Source: Micromonospora lupini (lineage in GTDB: Bacteria > Actinomycetota > Actinomycetes > Mycobacteriales > Micromonosporaceae). From it: a stretch of DNA of 64,000 nt. Of this stretch, positions 1 through 64,000 are shown piece after piece; the stretch's first letter is position 1, and the number at the start of each line of letters is the position of its first letter. Location: assembly GCF_026342015.1 (NCBI RefSeq), contig NZ_JAPENL010000002.1, forward strand, positions 1,059,001 through 1,123,000, read 5' to 3'. Below the pieces are notes generated by a model that worked only from the letters and a program-made list of their open reading frames with translations, made no database searches and was not told the DNA's origin. A program made the position numbers and the translations under genes.

Positions 1-125
1 CCACCGAGTACGGGGTGGCGACCCTGCTCGGCGCGGTCCGGGCCGGCCGGATCGCCCCGGTCAGCCGGGAGATGATCCTCAACTTCGTCGCCCAACACGT
101 CCTCGGCCAGGACAAGTCCTACTGA
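1..125 (+). CDS. C-terminal end of an unidentified protein (partial)
   Basis: The window opens inside an open frame whose codons begin at base 3 and which stops at TGA 123-125. The readable tail is about 40 residues and includes GVATLLGAVRAGRIAPVSRE and ends HVLGQDKSY. The codons are strongly GC3-biased, as expected for a real gene here. I do not recognise the family from this tail. The stop overlaps by a few bases the end of the convergent remnant that follows. Confidence 0.6.
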   Translation, partial: TEYGVATLLGAVRAGRIAPVSREMILNFVAQHVLGQDKSY

Positions 126-651
126 CCCGGCCTGTTCCGGGGGGTGATCGACTCGGTTTCTGTGATCCTCGGGCGTCTGAGGCTCATCGATGCCCCGACA
201 TCAAGAAGACCGAGTCGACCACCCGCGGTCCGCGCCCTGGCTACGCCGGCGTCCGGACGCTCGCGGTGGTGCAGGATCGCCACGGCCACCGCGAAGAGCA
301 ACACGGGCGCCAGCACCAACGTCGACCACTGCGCCCAGGTGAGCGCGCCGAGCACACAGTCGTGACTGGACCGTTCGAGGTACGTCCCGGTGGTTCCGAG
401 ACCCACCCGCGTGAGCAGCAGCGTGACGCCCACCGGGACGACGAGCGCGAGCAGGCGCAGTCGCGCTCAACGTCGATGAGGCCCTCGGTACGCAGCCGGT
501 CCAGCGCCGCGTAGAGGGTCCCGGCGCGCAGGTCGACGCGTCCGTCGGAGATCCGGCGGACCTCGTCGAGGACGGCACATCCGTGCCGTGGGGCCTCGAC
601 GAGCGCGGTGAGGATCAGATAGGTCGATTCGTGCAGGGAAGCCTTCGCCAT
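119..651 (-). pseudogene. Collapsed PadR-family regulator fused out of frame to a membrane-protein remnant
   Basis: From ATG 651 the first ~62 codons read as the N-terminal winged helix of a PadR regulator (YLILTALVEAPRHGCAVLDE, then AGTLYAALDRLRTEGLIDVE). The rest of a PadR protein is missing. Directly after DVER, near base 465, the protein-like signal moves to another frame, which reads as hydrophobic segments (LVVPVGVTLLLTRVG and STLVLAPVLLFAVAVAILHH) and stops at 119. PadR genes are often followed by a co-regulated membrane-protein gene, so the simplest reading is a deletion that removed the PadR C-terminus and the N-terminus of its neighbour. A regulator reading through in the first frame to 241 would carry an Arg/Ser-rich tail with no family resemblance. 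Confidence 0.55.
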
Positions 652-722
652 TGCCACAGCGCACACAGTTGGGCTGTATATGCGTGCCACCGTCCGAGCG
701 CCTCGTCGGAAATACTGAGCGG

Positions 723-1415
723 GTGCGCAACGACGTCGAGCTGGATCCGCTTGTGGACGCGCTCTACTCAGCCTTCGCCCACCACCCGATGCCCGGCGAC
801 ATGGAGGCCTGCCCGCACTGCGTGGAGCCGGCGGACCTGGCCCGCTTCGTCCATACCCCGCTGCGGAAGCTGACCACCGACCAACTCGATGACTACCTGG
901 GCAACCGGGGCACCTGGGGAGACGGGACCGAGGTGCCGCACCTGCTGCCCCGGCTGCTCGAGGCGGCCGCCGGTGGCGAGCTCTCGTACCTGCCGCCGGA
1001 GGCCGTCACCGGGCGGATGCGGGACCAGTGGCACGGCTGGCCGGCCGCCGAGCGGGAGGCCGTCGAGCGGTTCCTCCTCGGCTGGTGGCAGCGGATCCTC
1101 GCGGAGTTCCCGTCCACCACCTCGGCCTGGAGCCTGCTGGAGGCGGTCGCCGGGCTGGAGATCGACCTCGGGCCGTACCTGGCCCAGTTCGCGGCCATTC
1201 CGGGCGAGCACACCGCCCGACACCTGGCGACGGTCGTCCAGAACTGGCCATACCTGGGTCCCCTGCCCGACGGGGCCCAGGAGTCGATGCGGCTCTGGCT
1301 GGCCGGCGCGACGCCCACCGACGTGCTGTGGACCGCCGCCATCAACTCGACCAACCCGGAGGTCGCCGACGAGTTGGCCGACGCCGCCGACGCGACGGCA
1401 CGCCGAGCGCACTGA
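723..1415 (+). CDS. Conserved hypothetical protein, about 230 aa
   Basis: Start chosen at GTG 723 (VRNDVELDPLVDALYSAF); the frame is open further upstream, but that stretch looks non-coding. The protein is soluble and mixed alpha-helical, with an early MEACPHC pair of cysteines and Trp-rich helices (WHGWPAAEREAVERF, LGWWQRILAEFP). There is no signal peptide or membrane segment. I do not recognise a domain. It is divergent from the PadR remnant and convergent with the membrane-protein gene; both stop codons lie within one small inverted repeat. Function unknown. Confidence 0.7.
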   Translation: MRNDVELDPLVDALYSAFAHHPMPGDMEACPHCVEPADLARFVHTPLRKLTTDQLDDYLGNRGTWGDGTEVPHLLPRLLEAAAGGELSYLPPEAVTGRMRDQWHGWPAAEREAVERFLLGWWQRILAEFPSTTSAWSLLEAVAGLEIDLGPYLAQFAAIPGEHTARHLATVVQNWPYLGPLPDGAQESMRLWLAGATPTDVLWTAAINSTNPEVADELADAADATARRAH

Positions 1416-1443
1416 TCGGACCGATCACCTCGCGGGATCAGTG
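1410..1443. terminator. Small GATC inverted repeat between convergent genes
   Basis: CACTGATC (1410-1417) pairs with GATCAGTG (1436-1443). A nested TGATCGG-A-CCGATCA lies at 1413-1427. The stop codon of the plus gene (1413-1415) and that of the minus gene (1438-1440) both fall in it. Probably a bidirectional terminator, and a short relative of the GATC hairpins elsewhere in the window. Confidence 0.5.
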
Positions 1444-2592
1444 GGGAATTCGGCAGGCGGCGTCGATGCGGTGTACGGGTCGGACGCGGCGACCCATCCC
1501 CTCCAGCAGCGAGTCCTCGATGTGGAAGTCGTGGATCCGCAGCCGGTGCCGGGGCAACTCCTCCTCGCTCGGGCAGAGCACCTGGGCGCGGACGAGGTCG
1601 ACGGGCACGTACCGGACCCCACCCCGCTCCTGCAGGATCACCATGTTGACGTCGTCGGTGGTCACCACGTGCCCTCGGACGTCCTCGGTCGGGCCGTTCT
1701 CGGCGCCCACAGTGGTGACGGTGAGCGGGAGCACTGGGGTGCTGATCACCGGCAGCGCGGCCCAGACCAGCATGGCCAGCACCGCCACCTGGGTCAGCGA
1801 CGCCAGCGGTCGGATCACCACGTCGGGCAGCGGCCCGGCGATGAAGAGCGCCAGCACCGGAGGCACCACGAGGAGTGCCAGGACCAGAAGCTCGCCCTGC
1901 GCACCCGCGTCGCGCAGGGTCGGCAGCAGCAGCCAGCCGTACCCGGCGAGCAGCGCGGCGATCGCCAACAACCGGGGGAGGACCCACTCGTGCAGCCGGT
2001 CCGGACGGAGCTGGAACGCGGCAGCGAACGCCGGCAGCAGTAGCGGCAGGTAGAGCAGCGGCCAGGTGAGCAGGGCGAGCAGGAAGCTCGCCGCCACGAC
2101 CCAGGCCGGGGTGAGGTCCGCCCAACGGGCGAACAGCGGGCGGCGGAGAGTGCCCGGCGGCAACCGGTCCACGCTCACGGCCAGCACCGCGCCGAGCGCG
2201 AAGACGGCGACCAGCCCGGTGGAGAGCAGCCGGGCCGCGGTGGTCAGGAACCCGGCGAGCAGGTTGACCGGGCCGACATTGGCGACCAGCAGCAGCGTGG
2301 TCTGGAGTTCCCCGCCCGCCTCCACGCCGAGTCGCAGCACCGAGAAGATCGCCGGTACGCCCACGACCGCAGTCCAGAACGACTGGCTGGCCCGCGCCCG
2401 CCGCTCGGCCGGATCCCAGCGCACCGGCATCCGCTCGACGTCGGCGACCGGCTCGGCGGGTTCGGCGCGCGGCACCCCGGTCGGCCACCCGGCGGCGTCC
2501 ACCTCGACGTGGTCGGTCGGCACGGACGCCCGGGGCGGCGGGACCGCGCCGTCGGCGCTCGCGTCACCGGTGGCGGTCGGCGCCGCGCTCAC
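1438..2592 (-). CDS. Polytopic membrane protein coupled to a solute-binding lipoprotein
   Basis: Start is GTG 2592: its GTGA overlaps the stop of the upstream binding-protein gene by 4 bp, a sign of translational coupling. After an acidic, Pro-rich N-terminus there are about five or six hydrophobic segments (for example ASFLLALLTWPLLYLPLLLP, LVLALLVVPPVLALFIAG, VAVLAMLVWAALPVI), then a soluble C-terminal tail of about 90 residues (VRGHVVTTDDVNMVILQERG, RIHDFHIEDSLLEG). It lacks the ATPase or canonical permease signature of an ABC transporter. The pairing recalls mycobacterial GlnH with the membrane protein GlnX (Rv0411c-Rv0412c), which relays amino-acid availability to PknG; that comparison is inference. 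An orphan membrane protein is the alternative. Confidence 0.7.
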   Translation of the reverse strand: MSAAPTATGDASADGAVPPPRASVPTDHVEVDAAGWPTGVPRAEPAEPVADVERMPVRWDPAERRARASQSFWTAVVGVPAIFSVLRLGVEAGGELQTTLLLVANVGPVNLLAGFLTTAARLLSTGLVAVFALGAVLAVSVDRLPPGTLRRPLFARWADLTPAWVVAASFLLALLTWPLLYLPLLLPAFAAAFQLRPDRLHEWVLPRLLAIAALLAGYGWLLLPTLRDAGAQGELLVLALLVVPPVLALFIAGPLPDVVIRPLASLTQVAVLAMLVWAALPVISTPVLPLTVTTVGAENGPTEDVRGHVVTTDDVNMVILQERGGVRYVPVDLVRAQVLCPSEEELPRHRLRIHDFHIEDSLLEGMGRRVRPVHRIDAACRIPH

Positions 2593-3530
2593 CTCCGGGG
2601 CGCCTTGTCGTCGAAGTCGACAAGCTTCGGCACCTCCAGGGGCTGGGGCTGGTTCTTCTCGACGCGCAGCCACGGGCCCAGGGTCCGGTTGTACGCCGTG
2701 AGCCACGGGCTGGCCTGCCCGTCGCGGCCCTGCTGGTAGCTCTTCTGCAGGAAGTAGGCGACCAGGTCACGCAGTGCCGGATCGCCGATCGGCACGCCGA
2801 TCCCCAACAGCTCGCTCGTGCCGAAGGGCAGGTCGACGATCTCGAACTCCTTGGGGTACGTGGCCAGGAAGCCCGCGAGGATCGTCTCGTCCGAGCTGAC
2901 GGCGTCGTACCGGCCGGCCCGGATGCCTGTCACGCAGTCCCAGACGTCCTTCACCACAAGCGCCTTGACCTGGCGCTTCTCCAGCTCACCCTCGGTGGTG
3001 GAGCCGCCTGTGGTGCAGACCTTGTAGGCCGGGTCGCGCAGGTCCTCGATCGTGCGGATCTTGTCCTTGAGCCGGACCGGCACCAGCACCTCCTGGGTGG
3101 TGACGAAGTACGGGCCGGCGAAGCTGACAAGCTTCTTGCGCTCCTCAGTCATCGAGAAGCTGGACACCACCAGGTCCACAGTGCCGCCCTGCAGGTACGG
3201 GATCCGGTCCTCGGTGGCCGCCGACACGAACTCCAACTGCTGCTCGCCCTCGTAGCCGAGGGAAGCGGCGATGTACCGACCGATCTCGACGTCGAAGCCG
3301 ACGTGCTCGCCGTTGCGGAGGTCACCCATCAACGGCTCGTTGGTGGCGACGCCGATGCGCAGCTTCGACTGCCCGTAGATGTGCGACTCGCGCATCTTCT
3401 CCTGCACCGACTGCAGGTCCGGCTCCTTCCGACTGTCACAGCCTGCGGCGGCGGCCAGGGTGAGGGTGAGCGCGACCGCAAGCGTCGTCGCGACCGAGCG
3501 GAGCCGGGACTGGGAACTACGTACGTTCAT
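2589..3530 (-). CDS. Family 3 (glutamate/glutamine-type) solute-binding lipoprotein
   Basis: Start ATG 3530 gives a lipoprotein signal (TLAVALTLTLAAAAGC, lipid-anchored Cys about residue 31). The mature part is a periplasmic binding protein of the amino-acid SBP_bac_3 type: SKLRIGVATNEPLMGDL, GFDVEIGRYIAASLG, LQGGTVDLVVSSFSMTEERK and FAGPYFVTTQEVLVP. About 313 residues, normal for the family. No amino-acid ABC permease or ATPase gene is nearby. The gene is coupled to the membrane-protein gene, so it may act as a sensor rather than in uptake, as GlnH does for PknG in mycobacteria. The exact ligand cannot be told. Confidence 0.85.
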   Translation of the reverse strand: MNVRSSQSRLRSVATTLAVALTLTLAAAAGCDSRKEPDLQSVQEKMRESHIYGQSKLRIGVATNEPLMGDLRNGEHVGFDVEIGRYIAASLGYEGEQQLEFVSAATEDRIPYLQGGTVDLVVSSFSMTEERKKLVSFAGPYFVTTQEVLVPVRLKDKIRTIEDLRDPAYKVCTTGGSTTEGELEKRQVKALVVKDVWDCVTGIRAGRYDAVSSDETILAGFLATYPKEFEIVDLPFGTSELLGIGVPIGDPALRDLVAYFLQKSYQQGRDGQASPWLTAYNRTLGPWLRVEKNQPQPLEVPKLVDFDDKAPRR

Positions 3531-3665
3531 GGGCAACCTCGCTGACGGAGCAGCCTGCGGAACACCGAGAGTAGCGAGTTCGGTCCACTGTGTGTGCGCG
3601 CCCACCGGTCAGCTGGGCTGGTCAGTTCGATCAACGCCGATCGGCGTGGCGGATCGCCTCTCCGG

Positions 3666-3693
3666 TTGACAGCGGGCCCGGCCGCGACATGCT
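3666..3693 (+). promoter_or_regulatory. Possible promoter for the small membrane protein
   Basis: TTGACA at 3666-3671 matches the housekeeping -35 consensus. About 16 bp downstream, CATGCT at 3688-3693 is a weak -10. GGAGGGG lies directly before the GTG start at 3700. The transcription start would fall very near the start codon. Weak evidence beyond the -35 match. Confidence 0.3.
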
Positions 3694-3699
3694 GGAGGG

Positions 3700-4041
3700 G
3701 TGAATCGACTGTCCAGGATCGATGCGCGGATGGTGGCGGCGGTCGCCGCGCCGGGAGCCGTCGCGCTGCTGGCCCTGCTTGTCGTTCTACGCCGGCAGGA
3801 CCTTCTCGGTGTGGTTCTCGGACTGCTCTGCGTGCTGCTGGCCATGGTCGCCGCGGTCGCCGTGTCCGCCGCCCGCCAGCGTGCCGAACCGGAGCCGACG
3901 GACCAACCGCACGCCACCGCGCCGCCGGACCTGCTGCCGTACGGGATCGACGCGGACACGCTCGACGCCCTGGACAGCCGGGACGCGTTGCGTGCGGTGC
4001 GTGACCGGGGACGGGCGCGCGGCGGGTTCAGCGACCGGTGA
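3700..4041 (+). CDS. Small membrane protein, 113 aa
   Basis: GTG start at 3700 immediately after GGAGGGG. Two hydrophobic helices (MVAAVAAPGAVALLALLVVL and LLGVVLGLLCVLLAMVAAVA) are followed by a charged cytoplasmic tail (LLPYGIDADTLDALDSRDAL). The 3' end overlaps the end of the convergent kinase gene by 14 bp. No family recognised. It is divergent from the binding-protein gene and close to the kinase, so a part in the same envelope-sensing locus is possible but unproven. Confidence 0.6.
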   Translation: MNRLSRIDARMVAAVAAPGAVALLALLVVLRRQDLLGVVLGLLCVLLAMVAAVAVSAARQRAEPEPTDQPHATAPPDLLPYGIDADTLDALDSRDALRAVRDRGRARGGFSDR

Positions 4042-5587
4042 GAGTGGGCGCGGTGAGCGCGTCGACGCCCCGCCCCGCCAGGCACCGGTAGACCCGGTCG
4101 ACGTTGCCGTCCACCGGCGGCAACACCTCCAGGTGCCAGCCGACCGGCTCGGTGATCTCCGTGGTCACGCGGAACGTCGTGGCGCTGCACACCTGCCGTA
4201 CCGGCTCGGCGGCGATCACCTCGTCGTAGTCCGCGCCGACGAGCGGCACCGGGAGGATGCCCTCGGCGTACGTCTCCCAGGTGTGCCTGCCGTCGCAGGG
4301 GACCCGTGCCGCCTCGGCGCGGGCGCCGCGGATGCGCACCGGGCCGAAGCACTCCAGCTCGGGCAGGCAACGGGCGCCGCTGGGCAGCGCGGTCGGCGCG
4401 CCGGCGCCGGACGCGCAGCCGGGCAGCGGCCCGGTTGCCGGCGCCGCGACCTGGGTCACCGAGGGGGACGGGTCCGGCGGTGGGCCACTGCTCGCCAGCC
4501 AGGCGCCTGTGGTGGCCGACGCGGCGAGCGCCAGCACCCCGGCACCGCCGAGGAACCAGCGCCGCCGCCAGCGCCGACCGCCGGGGACGCTGGGGCGGGT
4601 GTCCTCGACCGGGGGGCGGGGCCCCGGCTGGCCGGTGCCGTACAGGCCGGACCGGCTCGGGCCACCACTGACCGGAGAGCCACTTACCGGTTTGCCACCG
4701 ACCGGGGCACCGCTGGTCGGGGTGCCGCCGGTCGGGACGCCGCTCACCGGGGCGGCCGGCGATCCGAACGGCAGGTTGGCGAGCAGGTCGTGCAGTTCGA
4801 GGGCGGAGGGCCGCTCGGCCGGGTCGTTGGCCATGCCGAGGCGCAGCACGTCGATCAACTCGTCCGGTACGCCCGGCAGGCCGGGAAGCGGCTGGTTGAA
4901 CATCTCCAGCACGGTCACCAGGCTGGGGTTGCGCTCGGACTGCCACCGGGGCGGCCGACCGTGCATCACCGCGTAGAGGGTGGCGCAGAGCGCGTACACG
5001 TCGACGGCCGGCGACGGAGGGCTGTGGCTGAACATCTCCGGCGGCGCGTACGCCGGGGTGAGCACCTCCAGGGTGACCGAGGCGTCCCGCGCCTCGGCCA
5101 GTACGGCGAGCCCGAAGTCGGCAAGCACCGCCGAGTTGAAGTGCGAGTAGAGGATGTTCGCGGGCTTCACGTCGCGGTGCAGCACCCCGGCCCCGTGCGA
5201 GTGCGCCAACGCGTCCGCGATCTTGATGCCGAGATCGCGGGTCTCTACCGGGCCGAGTGGCGAGCTGCGCATCCGCTCGGCGTACGACCCGTCACAGAGT
5301 TCCATGATCAGGTATGGGTGCTGGTCGACTGTGACGCCGACGTCGAAGAGATCCACCACGTGCGGGTGCGACGACATCCGTCCGGCGGCCCGCGCCTCGC
5401 GCAGGAACCGGGCCTGGTCGCGCTCGCTGTCCAGCGTGCGGTTCTCCACCTTGACGGCGACCTCTCGGCCGACCGAGATCTGGGTGGCCTGGTAGACAGT
5501 GGCATAGCCGCCGCGGGCAAAGACCCGTAAATCGGTCAGACCGGGCACGATCGGCACCGGCAAGCCGCCGGTCGGGGTGTCGGTCAC
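4028..5587 (-). CDS. Transmembrane serine/threonine protein kinase (Hanks type)
   Basis: 519 residues. The kinase domain shows a glycine-loop segment RGGYATV (25-31), the VAVK lysine (about 46), the catalytic loop HRDVKPANIL (137-146), ADFGLA (DFG 157-159) and an APPE activation-segment end (about 181). A Gly/Pro/Ser/Thr-rich juxtamembrane linker with GGTPTSGAPVGGKP-like repeats (about 275-340) leads to an Arg cluster and one membrane helix (344-366). The extracellular part (370-519) has five or six cysteines and the stretch RVPCDGRHTWETYAEG, which resembles septum-formation-type extracellular domains rather than PASTA repeats. The kinase domain should be cytosolic; the ligand is unknown. Not a PknG orthologue, which lacks a membrane helix. 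Confidence 0.9.
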   Translation of the reverse strand: MTDTPTGGLPVPIVPGLTDLRVFARGGYATVYQATQISVGREVAVKVENRTLDSERDQARFLREARAAGRMSSHPHVVDLFDVGVTVDQHPYLIMELCDGSYAERMRSSPLGPVETRDLGIKIADALAHSHGAGVLHRDVKPANILYSHFNSAVLADFGLAVLAEARDASVTLEVLTPAYAPPEMFSHSPPSPAVDVYALCATLYAVMHGRPPRWQSERNPSLVTVLEMFNQPLPGLPGVPDELIDVLRLGMANDPAERPSALELHDLLANLPFGSPAAPVSGVPTGGTPTSGAPVGGKPVSGSPVSGGPSRSGLYGTGQPGPRPPVEDTRPSVPGGRRWRRRWFLGGAGVLALAASATTGAWLASSGPPPDPSPSVTQVAAPATGPLPGCASGAGAPTALPSGARCLPELECFGPVRIRGARAEAARVPCDGRHTWETYAEGILPVPLVGADYDEVIAAEPVRQVCSATTFRVTTEITEPVGWHLEVLPPVDGNVDRVYRCLAGRGVDALTAPTLTGR

Positions 5588-5617
5588 CGCTCGAAAATAC
5601 CCAACCCGGCCGGCGGC

Positions 5618-6280
5618 TCAGCGCGCCGCGTCCGCCGGAGCGGCACCGGCCGCGCCGGGCGCCTCTCCGGTGCCTCCCGATCCGCCGGCCTCGGCAGACG
5701 TGGAGGAGCCGGCATCGGCCGACGCAGAGCGACGGGGACCGGCGGACGTGGCGGCGGCGGGCGCGGGAGACGTGGCGGCGGAGGCGCCGGCCGACGTGGC
5801 GGCGGGCGCGGGAGACTTGGCGGCATCGGCCGACGCGGCAGGGCCGGGGGACGCGGCAGCGGTGTCGGCGGCGGCCGGCGCGCCCCGGCGGGCGTCCACA
5901 CGCAGGCCGATCGCGGTCGCCAGTGCGCCCAGCCCCTCCCAGGCCGCCACGCCGAAGAACCGGTCGGGGGCGATGTCGGCAAGCACGGCGATGCTGAACA
6001 CCGTGAACGTGACCAGCCGGAAGACCACCGTGAACCGGTAGAACACCCGCCACTCGGTGACCGTGGCGAGCAGGTAATAGACGCCCATGTTGAACGACGC
6101 CATCGAGGACGCCAGCAGGAACGTGCCCGTGTAGTCACCAGCGCCACGCGTGGTCGGCACCTCGAACCCGAGCAGGCGTAGCTGCGCCTCCGGCCAGAGC
6201 AGACCGAGCGCGCCCATCACCAGCGCCAGTACGCCGAAGACCGCGATGGTCCAGCCCGCGACGGAACGCGGCAGCTTCAT
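5618..6280 (-). CDS. Four-helix membrane protein with Ala/Ser/Pro-rich tail
   Basis: Start ATG 6280 (MKLPRSVAGWTIAVFGVLAL). About four membrane segments lie in the first 135 residues (AVFGVLALVMGALGLLWP, FLLASSMASFNMGVYYLLAT, LVTFTVFSIAVLADI, LGALATAIGLRV). The last ~85 residues are low-complexity Ala/Ser/Pro/Gly with ASADA- and TSAG-like repeats, probably disordered. The membrane part looks like a conserved small actinobacterial family, but I cannot name it. It lies just upstream of the kinase on the same strand with a 30-bp gap and may be co-transcribed with it. Confidence 0.7.
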   Translation of the reverse strand: MKLPRSVAGWTIAVFGVLALVMGALGLLWPEAQLRLLGFEVPTTRGAGDYTGTFLLASSMASFNMGVYYLLATVTEWRVFYRFTVVFRLVTFTVFSIAVLADIAPDRFFGVAAWEGLGALATAIGLRVDARRGAPAAADTAAASPGPAASADAAKSPAPAATSAGASAATSPAPAAATSAGPRRSASADAGSSTSAEAGGSGGTGEAPGAAGAAPADAAR

Positions 6281-6406
6281 GATGGCCTCCCCAGGCACGG
6301 CGACGGTCACCACTGTGGACCACGCGCGGTGGTGACACGCTAGCCCCTCACCCCGACCACCACATCCCCAGAACCGCCAAAACCACCCACCCCCACCCCC
6401 ACCCCT

Positions 6407-6470
6407 CCGGTGATCAAGAGGTTTGGGTCAGGAAGCGGGCTTCCGATGACCCGAACCTCTTGATCACCGG
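6407..6470. repeat. GATC-type long inverted repeat (copy A), probable terminator
   Basis: Two 24-nt arms (6407-6430 and 6447-6470) are complementary apart from one G-U-compatible position. The outer part reads CCGGTGATCAAGAGG. The centre holds a second small stem, GGAAGC-gg-GCTTCC (6431-6444). It lies between two minus-strand genes, just downstream of the large cyclase gene. An RNA copy would form a very stable hairpin, so termination is the likely role. Confidence 0.75.
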
Positions 6471-6487
6471 CGAGAAGGAGTGGGGGT

Positions 6488-9400
6488 TTAGGGGGTTTTC
6501 AGGCTTGCTTGGAGTTTTTTGGCTGCTGCTCGTTCGCTGCGCTGTTCGGTGGCGTACGCGAGGCGGACCGCCTCGTCGGCGCAGGCGAGCGCCTCTGCCT
6601 GGTGGCCGCAGGCCGCCAGCGCCTCGGCGAGCACGCTCGCCGCGATCACCTGACTGCGCACGTCCTCGGCGGGCGCGGTGACCGCCCGTCGGGCCCAGTC
6701 CAGCGCCTGCTCCCGCTGGCCGTGGGCGAGCAGCGCCGACGCGTACCGGGCCATGGTCTGTCGGCGGGAGAAGAGCAGCGAGGGCGCGTGGGCGGCGGCT
6801 GTCGCCACCGGGGCGAGCAGCCCGACCGCGGTCGCCGGGTCACCTGCGGCCAGCCGGGCGGTGGCCAGCAGCACCCGGGGCGCGACCTGCGCCGGCGCCT
6901 GCGGGTTGTGCGGTTCGACTGTCGTCAGCACCGCTCGGGCGGCCCGCTCGGCGGTCTCGTGGTCGCCCAGTTCCAGCGCCACGAACCCGCGCAGCGTGCC
7001 GGCCATTCCGGTGAGCAGCGGGTGTGAGGTCTGCTCGGCGTACACCAGGGCGTCGCTGAGCAGGTCGGCCGCGTGCTCGGGCTCGCCCAGCCCACGCGCC
7101 ACGACGGCCCGGACGACAAGCGCGAAACCGCGCCCCCAGTCGTCGGACGCGGCGGCGAACTCGCGGTACGCCCGACGGGCCTCCCGGTCCGCCTCGGCCA
7201 ACTCGCCCAGCTCGGCGGTGGCGAACGCCGCGACCGCACGCAGCGTGCCCACCGCCCACGCCTCGCCGACCCGCTCGCCGAAGGGCAGGAAGACCTGCGC
7301 CATCCGGCACGCCTCCCGCAGCCGGCCGGCGAGCAGCCGGGCGAACGCGGTGGTGCCCCGCAGCCAGGCTCGCCCGTACGGGTCCTTCAGTTCGGCGAAG
7401 AGCCGGGCGGCCCGGCCGAGAACCGCATCGGTGCCGGCGAAGTCACCCCGGGTGGTGGTCACCCAGGCCAGGTTCTGCAGCGACCAGGCCTGCCCACGCC
7501 GATCCTGCGCGCTGAGGCTGACCTGGTAGGCGGCGGCCAGCCGGCTGCTCGCCTGGCTGAGCCGACCGGCCACGAAGTCGCCCATGCCGAGCCGACGCAT
7601 GGCGGACGCGCGCAGCGTGGGCAGCCCGCCGGCCTTGGCCACCTGTAACGCCTCCTGCCAGGCGGCCTCCGCCCGCCCCTGGTCGCCGAGCGTCTGCTGG
7701 GCCTGGCCGGCGAGCAGCAGGGCGCTGGCCCGGGTGGCGTCGTCCCCGGCGTTCGCGGCGATCTTCTCGGCGAAGGCGAGCGCATCGACGACCCGACCGA
7801 TCTGCAGCAGCGCGCGGGCGTGCACCACCCGGTCGATCGCCGGTATCCCGTCGCGGGACAGCTCGCTGGCGCGTTCGGCGTACTCGATGGCGAGCGTGGG
7901 CTCCCCGGCGGACAGTGACCGGCGGGCGGCCCGGCCGAGCGCGGCGATCCCGAGCGGGACGACGGCGCGGGCCGGCGCGTCCGGTCGCAGTTTCACCGCG
8001 TCGGCGAGCGTGGCGGCCCGCTGGACGTGCGTGGCGACGAAGTCGTCGCGTGCCTCCTCGGTGAACCCGCCCACGGCGACGGCCGTGGCCCCGTCGACGG
8101 GCGCCGCCCAACGGGCCAGCGCGGCGTGCCGGTCGGCCAGTTCCGCCTTGCTCACCCCGGCGTACGCGGCCTCCCGCATGAGCGGCGTGGCGAACGCGTA
8201 ACCGGCGCGGGTGCGGTGCAGCATGCGGCGTTGCAGCAGTTCCTCGACGGCCCGGTCGAACTCCACGGCGACCACCGCCGAGGGCCTCCCGTCGCGGCCG
8301 GCCCGCTGCTCGCGCAACGCCTCCAGCGCGCCGGTCGGCACGGTGTCGCCGACCACCGCCGCGTCCCGCAGGACGGAACGGGCGTCCGGCGGCAACGCGT
8401 CGATGCGGGCGGCGAGGACGGCCGCGAGGTCCCGGGAGAGCAGCCGACTGCCCAGGGAACCGGGCACGAGGCGCCAGCCGGCGGGCGTGCTCGGGTCGCG
8501 GTCGGCGGATGCCTGCCGCTCCGCAGTCAGCGCGCCGCGTTCGATAAGCAGGGTGACAAGCTCGGCCAAGTAGAACGGGTTGCCCTGGGCGGTGGCGAGC
8601 AGCCGGTCCGCGTCGGCCGGCGGCAGCTTCCCGCCGCCGAGGTAGCTGGTGAGCAGCCGGGCGGCGTCGGCGCCCCGCAGCGGCGGCAGGGAGTGCACCT
8701 CGGCGTCCGCGACGCGGGTGAGCGTCCCGGCGGTGCGGACCAGCTCGGGACGGCCGAGCAGCAGCACGAGCACCGGGCCGGTGAGTCGGGACAGGGTAAG
8801 CCCGAGCGCGCGGATGGTCTCGGGGGTGGCGTCGTGCAGGTCGTCCACCACGATCACCAGCGGCGCCTCCGAGGCGAGGCCGCTGAGCAGGTCGGCGACG
8901 GCGTTCGGCACCGCCTCGGCATCGGCGGGCGGGGCGGCCGCGCTGGCCCACTCGCCGTTGTCGGTGCCGGCGTGCACGGGCAGTTCGGCGTAGCCGAGCA
9001 GGGCGAGCAGTTGGTCGGTGGCGATCGGGGGTGTCTCGCCGGCAGATCGGGCGAGACGCTGACCGAGCCGGCGCAGCCGCTCGTCCACGGCCGGCCGGGT
9101 CAGCGCTGTCGCCGCGTCGCTGGGCAGGCCGACCGCGGCACGGACCAGGTCGGCCAACGGCGCGAGCCGGCGCCGCTCGCCGAAGGCGGCGCAGCGCACC
9201 GAGAGCACGCGAGCGCCTGTGTGCGCGGCGTACCGGCCGGCGCCCACGTCGTACCCGGCGGCGAGGCGCTCGACCTCGGCGGCGAACCGGGACTTGCCGA
9301 TGCCCGCCTCGGCGGTCATCAGCAGCACCCGCGGGTCACCCTGGTCGATCACCTCGGCGAGTCGACCGGCGACCCGGCCGATCTCGGTCTCCCGGCCCAC

Positions 9401-10090
9401 GTAGGGCGCCTCGTCGCCGAGACCCGAGCGGGTGCCCGGCGCGTCCAGCAGGCCCAGCAACTCGTACGCCTCGACCGGCTCACGCTTGCCCTTGAGCCGC
9501 AGCGGGCGCAGCGCCCGCCAGGAGGCGACGTGCCGGGTGGCAGCGGCGGTCCGGCCGCCCGCGTAGACCGCGCCGACGGCGGCGGCGTCGGCCAGCCGGG
9601 CGGCGGTGTTCACCGTGTCGCCGATGACCGTGTACTCGATGGCGGCCTGGATGCCCGCGATCACGTCGCCGGTGTTCAGGCCGACCCGCAGGCCGAGTGG
9701 GGCGCCGCCGCCCCGCTCGTCGTCGAGCACCCGGCGGACGGCCCGTTGCATGGACAGGGCGGCCCGGACGGCCCGTTCGGCGTCGTCCTCGTGCGCCACC
9801 GGCGCCCCGAAGACCGCCATGATCCCGTCACCGGTCAGCTTGTCGACGTGCCCGCCGAAGGTCTTCACCGCGCCGGCCAGGGCCGCGAGCACCCGGTCGG
9901 TGACGGCGCCGACCCGTTCCGGGTCGAGATCCTCCGACCAGGAGGTGAATTCGGAGAGGTCCCCGAAGAGCACGGTGACGACCCGGCGCTCGGCCGCCGG
10001 CAACGTGGCGGCGGCCGGCAGCGCGGCACCGCAGTTGTGGCAGAACCGGGCACCGGGGACGGCAACGGTTCCGCACACCGGGCAGGTCAC
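6488..10090 (-). CDS. Class III adenylate cyclase fused to AAA-type ATPase and TPR region
   Basis: Start is GTG 10090, overlapping the upstream stop by 4 bp (GTGA); about 1200 residues. A zinc ribbon (C3, C6, C17, C20; CPVC and CHNC) is followed by a cyclase domain in which the canonical residues can be read: metal Asp 44 (LFGDLSEFT) and Asp 88 (GDGIMAVFG), adenine-selecting Lys 84 and Asp 158, and transition-state Asn 161 and Arg 165 (GDTVNTAARL). So it is probably active and makes cAMP. A P-loop follows (AEAGIGKS, about 260-267), with Walker B in LVIVVDDLHDA. The long C-terminal half is TPR-like helical repeats (ASALLLAGQAQQTLGDQGRA). No LuxR DNA-binding domain is seen at the end. This architecture is known from signalling ATPases of actinobacteria; the input signal is unknown. 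Confidence 0.9.
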   Translation of the reverse strand: MTCPVCGTVAVPGARFCHNCGAALPAAATLPAAERRVVTVLFGDLSEFTSWSEDLDPERVGAVTDRVLAALAGAVKTFGGHVDKLTGDGIMAVFGAPVAHEDDAERAVRAALSMQRAVRRVLDDERGGGAPLGLRVGLNTGDVIAGIQAAIEYTVIGDTVNTAARLADAAAVGAVYAGGRTAAATRHVASWRALRPLRLKGKREPVEAYELLGLLDAPGTRSGLGDEAPYVGRETEIGRVAGRLAEVIDQGDPRVLLMTAEAGIGKSRFAAEVERLAAGYDVGAGRYAAHTGARVLSVRCAAFGERRRLAPLADLVRAAVGLPSDAATALTRPAVDERLRRLGQRLARSAGETPPIATDQLLALLGYAELPVHAGTDNGEWASAAAPPADAEAVPNAVADLLSGLASEAPLVIVVDDLHDATPETIRALGLTLSRLTGPVLVLLLGRPELVRTAGTLTRVADAEVHSLPPLRGADAARLLTSYLGGGKLPPADADRLLATAQGNPFYLAELVTLLIERGALTAERQASADRDPSTPAGWRLVPGSLGSRLLSRDLAAVLAARIDALPPDARSVLRDAAVVGDTVPTGALEALREQRAGRDGRPSAVVAVEFDRAVEELLQRRMLHRTRAGYAFATPLMREAAYAGVSKAELADRHAALARWAAPVDGATAVAVGGFTEEARDDFVATHVQRAATLADAVKLRPDAPARAVVPLGIAALGRAARRSLSAGEPTLAIEYAERASELSRDGIPAIDRVVHARALLQIGRVVDALAFAEKIAANAGDDATRASALLLAGQAQQTLGDQGRAEAAWQEALQVAKAGGLPTLRASAMRRLGMGDFVAGRLSQASSRLAAAYQVSLSAQDRRGQAWSLQNLAWVTTTRGDFAGTDAVLGRAARLFAELKDPYGRAWLRGTTAFARLLAGRLREACRMAQVFLPFGERVGEAWAVGTLRAVAAFATAELGELAEADREARRAYREFAAASDDWGRGFALVVRAVVARGLGEPEHAADLLSDALVYAEQTSHPLLTGMAGTLRGFVALELGDHETAERAARAVLTTVEPHNPQAPAQVAPRVLLATARLAAGDPATAVGLLAPVATAAAHAPSLLFSRRQTMARYASALLAHGQREQALDWARRAVTAPAEDVRSQVIAASVLAEALAACGHQAEALACADEAVRLAYATEQRSERAAAKKLQASLKTP

Positions 10091-10923
10091 ATGTGCTCCA
10101 ACCCACTGACCCCCGGCGCAGATTCCCCGGTGTCGACGCCCAGATACTCCAACTGGGCACGGACCGACCATTCCGCCGCCCACCAGAGCGAGCGGTCCAC
10201 GTCGGCATAGACGGCCGCGACCACGGCCGAGGGTGTCCGCGCCCCGGCGGCGACCGCCGCCCGGACCTGGTCGAGCCGCGCCCGGCGGTGGGCGAGGTAG
10301 AAGGTGGCGGCCGCGGCGCAGTCGGCAAGCGCCGGGCCGTGGCCGGGCAGCGCCGGGACTCCGGAGTACGCGGACAGCAGCTCCAGGCTGCTCAGGTAGT
10401 CGCCGAGGTGCCCGTCGGGGTGGGCCACCACTGTGGTGCCACGGCCGAGGATGGTGTCACCGGTGAGCACCGCCCGCTCGTCGCCGTGCTCCACCAGGAA
10501 GCAGACCGAGTCGGCGGTGTGCCCCGGGGTGTCCAGCAGTCGGATGTCCAGGCCGAAGCCGCCGAGGTGCTCGGCCGGTTCGGTGAGCGGCTCACCGCCG
10601 ATGGTGTGCGCCGGGTCGACGGCGAGGACGTGCACCCCGCCCAGCAGCTCGCTGAGCCGGGAGGCGCCCTCGGTGTGGTCGGCGTGGCCGTGCGTGATCA
10701 GGATCAGCCCGATCGGGCCGTGTGCGGCGATCGCGGTCAGGTGCCCCTCGTCGGCCGGCCCGGGGTCGACGACCACCGCCGGTTCGCCCGGCGCCGCGCG
10801 CAGCAGCCAGGTGTTGGTGCCGTCGAGGGTCATCGGGCCTGGATTCGGCGCGCGCAGCAGCGTCACCCAGCTCGGCAACCTGTCGGCAAGCGCCGCAGTC
10901 GCCCCCGTCACGTGCCCGCTCAT
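10087..10923 (-). CDS. Metallo-beta-lactamase-fold hydrolase
   Basis: Start ATG 10923, 278 residues. The metal motif THGHADHTEGA (H78, H80, D82, H83) and the early segment GPMTLDGTNTWLL are typical of glyoxalase II / LACTB2-like hydrolases. A second histidine (DTPGHTADSVCF) and a third (LPGHGP) complete a binuclear site. Cytosolic, with no signal peptide. Its stop overlaps the start of the cyclase gene by 4 bp, so the two are probably made together. LACTB2-type proteins act as thioester or RNA hydrolases; class II cyclic-nucleotide phosphodiesterases share the fold, so a link to cAMP is a possibility only. Confidence 0.85.
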   Translation of the reverse strand: MSGHVTGATAALADRLPSWVTLLRAPNPGPMTLDGTNTWLLRAAPGEPAVVVDPGPADEGHLTAIAAHGPIGLILITHGHADHTEGASRLSELLGGVHVLAVDPAHTIGGEPLTEPAEHLGGFGLDIRLLDTPGHTADSVCFLVEHGDERAVLTGDTILGRGTTVVAHPDGHLGDYLSSLELLSAYSGVPALPGHGPALADCAAAATFYLAHRRARLDQVRAAVAAGARTPSAVVAAVYADVDRSLWWAAEWSVRAQLEYLGVDTGESAPGVSGLEHM

Positions 10924-10953
10924 GGCTGCGATCGTACGACCCCGCCCGCCACT

Positions 10954-11033
10954 GCCCGCGATCATGCACGTCCGGCCCCTGATTCGTCCCCGTTCAGGGC
11001 TTTCCTCCGGGCCGGTGCCGCACGATCGCGGGC
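10954..11033. repeat. GATC-type inverted repeat (copy B)
   Basis: Arms at 10954-10978 and 11009-11033 match at the outer ten bases (GCCCGCGATC) and inner seven (CCGGCCC), with about five mismatches between. It lies between two minus-strand genes, after the RidA stop and before the hydrolase start. Same layout as the other GATC hairpins in the window. Confidence 0.6.
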
Positions 11034-11046
11034 CGCGGCGATGCGG

Positions 11047-11508
11047 TCAGGCGACCTCGACGATCAGTTCGATCTCCACCGGGGCGTCCAGTGGCAGCTC
11101 GGCCACCCCGACGGCGCTGCGGGCGTGACGGCCGGCCTCGCCGAAGACGGTGCCGAACAGGTCGGAGGCGCCGTTGATCACGGCGGGCTGGCCGACGAAC
11201 CCGGGGGCCGACGCCACGAACCCGGTCAGCTTGACCACCTTGACCACGTTCTCCAGGCCGACAAGCGAGTCGACGGCCGCCAGCGCGTTGAGCGCACACC
11301 GCTGGGCCAGGTCCTTCGCCTGCTCGGCGGAGATGCCGGCGCCGACCTTGCCGGTCGCCAGCAACTTGCCCTCGGCGATCGGCAGCTGGCCGGAGACGTA
11401 CACGTGCTGCCCGGACTGGACGGCCGGCACGTAGCTGGCCACCGGCGGCACCACGTCGGGCAGTTCGAGGCCCAGCTCGGCGAGCTTCGCGTGGGGACCG
11501 TTGCTCAT
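11047..11508 (-). CDS. RidA/YjgF-family enamine-imine deaminase
   Basis: 153 residues, start ATG 11508. Family features include HVYVSGQLPIAEGKLL, a central QRCALNALAAVDSLVGLENV helix and the C-terminal RSAVGVAELPLDAPVEIELI, where the substrate-binding Arg precedes SAVGV. Members hydrolyse reactive enamine/imine intermediates of amino-acid metabolism. About 25 residues longer at the N-terminus than E. coli RidA, like the actinobacterial subgroup. Cytosolic. It is followed by the GATC hairpin, which probably ends its transcript. Confidence 0.9.
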   Translation of the reverse strand: MSNGPHAKLAELGLELPDVVPPVASYVPAVQSGQHVYVSGQLPIAEGKLLATGKVGAGISAEQAKDLAQRCALNALAAVDSLVGLENVVKVVKLTGFVASAPGFVGQPAVINGASDLFGTVFGEAGRHARSAVGVAELPLDAPVEIELIVEVA

Positions 11509-11563
11509 CGCGTCACCCCTTCGTTCGCGACTGCGGGGCTCCGCTGCGCTGCGCTCCTCGCGC

Positions 11564-11719
11564 TCACGCCTTGGGCCGCTTCAGGTACGCCACCAGCTGG
11601 TCCGGGTTGGGGCCGGGGACCACGGCGACGAGCTCCCACCCGTCCTCACCCCAGTTGTCGAGGATCTGCTTGGTCGCGTGGACCAGCAGAGGGACCGTGG
11701 AGTATTCCCACTTCTGCAT
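11564..11719 (-). CDS. DUF4177-like micro-protein, 51 aa
   Basis: ATG 11719 to TGA 11564. The protein begins MQKWEYSTVPLLVHATKQIL and ends DQLVAYLKRPKA, with the WEYxxV ... GWELV pattern of small DUF4177-type proteins. A purine-rich AGGGAGCCCTCC stretch precedes the start. It lies 55 bp upstream of ridA on the same strand. In other Actinobacteria this micro-protein tends to sit beside ridA; function unknown. Confidence 0.75.
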   Translation of the reverse strand: MQKWEYSTVPLLVHATKQILDNWGEDGWELVAVVPGPNPDQLVAYLKRPKA

Positions 11720-11762
11720 CGCTGGAGGGCTCCCTCGTGGTGCGGACTTCGTCGGGCACAGC

Positions 11763-12248
11763 CTACGGTCCGCTGGCCGGACGAGGCGCGGGACGCTGCT
11801 CGGGCATGGCCGGCAGCTCTCCACAGGGCCCCTCGTGCTCGTACCCCTGGGGGCAGCGCGACCGGTCGGGCAGCAGCAGGTCGCAGAAGACCCGGTGGCG
11901 GTTGTTCTGGTCGTCGGCGTTGGACACGGTGGTCTCGCCGGCGTCCAGCTCCGGCAGGAAGCCCAGCGACTCCGCGACCCGGCCGGCAAGCGCGGTCGCC
12001 GAGGCGAGGTCGGGCACCCGGATCGGCAGGTGGATGACGAACCCGGGCTCGTCGTCGTCCCGCAACCGCTCGACGGGCCGGGTCGACACCCGGATCACCT
12101 CCGGGGGCTCCGGAACCCGACGGTACGACCGCTCGTTGATGGGCAGGCTGCCGAACGGCCCGCCGGCCACCTCTCCCACAGAGCCGGGCCGGCGTTGCCT
12201 GTCGTTTGTCGGAAACTGGGTGCGAGGGATGTTGTCCGCATCGCGCAT
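11763..12248 (-). CDS. Conserved hypothetical protein, 161 aa
   Basis: Start set at ATG 12248 because CCGGAGGCAGTTC gives a good ribosome site there; a GTG at 12377 would add 43 residues but has no such site. The protein is hydrophilic, begins MRDADNIPRTQFPTNDRQRR and has a folded middle (DDEPGFVIHLPIRVPDLASA) plus the cysteine-bearing end HRVFCDLLLPDRSRCPQGYE. No membrane segment. Not recognised. It is co-directional with the DUF4177 and ridA genes. Confidence 0.65.
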   Translation of the reverse strand: MRDADNIPRTQFPTNDRQRRPGSVGEVAGGPFGSLPINERSYRRVPEPPEVIRVSTRPVERLRDDDEPGFVIHLPIRVPDLASATALAGRVAESLGFLPELDAGETTVSNADDQNNRHRVFCDLLLPDRSRCPQGYEHEGPCGELPAMPEQRPAPRPASGP

Positions 12249-12382
12249 GAACTGCCTCCGGTAGTACCTCTCGGACCACGCTTCCGGCCCGGACCATTCA
12301 TCCGTTCCGCCCCCCGCACCGGACGAAGGTAGGTCCCCGGAGGCGGTCTCGCCAACAGGACGCGCACGATCAGTCACCGAGA

Positions 12383-12396
12383 GTCACATATGTGAC
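12383..12396. promoter_or_regulatory. 14-bp palindrome upstream of the 161-aa gene
   Basis: GTCACATATGTGAC is a perfect palindrome in the 353-bp gap between ATG 12248 and the plus-strand gene at 12602. It contains TCACAT/ATGTGA half sites and may be an operator for a dimeric regulator. It lies just outside the longer GTG alternative of the 161-aa gene. The rest of the gap has no other gene that I can support. Confidence 0.45.
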
Positions 12397-12601
12397 AGAT
12401 GGCAGGTAGGAATCCCGACTGCGGTTGATTCCGCGGTCCGGGTGATGCACCCGGCGCCAAGAACTGCGCGGTAGGGGCGACACCGAACCGACGGATGGCC
12501 GCTACCCTTCCGGTCGGACGGTCGCACAGCGCCCGGCCGCCCGCTCGATCTCGCTCGGCGCCAGGGGTGGCGGCCGGGCGCCGCACCCCCGGGGGAACGA
12601 G

Positions 12602-13573
12602 ATGACCCAACCGCCCAGCGGCGACCAGGCCGGCCCGCGCGCTCTTCCGTCGGCGTCCCCGGATCCCACCGGTCAGCCCGGTACGCCTGCCATCCCCGGC
12701 CAGCCCGGCCCGACGGCCTCCGGACAGCCGGTCCCCGGGCAGTCCGACCCGTCGGCCTCCTCGGTGGAGTCCGACGCGGCAACCGTCCAGGAGCGGCCCG
12801 GCCCACCGACCGCCACCCAACCCGGCCCGGCCGCCCAGCCCGCCCTTCCCGGCCCGGCCACTCCTTCCGGCCCGCCCGCCACTTCCGGCCCCGCCGCCCC
12901 TTACGGCCCTCCCGACGGTCCGGCTGTCCAGCCCGGTCAGCTCGCTCTTCCCGGGCAGCCCGCGCCGGGGGCGCTCCCCGCGCAGCCGGGCGTGCCGGCC
13001 CAGCCCGGTGCGCCCGCCGGCGTCCCGCACACCGAGGACCCGACCGGCCCGCCGGCAGCTCCCGGCGCCCCTGGCGCGATCCCACCACCGCCGCCCGGCT
13101 ACCCGCCGTACCAGGGCACGGCCGAGCCGAAGAAGAAGCGCGGGCTGCTGATCGCGGCCATCGCGCTGGTCGTGATCATGGTGCTCTGCGTGGGCGGCGG
13201 CGTCGTGGCGTTCCTGACCCTTCGCAACGCGGAGTCCGGCGAGGGCGCGAAGGAGCCGGCGGTCGCCGTCGACGAGTTCCTCACCGCCGTCTACAAGGAC
13301 CGGGACGCGAAGAAGGCAGCCAACCACGTCTGCGCCGCCTCCCGGGACGACAAGAAGATCGCGGCGAAGGTGGCCGAGGTGCAGAAGTACGCGAACGAGT
13401 ACCAGAACCCCCGGTTCAAGTGGACCACCCCGAAGGTCGACAACCAGACCGGCGACCGGGCCACCGTCTCCACCCGCATCACCATGACCACCGCCGACGA
13501 GAAGGTGGCCGACCAGGACCTGCGCTTCACTGTGGTGCAGAAGACGGGTTGGTGGGTCTGCGAGGTCGCCTGA
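12602..13573 (+). CDS. Pro-rich single-pass membrane protein with extracytoplasmic DUF4878-like domain
   Basis: 323 residues, ATG 12602 preceded by GGGGGAACGAG. Residues 1-175 are Pro/Gly/Gln/Ala-rich (QPGTPAIPGQPGPTAS and similar), ending PPPPPGYPPYQG. KKKR then leads to one membrane helix (GLLIAAIALVVIMVLCVGGG, about 180-205). The outer ~110 residues (AVAVDEFLTAVYKDRDAKKA, CAASRDDKKIAAKVAEV, GDRATVSTRITMTTADEKVA, KTGWWVCEV) resemble small NTF2-like domains such as DUF4878. Role unknown; it precedes the ArsA-like pair with a 26-bp gap and may be transcribed with it. Confidence 0.8.
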   Translation: MTQPPSGDQAGPRALPSASPDPTGQPGTPAIPGQPGPTASGQPVPGQSDPSASSVESDAATVQERPGPPTATQPGPAAQPALPGPATPSGPPATSGPAAPYGPPDGPAVQPGQLALPGQPAPGALPAQPGVPAQPGAPAGVPHTEDPTGPPAAPGAPGAIPPPPPGYPPYQGTAEPKKKRGLLIAAIALVVIMVLCVGGGVVAFLTLRNAESGEGAKEPAVAVDEFLTAVYKDRDAKKAANHVCAASRDDKKIAAKVAEVQKYANEYQNPRFKWTTPKVDNQTGDRATVSTRITMTTADEKVADQDLRFTVVQKTGWWVCEVA

Positions 13574-13599
13574 CCGGCAAGCCTGGATAGGCTCGACGG

Positions 13600-14577
13600 G
13601 TGCGTGCAGCTGAGCGGCCGTCCGACCCGGCCGGTACCGGATGGTCGGCCCGTCTCCACGTGGTGACAGGCAAGGGTGGCACCGGCAAGACAAGCGTGGC
13701 GGCGGCGCTGGCCCTGGCGCTGGCCGCCGGTGGCCGTCGCACCCTGCTGGTCGAGGTCGAGGGCCGGCAGGGCATCGCCCAGCTCTTCGGCATCGATCCA
13801 CTGCCGTACGAGGAGCGGCACCTCGCCGACTCGCCGGACGGCGGTGAGGTGCGCGCGCTCGCGGTGGACGCCGAGGAGGCGTTGCTCGAGTACCTGGACA
13901 TGTTCTACAAGCTGGGAGCGGCGGGCCGGGCCCTGCGCAAGCTCGGCGCCATCGACTTCGCCACGACAATCGCCCCGGGTCTTCGTGACGTGCTGCTCAC
14001 CGGCAAGGTGAAGGAGGCCACCACCCGCACCGCGGGGCAGCGGCGCGCGTACGACGCGGTGGTGCTTGACGCGCCGCCCACCGGTCGGATCGGCCGTTTC
14101 CTCAACGTCACGGCCGAGACGGCGCGGCTCGCCAAGGTCGGCCCGATCAAGACCCAGAGCGAGGGGGTCTCCGCGCTGCTGCGCTCCCCGATGACCGCCG
14201 TCCACGTGGTCACGCTGCTGGAGGAGATGCCGGTGCAGGAGACGGTGGACGCCATCGCCGACCTGACCTCGCTCGGCTTCGGCGTCGGAAAGGTGATCGT
14301 CAACGGCGCCCGACCCGCGCTGCCGGCCGGCCCGGCGGTCACCGCCGCGGAACTCGAGCGCGGCCTGGTCGCCGCCGGGCTGCCTGCCGATCGGGACATC
14401 GTGGCCGGATTGCACAACGAGGCGCGGGACCAGCTCATCCGGCGCGAACTGGAGGATTCGCTCCGCGCCGACCTGGTGGAACTGGGGCTGCCGATGATCG
14501 AGCTGCCGTTGCTGCCCGACGGGGTGGACCGGGCGGGCCTCTCGACACTGGCCCGGGCCCTCGTCAGCGCCGATTGA
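13600..14577 (+). CDS. ArsA/Get3-like ATPase, first of a pair
   Basis: GTG start 13600, 325 residues. Deviant Walker A motif GKGGTGKTS near residue 26, switch-like DAPPTGRIGRFLNV, and the family end LPLLPDGVDRAGLSTLARAL. With the next gene it matches the actinobacterial pair Rv3679-Rv3680 (BagA/BagB) and SCO3577-3578, whose products are cytosolic Get3-like ATPases and not proven arsenite pumps. No ArsB or ArsR gene is near, which argues against arsenic export. The neighbouring WblA gene and PBP gene have the same order in mycobacteria and streptomycetes. Confidence 0.9.
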   Translation: MRAAERPSDPAGTGWSARLHVVTGKGGTGKTSVAAALALALAAGGRRTLLVEVEGRQGIAQLFGIDPLPYEERHLADSPDGGEVRALAVDAEEALLEYLDMFYKLGAAGRALRKLGAIDFATTIAPGLRDVLLTGKVKEATTRTAGQRRAYDAVVLDAPPTGRIGRFLNVTAETARLAKVGPIKTQSEGVSALLRSPMTAVHVVTLLEEMPVQETVDAIADLTSLGFGVGKVIVNGARPALPAGPAVTAAELERGLVAAGLPADRDIVAGLHNEARDQLIRRELEDSLRADLVELGLPMIELPLLPDGVDRAGLSTLARALVSAD

Positions 14578-14634
14578 CTCACACCTGAGCTCAGCACGGG
14601 CGCATGGACCGACGCGGCCCGATACGCTCGATTG

Positions 14635-15783
14635 GTGCCTTCCGAAGACGCGGCGCCGCAGCTGGACGTCGACCAGATCCTCGCCGACCCGGGCGTGCGG
14701 ATCGTCGTGTGCTGCGGTGCCGGCGGGGTGGGTAAGACGACCACCGCCGCGGCGCTGGCGCTGCGGGCCGCCGAACAGCACGGTCGGCGCACGGTGGTGC
14801 TCACCATCGACCCGGCCCGCCGGCTGGCCCAGTCGCTGGGCCTGACCGAGCTGGACAACACACCCCGTCAGGTCAAGGGCATCGACGTCGAGGCCAGCGG
14901 CGGTGAGCTGCACGCCATGATGCTGGACATGAAGCGCACCTTCGACGACGTGGTGCTCCAGCACACCGACCCGACGAAGGCCGCGGAGATCTTCGCGAAC
15001 CCGTTCTACCACGCGATGAGCTCGACGTTCGCCGGCACGCAGGAATACATGGCGATGGAGAAGCTGGGCCAGCTGCACGCCCGGGGCGAGTGGGACCTGA
15101 TCGTGGTGGACACGCCGCCGTCCCGCTCGGCGCTTGATTTCCTGGACGCGCCGGCCCGACTGTCCCGGTTCCTCGACGGCCGGATGCTGCGCCTGCTGCT
15201 GGCACCTGCGCGCAGCGGCGGGCGGAGCATGTTCAACCTGGTCACGGCCTCGTTCGGGATGTTCTCGAAGGTGGTCCAGAAGGTGCTCGGCGCGCAGTTG
15301 CTCACCGACCTGTCCGGCTTCGTGGCCGCGCTCGACTCGATGTTCGGGGGTTTCCGGCAGCGGGCCGAGCAGACGTACCGCATCCTGCAGGCGCGGGAGA
15401 CGGCCTTCGTGCTGGTCGCGGCGCCGGAGCCGGACGCGGTCCGGGAGGCCGCCTACTTCGCGAGCCGGCTGCGGGAGGAGAAGATGCCGCTGGCCGGCCT
15501 GGTGCTCAACCGGGTGCACCGACCGGTGGTCCCGCAGTTGGACGCCGAGCAGAGTGGGGCCGCCGCGGAGCGGCTGGCCGAGCTGGGTGGGCACGAGGCC
15601 ACCGCCGACGTGCTGCGGGCGCACGCCGCGCTGGCCCGTCAGGCGGTACGCGAGCAGCAGGTCGCCGCGCGGTTCACCGAGGCGTTCCCGGCGGTGCCGG
15701 CGGTGTCGGTGACGGCGCAGCCCGCCGACGTGCACGACGTCGACGGGCTGCGGACGATCGGCGCGGCGATCAGCCGGTCGTGA
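14635..15783 (+). CDS. ArsA/Get3-like ATPase, second of a pair
   Basis: Start GTG 14635 (VPSEDAAPQLDV); an in-frame TTG lies one codon before. 382 residues. P-loop GAGGVGKTTTAAAL near residue 27, then VLTIDPARRLAQSLGL and VDTPPSRSALDFLDAP, all family hallmarks. It probably forms a heterodimer with the first ATPase, as reported for BagA/BagB. It is separated by only 6 bp from the convergent wblA gene, with no room for a separate terminator. Confidence 0.9.
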   Translation: MPSEDAAPQLDVDQILADPGVRIVVCCGAGGVGKTTTAAALALRAAEQHGRRTVVLTIDPARRLAQSLGLTELDNTPRQVKGIDVEASGGELHAMMLDMKRTFDDVVLQHTDPTKAAEIFANPFYHAMSSTFAGTQEYMAMEKLGQLHARGEWDLIVVDTPPSRSALDFLDAPARLSRFLDGRMLRLLLAPARSGGRSMFNLVTASFGMFSKVVQKVLGAQLLTDLSGFVAALDSMFGGFRQRAEQTYRILQARETAFVLVAAPEPDAVREAAYFASRLREEKMPLAGLVLNRVHRPVVPQLDAEQSGAAAERLAELGGHEATADVLRAHAALARQAVREQQVAARFTEAFPAVPAVSVTAQPADVHDVDGLRTIGAAISRS

Positions 15784-15789
15784 CCGGCG

Positions 15790-16110
15790 TCAGGTGGCCG
15801 CGCTGACGAGGATCTTGTCCTTGCCAGCCTTGTCCTTGCTGTTCTTCTTCATCGCTGCCTCGAACATCTTGCGCCAGCTCGTCACCTGGGGGTGACGACG
15901 CAGCAACGCCCGGCGTTCGCGTTCGGTCATACCGCCCCACACACCGAACTCGATCCGGTTGTCCAGCGCGTCGGCCAGGCACTCGTACCGAACTGGGCAG
16001 CTCCGGCAGATCCGCTTCGCCACGTTCTGTTCGGCGCCCTGTACGAACAACGCGTCCGGGTCCCCGTTCTGACACGCCGCCAGCGACGGCCAGTCAGTGA
16101 TCATGCCCAT
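15790..16110 (-). CDS. wblA: WhiB-family iron-sulfur regulator, WblA/WhiB4 type
   Basis: Start ATG 16110 gives 106 residues beginning MGMITDWPSLAAC. The four cluster-binding cysteines are C13, C35, C38 and C44 (RICRSCPVRYEC), followed by the turn motif GVWGG (56-60) and a basic C-terminal tail rich in Lys. Position between the ArsA-like pair and a PonA2-like PBP identifies it as the WblA (Streptomyces SCO3579) / WhiB4 (Rv3681c) orthologue. Those proteins respond to redox state and control development, antibiotic production or oxidative stress. A long (405-bp) upstream region shared with the PBP gene fits complex control. Confidence 0.9.
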   Translation of the reverse strand: MGMITDWPSLAACQNGDPDALFVQGAEQNVAKRICRSCPVRYECLADALDNRIEFGVWGGMTERERRALLRRHPQVTSWRKMFEAAMKKNSKDKAGKDKILVSAAT

Positions 16111-16515
16111 GTGTACTCGTCCCCCCTTGCAGTACCTACCGACCTCGTTGCACGGCAGCCGGCAATTTCCCCCCGATCGCCCGGCCCGCCTTCCCCAAGG
16201 CGGCGCGGGCGACATGTGGCGCTGTCGCCGCCATCATCATGCTCTGTAGTCGACTGATTACGCAACGTTGTCGGCGAAATCCATCATTCCGGACACTCCC
16301 GGCTTCCCGGGCTCTCGACCGCCGGTTACCCCGCCGAGGTCGACGAAAACGCTGCGGGGCCTCCGCCAAACGGTGGAGACTCACGCCGGGTCACACGCAA
16401 CCTCGTACCGGGGGTCATGCGTTTAGCACAACGAGGGCAGCGCGCGCAGGAAATGGGGAAAGAACTCCCAGGCGCCCCTCGTTCCCTACTCGCGTACCAT
16501 GCCGAGGTGACCTGG
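16111..16515. other. 405-bp divergent intergenic region between wblA and the PBP gene
   Basis: No convincing gene in either strand. It should hold both promoters, but I cannot assign clear -35/-10 pairs. A purine-rich AAGGGGGGACGAG stretch directly precedes the wblA start. The region is less GC-rich around 16240-16300 than its surroundings. Nothing else identified. Confidence 0.4.
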
Positions 16516-18930
16516 ATGCGGAAACGTGACCACAATGTGCTGACCAACGCCGCATCGCTGCTCATATGTGGCCTGTTGGCTGGCGTGGTGGTCGCTGCGG
16601 CGGCCTTCCCCGCGGTGGCGATGTCCGGCTTGGCCGCGAAGGCCGGCGCAGAGACATTTGGCAACCTGCCGACGGAGCTGACGGTGGCCCGCGCGCCGCA
16701 GATCAGCTACCTGCTGGCGTCGGACGGCAAGACGCCGCTGGCGACGATGTACGACGAGAACCGCCGCGACGTGAAGCTCGCGGACATCTCGCCGTACATG
16801 ATCAAGGCCATCATCGCGGCCGAGGACCATGACTTCTACAAGCACAACGGCGTCGACATCAACGGTGTCGCCCGCGCGTTCGTCAACAACCAGAGCGAGG
16901 GCTCCGGCCGACAGGGCGCCTCGACGCTGACCATGCAGTACGTCCGGCTGGCCATCGCCTACTCGGCCACGCACCCGGCCGACGTGGTCGCGGCGACCGA
17001 GGACACCAGCGCCCGCAAGCTCCGCGAGATGCGGCTGGCCCTGCAGGTCGACAAGGAGTTCTCCAAGGACGAGATCCTGACCCGCTACCTCAACCTCGCC
17101 TCGTTCGGCAACGGCGCGTACGGCATCTACGCCGCCAGCCAGGTCTACTTCGGCAAACCGCCGAGCAAGCTGAAGATCGAGGAAGCCGCGCTGCTGGCCG
17201 GCATGGTGAAGGCGCCGACGACGAACGACCCGACCACCAAGAGCGGCTACCCGCTGGCGCAGGACCGACGCAACTACGTCATCCAGAACATGGTCGACAC
17301 CAAGGCCATCACCCAGCAGGAGGCCGACACCGCCAAGGCGGTCAAGCTGAAGGTGCAGGACAAGCGCACCCCGAACGGCTGTGTCTCCACGAACGTCAAC
17401 AGCTGGGGCTTCTTCTGCGACTACTTCTACCGCTGGTGGATGCAGCAGGAGACGTTCGGCTCGACGTCGTACGACCGTGAGCGGCGCCTGAAGAGCGGCG
17501 GCTACACAGTCGTGACCTCCATCGACATCCAGGCGCAGAAGGGCGCCGACAAGGCGGTCCGCAAGGCCAAGAAGGAGACCAGCAAGGAAGCCGCAATGGT
17601 CGCCGTGGTGGAGCCGGGCACCGGCCGGGTGCGGGCCCTCGCGGTCAACAGGCAGTTCAAGCTTGACGACCCGAAGCACCCGACGAACAAGATCTCCAGC
17701 GACCCGGCGAAGAGCCGGAGGGGCATCAAGGGCAACTACCCGGCGACTGTCAACCCGCTGCTCACCGGCGGCGACGGCATCGCCGGCTACCAGGCCGGCT
17801 CGACGTTCAAGATCTTCAGCATCGTCGCCGCGCTGGAGAAGGGCATCCCGCTCAGCTACTCGTTCAACGCGCCGCAGCAGTTCAAGTCGGAATACATCAT
17901 CGACAGCAGCAGCCCGGCGGCCTGCCCCGGCACCCACTTCTACTGCCCGACCAACTCCGGCAAGAAGGCCGGCGGCGTGCAGACCATGTGGAGCGCCTTC
18001 GCCCAGTCGATCAACACCTACTTCGTGCCGCTGCAGCAGCAGGTCGGCGCCGAGAACGTGGTCGACGTCGCCAAGCGGGCCGGCATCCAGTTCCGGGCCA
18101 GCACCGACGCCACGTTCGCCGCCACCAAGGAATCGGCCCACCAGTGGGGCGCCTTCACCCTGGGCGTCTCCTCCACCACCCCACTGGACCTGGCCAACGC
18201 GTACGCGACCCTCGCGGCGGACGGCAAGTACTGCGAGCCGATTCCGGTGCAGGAGATCCGCGACCCGGACGGCAAGAAGCTGGACATCGCCAACCCGCGC
18301 TGCGAGAAGCGGTTCAGCACCGACGTGGCCCGTGCCGCCGTGGACGCCGCCCGCTGCCCGGTCGGCGACAACTCCAAGACCAGCAAGTGCGGCAGCAGCC
18401 GTACCGCCGCGGTGGTGAAGGGCATCGTCGACGCGCCGGTCGCCGGCAAGTCCGGCACCACCGACTCGGAGAAGACCGCCGCCCTGGTCGCGATGACCAA
18501 GCAGTACGCGGTGGCCGGCATCATGGCCGACCCGGACTGGCCGCAGACGAACGTCAAGATGAAGCACGCCGAGAAGGACGGCATCAACCCGCCGGTGTAC
18601 GAGACGCTGCGGGACGCCATGAGGGGCAAACCGCGGATCAACTTCGAGCCACCGGGCCAGAAGATCTCCGAGGGTGACCAGCGCAGCATCCCCGACGTGA
18701 AGTGCCAGCCGGTGGACACCGCGAAGTCCCGGATCAAGGGCGCCGGCTTCGAGCCGATCGTCTCCGAGACGAAGGTGGCCTCCACCTGCCCGGCGGGCAC
18801 CGCCGCCGGCACCAGCCCGGACGGGCGCACCATCAAGAACGGCATCGTCACCATCCAGATCAGCACCGGCGGCGGCGCTCCGGCGGGCACCGACAAGACG
18901 AAACCGCCCGGCGGCCGCCCCAACGGCTGA
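16516..18930 (+). CDS. Bifunctional class A penicillin-binding protein with PASTA domain (PonA2-like)
   Basis: Start ATG 16516, preceded by GAGGTGACCTGG; 804 residues. Membrane anchor at about 13-37. Transglycosylase GT51 domain with AAEDHDFYKHNG (catalytic Glu about 103) and QGASTLTMQYVRL. Transpeptidase domain with STFK (S429), SIN (S498-N500) and KSGTT (K645). One PASTA domain at about 725-785 (IPDVKCQPVDTAKSRIKGAG), then a Gly/Pro tail. It polymerises and cross-links peptidoglycan on the outer face of the membrane. Gene order matches ponA2 (Rv3682) next to whiB4 in mycobacteria. An ATG at 16417 would give an N-terminal extension without family support. Confidence 0.93.
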   Translation: MRKRDHNVLTNAASLLICGLLAGVVVAAAAFPAVAMSGLAAKAGAETFGNLPTELTVARAPQISYLLASDGKTPLATMYDENRRDVKLADISPYMIKAIIAAEDHDFYKHNGVDINGVARAFVNNQSEGSGRQGASTLTMQYVRLAIAYSATHPADVVAATEDTSARKLREMRLALQVDKEFSKDEILTRYLNLASFGNGAYGIYAASQVYFGKPPSKLKIEEAALLAGMVKAPTTNDPTTKSGYPLAQDRRNYVIQNMVDTKAITQQEADTAKAVKLKVQDKRTPNGCVSTNVNSWGFFCDYFYRWWMQQETFGSTSYDRERRLKSGGYTVVTSIDIQAQKGADKAVRKAKKETSKEAAMVAVVEPGTGRVRALAVNRQFKLDDPKHPTNKISSDPAKSRRGIKGNYPATVNPLLTGGDGIAGYQAGSTFKIFSIVAALEKGIPLSYSFNAPQQFKSEYIIDSSSPAACPGTHFYCPTNSGKKAGGVQTMWSAFAQSINTYFVPLQQQVGAENVVDVAKRAGIQFRASTDATFAATKESAHQWGAFTLGVSSTTPLDLANAYATLAADGKYCEPIPVQEIRDPDGKKLDIANPRCEKRFSTDVARAAVDAARCPVGDNSKTSKCGSSRTAAVVKGIVDAPVAGKSGTTDSEKTAALVAMTKQYAVAGIMADPDWPQTNVKMKHAEKDGINPPVYETLRDAMRGKPRINFEPPGQKISEGDQRSIPDVKCQPVDTAKSRIKGAGFEPIVSETKVASTCPAGTAAGTSPDGRTIKNGIVTIQISTGGGAPAGTDKTKPPGGRPNG

Positions 18931-18951
18931 GTCGACGCGCAGGGCACACGA

Positions 18952-18988
18952 AAACGGGCGGGCACCCACAGTGGGTGCCCGCCCGTTT
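18952..18988. terminator. Strong hairpin between convergent PBP and yqeY genes
   Basis: AAACGGGCGGGCACCCAC (18952-18969) pairs perfectly with GTGGGTGCCCGCCCGTTT (18971-18988). A-rich and T-rich flanks on either side suit termination in both directions. Confidence 0.85.
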
Positions 18989-19051
18989 CGTCGGTCCGGA
19001 ACGGCGCTGCCGACTTGTCCGCAGGGGAACCGCTGCGGCAGTGCCAGCGTG

Positions 19052-19507
19052 TCAGAGGCCGAGCTGTCGACGTACCTCGGCGGCGACCCGACCACCCTCG
19101 GCCTGGCCGGCCACCGCGGCCTGGGCCGCCTTCATGGCCGGGCCCATCTGGGCCTTGCCGGTGAAGCCGCCCGCGGCGAGCGCCCCCGCGACCAGCTCCG
19201 TCAGGTCGGCGTCGGAGAGCTGCCTGGGCAGGTAGCGGTCCAGCACCTCACCCTCGGCGGTCTCCTTCGCGGCCTGCTCGGCGCGGCCCGCGTCGGCGAA
19301 GGCGGTGGCCGCCTCCCGGCGCTTCTTGGCCTCCTTGGTCAACACCGCGAGCACCTCGTCGTCGGTCAGCTCGCGCTTGGCCTTGCCGGCCACCTCGGCG
19401 GTGCCGACGGCGGCCAGGGCCATCCGCAGCGTGGAGGTGGTCAGCTCGTCGCGCGCCTTGAGGGCGGAACGCATGTCGGCGGTGAGGCGGTCCTTCAGCG
19501 TGCTCAT
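19052..19507 (-). CDS. GatB/YqeY domain protein
   Basis: 151 residues beginning MSTLKDRLTADMRSALKARD, with the typical LTTSTLRMALAAV, LTKEAKKRREAATAF and YLPRQLSDADLTELVAGAL segments. YqeY proteins resemble the tRNA-binding tail of GatB but their role is not settled. Start ATG 19507 is only 25 bp from the divergent phosphoesterase start, so the mRNA is probably leaderless. Confidence 0.9.
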   Translation of the reverse strand: MSTLKDRLTADMRSALKARDELTTSTLRMALAAVGTAEVAGKAKRELTDDEVLAVLTKEAKKRREAATAFADAGRAEQAAKETAEGEVLDRYLPRQLSDADLTELVAGALAAGGFTGKAQMGPAMKAAQAAVAGQAEGGRVAAEVRRQLGL

Positions 19508-19515
19508 GGACGGTC

Positions 19516-19525
19516 AAACTACCCT
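19516..19525. promoter_or_regulatory. Overlapping divergent -10 boxes
   Basis: On the plus strand TACCCT (19520-19525) lies 7 bp before ATG 19533. On the minus strand TAGTTT (19521-19516) lies 8 bp before ATG 19507. Both fit TANNNT and both would start transcription at or next to the start codon. The boxes share two bases, so only one polymerase could bind at a time. No clear -35 on either side. Confidence 0.5.
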
Positions 19526-19532
19526 GAACGCC

Positions 19533-20426
19533 ATGCGAAAGCGCACACTATTCCGCCTCGCCGCCGGAACCGCCGCGGTCGGCGCGACCACACTCGCGTA
19601 CGCGTCGCTCGTCGAGCGAAACATGTTCACCCTCCGGCGGTACGACGTGCCGATGCTGCCGGCCGATGCGGAGCCGCTGCGCGTGCTGCACCTGTCGGAC
19701 CTGCACATGACGCCCGACCAGGCGCGCAAGCAGCGCTGGGTGGCGTCGCTGGCCGCCCTCGATCCGGACCTCGTCGTGGTGACCGGCGACAACATGGCGC
19801 ACCCGGGCGCGGTGCCGGGCGTGCTGCGGGCGCTGCAACCGCTGCTGGACTACCCGGGCGCGTTCGTGTTCGGCTCCAACGACTACACCGGGCCGGTGCT
19901 GAAGAACCCGTTCACCTACTTCCTGCCCGACCGGGAGTACACCGAGGGCGTCGACCTGCCCTACGAGGAACTGCGCCAGGTGTTCACCGGGGCCGGGTGG
20001 GCGGACCTCAACAACGCCCGGACCACCCTCAAGGCCGGCGGCCGGCAACTCGACCTGGTCGGCGTGGACGACCCCCACATCGACCGGGACGACTACCCGG
20101 CGGTGGCCGGCACGGCCTCGTCCTCGGCCGACCTGTCCATCGCGCTTACACACTCCCCCGAGCCACGGGTGCTCGACCAGATGGCCGCCGACGGCTTCGG
20201 TCTGCTGCTGGCCGGGCACACCCACGGCGGGCAGGTCTGCGTCCCGGGGTACGGGGCTCTGGTGACCAACTGCGGCCTGCCCCGCTCGATGGCGCGCGGC
20301 CTGCACCGGTGGCCGGGGTCGGACTCCTGGCTGCACGTCTCCGCCGGCCTCGGCACCCACCCGACCGCGCCGATCCGCTTCGCCTGCCCCCCGGAGGCCA
20401 GCATCCTCACCCTGATCCCCCGCTGA
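19533..20426 (+). CDS. Calcineurin-like metallophosphoesterase, membrane-linked
   Basis: Start ATG 19533, 297 residues. A short hydrophobic N-terminus (FRLAAGTAAVGATTLAYASL) may be a signal anchor. Metal-site motifs: HLSDLHM, VVTGDN, FGSNDY (GNHD-like), ALTHSP and LAGHTHGGQV. The equivalent in the mycobacterial order is Rv3683. Substrate unknown; relatives include YkuE-like phosphodiesterases. Next to ponA2 in many Actinobacteria, which suggests an envelope-related role. Confidence 0.88.
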   Translation: MRKRTLFRLAAGTAAVGATTLAYASLVERNMFTLRRYDVPMLPADAEPLRVLHLSDLHMTPDQARKQRWVASLAALDPDLVVVTGDNMAHPGAVPGVLRALQPLLDYPGAFVFGSNDYTGPVLKNPFTYFLPDREYTEGVDLPYEELRQVFTGAGWADLNNARTTLKAGGRQLDLVGVDDPHIDRDDYPAVAGTASSSADLSIALTHSPEPRVLDQMAADGFGLLLAGHTHGGQVCVPGYGALVTNCGLPRSMARGLHRWPGSDSWLHVSAGLGTHPTAPIRFACPPEASILTLIPR

Positions 20427-20445
20427 CCCCCGCTCCGCGCGCACG

Positions 20446-20555
20446 GCGGCCCAAGATCCGCGCGCACCGCGGCCCAAGATCCGCGCAACATCGGGGTTGT
20501 TGCTGCCTCACGGTGCCGCGAGGCAGCAACAACGCGGAAGTTGTGCAGATCCTGG
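20446..20555. repeat. GATC-type inverted repeat (copy C) with a direct-repeat prefix
   Basis: Arms of 36 nt at 20474-20509 and 20520-20555 have six mismatches. The inner 14 bp (GTTGTTGCTGCCTC) pair perfectly around a 10-nt loop. The outer end reads CCAAGATC. The 18-nt string GCGGCCCAAGATCCGCGC also occurs 24 bp earlier (20446-20463), so the left outer end is duplicated. It lies between the phosphoesterase gene and tRNA-Pro, probably as a terminator. Confidence 0.7.
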
Positions 20556-20643
20556 CGGGTCGGGCGCGGCGCGGCCGGTCCGGGCGGCGGGGGTACCGAG
20601 TTTGACCATCGGGGCGGGTGGGCTACTATTTGTCGGCACGCCT

Positions 20644-20720
<77 letters not shown>

Positions 20721-20725
20721 GAGGT

Positions 20726-20760
20726 AAGAGGGCACATCCACTCGGTGGGTGTGCCCTCTT
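20726..20760 (+). terminator. Terminator after tRNA-Pro
   Basis: AAGAGGGCACATCCAC (20726-20741) pairs with GTGGGTGTGCCCTCTT (20745-20760) with one G-U position and a 3-nt loop. It follows the tRNA by 5 bp. Confidence 0.8.
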
Positions 20761-20923
20761 GGCGTTTCACGAACGGTCCACCGGAGCCCCGGGCCAAGAT
20801 CATCGATCCGGTCGGCGGGGCTCCGAGTCGGCCGAAAGGAGGTTGCCTCCCGCAACGGCACACGCTTTGATGCGGCTGATCATCTGGCCAAGAGCCGGAT
20901 GGGACACGGGAGGAAGATCCACA

Positions 20924-22843
20924 GTGATCAGATCCAGGCCGCGTCGCAGCGTCGTCAGCGCACTCGCGCTGACGCTGGGCATCAGCGGACTCAGTCTCAT
21001 CTCCACCGCGAGCGCCGCCGTCGCGGCACCGCACTACGACGACCCACCGTCCGTCCAGGTCGGCTGGACCGACTCGGCGACGCCGAAGAAGGCGTACCCG
21101 ACGGACGGCACCACGAACGTCCCGCTCGGCACCTGGCAGGACGCCGCGGGCAAGAGCCACACCTCGCGGGTGTACGCCACCTTCGACCTCTCCGCGTACG
21201 AGGGCAAGAAGATCTACGGCGGCAAGGTGTTCGTCGAAGAGCGCACCGTCGCCGACTGCGGCAAACGAGCCGTCGAGATCTGGCGTACGAAGCCGGTCAC
21301 CGCGACGCCGACCTGGAACCGAGCACCCGAACCGCTCACCAAGCTCGGCGAGGTCCTCACTCCGGTGCAGTTCTGCCCGGGCGCCACCATCACGTTCGAC
21401 GTGGCTGCGGCGGTGCAGGACGCTGTCGCACACCGGCAGCGGTACGTCACCTTCGAGATCCGGGTGCCCGAGCAGTACGAGAGTGACGCGTCCTACAGCC
21501 GTGGGCTGCACCCGTACCGCGGCGTCGATCTGAACGTCCAGTTCAACTCGGTGCCGCAGATCGACAGCGCCCACCTGTACAACGGCGGGCTCCCCTGCAC
21601 CCAACTCGCGCCCTACCCGCGCATCGGCGGCTTCGCCAGCGTGTTGGAGGCGGTCGGCAGTGACGCCGACGAGTACGACGAGCGTTCGGTGATGACCGAG
21701 GTCGCCGTCTGGCCGAAAGCCGACCCCGACGCTCGTCAGGTGTTCACCGGCGAGCACGGTCAGTCCGGCCGCGCCAACCGGGTCACCCTGCCGGAGAACA
21801 CGCTCACGGACGGCAAGACCTACGTCTGGCAGGCCCGGGTGACCGACGGCGCCGACTACTCGTCCTGGTCGAAGAAGTGCTTCTTCACCTACGACCGCAC
21901 CAGCCCCGGTGAGCCCTCGGTCACCTCGGCCAACTACCCGGCGGACACCACCGGGGAGTGGGGCCCGGCGGGCGTGTCGGGGATCTTCACCTTCTCCGGC
22001 AAGGGCGACAAGGACATCGCGGGCTTCGAGTACTCCTGGGGTGGCCTCGGCGTCCACGGCTGCTCGGCCACTGGCGAGTACGGCCAGTTGGAGTGCCACG
22101 ACCCTCTCGACCTGCCGGGCTCGGTGCGGGCGAACACCCCGGGCGGATCGGCGACCGTGACGCTCAACCCACCCGGCTCGGGGCTGCAGCGGTTGAGTGT
22201 CCGCTCGGTCGACCTCGCGGGCAACGCCTCCGAGACCGTCACGTACAGCACCTTCGTGCGGCCAAGTGAGCCGGAGGTCCGGGTGGAGAGTGGCGTTCCC
22301 GAGTGGGGGCAGGAGGTGGTGCTGAAGTTCGTCCCGGCGGCCGGTGTCACAGGCGTACGTGAGTACGAGATCACCCTGGACGGACGGGACCCGGAGATGC
22401 GGTCCGCCGAGGAGGACGGGACCGCCTACTTCAGCTTCGTCGCCAACAGGGCGGACGGACACAACGTCACGGTCCGCAGCCACAGCGACAACGGGTTCGT
22501 CTCGGCGGCGAGCAACTGGTCCACGTACTTCTACCCCGGCCCCGGGGTGAAGTCGGACGTCTACTTCTCGCCTGACGGTTCGCCAGTCGGCGGGGTGGGG
22601 GTCGAGGGCACCTTCACCTTCTCCCCACCGCCGGGCTGGACGGACACCACGGCGTACCAGTACAGCTTCAACTACGCCGAGCCGATCGAGGTCGCGGCCG
22701 ACGCGAACGGCCGGGCCACGATCACCTGGACGCCGACCGCAGGCGGGTACGTGGACCTGACCGTCTACGCCGTCCGCGCCAACGGCACGGTAAGTGACTA
22801 CCCCAACTGGTACTCGTTCGAGGTGGCGGCCTCCGCCTCCTGA
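20924..22843 (+). CDS. Secreted DNRLRE-like beta-sandwich protein with Ig-like repeats
   Basis: Start GTG 20924, preceded by GGGAGGAAG; 639 residues. Signal peptide: RPRR, hydrophobic SVVSALALTLGISGLSLIS, then a TASAAVAA cleavage region. The N-terminal part (RVYATFDLSAYEGKKIYGGK, RTKPVTATPTWNRAP, TITFDVAAAVQDAVAHRQRY) resembles DNRLRE-type jelly-roll domains. Later parts look like fibronectin/Ig-like repeats (TYVWQARVTDGADYSSWSKK, PSGVSGIFTFSG-like segments twice). No catalytic motif is seen. Probably an exported adhesin or structural domain protein. A longer ATG 20870 start would spoil the signal peptide. Confidence 0.75.
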   Translation: MIRSRPRRSVVSALALTLGISGLSLISTASAAVAAPHYDDPPSVQVGWTDSATPKKAYPTDGTTNVPLGTWQDAAGKSHTSRVYATFDLSAYEGKKIYGGKVFVEERTVADCGKRAVEIWRTKPVTATPTWNRAPEPLTKLGEVLTPVQFCPGATITFDVAAAVQDAVAHRQRYVTFEIRVPEQYESDASYSRGLHPYRGVDLNVQFNSVPQIDSAHLYNGGLPCTQLAPYPRIGGFASVLEAVGSDADEYDERSVMTEVAVWPKADPDARQVFTGEHGQSGRANRVTLPENTLTDGKTYVWQARVTDGADYSSWSKKCFFTYDRTSPGEPSVTSANYPADTTGEWGPAGVSGIFTFSGKGDKDIAGFEYSWGGLGVHGCSATGEYGQLECHDPLDLPGSVRANTPGGSATVTLNPPGSGLQRLSVRSVDLAGNASETVTYSTFVRPSEPEVRVESGVPEWGQEVVLKFVPAAGVTGVREYEITLDGRDPEMRSAEEDGTAYFSFVANRADGHNVTVRSHSDNGFVSAASNWSTYFYPGPGVKSDVYFSPDGSPVGGVGVEGTFTFSPPPGWTDTTAYQYSFNYAEPIEVAADANGRATITWTPTAGGYVDLTVYAVRANGTVSDYPNWYSFEVAASAS

Positions 22844-22855
22844 CCTGCCGAAACG

Positions 22856-22884
22856 AGGGCGGCCACACACCATGTGGCCGCCCT
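22856..22884. terminator. Hairpin between convergent genes
   Basis: AGGGCGGCCACA (22856-22867) pairs perfectly with TGTGGCCGCCCT (22873-22884), with a 5-nt loop. It lies between the secreted-protein gene and the convergent 157-aa gene. Confidence 0.85.
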
Positions 22885-22890
22885 TGGTCG

Positions 22891-23364
22891 TCAGTCCTGC
22901 CGTTCGGTGCGCTCGATCTCGGTGAACGCGGCGGCCAGGTAGTCGTCAAACGGCACGCCCGTCACCGCCAACAGGTCGGCCACGAGCAGCGGGGCGTGCC
23001 GGGCCAGGGCAGGCCCGTCCGGCGGCGACTCGTCCCCGTCGGGGTCGTACACCCCCAGCGCTCCGGCGAGCAGCACGAGCACCACGTGTGGATCGACGTC
23101 CGGACGCCACCGCATGGCGTCCTGCACGCAGCGTGCCAGCACCTGGCGGATGTCGTCGCCGACCAACCCCTCCGGGTGGCCCTCCTCCAGCAGGAGCCGA
23201 ACCACCGTTCCGAGCACCAGACCGGACCGCTCGTCGGTCGCGAGGTCGGCGACCGCCCCGTCGTACGCCTGACCGTCGCGTGCCTGGGCGGCGGCGACGG
23301 CCGCGGTGGCGGTCACCGCGATGGCGCGGGCGGTAGCGGGCAGATGTCGCCAGGTGCCGGTCAT
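22891..23364 (-). CDS. Conserved hypothetical protein, 157 aa
   Basis: Start ATG 23364 (MTGTWRHLPATARAIAVTAT). Soluble and helical, with an Asp-rich middle (VDPHVVLVLLAGALGVYDPDGDES) and a C-terminal LLVADLLAVTGVPFDDYLAA. No domain recognised. Codon bias fits a real gene. It is divergent from the MFS gene by 120 bp. Confidence 0.65.
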   Translation of the reverse strand: MTGTWRHLPATARAIAVTATAAVAAAQARDGQAYDGAVADLATDERSGLVLGTVVRLLLEEGHPEGLVGDDIRQVLARCVQDAMRWRPDVDPHVVLVLLAGALGVYDPDGDESPPDGPALARHAPLLVADLLAVTGVPFDDYLAAAFTEIERTERQD

Positions 23365-23484
23365 CGGGCCAGCATCGCAGACCCGGCGGACCACTGGATC
23401 ATCGTGGAGTTGGTCACCCGGCGGTCCGGGGCACAGAGGAGTCCCGTCAAAACGGTTCGCGTGGCGTCACACCCACCGAACAGA

Positions 23485-24777
23485 ATGCCGGGCATGCTGC
23501 GTCGAGTCCTGCCCCGTCGTCCGGAAGCCCGTTGGATCCTCCTCGGCACCCTGCTGTCGGCGATCGGGCGGGGTCTGACCCTGCCGTTCCTGTTCATCTA
23601 CCTGACCGACGTGCGGGGGCTCACCGACACCCGCGCCGGCCTGGTGATCGGTTGGTACGGCGTCGTCACGCTGGCGCTGTCGCCCCTGGGCGGGACCCTT
23701 ATCGACAGGTTCGGCGCCCGTCGGGTGGTGTTGCCGTGCCTGTTGATCGAAGCCGTGGGCACCGGTTCGCTGTCGCTTGTCCACTCGACCGGCTCGGCCC
23801 TGCTCGTGATGACAGTGGTAGCCGTCGGCAGCTCGGCGGTCTGGTCCGGGCAGAACACCATCCTCGCCTCACTTACCGACGACGGTGAGCGGCAACGGAT
23901 CTTCGGTCTGAACTTCGCGCTGCTCAACCTCGGCATCGGCATCGGCGGCATGACCTCCGGCGCGATCGTCGACACGGCACGACCCGGCACCTTCCAGACG
24001 GTCTACCTGCTGGACGCGATCAGCTACCTGATGCCGGCCCTGATCCTGTTGACCCTGCCCGGTGTCGGCCACCGACTCGGCCACCGCTCCGCCGGCGACG
24101 GGCCGTCGAGCGGGGGCTACCTGACCGTGCTCCGGGACCGTCCGTTCCGCCGGTTGGTGATCTTCGGCCTGGTCCTCACCACGTGCGGGTACGCGCAGGT
24201 CGAGGTCGGCTTCGCCGCGTTCGCCGTACGCGTCGCCGAGGTGAACCCCCGGGTGGTGGCCTGGGCGCTGGCGGCCAACACGGTGATGATCGTGCTCGCC
24301 CAACTGCTGGTGATCCGCCGCATCGAGGGGCGCAGTCGCACCGGCGCGCTCGCCGTGGTCGGGGCGGTGTTCGCCGTCGCCTGGCTCGTCCTCGGCGTCG
24401 CCGGCCTGATCAGCACCGAAAATGCACTAGTGGCCGCCCTGTGCGTGGTGGCCTGCTCGGCGATCTTCGGCCTCGGCGAGACGCTGCTGTCGCCAGTGAT
24501 GCCGGCGCTGACAAACGCGCTGGCCACGGACGAGTTGCGTGGCCGGTACAACGCCATGAGTTCGATGATCTTCGGAATCAGCGGTGTGATCGGCCCGGTG
24601 ACCGCCGGCCCGCTCATCGGCGCGGCCAACGGCATGGTCTGGGTCGCGGTGGTGGTCGGCGGCTGCCTGGTGGCCTCGCTCATCGCGCTCTCCCTGCGCC
24701 GGCTGCTCACCGTCGACCAGGACGGCCGCCCCACGATCACCCCGCCCACCCCCGCCCAGACACCCACCCCCGCCTGA
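23485..24777 (+). CDS. MFS transporter, drug-efflux-like
   Basis: Start ATG 23485 (or ATG 23494), 430 residues, about 12 membrane segments. The MFS loop 2-3 motif is GTLIDRFGARRVVLPC; ends of the halves include ILLTLPGVG and the C-terminal VAVVVGGCLVASLIALSLRR. The first helix region ILLGTLLSAIGRGLTLPFLF is typical of MdtH/YceL-like 12-helix exporters. Substrate cannot be inferred. No regulator lies next to it apart from the 157-aa hypothetical. Confidence 0.88.
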   Translation: MPGMLRRVLPRRPEARWILLGTLLSAIGRGLTLPFLFIYLTDVRGLTDTRAGLVIGWYGVVTLALSPLGGTLIDRFGARRVVLPCLLIEAVGTGSLSLVHSTGSALLVMTVVAVGSSAVWSGQNTILASLTDDGERQRIFGLNFALLNLGIGIGGMTSGAIVDTARPGTFQTVYLLDAISYLMPALILLTLPGVGHRLGHRSAGDGPSSGGYLTVLRDRPFRRLVIFGLVLTTCGYAQVEVGFAAFAVRVAEVNPRVVAWALAANTVMIVLAQLLVIRRIEGRSRTGALAVVGAVFAVAWLVLGVAGLISTENALVAALCVVACSAIFGLGETLLSPVMPALTNALATDELRGRYNAMSSMIFGISGVIGPVTAGPLIGAANGMVWVAVVVGGCLVASLIALSLRRLLTVDQDGRPTITPPTPAQTPTPA

Positions 24778-24845
24778 CCCCACCCCGCCCAGACGCCCAC
24801 CCCGACTGACCCCACCCCGACGCGGGAAGCGGCGCCGCGCGGCCC

Positions 24846-24921
24846 AAGATCGTGCTCGATCCTGGACGTAGTGGCATCGGCGCGCTCCCAGACCACTACA
24901 ACCAGGTTCGAGCACGATCTT
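24846..24921. repeat. GATC-type inverted repeat (copy D)
   Basis: Arms of 29 nt at 24846-24874 and 24893-24921 with three mismatches. The outer end is AAGATCGTGCTCGA. The loop is 18 nt. It follows the MFS gene and precedes a separate GC terminator (24987-25018), so this convergent gap holds two hairpins. Confidence 0.75.
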
Positions 24922-24986
24922 GCGGCGCGAGGGCCGCGCGCCGGGCACGGGCAGCCCTCGGCAGAGGGCTGACGCCCGGGGACGGG

Positions 24987-25018
24987 TCGGGCCCCGGAGC
25001 GGGTGCTCCGGGGCCCGA
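24987..25018. terminator. GC-rich terminator between MFS and nucleotidase genes
   Basis: TCGGGCCCCGGAGC (24987-25000) pairs perfectly with GCTCCGGGGCCCGA (25005-25018), loop GGGT. It lies just beyond the stop of the minus-strand nucleotidase gene. Confidence 0.85.
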
Positions 25019-25036
25019 TCGTCGCGGGGTCGGCCG

Positions 25037-26764
25037 TCAGGCGGCGGGGACCTCGGCGGTGGTGCGGATGCGGTCGAGCGCCGGGGCGGAGACCGGCGAC
25101 TGCGCGGTCAGGTACGCCACGAACGCGTCCAGGTCGATCAGACCTGTGACCTGGTTGGTTCCGGCGGTGAGGGCGCTGAAGCCGTCGCCGCCGCCGGACA
25201 GGAAGTTGTTCACCGTCACCCGGTAGGTGGCGGCGGTGTCGACGACGGCGCCGCCGATGGTGAGGCTGCCCCGCACCACGCGGGTGCCGGCGCACGGGTC
25301 GGTGGCGGGGGCGGTGGTGCCGTTCAGGTCGACGACGTAGCCCACTGTCGACGACGGGTACAGCACCCGACCGGTCACGAACTGCTGCTCCAGTACGCAG
25401 TAGAGCTGCGCGCCGGTCAGATCCAGCGTCACCAGGTTGTTGGCGAACGGCTGCACCGTGAACGCCTCCTCGTAGGTGACCGGGCCGGCGTCCAGGTTGG
25501 CGCGTACCCCGCCGGGGTTCATGAAGGCGGCCACCGCGTTCTGCTCGTCGTCGGTGGCGGCGAGCTGCGCGTCAGCGATCAGGTTGCCCAGCGGCGACTC
25601 GCCGCACGAGGCCGGCACCGCTGCCGAGCAGGTGGCGAGCAGGTCCTCCTGCGTCTTGGTGAGCGCGGTGGCGGTCTCGCCGACCTGGCGGCCGGCGACC
25701 GGGCCGAGCACCGTCTTGTACCTGTCGATCAGGGCGGTCTGCTTCGGGTCCTTGGCGACGTCGCGGGTGACCACGACGTTGTTCGCGGAGGCCGAGAGCA
25801 CGTCCCCGGAGCGACGGTCGATCTTCAGGTCGATGTCGGTGACAAGACGACCGAACGAGCTTGCGCTGGTGACCAGCTTGCCGTTGATGTTGCAGTTGTA
25901 CGCCTGGTGGGTGTGGCCGCTGACCACCACGTCGATCGACGGGTCCATCCGGTTGGCGATGTCCACGATGGGCCCGGTCATGCCGACGCAGTCGTTGATG
26001 CCACCTGTCGCCTCCTGGGCGCCACCCTCGTGCAGCAGCACGACGATCGTCTGCACGCCCTTACGGCGCAGCTCGCGGGCGTACCGGTTGGCGGTCTCCG
26101 CCTCGTCGGTGAAGGTGAGGCCCGCGACGCCCTGCTGGCTGACGATCTGCGGGGTGCCCTCCAGGGTCATGCCGATGAAGCCGACCTTGACACCCTGCAC
26201 CTTGTGGATCGCGTACGGCGCCATCAGCGGCCTGCCGGTGGCGGTCTTGAAGGCGTTGGCGGACAGGTACTGGAAGCCCGCCCCCCGGTACGGGGTGCCG
26301 TCGATGCAGCCGTCCACCGGGTGGCAGCCACCGTTCTGGATCCGCAGCAGCTCGGCGGCGCCCTCGTCGAACTCGTGGTTGCCGACGCTGGCGTAGTCCA
26401 GCCCGGCCATGCTCAGCGCCTCGATTGTCGGCTCGTCGTGGAACGCGGCGGAGAGCAGCGGGGACGCGCCGATCAGGTCACCGGCGGCGACCGTGATGGT
26501 GTTCTTCTTCTTGGCGGCGGCGCGCAGCTCGGCCAGGTGGGTCGCGAGGTATTCGACGCCGCCCGCGGTCTGCCCGGCGATGGTGCCGTTGCTCCCGCTC
26601 GGCGGTTCGAGGTTGCCGTGGAAGTCGTTGAGGGCCAGCAGGGTGAGGTCGACCGGCTTCGGTCGCGCGTCGGCCTGCTCGGGGGTGGTGGCGACCGCGC
26701 CGAGCGCTGCCACCGCGAGCGCGGTCAGGCCGACAGCGGCCCGACGCATCCCGGTTATGGACAT
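25037..26764 (-). CDS. Secreted 5'-nucleotidase / UshA-family phosphohydrolase
   Basis: 575 residues, start ATG 26764. Signal peptide RRAAVGLTALAVAALGAVAT. N-terminal calcineurin-type metal site: LLALNDFHGNLE, VAAGDLIGASP, SVGNHEFDEG, VVLLHEGG and VVSGHTHQAYNC. The C-terminal 5'-nucleotidase substrate domain begins near NLIADAQLAAT and includes FMNPGGVRANLD and NNFLSGGGDGFSAL. It releases phosphate and nucleosides from external nucleotides. No LPXTG anchor, so it is probably released. About 300 bp of upstream sequence separates it from the hydrolase remnant. Confidence 0.93.
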   Translation of the reverse strand: MSITGMRRAAVGLTALAVAALGAVATTPEQADARPKPVDLTLLALNDFHGNLEPPSGSNGTIAGQTAGGVEYLATHLAELRAAAKKKNTITVAAGDLIGASPLLSAAFHDEPTIEALSMAGLDYASVGNHEFDEGAAELLRIQNGGCHPVDGCIDGTPYRGAGFQYLSANAFKTATGRPLMAPYAIHKVQGVKVGFIGMTLEGTPQIVSQQGVAGLTFTDEAETANRYARELRRKGVQTIVVLLHEGGAQEATGGINDCVGMTGPIVDIANRMDPSIDVVVSGHTHQAYNCNINGKLVTSASSFGRLVTDIDLKIDRRSGDVLSASANNVVVTRDVAKDPKQTALIDRYKTVLGPVAGRQVGETATALTKTQEDLLATCSAAVPASCGESPLGNLIADAQLAATDDEQNAVAAFMNPGGVRANLDAGPVTYEEAFTVQPFANNLVTLDLTGAQLYCVLEQQFVTGRVLYPSSTVGYVVDLNGTTAPATDPCAGTRVVRGSLTIGGAVVDTAATYRVTVNNFLSGGGDGFSALTAGTNQVTGLIDLDAFVAYLTAQSPVSAPALDRIRTTAEVPAA

Positions 26765-27061
26765 GGAACTCCTCGTGAGAATCGGCGCGTGCGGTGCCCG
26801 GCCTGTGGGTCGACCGGGCCGCCGACCGACGCCGTCGGAAGGGTCGGTCGCGAATGGCGGCGGTGGGGAATCGCCGCCCGCCTCGACAGCCTCTCATCCG
26901 GACGCCGGTCGGTCGAGCCGGGCGGCGGATCGAAGCCGTCGATGCAGGCAGCGGGCCAGAGCTGCGGATACGCCACCCTGGACGCACGTGTCGACATGAC
27001 CGGTGGTCGATGCCGACCTGCCGGAGATTGTCGGACAGGTGGTCTGGGAAGGACCCGAGGG

Positions 27062-27373
27062 CAGGCGGCGGAGGGGGACGGCATCGCCCTGTACGGGACC
27101 TCCTCCGGCGCGATCCTGGCCGCGCTCGCGCACACCCTGCCGTACGACGCGCTGGTGAGCGCCGGCGGCTCATTCCCGGCCGACCGGCTGGGGACGATCA
27201 CCACCCCGACCCTCGCTGTGGACAGCACCGGCAGTCCACAGTGGCTGTGCGACGCGAGCCGGGCCACCGCCGAGGCGATTCCCGGTGGCCGGTCCATCAG
27301 TCTCGACGGCGGCCACCACGAGGTGCCGCCCGCCACACTCGCCCCTGCGCTACGCGAGTTCCTGCTCGGCTGA
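27062..27373 (+). pseudogene. C-terminal remnant of an alpha/beta hydrolase
   Basis: The frame ending at TGA 27371-27373 reads as the second half of an alpha/beta hydrolase: IALYGTSSGAILAALAH (nucleophile Ser in GTSSG), ITTPTLAVDSTGSP (strand before the acid) and SLDGGHHEVPPATLAPALRE (catalytic His). The N-terminal half with oxyanion and HGG-type motifs cannot be found in any frame upstream, and no good start lies before it. Probably a decayed gene left after loss of its 5' part. The 26765-27061 stretch before it holds only the nucleotidase promoter region as far as I can see. Confidence 0.55.
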
Positions 27374-27398
27374 CGACCCCGCCCGCGCGCATCCACAG

Positions 27399-28055
27399 TC
27401 AGTTTGCGGCGAGCGCGTCGGTGACCAGTGTCGTGACGGCGTCGGGCGGCCAGCCGTCCGCGACCCCGGGACGCTGCGCCAGGTAGTCGGCGATCCGCTC
27501 GGCGGGCCAGCCGTGTGCCTCGCGCAGCCCCCGGGCGATCATGCCCAGGTAGACCGGCGCCGGTGGCCGGCACCGCGCGGACGACGCCGGCTCGGGGGCG
27601 GTGAAGGTGAGTAGTGGGACGCCGGCGCGCAGGCCGGGGCAGATCAGGGTCTCGTAGCGCCCCGGGCCGAGCGTCGCCCGCCCGTTGGCGACCGCGGCGT
27701 CGATTGCCGCGCCGGTCCCCGGGACGAGGTCGGCGGTGTCGCCCGTCGGGCGGTACATCTCCTGGGCGGCGATGTCGGTGAACTGCTCGATGCTGACCAG
27801 GTAGGCCCGTGCGGCGGCCTCGCCCGGCAGGTCCGGGTCGTAGAACGCCATCCCGCCGGTCCACGCGCGGGACTCGCCGGCGAAGTAGATCCCGCCCGGC
27901 AGCAACACCGCCGCCGACCGGCTCGGTGGGCGGGGGTCGCGGCAACCCGGGTACGTCCGCCGGCCGCCGGGCGGGCAGCCGCCACCGATGTACCACGCCA
28001 GCCGGGCTGCGTGCATGTTCGAGCCGTACGCGACGTACCAGACGGTGTCGATCAT
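27399..28055 (-). CDS. Gamma-glutamylcyclotransferase-like protein
   Basis: 218 residues, start ATG 28055. The N-terminal WYVAYGSNMHAARL carries the YGSN motif that marks the GGCT/BtrG/AIG2-like fold. The rest (GGIYFAGESRAWTGGMAFYD, AYLVSIEQFTDI) fits the family loosely. The fold covers gamma-glutamylcyclotransferase-type chemistry, but the substrate here is not known. It begins 11 bp before the stop of the upstream phosphodiesterase gene and is probably co-transcribed with it. Confidence 0.7.
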   Translation of the reverse strand: MIDTVWYVAYGSNMHAARLAWYIGGGCPPGGRRTYPGCRDPRPPSRSAAVLLPGGIYFAGESRAWTGGMAFYDPDLPGEAAARAYLVSIEQFTDIAAQEMYRPTGDTADLVPGTGAAIDAAVANGRATLGPGRYETLICPGLRAGVPLLTFTAPEPASSARCRPPAPVYLGMIARGLREAHGWPAERIADYLAQRPGVADGWPPDAVTTLVTDALAAN

Positions 28056-28065
28056 CGGGGTGTGG

Positions 28066-28845
28066 TCAGAAGCCGCAGGTCTGACCTGCGGAGTGACTGA
28101 CCGCCACGGTGTGCGTCGTGCAGCCGCCCTGTTCGACGAGGTGCAGCAGGAAGGAGGTGGGCTCGACGACCCAGCCGATCTGCTCGTCGGTGGCCATGGT
28201 GAGCGTGCTCTGCTTCCAGGTGCTGGGGGCCACGGTGAGCACCGTGCCCGCGTACGCCGTGGTGACCGTGCGGTGCAGGTGCCCGGCGGCGACCCGGACG
28301 ACGTGCCGGTGCCGGCCGATCACCTCGGCCAGCGCGGGCCCGTCGGCGAGCCGGATGGTGTCCGCCGTCGGGATGCCGACCGCGACCGGCGGATGGTGCA
28401 GGAAGACCACGGCGGGCACGTCGGGTCGACCGGAGAGGACGCCGTCGAGCCAGCCGAGCTGCTCCTCGCCGAGTTGTCCGCCACCGCCGCCCGGGACGAG
28501 CGAGTCGAGCACCACGACTGACGCTTCCTCGTGGTCGGCGTGGTAGTAGGTGGAGAAACCGCCGCCGAGCCAGGGCGTCCCGCCGAACGCGTCGAGCAGG
28601 GACTCCCGGTCGTCGTGGTTGCCGGCGACCAGGTGCACCGGCAGGGGGAACCGGTCGATCAGCTCGCGCAGCGCGGCGTACTCGTCGGGCCGGCCGTGGT
28701 CGACCAGGTCACCGGTGATCACCACACAGTCGGGGCGCGGGCGCAGCGCAAGCACCCGGCCGAGCGCCCGGTGCAGCCCGGCGGCGGGCTCGGCGGCGAG
28801 CAGGCCGGTGGTCACGTGCGGATCACTGAGCTGGGCGATGAGCAT
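28066..28845 (-). CDS. Calcineurin-like phosphodiesterase (CpdA/GpdQ type)
   Basis: Start ATG 28845, preceded by GAGGAGGCGAG; 259 residues. Metal motifs: QLSDPHV, VITGDLVDHG, AGNHDDRE, VVFLHHPP and AAGHLHRT. This matches class III cyclic-nucleotide phosphodiesterases and glycerophosphodiesterases (CpdA, GpdQ, Rv0805). Cytosolic. The window also encodes an adenylate cyclase and a diguanylate cyclase, so a cyclic-nucleotide role is plausible. The upstream motif 28925-28956 is shared with another gene 32 kb away. Confidence 0.88.
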   Translation of the reverse strand: MLIAQLSDPHVTTGLLAAEPAAGLHRALGRVLALRPRPDCVVITGDLVDHGRPDEYAALRELIDRFPLPVHLVAGNHDDRESLLDAFGGTPWLGGGFSTYYHADHEEASVVVLDSLVPGGGGGQLGEEQLGWLDGVLSGRPDVPAVVFLHHPPVAVGIPTADTIRLADGPALAEVIGRHRHVVRVAAGHLHRTVTTAYAGTVLTVAPSTWKQSTLTMATDEQIGWVVEPTSFLLHLVEQGGCTTHTVAVSHSAGQTCGF

Positions 28846-28924
28846 GGGGGCTCGCCTCCTCGGCGCCGGGAACTCCACGCTACCGACAGCCGGGCCCCGG
28901 CGGGGACCGCCGCCCACAGGCTGT

Positions 28925-28956
28925 GTCCACAGCCTGTGGATGGCACATGTGTACGA
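28925..28956 (-). promoter_or_regulatory. 32-nt motif, first copy
   Basis: On the minus strand this begins TCGTACACA and ends ATCCACAGGCTGTGGAC. It differs from 60826-60857 at three positions only. It lies 80 bp upstream of the phosphodiesterase start, oriented towards it. A second TCCACAGCC-like element overlaps its end. Possible regulator site; see findings. Confidence 0.5.
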
Positions 28957-29023
28957 AGAGGGGTCGACCCCGGCCGGCGTGAGTACCCTTGATCGCGCCG
29001 ACCCCTCCCCTACCTGGAACGAC

Positions 29024-30451
29024 GTGCGAGTGGATCATCAGCGAGTCATCCGTGACGTCACCGTCCGCCTGTCGATGGCGTCGAGCGCGCCGGAGGCCTG
29101 CAGGCGGACGGTCGCCGCGCTGTCGCGCCACACCCCGGCCACCATCTCGGTGCTGCTCGAAGCCCACGACCGGCTGCGCTGTGTGGCGGCCACCGGCGCG
29201 TGGCAGGTCTTCGCGACCGTCCCGGCGCACACCGGGATCGTCGGCCGGGTGTACGCCACAGGCGTCGCGGCGGTGGTCCCCGACGTCACCGTCGACCCCG
29301 ACTACCTCCCGGTACGCCCGGACGTGACCGCCGAGCTGTGCCTGCCGGTGCGCGATCCGGCGGGCCGGGTGATCGGCGTGTTGGACCTGCAGTGGAGTGG
29401 GCCGGTCGACCTGGAGCCGTGGCGGGAGACCGCGCAGCGGCTGGCGGGCCGACTCGGCACGCGGATCGCCGGACTGGGCGGCCCTCCGTCGGAGAGCCGC
29501 AGCGAGAAGCTGCTCCGGCACGCCGCCGCGCTCTCCGCCGCGTCGACCGAGGAGGCCGTGATCAGCGCGGCGACCTCCGCCGCCCGGGAGGTGTCCACCC
29601 TCTCCACCGCGGTGCTGCTGCTCGGCGGCCCGCAGGGCGCCCAGCTCGGGCCGCCGACGCCTGCCGGGTGCGAGTTGGAGTCCCGCATCCGGGCGGAGTT
29701 GGCCGAGGCGGGGGCGGAGGCGCTCGGCCGGATGATCGACCGGGCGCACCGGTACGGCGCCGGTTACACGCTTGGCGAGGCGGGGCACCCGCCGACCGAG
29801 GACTATCGTCCGCTGACCAGGGCCGGGGTACGCACTCTGATCGCCGTTCCGGTCGGGCCGCCGGACGACTGTGGGGCGCTGCTCGTCGCCGACGAGCGGG
29901 CGCTGCGGCCGGACCCGACCACTGTCAGCCTGATGGAGCTGCTCGCCGGGCAGGCGTGGACCAGCCTGGACCGGCTGCGTACCCTTGCCCGGCTGCGGGA
30001 GCAGGCCAGCTCGGACCCGCTGACGGGGTTGCGGCACACCGGCCCGTTCGGGCAGCGGATCGCGGCGGCCACCCCCGGGCGTACGGCGCTGCTGGCGATC
30101 GACGTGGACGGCTTCAAGACTGTCAACGACACGTACGGCCACCAGGCCGGCGACCAGGTGCTCGTCGGGCTGGCCCGGGCGCTGGAGGGGGCGTTGCGCC
30201 ACGGCGACGAGCTGTACCGGATCGGTGGCGACGAGTTCGTCGCGGTGATCGAGGTGAGCCGTCCGGAGGAGGCGGTCCGGATCGCCGAGCGGTTGGCCGA
30301 GGCGGCCCGACGGACCGGTCGCACGATCAGCGTGGGCGTCGCGCTGCCCCGCCCCGGCGAATCCCCCGACCGCACTCTCCGCCGCGCCGACCAGGCCCTC
30401 TACGCGGTGAAGCGCCAGGGCAGAGACGGCGTCCACCTGGCCGCCGCCTGA
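29024..30451 (+). CDS. Diguanylate cyclase with two GAF domains
   Basis: Start GTG 29024 (or GTG 29030; an ATG at 28940 would overlap the shared motif). About 475 residues. GAF 1 is near 20-150 (VAATGAWQVFATVPAHTGIV) and GAF 2 near 160-310. A short coiled stretch leads to the GGDEF domain (DPLTGLRHTGPFGQRI, LLAIDVDGFKTVNDTYGHQA). The active-site motif GGDEF is intact (401-405), and an RxxD inhibitory site (RHGD, 392-395) is five residues before it, so product feedback is expected. No membrane helix. It makes c-di-GMP in response to an unknown GAF ligand. Confidence 0.93.
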   Translation: MRVDHQRVIRDVTVRLSMASSAPEACRRTVAALSRHTPATISVLLEAHDRLRCVAATGAWQVFATVPAHTGIVGRVYATGVAAVVPDVTVDPDYLPVRPDVTAELCLPVRDPAGRVIGVLDLQWSGPVDLEPWRETAQRLAGRLGTRIAGLGGPPSESRSEKLLRHAAALSAASTEEAVISAATSAAREVSTLSTAVLLLGGPQGAQLGPPTPAGCELESRIRAELAEAGAEALGRMIDRAHRYGAGYTLGEAGHPPTEDYRPLTRAGVRTLIAVPVGPPDDCGALLVADERALRPDPTTVSLMELLAGQAWTSLDRLRTLARLREQASSDPLTGLRHTGPFGQRIAAATPGRTALLAIDVDGFKTVNDTYGHQAGDQVLVGLARALEGALRHGDELYRIGGDEFVAVIEVSRPEEAVRIAERLAEAARRTGRTISVGVALPRPGESPDRTLRRADQALYAVKRQGRDGVHLAAA

Positions 30452-30510
30452 GTGGCCGTGCACCTGGCGGTGGCCATCGGCCTTTGTTGCCGGCCGTGTT
30501 GATGCGCTGT

Positions 30511-30560
30511 TGAGCGGTATACCTCAGAGGTATGAATATGACTCTGAGGTATACCGCTCA
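30511..30560. repeat. AT-richer inverted repeat with GGTATACC core
   Basis: Perfect 19-bp arms: TGAGCGGTATACCTCAGAG (30511-30529) and its complement (30542-30560), loop 12 nt (GTATGAATATGA). It lies between the convergent GGDEF and asd genes. Each arm contains the palindrome GGTATACC, so the element has palindromes at two scales. Probably a bidirectional terminator; its lower GC content sets it apart from the GATC hairpins. Confidence 0.8.
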
Positions 30561-30630
30561 CCACCGCGTCCGACCCCACGAAGGTGACCGACGGTCACCG
30601 CAGGCCGCCGGCGGGCTTCAACGGAGGCGG

Positions 30631-31692
30631 TCAGGCGGTGCGGAGTTCCTTGGCCAGGAGTTCGGCGATCTGGGCGGTGTTGAGGGCCGCGCCCTTGCGG
30701 AGGTTGTCGCCTGTGACGAAGAAGTCGAGGGCGCGCGGGTCGTCCAGGGCGCGGCGGATCCGGCCGACCCAGGACGGGTCGGTGCCGACCGCGTCGATAG
30801 GCATCGGGAACTCACCGGCGGCGGGGTCGTCGACCAGGATCACGCCGGGGGCGTTGCGCAGCGCCTCGCGGGCGCCCTCGGCGTCGACCTCGGTGGCGAA
30901 GACCGCGTGCACGGCCACCGAGTGGCCGGTCACCACCGCCACGCGTACGCAGGTGGCGCTGACCTTGAGGTCGGGCAGGCCGAGGATCTTCCGCGACTCG
31001 TTGCGGATCTTCATTTCCTCGGACGACCAGCCGGCGTCGGCCGGCGAGCCCGCCCAGGGCACCACGTTGAGCGCCAGCGGCGCCGGGAAGGGACCCAGGT
31101 CGTCGCCGACGGCCTGCCGGACGTCGCCGGTACGCGAGCCGAGCGCGCGATCCCCGGCGACCTTGGTGAGTTGGTCGTGCAGCATGTCCACGCCAGCCTG
31201 GCCGGCGCCGGAGGCCGCCTGGTAGGAGGCGAGCACCAGCTCCCGCAGGCCGTACTCGCGGTGCAGGGGCGCGACCGCGACGATCATCGCGAGGGTGGTG
31301 CAGTTGGCGTTCGCGATGATGCCCCGGGGCCGGTTGCGGACCTGCTCGGGGTTGATCTCCGGAACGACGAGCGGGACGTCCCGGTCCATCCGGAACGCGC
31401 CGGAGTTGTCCACGGCGATCGCGCCGTGGGTGACGGCGATGGGCGCCCACTCGGCGGAGACCTCGTCGGGCACGTCGAACATCGCCACGTCGACCCCGTC
31501 GAACGCCTCCGGGGTCAGCGCCTGGACGACCATGTCCTCGCCCCGGCAGCGCACCCGCTTCCCGACCGAACGCTCGGAGGCGAGGAGCCGGATCTCACCC
31601 CAGACGTTGCGACGCCCGCTGAGCAGCTCACACATCACGGTGCCGACGGCACCTGTCGCTCCGACCACGGCGAGGGTGGGCAGCGCCGTCAT
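30631..31692 (-). CDS. asd: Aspartate-semialdehyde dehydrogenase
   Basis: 353 residues. NADP site GATGAVGTVM (11-20), catalytic Cys 131 in ANANCTT and ASYQAASGAGQAG after it. It reduces aspartyl phosphate to aspartate semialdehyde, the branch point to lysine, diaminopimelate, threonine and methionine. It follows lysC with a 5-bp gap, so the two consecutive enzymes are co-transcribed, the usual arrangement in Actinobacteria. Confidence 0.97.
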   Translation of the reverse strand: MTALPTLAVVGATGAVGTVMCELLSGRRNVWGEIRLLASERSVGKRVRCRGEDMVVQALTPEAFDGVDVAMFDVPDEVSAEWAPIAVTHGAIAVDNSGAFRMDRDVPLVVPEINPEQVRNRPRGIIANANCTTLAMIVAVAPLHREYGLRELVLASYQAASGAGQAGVDMLHDQLTKVAGDRALGSRTGDVRQAVGDDLGPFPAPLALNVVPWAGSPADAGWSSEEMKIRNESRKILGLPDLKVSATCVRVAVVTGHSVAVHAVFATEVDAEGAREALRNAPGVILVDDPAAGEFPMPIDAVGTDPSWVGRIRRALDDPRALDFFVTGDNLRKGAALNTAQIAELLAKELRTA

Positions 31693-31697
31693 CGGCG

Positions 31698-32963
<1,266 letters not shown>

Positions 32964-33229
32964 GACTGTGCACTCCCTCCCAGCGACCCTGAGCGTGCCG
33001 ACGCCGCCGGAACCGGGGCCGGCGGCGCGTGTCAGACCCCATGAGGGTATCCGGCGGGTCACGGCGGCGGATCGGGTGATCCCACCATCCGGCCCGCGCG
33101 GCCGTCCCGGCAACGCGCCTGGCCAGGTCCGCGAGTTAGGGCGGTACGCCGAAAGTCCGCGTCCGACACGCCGGGGCGGACGGCTGCCGCCGTTGCCCGC
33201 ACCCGGCCCGGACCCACCAGAATGGGCCG

Positions 33230-34018
33230 GTGCCCGTCCTCTTCCGCTCGGCCGGCCGCGTGCTCGGGCCGCTCGTGTTCGCCCTGCCGGCAGTCCTGGT
33301 CTCCTGCACCACCGAGCGGCCCCCACCTCCGCCACCGGCCGATCCCGGGCCGGTCGAGGTGGACGCCACCCGGGACGAGCTGGCCGCCCTGGCCGCCGCC
33401 GCGCAGGATCGCCACCTGGTGGCGCGGTACGTGTTCGCCAAGTCCGGCCAGCCGGATCGCAGCATCGTGTTCACAAGCGCGAACGACGGCAGTTGGCGGG
33501 TCGACGTGCCGGGCGGGGCGCTGGGTGGGACCGCCGACGTCTCACTGGCCGCCACCGGCGACGGGCTGTTCCAGTGCGCCCTGCCCTCGACAGGTCACCC
33601 GGAGCCGGCACGCTGTGTACGCCTCGGCGAGCGCGACGACGCGATCCCGCGCCGGCTGGACCCCCGGATCCAGCATCCGCTCACCGACTGGCTGGACGTG
33701 CTTACCGACAGGCGCGCGCCGCTCGCGGTCGCCCTGGCCAACACGCCCAAGGGCCTGAGCGGGGCCTGCTACTCGGTCGACTCCACCTCCGCCTCGCTGA
33801 ACGCGCCTGTGGACGTCGGCATCTACTGCTACGACACCGACGGCACACCGACCGGCGTCCGGACCGAGGCCGGCACGCTGCGGCTGGCGGCCCCGCCCGC
33901 CCCGGCGCCCGCCACCGTGCAGCTCGCCGGACCGGTCGTGGCGGACGCGGAACCCCTGGACACCGCGGCTCCTCCGACGCCGGATCCGACGCTCAGCCCG
34001 AGCGCGGGAACGTCCTGA
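33230..34018 (+). CDS. Putative lipoprotein, 262 aa
   Basis: GTG start 33230. Signal sequence [16 protein letters not shown], with a lipobox Cys at about 26, then a Pro-rich spacer ([15 protein letters not shown]). The mature part is a beta-rich domain with paired cysteines ([45 protein letters not shown]) and a Pro/Thr-rich tail. Similar lipoproteins occur in other Micromonosporaceae, but no function is known. It is divergent from lysC. Confidence 0.75.
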
Positions 34019-34103
34019 TCTTCATCCCGTTACGGGTGGCCTTGCCCACATTTGCTACCGCCCAGCTCAAGTGACGAATCGCCCATACGGGACGATCCTC
34101 GGC

Positions 34104-34634
34104 ATGGCTGACCTGACTCCGCTGCTCGCCTTCCGCTGGAGCCCTCGGGCCTTCGACCCGAGCGCCACCCTGACCTCGGACGAGGCGGCCTCGCTGCTGG
34201 AGGCCGCGCGGTGGGCGCCGTCGGCGGACAACGGGCAGCCCTGGCGGTTCGCCCTCGGCCACCGGGACGACAGGAACTGGAAACGGATCCTGATCAGCCT
34301 CCCCGCCGACGACCAGGGCTGGGCCCGGAACGCCGCAACCCTGGTGGTCGGCGCGCACACCGGAGACGACGCCGAGCGGGCCGCGTACGACCTCGGTCAG
34401 GCGATGGCACACCTGACACTGCAGGCCACGGCGCTCGGCCTGCACGTCCGCCAGCTCGTCCGCTTCGACCGGGCCGGCCTCGCCACCGAACTCGACCTGC
34501 CCGGCGGCGTCCGACCGCTTGTGGTCGCCGCCGTCGGTCGGCTCGGAGATCCCTTCGCCCTCCCGGCCGAGCTGCGCGCCCGGGAAACCGGCCTGCGGCA
34601 CCGCCGGCCGGTCGCCGACCTGCTGCTCGCCTGA
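34104..34634 (+). CDS. Nitroreductase-family FMN oxidoreductase
   Basis: Start ATG 34104 gives 176 residues (MADLTPLLAFRWSPRAFDPS). FRWSPRAFDP, LLEAARWAPSADNGQPWRF and the dimer helix YDLGQAMAHLTLQATALGL are nitroreductase hallmarks. These FMN enzymes use NAD(P)H to reduce nitro groups, quinones or other acceptors; the substrate cannot be told. A GTG at 34071 would add 11 residues. It ends 5 bp from the convergent ArsR-like gene. Confidence 0.85.
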   Translation: MADLTPLLAFRWSPRAFDPSATLTSDEAASLLEAARWAPSADNGQPWRFALGHRDDRNWKRILISLPADDQGWARNAATLVVGAHTGDDAERAAYDLGQAMAHLTLQATALGLHVRQLVRFDRAGLATELDLPGGVRPLVVAAVGRLGDPFALPAELRARETGLRHRRPVADLLLA

Positions 34635-34639
34635 TCGGG

Positions 34640-35632
34640 TCAGCCACCCCGGCTGGCGCGCAGCAGGACCATTGCGGCGTCGGTGTTGCGGTAGAGCACG
34701 TGCCGACCCTGTCGGGACCGATCGACAAGGCCGGCGGCGTGCAGCGCGGCCAGGTGCTGGGAGACGTTACCGGCGGACATGCCGGTGAGTCGTGCCAGGT
34801 CGCTGGTGGTGGTCGCCGTGTCGAGCAGGTCCAGCAGCGCGGCTCGTCCCGGGCCGATCACCCGGGCCAGTGGGTCGCCGGACGGCCGCGCGGCCCCCTC
34901 CCAGAACGTCCCGACGGCCCGGACCGGGTACGCCCCGGCCGGCATCGAGTCCTCCAGCAGGTTCCACAGCACCCGCCGGTTGGCGAACACGCCCGGATTC
35001 AGCGCCAACCCGCGCCCGCGGAGGTCGAAGTCCCGCTCGAACGGGTCGTCGCTGACCACCCGGTCGCCGAGCCAACGCAGGCTCGGGTGGAGCTGCTCGA
35101 AGAACCGACCGGCGCCGCCCTCGGCGAGCTGGGCGGCCCGGTACGCCACGTCGGCGTCGAGCAACGCGCGCATCCGCGGCCAGTCCGGGGCGATCGCCTC
35201 CTCGTACCAGACCCGCACCGCGTCGACGAGCTGCGGCAACAGCCCGCGGGGATCGGCGAGCAGCGCCCGCCCGAACGGGCTCAACGGCCGGTTCGGGGTG
35301 GTCGCCAGCAGATCCCGGACCACCACTGCCGGTGGTGTTGCCGCGATCTGGTCGAGCTGCTCGGCCATCCCCATGGTGGGCAGGGCCGCCGGGGTGAGGA
35401 AGTCGGGCAGCCAGCGCTGTGGCCGGGTCAGGTCCACAAGCGGTCGGACCCGGTCGGCCACCTCGGGACGACGCAGGGTGACGCGGGCGCGGTCGATCCA
35501 CGGCAGGTGCACGGCGTGGCGCACCGGGTCGGCGAGCGCCCACATGCTCATGACCGTCTCGTTGGCCGGTGACACGACGAGCCGCACTCCCGCCACGTCG
35601 GCCAAGCTGAACCGCAACTCCGACACACGCAC
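34640..35632 (-). CDS. ArsR-like winged-helix regulator with DUF5937-type N-terminal domain
   Basis: Start GTG 35632 (VRVSELRFSLADVAGVRL), 330 residues. The DNA-binding domain is C-terminal (SDLARLTGMSAGNVSQHLAALHAAGLVDRSRQ...), with a LYRNT wing, as in ArsR/DUF5937 regulators. The large N-terminal part (FLTPAALPTMGMAEQLDQIA, EDSMPAGAYPVRAVGTFWEG) is the conserved partner domain. No metal-binding cysteine pair is seen. It is divergent from the MFS gene by 72 bp; the operator-like repeat at 35655-35667 suggests it controls both. Confidence 0.88.
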   Translation of the reverse strand: MRVSELRFSLADVAGVRLVVSPANETVMSMWALADPVRHAVHLPWIDRARVTLRRPEVADRVRPLVDLTRPQRWLPDFLTPAALPTMGMAEQLDQIAATPPAVVVRDLLATTPNRPLSPFGRALLADPRGLLPQLVDAVRVWYEEAIAPDWPRMRALLDADVAYRAAQLAEGGAGRFFEQLHPSLRWLGDRVVSDDPFERDFDLRGRGLALNPGVFANRRVLWNLLEDSMPAGAYPVRAVGTFWEGAARPSGDPLARVIGPGRAALLDLLDTATTTSDLARLTGMSAGNVSQHLAALHAAGLVDRSRQGRHVLYRNTDAAMVLLRASRGG

Positions 35633-35654
35633 CCCCGGACGCAGGATTCGGTCC

Positions 35655-35667
35655 AGCCTAAAAGGCT
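35655..35667. promoter_or_regulatory. Operator-like inverted repeat between regulator and MFS genes
   Basis: AGCCT-AAA-AGGCT at 35655-35667, in the 72-bp divergent gap. The size and position fit an ArsR-type operator that could block either promoter. Confidence 0.45.
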
Positions 35668-35704
35668 CGACCGACCTCGTGGGGGCACTGTTCACTTCCT
35701 CGCC

Positions 35705-36976
35705 ATGGGGACCAGAGACACCATCCGTACCGCCGTTCGAGACGTCGTACCGCCTGCCGGGTTGACCCGCGCCCTGGCCGTGCAGGCAATGATCTACGCC
35801 GTTGGCAGCGGGCTGTTCCACGCCGGCAGCGCCGTCTTCTTCACCCGGGCGCTCGGGCTCAGCGCCGCCCAGGTCGGGTTGGGGCTGTCCATCGCGGCGG
35901 GGGTGTCGCTGCTGGGCACGGTGCCGCTGGGCGGGCTGACCGACAGGTACGGCCCGCAGCGGGTCTGGGTGGTCGGGCTGGTGCTGAACGCGGCGCTGTT
36001 CGCGACGTACCCCTTCGTGGGCGGCTTCGCCGGCTTCCTCGCCGTGGTGGTGGCGCTGGCCGGCGTGGACTCCGCCGTCGGCGTGGCCCGGCAGGTCTAC
36101 TCGATCAACGCGCTCCCGCCGGCCGAACGGGTCACCGCGATGGCGTACCAGCGCTCGTCGCTGAACGTCGGCTTCGGACTCGGCGCAGTGATCAGTGGCG
36201 TGGTGCTGGCGGTGGACACGATCACCGCGTACCGGGGAATGGTCTGGTTCATCGCGACGGTCTTTCTCGTGACCGCCCTCTTCGTGCGGCGACTGCCCCG
36301 GCTGCCGCAGGTGGCCCGACGAGCGGAGCCGATGAGCCGGCTCGCCGCGCTGCGGGACCGCCCGTTCATGGCGGTGTCCCTGCTGTCCGGGCTGCTCACC
36401 GCGCACCAGGTGCTCTACCTGACGGTCCTGCCGCTGTGGATCCTCACCCACACCGACGCCCCGAAGACGGTGATCGCCGCTCTGGTGCTGCTCAACACGA
36501 TCCTGATCGTGCTGCTCCAGGTACGCGTCAGCCGGGGCACGGACACCGCGGCGGGCGCGGCACGGGCCTCCCGCCGGGGTGGGCTGCTGGTCGCCGTGGC
36601 CTGCCTGGTTCTGCCGATCTCCGGGATGACCCGGGGTCCGCTCACCGTCGTGGTGCTGGTGGCAGCCGCGTTGCTGCTGATCCTGGCCGAGCTGATCGAG
36701 TCGGCGGGCACCTGGGGGCTCACCGCCACCCTGCCGCCGGCCGGCGAGCGCGGCGCGTACGTGGGGGCGCTCGGGCTCGGCGTGCAGCTCCAGTACCTGA
36801 TCGCCCCGGCCGGGCTGACCGCGCTCGGGGTGACCACCGGCGGGTGGGGCTGGTTACCGACGGCAGCGATCTTCGTGCTGGTAGCGGTGGCGATCGTGCC
36901 CGCGGTGGCCTGGGCGCAACGGACGCCGAGGCTGGGTGCCGAGGCCCCGGAGCCGGACATGACACCGGTCCCATAG
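35705..36976 (+). CDS. MFS transporter divergent from an ArsR-like regulator
   Basis: 423 residues, ATG 35705. About 12 membrane helices; the MFS signature is GGLTDRYGPQRVWVVG. It begins MGTRDTIRTAVRDVVPPAGL, and the first helix is AMIYAVGSGLFHAGSAVFFT. No substrate can be inferred. The divergent regulator with a shared operator is a typical efflux arrangement. The 3' end lies 50 bp before the leuA leader. Confidence 0.88.
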   Translation: MGTRDTIRTAVRDVVPPAGLTRALAVQAMIYAVGSGLFHAGSAVFFTRALGLSAAQVGLGLSIAAGVSLLGTVPLGGLTDRYGPQRVWVVGLVLNAALFATYPFVGGFAGFLAVVVALAGVDSAVGVARQVYSINALPPAERVTAMAYQRSSLNVGFGLGAVISGVVLAVDTITAYRGMVWFIATVFLVTALFVRRLPRLPQVARRAEPMSRLAALRDRPFMAVSLLSGLLTAHQVLYLTVLPLWILTHTDAPKTVIAALVLLNTILIVLLQVRVSRGTDTAAGAARASRRGGLLVAVACLVLPISGMTRGPLTVVVLVAAALLLILAELIESAGTWGLTATLPPAGERGAYVGALGLGVQLQYLIAPAGLTALGVTTGGWGWLPTAAIFVLVAVAIVPAVAWAQRTPRLGAEAPEPDMTPVP

Positions 36977-38965
<1,989 letters not shown>

Positions 38966-38969
38966 CCTG

Positions 38970-39002
38970 GCTGAGGGAGGGCACCCGCTGCCCTCCCTCA
39001 GC
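38970..39002. terminator. Terminator between leuA and DHA2 transporter
   Basis: GCTGAGGGAGGGCA (38970-38983) pairs perfectly with TGCCCTCCCTCAGC (38989-39002), loop CCCGC. The stop codon of the minus-strand transporter lies in the right arm. Confidence 0.85.
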
Positions 39003-40500
39003 CCCGGCGGGCCGGGGGTGTGGCGGCCGGCATCGAGTGACAGGGCTGCGACGGCGGGGCCGCCCGGGGCGGCCGGTGCACCAGCACGAGGGCCAGCACC
39101 GCGCCGGCCAGCAGCAGTCCCGCGCACCAGGCAAGCGCTCCCCGGAACGCGTCGGTCAGCTCGGTCTTCTGCTCGTACCCGCCGCCGGAGAGACCGACGA
39201 GCAGCGGCAGCGCGGCCACCGCGAGCAGACCGCCCGCGCGGGACGCGGCGTTGTTGAAGCCGCTTGCCACCCCGGAGAACCGGTCCTCGACGGCCGCGAG
39301 CACCGACGCGGTGAGCGGCGCCACCACCAGGGTCAGACCGAGGCCGAAGAGCAGCACCCCGGGCAGCACGTCGGTCAAGTACGACGCTCCCGGGCCGACG
39401 CCGCGCAGCAGCAGCAGACCGGCCGCGGCCACCACCGGCCCGACGGCCAGCGGCAGCCGGGGTCCGATCCGCGCCGACAGCGCGCCCGCCCGCGCCGACC
39501 CGACGAGCAGCAGCACAGTCATCGGCAGCAGCGCGATCCCGGTGCGGAAGGCCGACCACTCGACCACGTTCTGCAGGTAGACGGCGAAGAAGAACGTGAA
39601 CCCGTTGAGCGCCGCGTAGACCACGACCGTGAAGATGTTCAGGACTGAGAAGAGCCGGCTGCCGAACAGCCCGGTGGGCAGCATCGCCGTGTCGCCGCGC
39701 CGCCGTTCCACGAGCACGAAGGCCACCGCGGCCAGCAACCCGACCAGTGCGGCGATCAGCACCGACGCCGAGGCGAACCCCCGCGCGGGCGCATCGATCA
39801 GGGCGTACGTGACACCGGCGAGCGCGAGCGCGCCGAGCAGCGCCCCGGCGACGTCGAACCGGCGTCGCGTCCGGCCCGGCCCCTGCGTCCGGGAGGCGTT
39901 CTCGTCCCGGCTCTCCGGCACCCAGCGGACGGTGGCAAGCACCACGAGCACGGCGATCGGCACGTTCAGGAAGAAGATCCACCGCCACGACAGCGCGTCG
40001 ATCAGCCAGCCACCGAGGAACGGGCCCAGCGCGGTGGACACACCGGACAGCCCGGCCCAGGCGCCGATGGCCTTCCCCCGGTCGTCCGGGTGGAAGCTGG
40101 CCTGGAGCACCGACAGGGAGCCCGGGGTGAGCAGCGCGCCGCCGGCGCCCTGGAGGAACCGGGCCCCGATCAGCCAACCGGTGCCCTGGGACAACCCGCA
40201 CAGCACCGACGCCAGGGTGAACCACACCACCCCGATCAGGAAGATCCGTCGTCGGCCGAAGCGGTCCCCGAGCGCACCGCCGAGCAGCACGAACGCCGCC
40301 AGCATCAGCAGGTAGCCGTTCACGGTCCACTGCAGATCGGCGACGTCGGCCCCGAGATCCTGGCCGAGTTTCGGCAGCGCCACGTTGACGACTGTGCTGT
40401 CGAGGAAGACCATGCCGGAGGCGAGCACCGCGGCGAGCAGCGTCCCCCGGCCGGCGGCGGTGCCCATTCTAAGAGCGGGCGACGGTACGGCTGTGGTCAT
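38998..40500 (-). CDS. DHA2 (EmrB/QacA-type) MFS exporter
   Basis: Start ATG 40500, 500 residues, about 14 membrane helices. LDSTVVNVALPKLGQDLGA is the motif D1 region of 14-helix exporters; GALGDRFGRRRIFLIG is motif A and GAGGALLTPGSLSVL is near motif C. It probably exports a drug or metabolite; the substrate is unknown. No adjacent TetR gene is seen, which is unusual for this family. It is divergent from the nuclease lipoprotein gene. Confidence 0.9.
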   Translation of the reverse strand: MTTAVPSPALRMGTAAGRGTLLAAVLASGMVFLDSTVVNVALPKLGQDLGADVADLQWTVNGYLLMLAAFVLLGGALGDRFGRRRIFLIGVVWFTLASVLCGLSQGTGWLIGARFLQGAGGALLTPGSLSVLQASFHPDDRGKAIGAWAGLSGVSTALGPFLGGWLIDALSWRWIFFLNVPIAVLVVLATVRWVPESRDENASRTQGPGRTRRRFDVAGALLGALALAGVTYALIDAPARGFASASVLIAALVGLLAAVAFVLVERRRGDTAMLPTGLFGSRLFSVLNIFTVVVYAALNGFTFFFAVYLQNVVEWSAFRTGIALLPMTVLLLVGSARAGALSARIGPRLPLAVGPVVAAAGLLLLRGVGPGASYLTDVLPGVLLFGLGLTLVVAPLTASVLAAVEDRFSGVASGFNNAASRAGGLLAVAALPLLVGLSGGGYEQKTELTDAFRGALAWCAGLLLAGAVLALVLVHRPPRAAPPSQPCHSMPAATPPARRG

Positions 40501-40607
40501 CCCACCAATCTGCCTTGCAGGATGTGGGAGACGCCGCGAAACGCCGAAACCGTGCCCGGGTACTGTGCGCAATCGCCGGGAGCCCGCAAGCTGGAGAGGT
40601 GTCGTCT

Positions 40608-41252
40608 GTGCGTACCAGATCAGGACCGCGCGCGGCGGTGACCGCGCTCGTCGCGGCGCTGGCGCTCGGCGTAGCCGGTTGCGTCCCTCCGGACGAGACG
40701 GGAGCGCCGCCCCCACCGACTGACGGCGGCAACGCGGCACAGCAGCTGGGCCAGCTGACAGTCGCCAACGCCGCCTCGATGAAGGGCTACAGCCGGGACC
40801 GCTTCCCGCACTGGCGGAACACCGGGAAGAACTGCGACGTGCGGGACAGCATCCTGCAACGCGACGGCAAGGACGTGAAGCTGTCCGGCTGCAACGTCGT
40901 CGGCGGTCGCTGGGAGAGCGCGTACGACGGCCGCAGCGCCACCGACCCCTCCGACGTGGACATCGACCACATGGTGCCGTTGGCCAACGCGTGGCGCTCG
41001 GGCGCCGACGAGTGGGACGACGCGAAGCGCGGCGACTTCGCCAACGACACGACCCGGCCGCAGCTCCTCGCGGTTTCCGCGTCCTCCAATCGGGCAAAGG
41101 GTGACCAGGACCCGTCCCAGTGGAAACCGGCGAACCGGTCGTACTGGTGCCAGTACGCCAAAGACTGGGTGACGGTCAAGCACCACTGGCGGCTGACGGT
41201 GACAAGTGCCGAGAAGGCCGCCCTGACCGACATGCTGGAGGGCTGTAGATGA
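40608..41252 (+). CDS. Secreted HNH nuclease lipoprotein (DUF1524/GmrSD C-terminal type)
   Basis: Start GTG 40608 (VRTRSGPRAAVTAL), with GGAGAGG 8 bp before; 214 residues. A lipobox LGVAGC anchors it, followed by a Pro/Gly linker. The HNH-type nuclease core has DVDIDHMVPLANAWRSGA, FANDTTRPQLLAVSASSNRA and KGDQDPSQWKP, and ends in Trp/Tyr-rich YWCQYAKDWVTVKHHW. Three or four cysteines suggest disulfides outside the cell. It probably degrades external DNA. The next gene overlaps it by 4 bp. Confidence 0.88.
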   Translation: MRTRSGPRAAVTALVAALALGVAGCVPPDETGAPPPPTDGGNAAQQLGQLTVANAASMKGYSRDRFPHWRNTGKNCDVRDSILQRDGKDVKLSGCNVVGGRWESAYDGRSATDPSDVDIDHMVPLANAWRSGADEWDDAKRGDFANDTTRPQLLAVSASSNRAKGDQDPSQWKPANRSYWCQYAKDWVTVKHHWRLTVTSAEKAALTDMLEGCR

Positions 41253-41623
41253 GCGAGGGAGCTGCCACAGGCGCCGCGCCGGCCACGGCCGGGATGACCG
41301 CCGACGGCACGGCCGACACCTCGGCCGCGGTGCCGGGGGCCGGCATGGTCGCGGACACCGACGGCGCGGGTGGCGCGCAGAGCCGCACTGCCGACATCGT
41401 GCCCGGTCCGGGCGGGGTGATGACCGACGAGGTCGGGGTGGTCACCGGCGAGCTGACCCTGCGCACCGAGTACGCCGACGGCAAGGTCACGCTGCGGGTG
41501 CAGTACAAGGACGCGGACGAGTGGTACGCGGTGACAGGCGGCTCGGTCCCGCTCGGCGACCCGGCGGGGCTTGACGCGGTGCACGCCGTGGCGGTGGCCC
41601 TGCTGCACCGCCCGGAGGGCTGA
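41249..41623 (+). CDS. Small protein coupled to the secreted nuclease, 124 aa
   Basis: ATG 41249 overlaps the nuclease stop (ATGA), so the two are made together. Low-complexity Ala/Gly/Thr/Asp N-terminus, then a folded-looking C-terminal half (EVGVVTGELTLRTEYADGKV, VQYKDADEWYAVTGG, GLDAVHAVAVALLHRPEG). No signal peptide or membrane helix, so cytosolic. Not recognised. A role as partner or protective protein for the nuclease is possible but rests only on gene coupling. Confidence 0.7.
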   Translation: MSEGAATGAAPATAGMTADGTADTSAAVPGAGMVADTDGAGGAQSRTADIVPGPGGVMTDEVGVVTGELTLRTEYADGKVTLRVQYKDADEWYAVTGGSVPLGDPAGLDAVHAVAVALLHRPEG

Positions 41624-41648
41624 CGCCACAGCCGTCGACCCGTGCCAC

Positions 41649-41680
41649 CGGGGGCCGTCCTGTCGACAGGACGGCCCCCG
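41649..41680. terminator. Perfect 32-bp palindromic terminator
   Basis: CGGGGGCCGTCCTGTC (41649-41664) is followed directly by its exact complement (41665-41680). It lies between convergent genes (the small partner and oppF), so it can serve both. Confidence 0.85.
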
Positions 41681-41683
41681 ATG

Positions 41684-41744
41684 TCGTCACGGCGCCGGAT
41701 CACCCCAATGCTCGTCACGGCGTCGGGATCACCTCACTGCGTCG

Positions 41745-41765
<21 letters not shown>
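41684..41765. repeat. Three tandem copies of the oppF 3' end
   Basis: TCGTCACGG-type units begin at 41684, 41712 and 41742 (about 21-24 nt each, spaced 28-30 bp) and share a GGATCA core. The third contains the true oppF stop codon; read on the minus strand, the next copy also encodes IPTP followed by a stop. It looks like a local duplication of the gene's last codons. Confidence 0.6.
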
Positions 41766-43828
<2,063 letters not shown>

Positions 43829-43883
43829 CGGGTCACTTCCTCTCGCCGACTCACGCCGGCCGTGCTTGTTACGCGCACCGCGG

Positions 43884-44933
43884 TCACCGCCGGTTCTTCG
43901 GGTCGATCGCCTCGCGCATCGCCTCACCCAGCAGGGTGAAGCCGAGCGCGACCACGATGATCGCGAGCGCCGGGAAGTACGCCAGCTCCGGACGGACCTC
44001 GAAGTAGCGCTGACCGTCCACGCCGAGCATCAGGCCCCACTCGGCACGGTTGATGTCCGGGTCGCCGAGGCCCAGGAAGGAGAGCGCCGCGGCGTCCAGG
44101 ATGGCCACCGCGAAGGTCAGGGTCGCCTGCACGATGACGGCGGTCAGCGAGTTGGGCAGCATGTGCCGCAGCACGATGTTGCGCTGCTTGACGCCGAGCG
44201 CGCGGGCGGCGAGCACGTGGTCGCTCTCCCGCTGGGCCAGCATCGAGCCGCGCAGCAGTCGGGCGAAGATCGGCACGTTGACGATGGCCACCGCGAAGAT
44301 GACAGTCCACTGGCTCGACCGGCTGGCCATCGCGACCAGGGTGATCGCCAGCAGCAGGCTCGGCAGGGCAAGCATCACGTCGGTGAGTCGCATCAGGACG
44401 ACGTCTACCCATCCGCCGAACGCGCCGGCGACCGCGCCGATCAGCACGCCGAGTGCCAGACCGATGAGGGTGGCGAGCACACCCACGAACAGCGTCTGCC
44501 GGGCGCCGTAGATCATCCGGGACAGGAAGTCCCGGCCGAGCGGGTCGGAGCCGAACGGGAATTCGCTGCTGGAGCCCGGGATGCTGTCCACTGTGAGGTT
44601 CTTCGTCAGCTCGTCGAAGCGCTGCACCGGATCGTGCGGGGCGATCAGCGGGGCGAAGATGGCCACCAGGATGAACAGTCCGACGATGCTGGCGCCGACG
44701 ATGGCGACCGGGTTGCGCCGCAGCCGGCGCACGGCGTCGCGGACGAGGCTGACGCCACCGCGGCCGGACGCGCTGGCGCGGGCCAGCTCCTCCAGCCGTG
44801 CCTTCTTCCGGTCGCCGAGCACGCCTATGCTGCGCTCGCTCATGCCGGGGCGGGGCGTGTCGTCCCCACTGGCGGGCTTGTCGTTCCCGCTGCGGGGCGT
44901 CGGCGCTCCGGCCTGGGTGATGGGGTCACTCAT
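43884..44933 (-). CDS. oppC: Oligopeptide ABC transporter permease, OppC type
   Basis: 349 residues, start ATG 44933 overlapping the oppB stop (ATGA). A ~65-residue N-terminal cytoplasmic extension (MSDPITQAGAPTPRSGNDKP onward) precedes the first helix (VAIVGASIVGLFILVAIFAP). The permease motif is EAA-like (LAARALGVKQRNIVLRHMLPN), and the end is LGEAMREAIDPK. Inner-membrane part of the importer. Confidence 0.92.
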   Translation of the reverse strand: MSDPITQAGAPTPRSGNDKPASGDDTPRPGMSERSIGVLGDRKKARLEELARASASGRGGVSLVRDAVRRLRRNPVAIVGASIVGLFILVAIFAPLIAPHDPVQRFDELTKNLTVDSIPGSSSEFPFGSDPLGRDFLSRMIYGARQTLFVGVLATLIGLALGVLIGAVAGAFGGWVDVVLMRLTDVMLALPSLLLAITLVAMASRSSQWTVIFAVAIVNVPIFARLLRGSMLAQRESDHVLAARALGVKQRNIVLRHMLPNSLTAVIVQATLTFAVAILDAAALSFLGLGDPDINRAEWGLMLGVDGQRYFEVRPELAYFPALAIIVVALGFTLLGEAMREAIDPKNRR

Positions 44934-45937
44934 CGCACACGCACCCTGGGGTCGATGAAGGCGTAGGAGAGGTCGACCAGCAGGTTGACCACCACGAAGA
45001 CCAACGCGGCGAGCAGGATGATCGCCTGAAGCACCGGGTAGTCCCGGCCGCCGGTGATCGAGTCGGTGATCAGCGTGCCGATGCCACCCCAGTTGTAGAC
45101 CTTCTCGGTGAGCACCGCGCCGGAGAGGAGCGCGCCGGTCTGCAGGCCGATGGTGGTGACCACCGGGAGCAGCGCGTTGCGCAGGATGTGTCGGCCACGG
45201 ATGGTGCGGTGCCGCAGGCCCTTCGCCTCGGCGGTCCGCACGTAGTCCTCGTTGAGGACGTCGAGCACGCTGGCCCGGGTGATCCGCACGATCACCGCCA
45301 GCGGGATGGTGGCGAGCGTGATCGCCGGCAGGATCAGGTGCCACAGCGCGTCGGCACTGGCGTCGAACTCCCTGGTGAGCAGCCCGTCGAGCACGAAGAA
45401 GCCGGTGACGTGGGTGTTGTCCAGACCCGTGGTGAGCCGCCCGGACGGCGGGAACCAGTGGATGTTCTGCGTGAAGACGTCCTTGAGCAGGTAGCCCAGG
45501 AAGAAGATCGGGATGGAGATGCCGAGCAGGGTGCCGGCGATGGTGAGGTTGTCCGGCCAACGTCCACGCCAGCGGGCGGCGAGGTAGCCGAGTGGCACCC
45601 CGAGGCCGACGGCAATGATCATCGCGACGAGGGCCAGCTCGATGGTGGCCGGGAAGGCGCGGCTGATGACCTCGGTGACCGGGTCACCGGTCCGTATCGA
45701 GTTGCCGAAATCGCCGGTCAGCACGCGCTGCATGAACTTGCCGTACTGCACCAGGATCGGCTGGTCGTAGCCGAGCGCCTTGGTCAGCAGGGCCCGGCGC
45801 TCGGGCGTGGCCCGCTCGCCGAGCAGCGCCTCGACGGGGCCACCGGGCAGGTTCCGCAGCCAGATGAAGATCAGCGCCGACAGCGCCATCAGGGTCACCA
45901 CCAGCTGCAACAGCCGGCGGACTATGACTCGCAACAT
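44930..45937 (-). CDS. oppB: Oligopeptide ABC transporter permease, OppB type
   Basis: 335 residues. First helix LLQLVVTLMALSALIFIWLR, EAA-like loop RTAEAKGLRHRTIRGRHILR and C-terminal LLVDLSYAFIDPRVRVR, all typical of OppB/DppB. It is separated from oppA by 98 bp containing a hairpin and is coupled to oppC. Confidence 0.92.
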   Translation of the reverse strand: MLRVIVRRLLQLVVTLMALSALIFIWLRNLPGGPVEALLGERATPERRALLTKALGYDQPILVQYGKFMQRVLTGDFGNSIRTGDPVTEVISRAFPATIELALVAMIIAVGLGVPLGYLAARWRGRWPDNLTIAGTLLGISIPIFFLGYLLKDVFTQNIHWFPPSGRLTTGLDNTHVTGFFVLDGLLTREFDASADALWHLILPAITLATIPLAVIVRITRASVLDVLNEDYVRTAEAKGLRHRTIRGRHILRNALLPVVTTIGLQTGALLSGAVLTEKVYNWGGIGTLITDSITGGRDYPVLQAIILLAALVFVVVNLLVDLSYAFIDPRVRVR

Positions 45938-45967
45938 CTCTCACACACCAGACTCTCGATGAATCGC

Positions 45968-46008
45968 GGATCGGCCCGGGCCGGGAGGAACCCCGGACCC
46001 GGGCCGAT
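45968..46008 (-). terminator. Hairpin between oppA and oppB
   Basis: GATCGGCCCGGG (45968-45979) pairs with CCCGGGCCGATC (45997-46008). It follows the binding-protein gene inside the operon. Such stems usually reduce read-through, so more binding protein than permease is made. Its outer end also carries GATC. Confidence 0.75.
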
Positions 46009-46035
46009 CACGCCTACGGCCTCAGCCGAGGGACG

Positions 46036-47709
46036 TCACTTGCCGACGCTTACCGTGTTGAATCGCTCGTCGGTAAGGGGGCTGGCCACCATGCCCTTGA
46101 CATCCTTGGTGACGACGATGGCCGGCGGGGCGTGCCAGAGCGGCACGGCCGGCAGCCACTTGGCGGCGATGTCCCGGTTGACCTGCTCCCAGGCCGCCTT
46201 CTTGCCAGCGTCGTCGACGGTGGCGTCGGCCTTGGTGATCGCCTCGAACATCTCGGTCATCGACTGGTCGCCGAACTCGACCTTGGCGCGGCCGAAGAAC
46301 GTGCCGACGAAGTTGCCCGGGTCGTTGTAGTCACCGGTCCAGCCGAGGATGTGCAGGTCCTGCTTGCCGAACTGCTGCACGTCGTCCTTGAAGCCACCGT
46401 TCCACGGGCGAGGCACACCGTTGACCTTGATGCCCACGGCCTGGAGGTCGTTGGCGAGGACGGTGAAGATCTCCTGCGGGTTCGGCATGTACGGCCGGGA
46501 GACGTCCGGCGGGTAGTAGAAGTTAAGCGTCAGACCCTCGGCGCCGGCGTCCTTGAGCAGCTGCTTGGCCTTGTCCGGGTTGTACTCGTACTTCTGCACG
46601 TCCGGGGCGTAGCCGAGCACGGTGTCCGGCATGAACTCGTCGGCGACCTTCGCGCCACCCGGGCCCTTGGTCTGCACCAGCTGCTGGCGGTTGAGCGCGT
46701 AGGCGATCGCCTGGCGCACCCGCAGGTCCTTGAGCTTCGGGTTCTTCTGGTTGAGGCCCAGGTAGAGGACGTTGAACGCCGGGCGGTTGATGACCTGGAA
46801 GCCCTCGCCCTCCAGCGCCTTGCGGTCGGCCGGGGCCGGGAAGTCGATGCCCTGGACCGTGCCGGCGCGGAGCTCCTGCTTACGGGTGCTCTCGTCCTTG
46901 ATGATCTTGATGATCACCTTGTCGACCTTGGCCTTGTCACCGAAGTAGTCCGGGTTCCGGTTCAGGGTGATCTCGTTCTTGGCCTTGTCCCAGCCACCGA
47001 AGGTGAACGGGCCGGTGCCGACCGGGTTGGTGGTGGCGAACGCGCTGTACTCGAACGAGTCGCCGTTCTGCTTCACCGTGTTGGCGTCGTACTTCTTCAG
47101 CGCCTCGGGGCTCGCGATCGACAGCGAGGTCAGCGCGAAGGCGCCGGGGAAGGCACCCTTGTACTTGTTCAGGGTCAGGACGGCGGTTCCGTCGTCCTTG
47201 GCCTCGCACTTGTTGTAGATCGACTCGCCGGCACCCTCGGCCTCGTTCTTGGCGAACCCGCCGAAGGTGTCCATGTAGTAGATCATCTGGGACTGGGCGG
47301 CAGCGCCCTTCATGTTGTACCAGCGGTCGAAGTTGAAGCAGACCGCGGCAGCGTTGAACGGGGTGCCGTCGTGGAACTTCACGCCCTGGCGCAGCTTGAA
47401 CGTCCAGACCTTGCCGTCCGGGTCGTGCTCCCAGCTCTCGGCCAGGCCGCCCTGCAGCTCCGCGGTGCCCGGCTTGTGGCTCACCAGGGTGTCGAACATC
47501 TGCCGGACCGGCCGGAACGACTCACCGTCGTCGTTGAAGATCGGATCGAAGTTCTTCGGGTCACCGGCACCCGCGAAGATGAAGGTGCCGCCAGTCTTGG
47601 CCTCGCCACTGTCGCCGTCGCGCTCGCTCTTCGCGCAGCCGGCCGCGCCGACCGCCAGAGCGGCAACGGCCGCGATGGCCACGGCCGCTTTAAGCCTTCT
47701 CGCCTGCAT
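46036..47709 (-). CDS. oppA: Oligopeptide-binding lipoprotein (family 5)
   Basis: 557 residues, ATG 47709 with AGAGGTGAGAG upstream. Lipobox LAVGAAGC (Cys 25), then family 5 features: DPKNFDPIFNDDGESFRPVR, YDTLVSHKPG-like LFDTL segment, AESWEHDPDGKVWTFKLRQG (highly typical), VKFHDGTPFNAAAV and LRDLRVRQAIAYALNRQQ. It binds peptides outside the membrane and delivers them to OppBC. The 229 bp upstream carry its promoter region; no operator identified. Confidence 0.94.
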   Translation of the reverse strand: MQARRLKAAVAIAAVAALAVGAAGCAKSERDGDSGEAKTGGTFIFAGAGDPKNFDPIFNDDGESFRPVRQMFDTLVSHKPGTAELQGGLAESWEHDPDGKVWTFKLRQGVKFHDGTPFNAAAVCFNFDRWYNMKGAAAQSQMIYYMDTFGGFAKNEAEGAGESIYNKCEAKDDGTAVLTLNKYKGAFPGAFALTSLSIASPEALKKYDANTVKQNGDSFEYSAFATTNPVGTGPFTFGGWDKAKNEITLNRNPDYFGDKAKVDKVIIKIIKDESTRKQELRAGTVQGIDFPAPADRKALEGEGFQVINRPAFNVLYLGLNQKNPKLKDLRVRQAIAYALNRQQLVQTKGPGGAKVADEFMPDTVLGYAPDVQKYEYNPDKAKQLLKDAGAEGLTLNFYYPPDVSRPYMPNPQEIFTVLANDLQAVGIKVNGVPRPWNGGFKDDVQQFGKQDLHILGWTGDYNDPGNFVGTFFGRAKVEFGDQSMTEMFEAITKADATVDDAGKKAAWEQVNRDIAAKWLPAVPLWHAPPAIVVTKDVKGMVASPLTDERFNTVSVGK

Positions 47710-47938
47710 CTCTCACCTCTGTCATGCGCATGACCACGCCGAGCTGTGGCTCGGTCCGTGTGCGGGAGGCTATGACATGTCACACGTAAAGAGGAACGGC
47801 CGTCAGGCAATCGCTACCAAGCCGACACCTTGTGCGGACGTCTGACAGTCGACAGCACGGCGAATACCTGGAGCGACACATCAATCCGACGCCACGACGC
47901 CAGCCGTCGACTCCGGGTGTCGACGGCCTCGGGGCGTG

Positions 47939-48394
47939 TCAGGAGGGCGACGGCCTGGCGACGGGTGGTGGGCAATCGGCAAGCCGCTCGACGGCCGAAC
48001 CCGCCGTGGCCGTGCCCAAGTCGTGGAAGCTCACGCGGTGGCAGGCGTCCACGTAGCTCGCTCCGAACAACGTGCCGACCGGGGCGGACCCGTACACGAC
48101 CACCACCAGGTCGGGAGTCCGGTGCACCTGCCGAACCTGGACCTGGGCACCCTCCGCGGCCGCCGCCAACCGTTCGTCGGTCGGCGCCGGGTCGCCGGTG
48201 GCGACCACCGCTGCGCCGTACGCCTGGGCGTCACGGGTCACGGCGGCTTCGGCCGCGGCCTCCTCCGCGTGGCTGTCCGCGGCCAGTCGCCGGCTCCCCA
48301 CCTCGATCGCCACGGTGACGCCACCAAGGGCAAGCGCCAGCACGGCCACCAGCACCGCCGGGGCCCAGGACCGCTGGGCCGGCCGCCGCGTCGC
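47939..48394 (-). CDS. Single-pass membrane protein, 151 aa
   Basis: Start GTG 48394, preceded by GGAGGTGG (a better site than the upstream ATG at 48439). Begins VATRRPAQRSWAP, then a membrane helix (AVLVAVLALALGGVTVAIEV). The outer part is helical (ADSHAEEAAAEAAVTRDAQA) then beta-rich (QVHRTPDLVVVVYGSAPV) with two cysteines. The stop lies about 230 bp from the divergent oppA start. Function unknown; similar Mce-associated or lumazine-like small domains are possible. Confidence 0.65.
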   Translation of the reverse strand, partial: ATRRPAQRSWAPAVLVAVLALALGGVTVAIEVGSRRLAADSHAEEAAAEAAVTRDAQAYGAAVVATGDPAPTDERLAAAAEGAQVQVRQVHRTPDLVVVVYGSAPVGTLFGASYVDACHRVSFHDLGTATAGSAVERLADCPPPVARPSPS

Positions 48395-48458
48395 CACTCG
48401 CCACCTCCAGAGGTACGCCGGTGGGCCCGCGCTCGTCACGCAGGCCCACCGGATCGAC

Positions 48459-51400
48459 TCAGTTGTATCCCACCGCCGACAATCGTGACGTCACGGCGTT
48501 GGCGTATGTCACCGCGCCCGTGTCCTTCGGGTGGAAGGAAGCCCGGCTGATGCAGACGTTCAAGCCTGCCGTGATCCAGCCGACGCAGTTCGCGTAGGTG
48601 TCGTCGGTGACCATCTGGAAGTCGCCCTCACCCTCCGGGCCGACGACCAGCGCATTGATGTCGTCAGGTACGAGGATGTCGTGGCTGGCGTCGTACTTGC
48701 GGCACGTCCCGTGGTCGAGCATGCCGTCCACCATGTCGGTGAATTGCACCTTCTTCCCGGCGGCGCGTGCCGAGTCCGCCATCGTCCGCTCCGCGTCCCG
48801 CATGTAGAGCGCCAGCCTGTTGATCATCGCCATCTCACCAGCGGTGTACCTGTTGAAGACGCACGAGTCCTGGTAGTAACTCGCGAAGATGCGGGGATAG
48901 CCGACCACCATGATGGTGGCGTTGGGCGCCTTCGTGGACACCGCGTTGATCAACTGACGCACCTCGAGCTGTGCGTTGTCGATCCGCTGCTGGACGGTCG
49001 CCTCGTAGGCCGCGGTGTCACAGGCATCCTCCGCGCACGTGCTCATCGTGAGAGGGAACTTGGCGTCGTTGCCGCCGGCCGAGAGCAGCACCAGGGTCGT
49101 GTTGCCGTCCAGCACGCCGGACTCGATCTGGGACATCTCCCGGAACTGCCCCTCCGCGTCGAACCCGTACCCGCCGATATCGTCGGGTGGGTCTTGCCAG
49201 TAGTAGGGCGTGCTCGTGCTGCCCATTTTTGCTGCCGTCGATCCGGAGCAGGTGACGTTCTGGAAGTCAAGACTCTGGTCGTGGCCGGCCAGCCGGCTGG
49301 AGATCGAACTCGACGAACCGGGAAGGCGGGTCAAGAGCGGCCAGGCCTTGGTGCTGCGGCGGCAGGCGTTCCACGCGTGGTTGCCGTAGTTGTTGTCCGT
49401 CTCGTAGTAGTAGCTGCCGACGCCCTCACCGGAGCCGTACGAGTCACCCATTGCCACCACGAAGTGCCGTGGCTTGGCGCTCAAGGGGACGAACGCGAGA
49501 GCGTCCCACGCGATGTCCTCGGTGCCGTTGCCGTCCTCGGTGATGTTGTTCAGCTCCACCGACTGAGCGCCCGCGTTGGAGAACTGGTAAGTCCCCAGAG
49601 TCACCCAGCGGTGTTCCTCGGTCCGCGTGGGGATGTACCGGGCCTTCTGCCCCGCCCCCGTGTTGATCACGTACTTCGCCTGCTGGGTGTGCGCGCCATG
49701 GTCGGGGATGTGCACCATGACCTTGGCCCAGCCGTTCAGCCGGGTGGTCGGCGTCCATCGCCCGGTGACCTTCTCTGGCGCCGCGTCGGACTTCTGGGTG
49801 TGCGCGTGCCAGAAGTGACCGCCGAACCCGCCACCGATCTGGTGGGTGTCCACCTTGCCGGGATAGATGGTCACGTTGTTCGGCCCGACACGGGAGGGAT
49901 AGCTGAACGAGAACTTCCCTGCCGGCGTGAAGTCCCGCTGGCAGCCCTGAGGGCCGAGTGGGACCGCGCTGTCGATGTCGTCGATGATCAGCGCGTTGCT
50001 CGGCAACCCGTCCCGACTGCACTGCGAATCGTAGATGCTGGATCCGTACGGACGGGGCTCGACGCTTGTGTACCGCCGGTTCTCCAGCCCACAGTTGATC
50101 GAGCAGTCCGTCCAGGTGACCGACGAGTGCCACCAACACTTCAGGTCGTCCCGGGTGCACGGGCCCGGCTCCTCCGTCGGATAGTCGCCCGGCACCTCCG
50201 ACGCGTTCGGGTCGCATTCGTTCTGGGCCGGCACACAGAAGGTGAACCGGGACGGCTGGGCGACGAGTTTGTTGCGCTCCTGCGCCGTGGCATACGTCGG
50301 ACTGTAGTTACCGGTCTCGTAGTTGTAGCGGCGCAGCGAGGTGTAGGCGAAGCCCATCACCCGCTCCGGATACGACCAGTGGTTCGGGTGCTTGGCATTG
50401 TCGTAACCGACCTGGTCGTCCACCGGAGGGTTGGCGCTCGGCACGTCCAACGGCTGGGTCAGGAACATCTTCCGGTCTGCCGGGAAGTTGGGGTTGGAGG
50501 GGTTGTTGGCCCAGCCCACCCCCCACGGCGCGGTGGGGCTCGCCGGGATCTGGTTGTAGAAACCGGTGTTGTACGCCCAGATGGCGAACCACCAGTTCTC
50601 GATGTACCTCGCGTCACCGTTGTTCGCGATCAGCCCGGAGTTTCGGGTCTGGTTCCACTTGTCCTGCAGAATCCGCAGACCGGCTGCGACGTTCACCGCG
50701 TAGTCCAGCGCCACCGCCTTCTGCTTCGTCGCGTCCCACTGGACGCCCGCGATCCACTGGTCGGTGTCGCTCTTCCGCATCCCGGAGGTCACCTGACCAA
50801 CGCCGTAGCCGCAGTCGGTCTTCGTCCAGTCGATCTTTGTGTAGTCCGGGTTCGCCAGATCCAGCCCGTAGTAGCCGAGGCTGGTCAGCGGATTCCCGGC
50901 CAGGCCGTCCACGACGTGGAAACTGGCCTGCCACAGGTTCGACTCCTGCGCGAGGATTCCCAGGAACACCTGCGCCGGCACGTTGCCTCCACCGGCGAGC
51001 GTCGTCGACGGGAACATTGCCTGCGGCGAGTAGGCCGGCAGGCCGTTGTTCGCCCAGTTGGCCGCCCGCTGGAAGGTCAACTGTCCACGTACCGCGAGGT
51101 CGGCAGCCCACTCCACCTGCTCACGGGTCGGCTGGTAGACCTGGATGGCCGGATCGTTGCGGCGTACCGCGCAGGAGCCGTCGAGGTCGTACGCGACGGT
51201 CTCCGGGCTCGGGTCGGCGAGCGTGGTCGTCTTTCCCGCCGCCCCGGCGGGCGCGGCCGTCTGCCCGCCGACCCCGCTCGGCGGCAGTACCGAGAAGGCG
51301 ACATCGCCTCCCGTACGCAGACGAGCCTTGATGTCGACCCGGTCCGTCTGCCCGTCGCTCGGCGCACCCGCGACCGACCCGGCGGCCTCCCGGCCAGTGA

Positions 51401-52445
51401 CGGCCCTGGTCAGCACCAGGTCGCCGGTGCGGGAGACGTCGCTGTCGGGTGGCGCGTCGATAGTGCTCCACCGCGAGGGCAGGCGCTTGCCCACGAGCCG
51501 ACCGCCGGCCCGGCCGCCCACGGCGAAGACTCGGCCTTCACCCCCGGCCCGCAGCTTGACGGTGCCCGTCGGGACAGTCGCCACCGGCACCAGCCGACCA
51601 CCGGCCATCCGGGCGAGATCGACCTCGTCTCCCCGGGCCACCTGGAGCGCAACGTCCCGGGGGCCGTCCGCCATCAACCGGAACGGGGATCCTCCGGTCC
51701 GCAGGGTTGCCCGGACCGCCCCTCGGCGGTCGAGGGTGAGCAGTGCGTCACCCTTGGCGGCGATGATGGCATCACCGACGGGGATGGCCGAGCTGAGCTG
51801 ACCCGGCTCCACCGTCTTCTGCACGGCGAGCGGCTTGCGGGTGTCGACGGTGGTCAGTACGGTCCGCGCCGCCGTGCCGGCTCGCGGCGATGCCGGTAGC
51901 TCCAGGCGGGACAGCACCGCCGTCTCCCCCGCCCCGCAACCGGGATTGTGATAGGCCAGGGAGTAGCGTTCGGGCAACGTGGTGACCGCGCCCGTGTCCA
52001 GGTCGACAACCGCCGCGAAGGCCCCCGCGTTGAGCATGTTCTCCCGGTTGGTGAATTCACGGGGTGCGTAGACCGCCACCGCGCGTCGACCGGAGCCGGT
52101 CAGGCAGACCTGCCCGATCCACTGGTCCGTCGGCAGGCCGCGTCCGCCGAGCGTGGCGGCCGTCCGCCAGTGGTACGCCTCCTTGGAGTCCGCCACCAGC
52201 ACGTGCAGGCCGGTCTCGTCGGACGAGGTGGTGACGACCCGGTCGGTGGAACGCTTCCAGGTGGCGCCGAGCCGTCGGTCGGGATCGAGGATGCGGTCCG
52301 GGTCGGCCGGCCGGCCCGGGTCGGCCGGCCGGTTGACGGAGGTCGTTCGGGAGGGGTCGACGGAGGCGGCCGAGGCCGCCTGTTGAGACGGGACCAGCGG
52401 TGTCAACACCGCGAGTCCCAGTAGGGGAGCGAGGAACCGACGCAC
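48459..52445 (-). CDS. Secreted fusion: transglycosylase-like, golvesin-like and SGNH hydrolase domains
   Basis: 1328 residues, start ATG 52445, signal peptide LAPLLGLAVLTPLVPSQQAAS. Residues 30-420 are a beta-rich region, maybe propeller-like (VVTTSSDETGLHVLVADSKE). About 435-700 resembles a soluble lytic transglycosylase: LGILAQESNLWQASFHVVDG (catalytic Glu about 498), DCGYGVGQVTSGM and WAYNTGFYNQ. About 895-990 resembles the golvesin/CBM-like domain (AKYVINTGAGQKARYI, WVTLGTYQFSNAG). About 995-1325 is an SGNH hydrolase with GDSYGSGEG, LLSAGGNDAK and a final SFHPKDTGA (Ser/Asn/Asp-His set). Probably acts on peptidoglycan and an ester-decorated polymer outside the cell. Confidence 0.8.
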   Translation of the reverse strand: MRRFLAPLLGLAVLTPLVPSQQAASAASVDPSRTTSVNRPADPGRPADPDRILDPDRRLGATWKRSTDRVVTTSSDETGLHVLVADSKEAYHWRTAATLGGRGLPTDQWIGQVCLTGSGRRAVAVYAPREFTNRENMLNAGAFAAVVDLDTGAVTTLPERYSLAYHNPGCGAGETAVLSRLELPASPRAGTAARTVLTTVDTRKPLAVQKTVEPGQLSSAIPVGDAIIAAKGDALLTLDRRGAVRATLRTGGSPFRLMADGPRDVALQVARGDEVDLARMAGGRLVPVATVPTGTVKLRAGGEGRVFAVGGRAGGRLVGKRLPSRWSTIDAPPDSDVSRTGDLVLTRAVTGREAAGSVAGAPSDGQTDRVDIKARLRTGGDVAFSVLPPSGVGGQTAAPAGAAGKTTTLADPSPETVAYDLDGSCAVRRNDPAIQVYQPTREQVEWAADLAVRGQLTFQRAANWANNGLPAYSPQAMFPSTTLAGGGNVPAQVFLGILAQESNLWQASFHVVDGLAGNPLTSLGYYGLDLANPDYTKIDWTKTDCGYGVGQVTSGMRKSDTDQWIAGVQWDATKQKAVALDYAVNVAAGLRILQDKWNQTRNSGLIANNGDARYIENWWFAIWAYNTGFYNQIPASPTAPWGVGWANNPSNPNFPADRKMFLTQPLDVPSANPPVDDQVGYDNAKHPNHWSYPERVMGFAYTSLRRYNYETGNYSPTYATAQERNKLVAQPSRFTFCVPAQNECDPNASEVPGDYPTEEPGPCTRDDLKCWWHSSVTWTDCSINCGLENRRYTSVEPRPYGSSIYDSQCSRDGLPSNALIIDDIDSAVPLGPQGCQRDFTPAGKFSFSYPSRVGPNNVTIYPGKVDTHQIGGGFGGHFWHAHTQKSDAAPEKVTGRWTPTTRLNGWAKVMVHIPDHGAHTQQAKYVINTGAGQKARYIPTRTEEHRWVTLGTYQFSNAGAQSVELNNITEDGNGTEDIAWDALAFVPLSAKPRHFVVAMGDSYGSGEGVGSYYYETDNNYGNHAWNACRRSTKAWPLLTRLPGSSSSISSRLAGHDQSLDFQNVTCSGSTAAKMGSTSTPYYWQDPPDDIGGYGFDAEGQFREMSQIESGVLDGNTTLVLLSAGGNDAKFPLTMSTCAEDACDTAAYEATVQQRIDNAQLEVRQLINAVSTKAPNATIMVVGYPRIFASYYQDSCVFNRYTAGEMAMINRLALYMRDAERTMADSARAAGKKVQFTDMVDGMLDHGTCRKYDASHDILVPDDINALVVGPEGEGDFQMVTDDTYANCVGWITAGLNVCISRASFHPKDTGAVTYANAVTSRLSAVGYN

Positions 52446-52550
52446 GGTGACCTCCGTCGCGAGATGCGGAGAGAAGAGCCACCATCCTCACGACGGATCT
52501 CACCGTGGCGTCATCACCGGCTCACCGATCGCACATCACCGGCCGAGGGA

Positions 52551-53144
52551 TCAGACCGCTCGACGGCCCTCGAAGGCCCGGCCCAGTGTGATCTCGTCGG
52601 CATACTCCAGGTCGCCCCCGACCGGCAGCCCGCTGGCCAGCCGGGTCACCGCGATGCCCATCGGCTTCACCATCAGCGCCAGATAGGTGGCGGTCGCCTC
52701 GCCCTCGGTGTTCGGGTCGGTCGCCAGGATCAGCTCCCGGACCGCGCCGCCGCTCAACCGGGTCATCAGCTCCCGGATGCGCAGGTTGTCCGGGCCGATC
52801 CCCTCCAGCGGATTGATCGCGCCGCCGAGCACGTGGTAGCGACCGCGGAACTCACCTGTCCGCTCGATGGCCACCACGTCCTTGGGCTCCTCCACCACGC
52901 ACAGCACCTCGTCGGTGCGGCGCTGGTCGCGGCAGATCCGGCACTGCTCGGACTCGGCCACGTTGTAACAGGTCGTGCAGAAGCGCACCAGCTCCTTGAC
53001 CTTGCGCAGCGCGCCGGCCAGCCGGGTGACGTCGGCCGGGTCGGCCGACAGGACGTGGAACGCGATCCGCTGTGCGCTCTTCGGGCCTACGCCCGGCAGT
53101 CGCCCCAGCTCGTCGATCAGATCCTGGATGGCGCCCTCGTACAT
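52551..53144 (-). CDS. recR: Recombination protein RecR
   Basis: 197 residues. N-terminal Hh[21 protein letters not shown], zinc finger [16 protein letters not shown], Toprim domain [19 protein letters not shown] and C-terminal [19 protein letters not shown]. It works with RecO/RecF in loading RecA at gaps. It lies 8 bp after ybaB; dnaX-ybaB-recR is a classical cluster, here interrupted by one gene. Confidence 0.96.
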
Positions 53145-53152
53145 CTGCCGGC

Positions 53153-53485
53153 TCAGAAACCGGGCAGGCCGAGGCCGCCCATGCCGCCGGCGACCGGACC
53201 CATCTTGCGCTCGGTCAACTCGCGCGCGGCCTCGGCGGCGTTGTGCACGGCCGCGACCACCAGGTCCTCAAGCGTCTCCACGTCGTCCGGGTCGACGGCC
53301 TTCGGGTCGATCTTGATGGTCTTCAGCTCACCGGAGCCGGAGACGGTCGCGGTGACCAGCCCTCCGCCGGCGGTGCCGGTCAGCTCGGCCTCGGCCAGCT
53401 CGGCCTGGGCGGCGGCGATCTGCTGCTGCATCTTCTGCGCCTGCTTCAGCATCTGCTGCATGTTGGGCTGTCCACCTGGGCGCAC
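53153..53485 (-). CDS. YbaB/EbfC nucleoid-associated protein
   Basis: 110 residues, GTG 53485. Starts [20 protein letters not shown], a Gln/Met-rich helix typical of the family, then [20 protein letters not shown] and [19 protein letters not shown]. It binds DNA as a dimer. The Gly/Pro end [11 protein letters not shown] is common. Coupled closely with recR. Confidence 0.93.
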
Positions 53486-53664
53486 GGATGGCTCCTTCTC
53501 GCGCTCGTCTGCTCGGCCGCCGACCAGCCTAACCGCTGGGACCGACCACGCCCCGCCCGGTGCGTCCGCCCACGCCGAGCCCTCCGGGGTACGCCTACCC
53601 CTACCCCGAACCGGCCATCTGCGGGTAGTGCGCGGCGACCCGTCGCGCTGGTGTGCTCGACGGC

Positions 53665-54342
53665 ATGAACCTCAACCGCACCGGCCGCGTCGGCGCGCTC
53701 TGCTGGGTGACGGCCGTACCGATCTTCCTGGTCGCGAGCCTCGTCACAGGTCTGCGCTGGCACGACCCGGCCTACAGCTGGGCCACCCACAACATCAGCG
53801 ACCTCGGCAACGCGCACTGCGGGATCTGGGACACCACCCGACCGCGCTACGTCTGTTCGCCCTGGCACCCGCTGATGAACGCCGCGACGCTCGCCACCGC
53901 CGTCCTGCTCGCCGCCGGGCTGCTGCTGACCTGGCGGCTCCTCGGTCGCGGCGCCGTGGTGCGCTCGGCGCAGACCCTCCTCCTGCTGGCTGCCGGCGGG
54001 TACGCCCTGGCGGCCCTCAACCCCGCCGACGTCGATGAGAACCGGCACGTCCTCGGCGCATTCCTGATCATGGGAGTGGGCAACGTCGGCCTGCTCCTCG
54101 CCGGCTTCGCGCCGAACACCACGGTGCTCGGCCGGTGGCGAGGGCTCACCGTTGCCGCCGGGCTCACCGCGCTGGCGGGAACCGTACTGTTCTTCGCCCA
54201 GCAGGGCTTCGGGATCGGCGTCGGCGGCATGGAACGCGTAGCGGTGCTGCCCTTTCCGGTGTGGGCCTGCTGCCTGGGCGCCCTACTCGCCGAAACCCCC
54301 GCTGACCGGCCCGCACAGAGCCGCTCGGCCGCGCCGACCTGA
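53665..54342 (+). CDS. DUF998-family membrane protein
   Basis: Start ATG 53665 ([20 protein letters not shown]), 225 residues, six membrane helices. The motif [16 protein letters not shown] is the ISDLG signature of DUF998. No catalytic residues or known function. It lies between ybaB and dnaX on the opposite strand, which splits the usual dnaX-ybaB-recR order. Confidence 0.8.
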
Positions 54343-54367
54343 CGTGGCTGAGCGGCACGGGCACGGC

Positions 54368-54428
54368 GATCGTTGGCACTTCAGCGAGGCGGTGCTCGGC
54401 GTGTCGAGTCGCTCAACTGCCAACGATC
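54368..54428. repeat. GATC-type inverted repeat (copy E)
   Basis: Arms of 20 nt at 54368-54387 and 54409-54428 with two mismatches. The outer end is GATCGTTGGCA. It lies in the 100-bp gap between the convergent DUF998 and dnaX genes, as expected for a bidirectional terminator. Confidence 0.7.
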
Positions 54429-54442
54429 AAGGGGACGAGGGC

Positions 54443-57400
54443 CTAGCGGGCGTCGACCTCGTCGATCTTCTCGGCCCCGAAGGTATCGCGCAGCAGCCGT
54501 ACCGCCTGCTCCTCGCTCGACTCCCGGGCGGTCTTCTCGTCGATGACCTCGTCCAACGGCTCGTCGCCCGGGTCGAACCCCTCGTAGGTTGGGGTCGCCG
54601 CCGGTGCCGCGCCACCCGGCCGTCCGCCACGCTGCGGGCCGTCGAAGTCCGGGTCGTAGGGAGGTTCGCCGGCCCACTCGGCGTCCGCGACGGGCCGGGC
54701 AGCCGATGCGGTACGCGGACCGCGTCCCGCCGCCGCCGCGCGAGCCGCGGCGATGGCGCTGCTCACCGGGGCGCCACCGGCTGTCGCCGGCTGCCGGGCC
54801 GCCGGTGTCGGGTTGGCCGCCCGCGCGTCCGGCCTACCGGTCGTCGAACCTGTGCCACCTGGACTGCCGCCGTTGGAGCCATGGGAGCCGTTGGCCGCAC
54901 CGGGGCCGGCAGGGCCGCCAGCACCGTTCGTGCTGAGCGGCACGGGTGCTGAGCCGGAATCGCCAGGGACACCGTTGCCCGTGGCGGCGCCGCCGGGTCG
55001 GGCGGCTTCCGGCCAGTCCTCGTCATCCGTGGCTGGGGCATCCGTGGCCGGGGCAGGAGCGTTGCCGCCGGGACGGGCCGCCTCCGGCCAGTCGTCCTCA
55101 TCGGCAGCCGACTCGGCGGGCTGCCCGCCGCCCTGGTTTCCAACACCGTGACCGGTCGATCCGTCCGCACCGACACCGCCACGCGAACCCGGGCCGGCAG
55201 TACCTGCCGAGTTCGCTCCGGTGAACGCTGCGTTCGTCGGGCCGGCGGCGGTAGGCGCGTTCGCCGAGACGTGCGTGGTCGACGCGCCGCCCGTCGGCCC
55301 GGCACCCGGCGCAGCGGCGTGCACGGTCGACGCGCCGCCCGTCGGCCCGGCACCCGGCGCAGCGGCGTGCACGGTCGACGCGCCGCCCGTCGGCCCGGCA
55401 CCCGGCGCAGCGGCGTGCGCGTTCGACGCGGGCGGGGCGCCCGTCGGCCCGGCACTCGGCGCAGCGGCGTGCACGGTCGACGCGCCGCCCGTCGGCCCGG
55501 CACCCGGCGCAGCGGCGTGCACGGTCGACGCGCCGCCCGCCGGCCCGGCACCCGGCGCAGCGGCGTGCACGGTCGACGCGCCGCCCGCCGGCCCGGCACC
55601 CGGCGCAGCGGCGTGCACGGTCGACGCGCCGCCCGCCGGCCCGGCACCCGGCGCAGCGGCGTGCACGGTCGACGCGCCGCCCGCCGGCCCAGCACTCGGC
55701 GCAGCGGCGTGCGCGTTCGACGCGGGCGGGGCGCTCGTCGGCCCGGCAGCGGGCGCGTTCGGTGGGTTGGACGGCGAGGCCGCCACGGTCGGCGCCGCTG
55801 GGCGGGGCGGCGAGGCCGGCTGCGAGCGCGGCTGGCCGGACAGCGACACGCCACCCCGCTCGCCGGCCACCTCGCAGCGGATCTGCCAGCGTCCGCCCAA
55901 CTCCTCGTAGAGCGCGTCGGTCAGCACCGCCGCGTGGTCGGCCATCATCTTGGCCAGCACTGTGGACTTCACCGTCAGCACCAGCATGTCGCCGTCGAGT
56001 TCCCGCACGACCGCGTCGCGCATGAGGGCGGCGATCCGCTTGTTGGTCCGGTTGACCTTGCCGACCACGTCGGGCCAGACCCGGCGGACCGCTACCGCGT
56101 CCAGTGCGGCGGCCGGCGCTCCGGGGCGGGGCGGCACGGGTGTCGCCGGGTCGGGCAGCACCGCCGACGGCGGCACCACGCGACGCGGGGCCGGCGAGCC
56201 GGTGCCCGGTCCGGCGGGCGAGACGGGTGCGGCCGGGTCAGCGGAGGTAGACGCCGACGCGCCGGGCGATCCCGGAATCGGTGAGTCGGCCCCCGAGGGG
56301 GCATACGAGCCCGGTGCGCCCGTGGCACGAGCCCCCGAGCCCGCAGCGCCCGAACCGGCAGCGCCCGAGCCGGCAGCGCCCGAGCCGGCAGCGCCCGAAC
56401 CGGCAGCGCCCGAACCGGCAGCGCCCGAACCGGCAGCGCCCGAACCGGCAGCACTCGAACCGGCAGCGCCCGAACCCACAGCGGCCAAGCCAGCGACGCC
56501 CAAGCCCGCAACGCCCGAACCGGCAGCGCCCGAACCCACAGCACCCGAACCCACAGCACCCGAACCTGCAGCACCCGAACCTGCAGCGCCCGAGGCGGTT
56601 GGGCCCGCAGCGCCTGTGGACCGCGTGCCCGGGGTCGGGGACGCGGTCGGGTCGACGTCCCACGGCGGTGCGGAGGTCGGGGCGTCGGCGGGTGCCGGGG
56701 TGGCGGCAGCCGGGACGGGAGGGGCGTGCTGTGGGCGTACTCCTGGGTGGGCCGCTGGCGCGGAGCCGGCGGCAGCCGACGGCGCGTCGGTGCCGCTCAG
56801 GGTGAGCCGGCGTTCCATCCGTTCGAGGCGCTGGAGCAGGCCGCCTGTGGAGTCGTCCACGCCGGGCAGCAGCATCCGGGCGCAGATCAGCTCCAGCAAC
56901 AGGCGGGGCGCGGTGGTGCCGCGCATCTCGACCAGGCCGTCGTGCACGATGTCCGCGCAGCGGGAGAGCGTGGCCGGGCCGAGCTGCGAAGCCTGGGCGG
57001 CCATCCGCTCGATCTGGTCGGCGGGGCCGTCGATGAGGCCCTTCGCGGCGGCGTCCGGCACCTGCTGGATCACGATGAGGTCGCGCAGCCGTTCCAGCAG
57101 GTCCGACGCGAACCGGCGCGGGTCGTGCCCGGCCTCGGCGACCCGGTCGACGGTGCCGTACGCGGCGGCGCCGTCACCGGCGGCCAGCGCGTCGCACATC
57201 TCGTCGATGAGCGCGGCGTCGGTGACCCCGAGCAGCGCGGCGGCCCGTGCGTAGCTCACGCCCTCCGGGCCGGCGCCGGCGATGAGCTGGTCGAGCACGG
57301 AGAGGCTGTCCCGGGCGCTACCGCCACCGGCGCGGACCACCAGGGGGAAGACCGCCGGCTCGACGGCGACGCCCTCGGCCTGGGTGAGCTGCTCCAGGTA

Positions 57401-57958
57401 CGGGCGGAGGACCTTCGGCGGGATCAGTCGGAACGGGTAGTGGTGGGTCCGCGACCGGATCGTGCCGAGGACCTTCTCCGGCTCGGTGGTGGCGAAGATG
57501 AACTTGACGTACTCCGGGGGCTCCTCGACGAGCTTGAGCAGGGCGTTGAAGCCCTGGGTCGAGACCATGTGCGCCTCGTCGATCACGTAGATCTTGAAGC
57601 GGCTGCTGGCCGGCGCGAAGAACGCGCGCTCCCGCAGCTCCCGGGCGTCGTCGACACCGCCGTGGCTGGCCGCGTCGATCTCGATCACGTCGATCGAACC
57701 GGCGCCGTCGATGGCAAGCGAGCGGCACGACTCACACTTGCCGCACGGCTCCGGGGTGGGGCCCTGCTCACAGTTGAGCGAGCGGGCCAGGATCCGGGCG
57801 CTGGAGGTCTTGCCGCAGCCACGGGGGCCGGAGAAGAGGTAGGCGTGGTTGAGCCGCCCGCTGCGCAGCGCCTGCGACAACGGCTCGGTGACGTGCTCCT
57901 GCCCGATGACCTCGGCGAAGGTACGCGGCCGGTACTTGCGGTAGAGCGCCAGCGTCAC
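54443..57958 (-). CDS. dnaX: DNA polymerase III gamma/tau subunit with repeat-expanded linkers
   Basis: Start GTG 57958, with GAGGAGGCGGG before it; 1171 residues, against about 600-850 in most Actinobacteria. Clamp-loader ATPase: Walker A SGPRGCGKTS (43-52), zinc cysteines C63/C72/C75/C78, Walker B VIDEAH (DEAH 127-130), SRC-equivalent RSRTHHYPFRL. Domain III follows to about 390. The rest is mostly low-complexity: a GAAGS repeat (453-543) and a 16-residue repeat (738-898), between which lies a folded domain (ALDAVAVRRVWPDVVGKVN..., 616-703) equivalent to the tau C-terminal domain. The gene lies next to ffs as in many Actinobacteria. Confidence 0.93.
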   Translation of the reverse strand: MTLALYRKYRPRTFAEVIGQEHVTEPLSQALRSGRLNHAYLFSGPRGCGKTSSARILARSLNCEQGPTPEPCGKCESCRSLAIDGAGSIDVIEIDAASHGGVDDARELRERAFFAPASSRFKIYVIDEAHMVSTQGFNALLKLVEEPPEYVKFIFATTEPEKVLGTIRSRTHHYPFRLIPPKVLRPYLEQLTQAEGVAVEPAVFPLVVRAGGGSARDSLSVLDQLIAGAGPEGVSYARAAALLGVTDAALIDEMCDALAAGDGAAAYGTVDRVAEAGHDPRRFASDLLERLRDLIVIQQVPDAAAKGLIDGPADQIERMAAQASQLGPATLSRCADIVHDGLVEMRGTTAPRLLLELICARMLLPGVDDSTGGLLQRLERMERRLTLSGTDAPSAAAGSAPAAHPGVRPQHAPPVPAAATPAPADAPTSAPPWDVDPTASPTPGTRSTGAAGPTASGAAGSGAAGSGAVGSGAVGSGAAGSGVAGLGVAGLAAVGSGAAGSSAAGSGAAGSGAAGSGAAGSGAAGSGAAGSGAAGSGAAGSGARATGAPGSYAPSGADSPIPGSPGASASTSADPAAPVSPAGPGTGSPAPRRVVPPSAVLPDPATPVPPRPGAPAAALDAVAVRRVWPDVVGKVNRTNKRIAALMRDAVVRELDGDMLVLTVKSTVLAKMMADHAAVLTDALYEELGGRWQIRCEVAGERGGVSLSGQPRSQPASPPRPAAPTVAASPSNPPNAPAAGPTSAPPASNAHAAAPSAGPAGGASTVHAAAPGAGPAGGASTVHAAAPGAGPAGGASTVHAAAPGAGPAGGASTVHAAAPGAGPTGGASTVHAAAPSAGPTGAPPASNAHAAAPGAGPTGGASTVHAAAPGAGPTGGASTVHAAAPGAGPTGGASTTHVSANAPTAAGPTNAAFTGANSAGTAGPGSRGGVGADGSTGHGVGNQGGGQPAESAADEDDWPEAARPGGNAPAPATDAPATDDEDWPEAARPGGAATGNGVPGDSGSAPVPLSTNGAGGPAGPGAANGSHGSNGGSPGGTGSTTGRPDARAANPTPAARQPATAGGAPVSSAIAAARAAAAGRGPRTASAARPVADAEWAGEPPYDPDFDGPQRGGRPGGAAPAATPTYEGFDPGDEPLDEVIDEKTARESSEEQAVRLLRDTFGAEKIDEVDAR
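55264..55745. repeat. 48-bp tandem repeat in dnaX
   Basis: Nine tandem units encode AGPAGGASTVHAAAPG-like 16-residue blocks (48 bp). Unit 6 and a degenerate unit 0 carry APPASNAH instead of GGASTVH, so there is a higher-order pattern. Several adjacent units are nearly identical in DNA, which points to recent slippage or unequal exchange. Confidence 0.9.
56326..56605. repeat. 15-bp tandem repeat in dnaX
   Basis: About 17 five-residue units, mostly GAAGS with GAVGS and GVAGL variants, encoded by 15-bp units. Seven identical GAAGS blocks lie together near 56330-56450. Such a run is likely to vary in copy number between strains. Confidence 0.9.
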
Positions 57959-58051
57959 TCGTCCCGCCTCCTCTCGACCGAGCCATTCTGCGCCGGTCGG
58001 GCGCGGCTGACCACCCACCCCGCCGGGCAGCCCGGGTTGCTGCGGGTTGCC

Positions 58052-58138
58052 GCGCTTGATCGACTCCACCTCGGCGACGTGGCGGTATCCACGGCCCAGA
58101 ACAGCCCCACATCGGCGACCTGGAGTGGATCAAGGCGC
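58052..58138. repeat. GATC-type inverted repeat (copy F)
   Basis: Arms at 58052-58082 and 58107-58138 with about six mismatches or bulges. The outer ends are GCGCTTGATC and GATCAAGGCGC. It lies between ffs and dnaX, just after the ffs 3' T-run, so it may end the SRP RNA transcript or separate it from dnaX. Confidence 0.55.
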
Positions 58139-58152
58139 CGGAGACGAAAAGG

Positions 58153-58235
58153 CCTCCCGTGCACCCGGCAGAGCTCGCTTATCCTTGCTGCCTTCCGGCC
58201 CTGGGGAGGTTCACGAGATACCGCCGCACGGGAGG
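58153..58235 (-). ncRNA. ffs: Bacterial small SRP RNA (4.5S-like)
   Basis: On the minus strand the apical SRP signature reads GGCCGGAAGGCAGCAAGGAT inside a long hairpin closed by CTCCCGTGC/GCACGGGAGG. CCTTTTCG follows as a T-run. The RNA partners Ffh in co-translational membrane targeting. Exact ends are estimated to a few bases. Located upstream of dnaX as in many Actinobacteria. Confidence 0.93.
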
Positions 58236-58319
58236 TGACGCCAACCCTACCCGACGGCCCGTCGATCTTCAGGGGGTGGTGGGGTGGCCCGGTCGGCGAG
58301 GGCCTGTATCCTGGCTCGC

Positions 58320-58404
58320 GGAGGATTCGCCTAGAGGCCTAGGGCGCACGCTTGGAAAGCGTGTTGGGTTTACACCCTCACGAGTTCGAATCTCGTATCC
58401 TCCG
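58320..58404 (+). tRNA. tRNA-Ser (GGA)
   Basis: Acceptor stem GGAGGAT pairs with ATCCTCC (58397-58403). Anticodon stem CACGC/GCGTG with loop TTGGAAA gives anticodon GGA. A long variable arm (TTGGGTTTACACCCTC) is the class II serine feature. CCA is not encoded (GCTC follows). 85 nt. Confidence 0.97.
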
Positions 58405-58426
58405 CTCTCCTGAGCAGGAAAAACGG

Positions 58427-58456
58427 CAGGGCCGGCCCCCACGGGGACCGGCCCTG
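58427..58456. terminator. Terminator after tRNA-Ser
   Basis: CAGGGCCGG (58427-58435) pairs with CCGGCCCTG (58448-58456), with CCCC/GGGG inside. AAAAA precedes and ATTCG follows. Confidence 0.8.
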
Positions 58457-58526
58457 ATTCGTCAGCCGACGCGCCTCGACCGAATATCGGTCGGCCCGGG
58501 TCCACCCCTGTGGTCTCATCGACATC

Positions 58527-59363
58527 GTGGCTGACGCGGCGTGGGAGTGGGACGAGACGTTGTTCGCGGGCACCGCACGCCACTACAGCGTGGGCCGGCT
58601 GCCCTATCCACCCGAACTTGCCGAGGCGATCCGCGCCGCGCTCGACCTCGACGGCACCGGTCGCCTCCTGGACGTCGGCTGTGGCCCCGGCTCGCTGACG
58701 CTGCTGCTCGCGCCACTGTTCGAGGCGGCGGTGGGGGTCGACCCCGACCGGGGCATGCTCGTCGAGGCGCAGCGCAGAGCCGACGCGGCACGGACCGCAA
58801 ACGTCGAGTGGCGGCACCTGCGCGCCGAGGCGCTGCCGGCCGACCTGGGTACGTTCCGGGTGGCCACGTTCGCGCAGTCGTTCCACTGGATGGATCGGCC
58901 GCTCGTGGCCCGCCGGGTCCGCGACATGCTCGCGCCGGACGGGGCCTGGGTCCACGTCAGCGCCAACACGCACCAGGGTGTGACCGGGGACGACCTGCTG
59001 CCGTACCCCCGCCCGCCCTGGCCGCAGATCAACGAGTTGGTCGCGCGCTACCTGGGGCCGGTCCGCCGGGCCGGTCAGGGATCGCTGCCCTCGGGCACTC
59101 CCAGCGGCGAGGGGGAGATCATGCTCGCGGCGGGCTTCACCGGCCCCACCCGGGTCACCGTCGAACAGGGGATGGTCGTGGAACGCTCGGTCGACGAGAC
59201 CGTCTCGGCCGTGTTCTCGCTGTCCAGTTCGGCACCGCACCTGTTCGCCGACCGCCTCGCCGCCTTCGAGGCCGACCTGCGCGAGCTGCTGACGGCGGCG
59301 GCGCGTGCGGGCCGCTTCGCCGAGCGGCGACGGGACGTGGACATCATCATCTGGCGCCCCTGA
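58527..59363 (+). CDS. Class I SAM-dependent methyltransferase
   Basis: 278 residues, GTG 58527. Motif I LLDVGCGPGSLTLLLAPLF (about 48-66), motif II region AVGVDPDRGMLVEAQ, and FAQSFHWMDRPLVARRVRDM, which is typical of methyltransferase domain 11/25 proteins of the ubiquinone/trans-aconitate group. Target unknown. No partner genes. Confidence 0.85.
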   Translation: MADAAWEWDETLFAGTARHYSVGRLPYPPELAEAIRAALDLDGTGRLLDVGCGPGSLTLLLAPLFEAAVGVDPDRGMLVEAQRRADAARTANVEWRHLRAEALPADLGTFRVATFAQSFHWMDRPLVARRVRDMLAPDGAWVHVSANTHQGVTGDDLLPYPRPPWPQINELVARYLGPVRRAGQGSLPSGTPSGEGEIMLAAGFTGPTRVTVEQGMVVERSVDETVSAVFSLSSSAPHLFADRLAAFEADLRELLTAAARAGRFAERRRDVDIIIWRP

Positions 59364-59373
59364 CGAAAGGCCC

Positions 59374-59619
59374 TCACCCCCGGGCGCGGGTCCAGGAGAG
59401 GAAGCGTTCGGTGAGCCGGGTCGGGTCGACGTCCCGGAGGTGTTCACAGGCCTCGGCCTGGAGCGTCGCCAGGTAGACGGTCAACGCCAGCCTGTCGTGC
59501 CGGTACTCCCCGAGCAGCCGCAACTTAGCCGCCGAGCAGGGCCAGGCGATGCCGCACGCCGCGCAGCGCCAGGTGGGACGGGTGGGCAGGTGGTTCCGGT
59601 TGCGGCGGCGGCGGGGCAA
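59374..59619 (-). CDS. Small Cys-containing protein, 81 aa, TTG start
   Basis: TTG 59619 is preceded at good spacing by AAGGAGG, so it is a better start than any ATG upstream. Begins LPRRRRNRNHLPTRPTWRCA and has CAACGIAWPC, a likely zinc knuckle, and a helical end (LATLQAEACEHLRDVDPTRL). Similar small proteins in Micromonosporaceae are sometimes labelled flavin reductase without evidence. It is convergent with the methyltransferase gene, 10 bp apart. Confidence 0.65.
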   Translation of the reverse strand: MPRRRRNRNHLPTRPTWRCAACGIAWPCSAAKLRLLGEYRHDRLALTVYLATLQAEACEHLRDVDPTRLTERFLSWTRARG

Positions 59620-59815
59620 TTCGGGCCTCCTTCGCGGTGGAAGGGGCCGCCCCGCCCTTCCCGCCGGGGCGACCCCTGACTGACGTCGGCCGCCGGGCTG
59701 CTGCGCCTCCACCGGCCTCGCCGTCTTCTGTGGACCACCCTGGGGCGCGTAATCGGACAAGTACACCCCGTAGCTATATGGTCTTCAGATATTCGAGACA
59801 TCCGATGGAGGAGCC

Positions 59816-60583
59816 ATGAACGACGCTCTGCGGGTGGCGCTCAACGACACCGGGCACACCACCGAATCCCTCGCCGAGACAGTCGGTGTCGACCCGAAGA
59901 CCGCGGCGCGCTGGTTGACCGAGGGGCGCATCCCGCATCCTCGGCACCGGTTCGCGGCAGCGGAAGCCCTCCACAAGGACGTGTCGGACATCTGGCCGGA
60001 CACTTCAAGACGTCGTGACCCCATCTGGTTTCGTCCGTGGCAGGAAATCGAGCGCGAGGCGGTGTCGCTGCGCTCGTACGAGTCGACGGTCCTGCCGGGG
60101 TTGCTCCAGACCGAGGCGTACGCCCGCGCGGTGCTCGGCGGCGCGGGCCTGATCCCGCGAGGCGAGATCGAGAGGCACCTCACGGTGCGGCTCAACCGCC
60201 AGGGCGTGCTCAGGCGGGACGACCCGCCCCAGTTCACGGCGGTCATCGACGAGGCGATCCTGCGCCGGCCGGTGGGCGGCCGGGCGACAATGCGCGACCA
60301 ACTGCTGGCCGTCGTCGCGGCGTGCGCGGAGCCGCACGTCCGGGTGCACGTCGTGCCCAGCACGGTCGGCGCGTACGCCGGCCTCAACGGGCCGTTCGTG
60401 ATCGCCAACAGTCACGACCACCGGGTCGCCGGCTACCTCGACAACCAGCTCCAGGGACACGTGGCTAGCGACCCGGACGACATCGCGGCCATGATGGCGG
60501 CATGGGAGAACGTGCGCGGCGAGGCGCTGTCCCACTGGCAGTCGGTCGAGCTGATGACGGAAGTGGCGGAGACATGGAGCTGA
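59816..60583 (+). CDS. XRE-type regulator with DUF5753 domain
   Basis: ATG 59816 with GGAGGAGCC before it; 255 residues. N-terminal HTH (TTESLAETVGVDPKTAARWL) is followed by a DUF5753 domain: YESTVLPGLLQTEAYARAVL, RQGVLRRDDPPQFTAVIDEA and VHVVPSTVGAYAGLNGPFVI. This family pairs with small DUF397 proteins and is linked to development and antibiotic regulation in streptomycetes. It overlaps the next gene by 10 bp. Confidence 0.9.
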   Translation: MNDALRVALNDTGHTTESLAETVGVDPKTAARWLTEGRIPHPRHRFAAAEALHKDVSDIWPDTSRRRDPIWFRPWQEIEREAVSLRSYESTVLPGLLQTEAYARAVLGGAGLIPRGEIERHLTVRLNRQGVLRRDDPPQFTAVIDEAILRRPVGGRATMRDQLLAVVAACAEPHVRVHVVPSTVGAYAGLNGPFVIANSHDHRVAGYLDNQLQGHVASDPDDIAAMMAAWENVRGEALSHWQSVELMTEVAETWS

Positions 60584-60765
60584 ACGGCGCCCGGTGGCGC
60601 AAGAGCAGCCGCAGCAGCGGCAACGGCGGCAACTGTGTCGAGGTCGCCGCCAACCTGCCCGGCGTGATCGGCATACGGGATTCCAAGGACCCGAGCGGGC
60701 CGGCGCTCACCTTCGGGCCGACGGCCTGGCGCGCGTTCGTCACCCACCTCCCCCACCGCGCCTGA
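60574..60765 (+). CDS. DUF397 protein, 63 aa
   Basis: ATG 60574, inside the end of the XRE gene. MELNGARWRKSSRSSGNGGN, CVEVAANLPGVIGIRDSKDP and WRAFVTHLPH are the DUF397 signature. DUF397 proteins act with their neighbouring XRE/DUF5753 regulator as a toxin-antitoxin-like or sensor pair. Confidence 0.93.
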   Translation: MELNGARWRKSSRSSGNGGNCVEVAANLPGVIGIRDSKDPSGPALTFGPTAWRAFVTHLPHRA

Positions 60766-60825
60766 CGCCCGCATCGCCACAGCTGGCACCGGTAGCGTGC
60801 CAGGGAACGGCGGACCCGGAACCCG

Positions 60826-60857
60826 TCGTACACACGTTCTATCCACAGGCTGTGGAC
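60826..60857 (+). promoter_or_regulatory. 32-nt motif, second copy
   Basis: TCGTACACA ... ATCCACAGGCTGTGGAC directly upstream of the ribosome site of the gene at 60871. It matches 28925-28956 at 29 of 32 positions. Confidence 0.5.
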
Positions 60858-60870
60858 GGCGGAGGGTTCG

Positions 60871-61425
60871 ATGGGTTACCAGCTCAGCGCGGTGGTCGCG
60901 GACGCGGACCTGCTCCGCGAGCAGACCGCCGAGCTGGATCACGCGGTCCTGGGCGAGCTGCGGCAGGACTTCGCGCTGCTGCCGATCACCCCGCAGTTGG
61001 TGGTGGAGCTGACCGGGTCGCTGCCGGACTACGCGACTGACGACCGCAGCGCCGCGCAGCCGTTCGGCCTGATGCTGTCGCCGGCGCTGGTCGAGCCGCT
61101 GGCACGCTGGTCGCGGTCAGGGCCGGTGGCGTACGTGGAGGCCGAGTTCGGCGGGGGCGTCGGTCACCAGGCGGCGGCGGTGTGGCTGGGCGGCGCGCCG
61201 TCCTGGGGTCCGCGCTTCGACGACGTTCTCGATGCGCCGCGCGACGAGTGGCCGATCAACGCGGCGCTGGTCCGGCTCGGCGTCGAGCGCGGGGCGTGGA
61301 TCGATCCGTTCGCCGAGGTGGGCCTGCACCTGGAGCGCAACACCGACGGGTGGCTGGCGCACGGGCGGCGGCGACTCAGCGCCGACTACTGGGACGAGCT
61401 TGTCGAACAGTGGGAAAACCGGTAA
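60871..61425 (+). CDS. Conserved hypothetical protein, 184 aa
   Basis: ATG 60871 preceded by GGCGGAGGG. Begins MGYQLSAVVADADLLREQTA. Soluble alpha/beta protein with PITPQLVVELTG, VAYVEAEFGGGVGHQAAAVW and INAALVRLGVERGAWIDPFA. No known domain, though the layout resembles small SMI1/DUF-type immunity-like proteins. No signal peptide. Confidence 0.65.
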   Translation: MGYQLSAVVADADLLREQTAELDHAVLGELRQDFALLPITPQLVVELTGSLPDYATDDRSAAQPFGLMLSPALVEPLARWSRSGPVAYVEAEFGGGVGHQAAAVWLGGAPSWGPRFDDVLDAPRDEWPINAALVRLGVERGAWIDPFAEVGLHLERNTDGWLAHGRRRLSADYWDELVEQWENR

Positions 61426-61481
61426 TCCGGCGACGGGCAGCAACCTGAGCGGCCCCATCCCGTTGGGGACTGGGGGATTCC

Positions 61482-62012
61482 ATGAAATTGCGACAATTCG
61501 CGTTTATTGCCATGCTGCTGACTGCTGCCTCGATCGCGGGCAGCGGTACGTCGCCGCCCAGCCCGATGCCGCCGAACCGGCCCGCCGGCAACGTCGAGAT
61601 CATCGACCTGAACGGCCTGCGCAACATCGAGTTCGGCGACACCGAGGCCGAGCTGACCCGTCGGGGCGCCCTGCGCACCGACCAGGACGCCTGCGGCCCG
61701 GTGCTCACCGGCCACGACACGGTCAGCCCGGTCTTCGTCGAGGACAGACTGGTGCTGCTGTGGGTCGGTGACCCGATGCGCACACCTGAGGGCATCACTG
61801 CCGGCTCGCCGATCGACGAGGTCTGGGCCCGCTACCCGTCGGTCACGCGGCTACCGGCTCCACAGGGGACGCACCGGCTCGACGGGCTGCTCGCCCGCAG
61901 CGGCGACCGCGCGTACCTCTTCCTGCACGACGGACGCACGGTCCGAAAAACCATCGCCGGGTACGCCGACTGGGCCCGCCGCCTCTTCGACGAGGGCGCC
62001 GGACCCTGCTGA
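61482..62012 (+). CDS. Secreted hypothetical protein, 176 aa
   Basis: ATG 61482. Signal peptide KLRQFAFIAMLLTAASIAGS; no lipobox Cys, so it is likely released. Mature part has NGLRNIEFGDTEAELTRRGA and DRAYLFLHDGRTVRKTIAGY with two cysteines (DQDACGPVL, AGPC), probably a disulfide. No function known. Downstream of the 184-aa gene by 56 bp. Confidence 0.7.
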   Translation: MKLRQFAFIAMLLTAASIAGSGTSPPSPMPPNRPAGNVEIIDLNGLRNIEFGDTEAELTRRGALRTDQDACGPVLTGHDTVSPVFVEDRLVLLWVGDPMRTPEGITAGSPIDEVWARYPSVTRLPAPQGTHRLDGLLARSGDRAYLFLHDGRTVRKTIAGYADWARRLFDEGAGPC

Positions 62013-62079
62013 CCCGTCCGACGCCCACCCCGCCACGTCAGGCGGCCGGTCCGCTGTGGACCGCCCGCCCGGCCCGGCG

Positions 62080-63690
62080 TCAGCCGCGCAGCGACCGCCA
62101 GAAGTCGTACGAGTGCGCCGCCGCGAAGTCAGTCCTGCCCGACCCGCCGCCACCGGCCAGGACCCGCACGTACGGTGCGTCGGCGCGCAGTCGGGGCCAC
62201 CCGGGCCGACCCGTGCGGGCGAAGTCGCTCCAGGCGCGCACCATCTCGGCGGAGAGCCGTCGCTGGGTGGGCGTGAGCGCCTCGGCGTAGTCGACGTCGA
62301 ACAGGTAGGGCAGTTCCGCGCAGTGGTACGCGCCGGTCGGGAAGGTCGGCGCCGGCCCCTCGGTGAAGAATGGCGCGTCCTCGTCGGCGAACTCGTACAC
62401 GTACGTCGGCACGTTCCGGGCGAACGCCAGCGCGGCGGTGTAGATGGGCTCCGCGTACCCCTGATCGGTCCACACGGCCCCCAACGCCTCGCTGGCGGAG
62501 CGCGTCTCGTCGCTCGGATAGCGGGCCAGCACCTCCTGGGCGTGATCGGCGAACATGGCGCGGACCTGCTCGCGGTACGTGTCGTCGGTGAGCCGGCACG
62601 ACTCGGGCTCCTGGCCCGGAGCGGGCGGCTGGACGCAGTTCATCCCGCTGCGTTCCATCCCCCACACCTGGAGCGCGGACTCGTCGCGGTTCGTCCCGGT
62701 CAGCACCGGCACCCGGTGCAACCGGCCGCGGGCCAGCGCGTCCGCGGGATCCACCGGCAGGGTACGGCCGTCGACGGCGGGGCCCAGGTCGACGCCCGCG
62801 CCGGGGTAGCCGACGGCGTCGACGAGCGTGGCGGCGTCCCGCCCCCGGAGGCAGGCGGCGAGCGTGCCGGGATCGGTGCAGCCCACCCGCCCGGCGAACT
62901 CCTGCGCGGCCTGGACCGCCTCGGCCCGGGACTGGACGGGGTTGGCGCACGAGTTGCTCTGCATGATCGCGCGGTGGAACAGGCCGGCGGAACCGGGCGC
63001 GGCCAGGTGGGCGCAGACACTTGTCGCGCCGGCCGACTGGCCGGCCACTGTGACGCTGCCCGGGTCCCCGCCGAAGGCCGCCGCGTTGCGCCGAACCCAG
63101 CGCAGCGCCGCCTGCTGGTCCTGCAACCCGTAGTTGCCGGTGGACCCGTCCGGACCGGCCAGCGCCGGATGCGCCAGGAAGCCGAGCGCACCGAGTCGGT
63201 AGTTGACCGTGACGACGATGACGTCGCCGTCGGCGGCCAGCCGCTCCCCGCCGTAGACGTCGCCCTGGCCGAACCGGAAGTCGCCGCCGTGCAGCCACAC
63301 CAGCACCGGTCGGGGCGCCCGGACGGGGGTGCGCGGCGTGGTGACATTGAGGTAGAGGCAGTCCTCGGACGCCGACGCGTCGTCCATCGGCAGCCCCTTC
63401 AGTTGGGCGCAGGCGGCACCGGGCCGGGACGCGTCGCGTACACCCGTCCACCGCGGGCCGGGTAGCGGCGGGGCCCAGCGCAGCGCGCCCAGCGGCGGGC
63501 GCGCGTACGGGATGCCCTCGAACGTCCGGTGGTCCGCAGCGACGGTCCCGCGGAGGGCGCCCTGGTCGGTTCGCACCACGGCCGCGGCCGGACGGTCGGC
63601 CGCCACGGCCGGGCCGACGGCCGTCGCCGCCGCGAGGAGCGCGGCCGCGCCGATCGCGACAACCCATCGGCGGTACGGGATGCATGTCAT
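62080..63690 (-). CDS. Secreted type-B carboxylesterase
   Basis: Start ATG 63690 (or ATG 63699), 536 residues. Signal peptide VVAIGAAALLAAATAVGPAVA. Oxyanion LHGGDFRFG, nucleophile Ser 219 in GQSAGATS, acid Glu in TNRDESAL and a His in YHCAELPYLFDVDY. SEDCLYLNVTTP is the second family signature. It hydrolyses esters outside the cell; the substrate is unknown. TetR-like and other operator repeats lie between it and the divergent GntR gene. Confidence 0.93.
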   Translation of the reverse strand: MTCIPYRRWVVAIGAAALLAAATAVGPAVAADRPAAAVVRTDQGALRGTVAADHRTFEGIPYARPPLGALRWAPPLPGPRWTGVRDASRPGAACAQLKGLPMDDASASEDCLYLNVTTPRTPVRAPRPVLVWLHGGDFRFGQGDVYGGERLAADGDVIVVTVNYRLGALGFLAHPALAGPDGSTGNYGLQDQQAALRWVRRNAAAFGGDPGSVTVAGQSAGATSVCAHLAAPGSAGLFHRAIMQSNSCANPVQSRAEAVQAAQEFAGRVGCTDPGTLAACLRGRDAATLVDAVGYPGAGVDLGPAVDGRTLPVDPADALARGRLHRVPVLTGTNRDESALQVWGMERSGMNCVQPPAPGQEPESCRLTDDTYREQVRAMFADHAQEVLARYPSDETRSASEALGAVWTDQGYAEPIYTAALAFARNVPTYVYEFADEDAPFFTEGPAPTFPTGAYHCAELPYLFDVDYAEALTPTQRRLSAEMVRAWSDFARTGRPGWPRLRADAPYVRVLAGGGGSGRTDFAAAHSYDFWRSLRG

Positions 63691-63713
63691 GACAGTCCCC
63701 ATTCGTGAAATCA

Positions 63714-63732
63714 TGTACGGCGTACACGCCGT
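63714..63732. promoter_or_regulatory. Overlapping palindromes upstream of the carboxylesterase
   Basis: TGTAC-GGC-GTACA (63714-63726) overlaps ACGGCGT-AC-ACGCCGT (63717-63732). The first is like many actinobacterial TetR operators. It lies 24 bp from the esterase start, where it could block its promoter or leader. Confidence 0.5.
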
Positions 63733-63771
63733 GTGGGGAGCATGTCGGCTCGGGCACCGGGTGGCCAGATA

Positions 63772-63844
63772 GCTCTAGTGCACCCGTGGACAGCCGCCAG
63801 GACGGGTCGGCGGGACGACTCCCAGTGCTCTAGTGCGCTAGGGT
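63772..63844. promoter_or_regulatory. Direct repeats and palindrome at the GntR gene promoter
   Basis: GCTCTAGTGC occurs at 63772-63781 and 63827-63836. The second extends into CTAG-TGCG-CTAG (63830-63841), which overlaps a probable -10 (TAGGGT, 63839-63844). Spaced 55 bp (about five helix turns), so looping or cooperative binding by the GntR product is possible. Confidence 0.45.
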
Positions 63845-63872
63845 CGGGTTCCGGCCGACGGGAAGGGCGACG

Positions 63873-64000
63873 GTGACGGGGATCGACGAGTCCACACCCC
63901 CGTACCTGCGCATCGTCGCGGAGCTGCGGCGGCGCGTCGCGTCGGGTGAGCTGGGCCCCGGCGACCGGGTGCCGTCCACCCGCCAGATCGTCCGGGAGTG
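63873..64000 (+). CDS. GntR-family regulator (partial, cut by window end)
   Basis: GTG 63873 opens a frame reading VTGIDESTPPYLRIVAELRR, RVASGELGPGDRVPS and TRQIVRE, the start of a GntR winged helix. It continues beyond the window. Divergent from the carboxylesterase, which it may control. Confidence 0.85.
   Translation, partial: MTGIDESTPPYLRIVAELRRRVASGELGPGDRVPSTRQIVRE

Follow-up and report, generated by a model that had tools for sequence, protein, structure and literature searches.

What is accomplished by a single polypeptide that joins a putative wall-cutting domain to an SGNH hydrolase? The question is raised by P0001, a gene of Micromonospora lupini in the 64,000-nucleotide stretch of contig NZ_JAPENL010000002.1 that was analysed here (the window). 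The first-pass annotation saw in its product a wall-remodelling tool, which would cleave peptidoglycan and also remove its ester groups. Comparison with relatives points elsewhere: the enzyme at the end of the chain is exchangeable and an antidote-like membrane protein adjoins it, so that P0001 probably belongs to an uncharacterised antibacterial toxin family of actinomycetes. The gene and its parts are as follows, in window positions:

48459..52445, minus strand: chassis-payload gene P0001 (1328 aa, GTG start)
52362..52445, minus strand: candidate export signal in residues 1-28, judged by eye from RR, a hydrophobic core and Ala-x-Ala
51285..52247, minus strand: β-propeller, residues ~67-387 (predicted structure and VIA fold match)
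50166..51173, minus strand: lytic-transglycosylase (SLT/GH23)-like domain, residues ~425-760 (family matches and conserved motifs)
50943..50945, minus strand: predicted catalytic Glu501 (alignment conservation)
49530..49781, minus strand: Golvesin_C domain, residues 889-972, within a jelly roll of about 814-989 (Pfam and VIA)
48462..49478, minus strand: SGNH payload, residues ~990-1328, phospholipase A1/lipase-like (Pfam, PDB sequence and fold matches)
49440..49442, minus strand: predicted catalytic Ser1002 (alignment conservation)
49068..49070, minus strand: Asn1126 of the SGNH blocks (alignment conservation)
48531..48533, minus strand: predicted catalytic His1305 (conserved; Ser1303 two residues before, as in the SaPLA1 dyad)

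The reading frame is borne out by three relatives, which align with it from residue 1 or 9 to residue 1328 (72-74% identity), and the signal-like N-terminus, as read by eye, suggests that the protein is probably exported. The N-terminal region, left without assignment at first pass, folds in the predicted structure (mean pLDDT 88.8) as a β-propeller that matches 2gop with VIA Z 14.8 (253 residues, 3.9 A). Golvesin_C is recognized by Pfam at 47.2 bits, over the cut-off of 31.6, and the jelly roll resembles the C-terminal part of xanthan lyase 6f2p (VIA Z 14.6, 134 residues, 2.9 A). The architecture originally read from this chain, with transglycosylase-like, golvesin and SGNH parts in one protein of 1328 residues, holds. 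NCBIfam, PHROGs and PADLOC contain no match to P0001.

The assignment of residues ~425-760 as lytic-transglycosylase-like is moderately supported. The Pfam SLT family scores 16.2 bits with the whole chain and 19.7 bits with the domain slice, both under the cut-off of 21.3, and is found at E<=0.01 in 22 of the 32 family members scanned, with the best value of 5.5e-7. The SLT/GH23 motifs (Glu, GxxxxQ and YN-G) are present in the proper order in P0001, and E501, G546-Y547-G548, Q551, W623, Y625-N626 and G628 are identical in 62/62 aligned members. The catalytic Glu, expected near 498, is predicted to be E501. The PDB profile search with the transglycosylase slice gave no match, and hhalign to SLT domains gave P 0.05 with the motifs aligned in order. 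The two VIA lists are taken up by the propeller and SGNH domains; among the matches listed there is no transglycosylase and no peptidoglycan O-acetylesterase.

The C-terminal part has the SGNH fold together with the Ser, Asn and His blocks. Lipase_GDSL_2 scores 30.2 bits, just below the Pfam cut-off of 32.9; PDB sequence matches are to S. albidoflavus phospholipase A1 (PLA1, 4hyq, E 4e-10) and S. rimosus lipase (5mal), and the fold is superimposed on PLA1 with VIA Z 28.6 and 1.8 A over 233 of 236 residues. A peptidoglycan O-acetylesterase (8gkd) is matched weakly by Foldseek (E 5e-8), far below PLA1. By these sequence and model comparisons, the domain is by far nearest to Streptomyces phospholipase A1 and lipase. 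The active site is intact, as had been proposed, with S1002 (expected near 1000), N1126 and H1305 identical in all 62 aligned members, and Ser1303 is Ser in 53/62. In the excerpts of PMC10779480, SaPLA1 works through a dyad of Ser and His, and another Ser occupies the position His-2. The two Streptomyces enzymes share with P0001 the SGNH fold, the Ser-His dyad and the Ser at His-2; unlike P0001, they are single-domain proteins.

The propeller-transglycosylase-golvesin chassis is common to the relatives, and the C-terminal end differs: it is an SGNH domain, a NucA/NucB-type nuclease, SGNH plus nuclease, RHS repeats, a lectin-like tail (L063, below Pfam cut-offs), a further module of ~430 aa, or nothing. 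Payload classes were assigned by script from tail length and motif, the nuclease class on the CDE[FY]xFA motif and on Pfam searches with three tails, of which L045 is over the cut-off, and L185 (E 9e-5) and L191 (E 0.07) are under. The transglycosylase-golvesin regions are up to 77% identical between a gene with SGNH and one with the ~430-aa module, and 72% identical between SGNH and NucA/NucB-type genes; RHS chassis are no more than 47% identical to other classes, which argues that RHS has not been swapped recently. The payload is absent in 24/160 ORFs (the 160 ORFs represent 156 distinct genes), and such class counts are not frequencies, since the sample is biased: it consists of the best 80 by score of at least 551 matching stretches, supplemented by second-genus members chosen for unusual length. 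The alignment search of relatives scored two candidates per genome. Plasmids also carry chassis genes, whose annotations read 'SGNH/GDSL hydrolase family protein' or 'GDSL-type esterase/lipase family protein', or call the product hypothetical.

A constant N-terminal body with non-homologous C-terminal domains, the arrangement by which polymorphic toxins are recognized, is thus observed in this family. Polymorphic toxin systems, as described in the sections of Zhang et al. 2012 (PMC3482391) consulted, likewise have a constant N-terminal part, interchangeable C-terminal toxins, including RHS carriers, and an adjacent immunity gene. A gene of the latter kind may be found directly downstream of P0001, within an insertion site with these boundaries:

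47939..48439, minus strand: candidate immunity protein (partner profile, hydropathy, conserved Cys)
52551..53144, minus strand: recR, which bounds the insertion site upstream (name given from sequence)
46036..47709, minus strand: gene for an ABC-type substrate-binding protein, which bounds the insertion site downstream (name given from sequence)

The chassis stop and the candidate immunity gene are 19 bp apart, or 61 bp should the latter start at 48397. The N-terminus of the candidate protein contains a single stretch of strong hydrophobicity (hydropathy 2.48, at residue 29), and a predicted extracytoplasmic domain with two conserved Cys follows. With genes called by our own codon-usage script and transmembrane segments by a plain hydropathy cut-off, the 105 SGNH members with room for a neighbour have a directly downstream membrane protein of one type in 44 cases, of another type in 12, and of neither in 49; 20/83 SGNH members have no same-strand ORF nearby according to this crude gene caller. 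A profile seeded with the downstream genes of SGNH members matched 60 of the 22,294 ORFs in the collected loci, and 59 of these immediately follow an SGNH-type chassis gene on its downstream side (50 distinct genes). There were no matches beside other payload classes and none in 21 stand-alone SGNH-esterase loci; unlike P0001, the stand-alone SGNH relatives in the searched genomes are without a partner gene. Excluding seed members, the linkage is 21/82 vs 0/54 (Fisher p 1e-5, close relatives of seeds still counted). The genome of M. lupini has exactly two matches to the profile, beside its two SGNH chassis genes. Ten weak Pfam matches were seen among 23 partner proteins, each on one member alone. 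The partner protein is the fastest-diverging part of all; the SGNH payload diverges faster than the transglycosylase-golvesin part and about as fast as the propeller.

SUKH is an immunity fold of nuclease toxins. In 9/12 NucA/NucB-type members, a SUKH-1 gene is found within 204 bp, and in a tenth at 1.2 kb; these genes are convergent with the chassis gene and not co-directional. Pfam searches with neighbours of 8/13 nuclease-class rows gave seven SUKH-1 (E<=0.0014, four over the cut-off) and one DUF6461; as eight neighbours served to build the SUKH profile, two nuclease-class matches, L193 and L196, are independent of the seeds. An eleventh, weak match adjoins a member with the ~430-aa module (L200). 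In the consulted sections of PMC3482391, the competence nuclease Tox-ComI appears together with Imm-ComJ and Imm-SUKH. By linkage alone, the adjacent candidate immunity gene is seen to track the payload class; among SGNH members, this applies to about half.

At the recR site, 20 of 22 same-genus relatives were compared (G010 and G016 were left out); two have chassis and partner, one has the partner only, and 17 have neither. In the Micromonospora genomes G005 and G018, the partner stands alone at the same site, with the chassis missing, and these lone genes resemble orphan immunity genes. The omega of the G005 orphan is 0.29-0.35 against close relatives, comparable to functional pairs, and 0.70-0.71 against two more distant relatives, for which functional pairs have 0.47-0.58, so that selection may have been relaxed. 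Phage records searched with residues 421-993 gave no match, on which ground a phage origin was dismissed; a viral fold library returned mostly propeller-like matches, which were not informative.

In Gram-negative bacteria, lipases are encoded in operons with a membrane-anchored downstream chaperone. With this precedent, P0001 might be a secreted scavenging or wall-turnover enzyme, and its neighbour an accessory factor or a membrane-anchored, Lif-like foldase for the lipase; lectin-like and payload-free versions would suit nutrition or wall turnover, and about half of the SGNH members lack a recognized partner. We regard this as unlikely: none of 23 partner proteins matches any lipase-chaperone family at E<=0.1, the 21 stand-alone esterase loci do without a partner, SUKH takes the place of the partner at NucA/NucB-type versions, and orphans remain where the chassis is absent. 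A general lipase foldase is dismissed on account of the stand-alone enzymes and the orphans.

Lytic cell death occurs in mycelial actinomycetes, and nuclease, phospholipase and transglycosylase activities would together take a cell apart, so the protein could serve in programmed cell death or in development as a self-directed lysis factor whose action the partner delays. This seems highly improbable in view of the patchy presence (17/20 relatives with neither gene at the recR site), carriage on plasmids, and the exchange of payloads, which is not expected of a house-keeping programme. Least probable of all is the initial proposal that peptidoglycan is cleaved and O-acetyl or other esters are taken off the wall: the weak resemblance to 8gkd is outweighed by the far stronger phospholipase/lipase matches, nucleases and RHS repeats ride the same chassis, and the partners are immunity-like, so that peptidoglycan O-deacetylation as the main role is dismissed on fold evidence.

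We think it likely, then, that P0001 and its kin are exported polymorphic toxins, armed here with a lipase, wall-boring, and guarded by a membrane-anchored immunity protein. The constant body would attach to the wall of a competitor and cut it, and the SGNH payload would then hydrolyse membrane phospholipids via the putative Ser1002-His1305 dyad; the downstream membrane-anchored protein would face outward, block the payload and shield the producer. Against the toxin model are the partnerless SGNH members (49/105), convergent orientation of SUKH genes, payload-free ORFs, moderate support for the transglycosylase, divergence of the SGNH payload at about the rate of the propeller, and the possibly relaxed selection on the G005 orphan.

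The chassis with its membrane partners was not found in the literature searched. No literature joining golvesin with transglycosylase was found; judged by listing, golvesin papers include none on this chassis, and those on polymorphic toxins with transglycosylase and GDSL none of relevance. The terms SGNH, GDSL and transglycosylase were not found in the main text of Zhang et al. 2012, as far as consulted. A close parallel is TslA/TilA, a S. aureus type VII phospholipase toxin with a lipoprotein immunity (PMC10730906, in excerpts), where, as in our model, a phospholipase A toxin acts outside the cell and is countered by an extracellular immunity protein tethered to the membrane. Unlike P0001, TslA is secreted by the type VII route, has a helical targeting domain and shows the reverse arrangement; the excerpts mention no wall-cutting domain, and the terms SGNH and GDSL are absent from its text. 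Streptomyces umbrella toxins are also secreted polymorphic toxins of actinomycetes; unlike P0001, they are particles uniting toxin domains with a lectin set.

The balance tips slightly towards a previously undescribed class of self-sufficient polymorphic toxins in multicellular actinomycetes, in which each molecule would bring its own equipment for binding and cutting the wall together with a modular warhead (lipase, nuclease, or RHS with tips); two new membrane-anchored immunity families would be matched to them, and the general export pathway would suffice for secretion. If these proteins are toxins, they would represent a widespread protein weapon of actinomycetes that combines, within a single chain, a wall cutter with either a phospholipase or a nuclease, with many chassis genes already paired with a candidate antidote; hundreds of genes would be re-annotated, and the crossing of the thick Gram-positive wall by large secreted toxins would become testable.

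The gene analysed here lies on the minus strand with its putative immunity partner, and one further gene nearby on that strand was named:

48459-52445 (-), intact open reading frame of 1328 aa with the chassis (propeller, lytic-transglycosylase-like domain, golvesin body) and a C-terminal SGNH payload
47939-48439 (-), partner, open reading frame of 166 aa, same strand, 19 bp downstream
54443-58069 (-), DnaX-like gene, named from sequence

Long low-complexity repeats rich in Ala, Gly and Pro (GAAGS and HAAAPGAGPTGGAS units) occur in the C-terminal half of the DnaX-like protein.

Two alignment-based AlphaFold2 models (residues 58-993, mean pLDDT 88.8; residues 421-1328, mean pLDDT 90.5) together cover everything except the first 57 residues, and the N-terminal region, left unassigned in the first-pass annotation, is modelled as a β-propeller. 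The golvesin-type and SGNH domains proposed there were both confirmed. Pfam Golvesin_C matches over cut-off at residues 889-972, a region predicted to be a jelly roll resembling the C-terminal part of xanthan lyase 6f2p (Z 14.6, 134 residues). Lipase_GDSL_2 is slightly under cut-off; the SGNH model superposes on Streptomyces albidoflavus phospholipase A1 (Z 28.6, 1.8 Å, 233 of 236 residues aligned) and on S. rimosus lipase, and S1002, N1126 and H1305 are invariant in all 62 aligned members. Two residues upstream of H1305, position 1303 is Ser in 53 of the 62, a pattern matching the Ser-His dyad described for SaPLA1 and SrL (PMC10779480).

For the transglycosylase claim, there are Pfam SLT matches in 22 of 32 members (best 5.5e-7), but the window protein itself is under the SLT cut-off. 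E501, GYGxxQ (546-551), W623, Y625-N626 and G628 are invariant in 62/62 aligned members. A profile search with this domain matched no PDB chain, and hhalign against ten SLT domains of relatives gave P 0.05 only, yet aligned the motifs in order. We assign the domain to lytic transglycosylases with moderate confidence.

At least 551 stretches of public genomes encode relatives of the window protein; the 79 retained loci are from Micromonospora, Streptomyces, Amycolatopsis, Lentzea, Nonomuraea and other genera. Residues 421-993 were matched at E<=1e-20 in 37 of 150 genomes of a further genus (apparently Streptomyces), and 39 plasmid records matched, 20 of them with query coverage of 80% or more. 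The organism's own genome has four chassis copies, two with SGNH and two ending after golvesin.

The C-terminal end of the chassis is exchangeable. A biased sample of 160 ORFs (156 distinct genes) comprised 103 with an SGNH tail, 24 payload-free, 13 with a NucA/NucB-type tail (we take ComI to be the NucA of this Pfam family), 11 with an unassigned ~430-aa module, three with RHS repeats and differing tips, two with SGNH plus a nuclease (NucA/NucB and GmrSD_C, both over cut-off), and four others, namely two lectin-like tails and one gene counted twice with a frame-broken ~430-aa-type module. SGNH and the ~430-aa module occur on LT-golvesin regions that are 77% identical; for SGNH and nuclease payloads the figure is 72%. 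Among SGNH members, payloads can be 46% and partners 18% identical despite chassis 79% identical; across 39 close pairs mean identity is 88% for LT-golvesin, 81% for SGNH, 76% for the propeller and 61% for the partner.

The ~430-450-aa module forms the tails of L183, L184, L197-L200 and L206; the three scanned with Pfam (L183, L200, L206) had no match, and a 61-79-aa two-TM protein follows 3 of 11 members. In the frame-broken gene (L210/L160, genome G186), the rest of the payload continues in a different frame with an overlap of a few bases. Payload-free chassis genes lie near payload-bearing ones at L040, L041, L042, L061, L096, L103 and L104, hinting at pairing or at a reserve for exchange.

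A single, strongly hydrophobic stretch in the partner's N-terminal part is followed by an extracytoplasmic domain that contains two conserved cysteines; no Pfam family covering the partner was found. Its profile had 60 matches among the 22,294 ORFs of all loci collected by then. Of these, 59 (50 distinct genes) immediately follow a chassis gene of the SGNH type; the remaining one, at L100 (E 7e-4), does not. Other payload classes had no match beside them, and 21 stand-alone SGNH-esterase loci contained none. The 105 SGNH members with room divide into 44 with this type A partner, 12 with a multi-spanning type B and 49 with neither, against 0/54 for either type in other payload classes; with seed members excluded, the partner occurs in 21/82 SGNH members and 0/54 others (p 1e-5). 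A separate search of the own genome gave exactly two matches, each adjoining one of the two SGNH chassis genes. In 9 of 10 annotated plasmid regions examined, a small same-strand hypothetical gene is next downstream. Genes for a sigma factor, a CU044_5270 family protein and a peptidase inhibitor I36 precede the chassis gene in five of the ten (L216, L219, L220, L221, L224).

Nuclease members have a different neighbour. A convergent SUKH-1 (SMI1/KNR4) gene lies within 204 bp in 9 of 12 NucA/NucB-type members with room, and at 1.2 kb in a tenth; the SUKH profile had 11 matches in the 22,294 ORFs, and Pfam identified SUKH-1 in 7 of 8 scanned neighbours, four over cut-off. PMC3482391 lists SUKH among the immunity families of nuclease toxins, the ComI competence nuclease included.

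Some partners stand without a chassis. Among 20 same-genus relatives compared at the window gene's insertion site, between recR and an ABC-type substrate-binding protein gene, two have chassis and partner and 17 neither, while genome G005 keeps an intact partner beside a 5' chassis remnant. Omega for this orphan is 0.29-0.35 against its three closest partners, as in functional pairs, and 0.70-0.71 against two distant ones, where functional pairs are lower (0.47-0.58). At a second site, an SGNH chassis, a partner and a payload-free chassis lie between two flanks in G020; G033, in which the upstream flank matches, has the same genes, and in G018 the flanks seen in G020 enclose a partner of 74% identity. 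Whole-genome searches found no chassis in G005 or G018. A partner that outlives its toxin is expected of an immunity gene and not of a folding aid. Weaker partner-like genes (E 3e-8 to 3e-5) at L281 (G037), L282 (G022) and L283 (G021), genomes in which whole-genome search likewise found no chassis, are possibly further orphans.

The simplest account is that the window protein is an exported polymorphic toxin with a candidate membrane-protein guard: its own body would cut the wall, the C-terminal payload would be a phospholipase-type warhead, and the outward-facing membrane protein would guard the producer against it. Speaking against this account, no recognised partner accompanies half of the SGNH members, and some chassis end without a payload. 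The omega values and a caveat on the nuclease class also lower confidence in it very slightly. A parallel is TslA of Staphylococcus aureus, which is guarded by the lipoprotein TilA (PMC10730906). In the literature searched, seen in part, we met neither this chassis nor these partner families, nor a polymorphic-toxin payload of the SGNH type described here. With module exchange, linked partners and orphans all found, the chassis family appears, by anatomy and linkage, to work like a polymorphic toxin, with putative toxicity and putative neutralisation by its partners.
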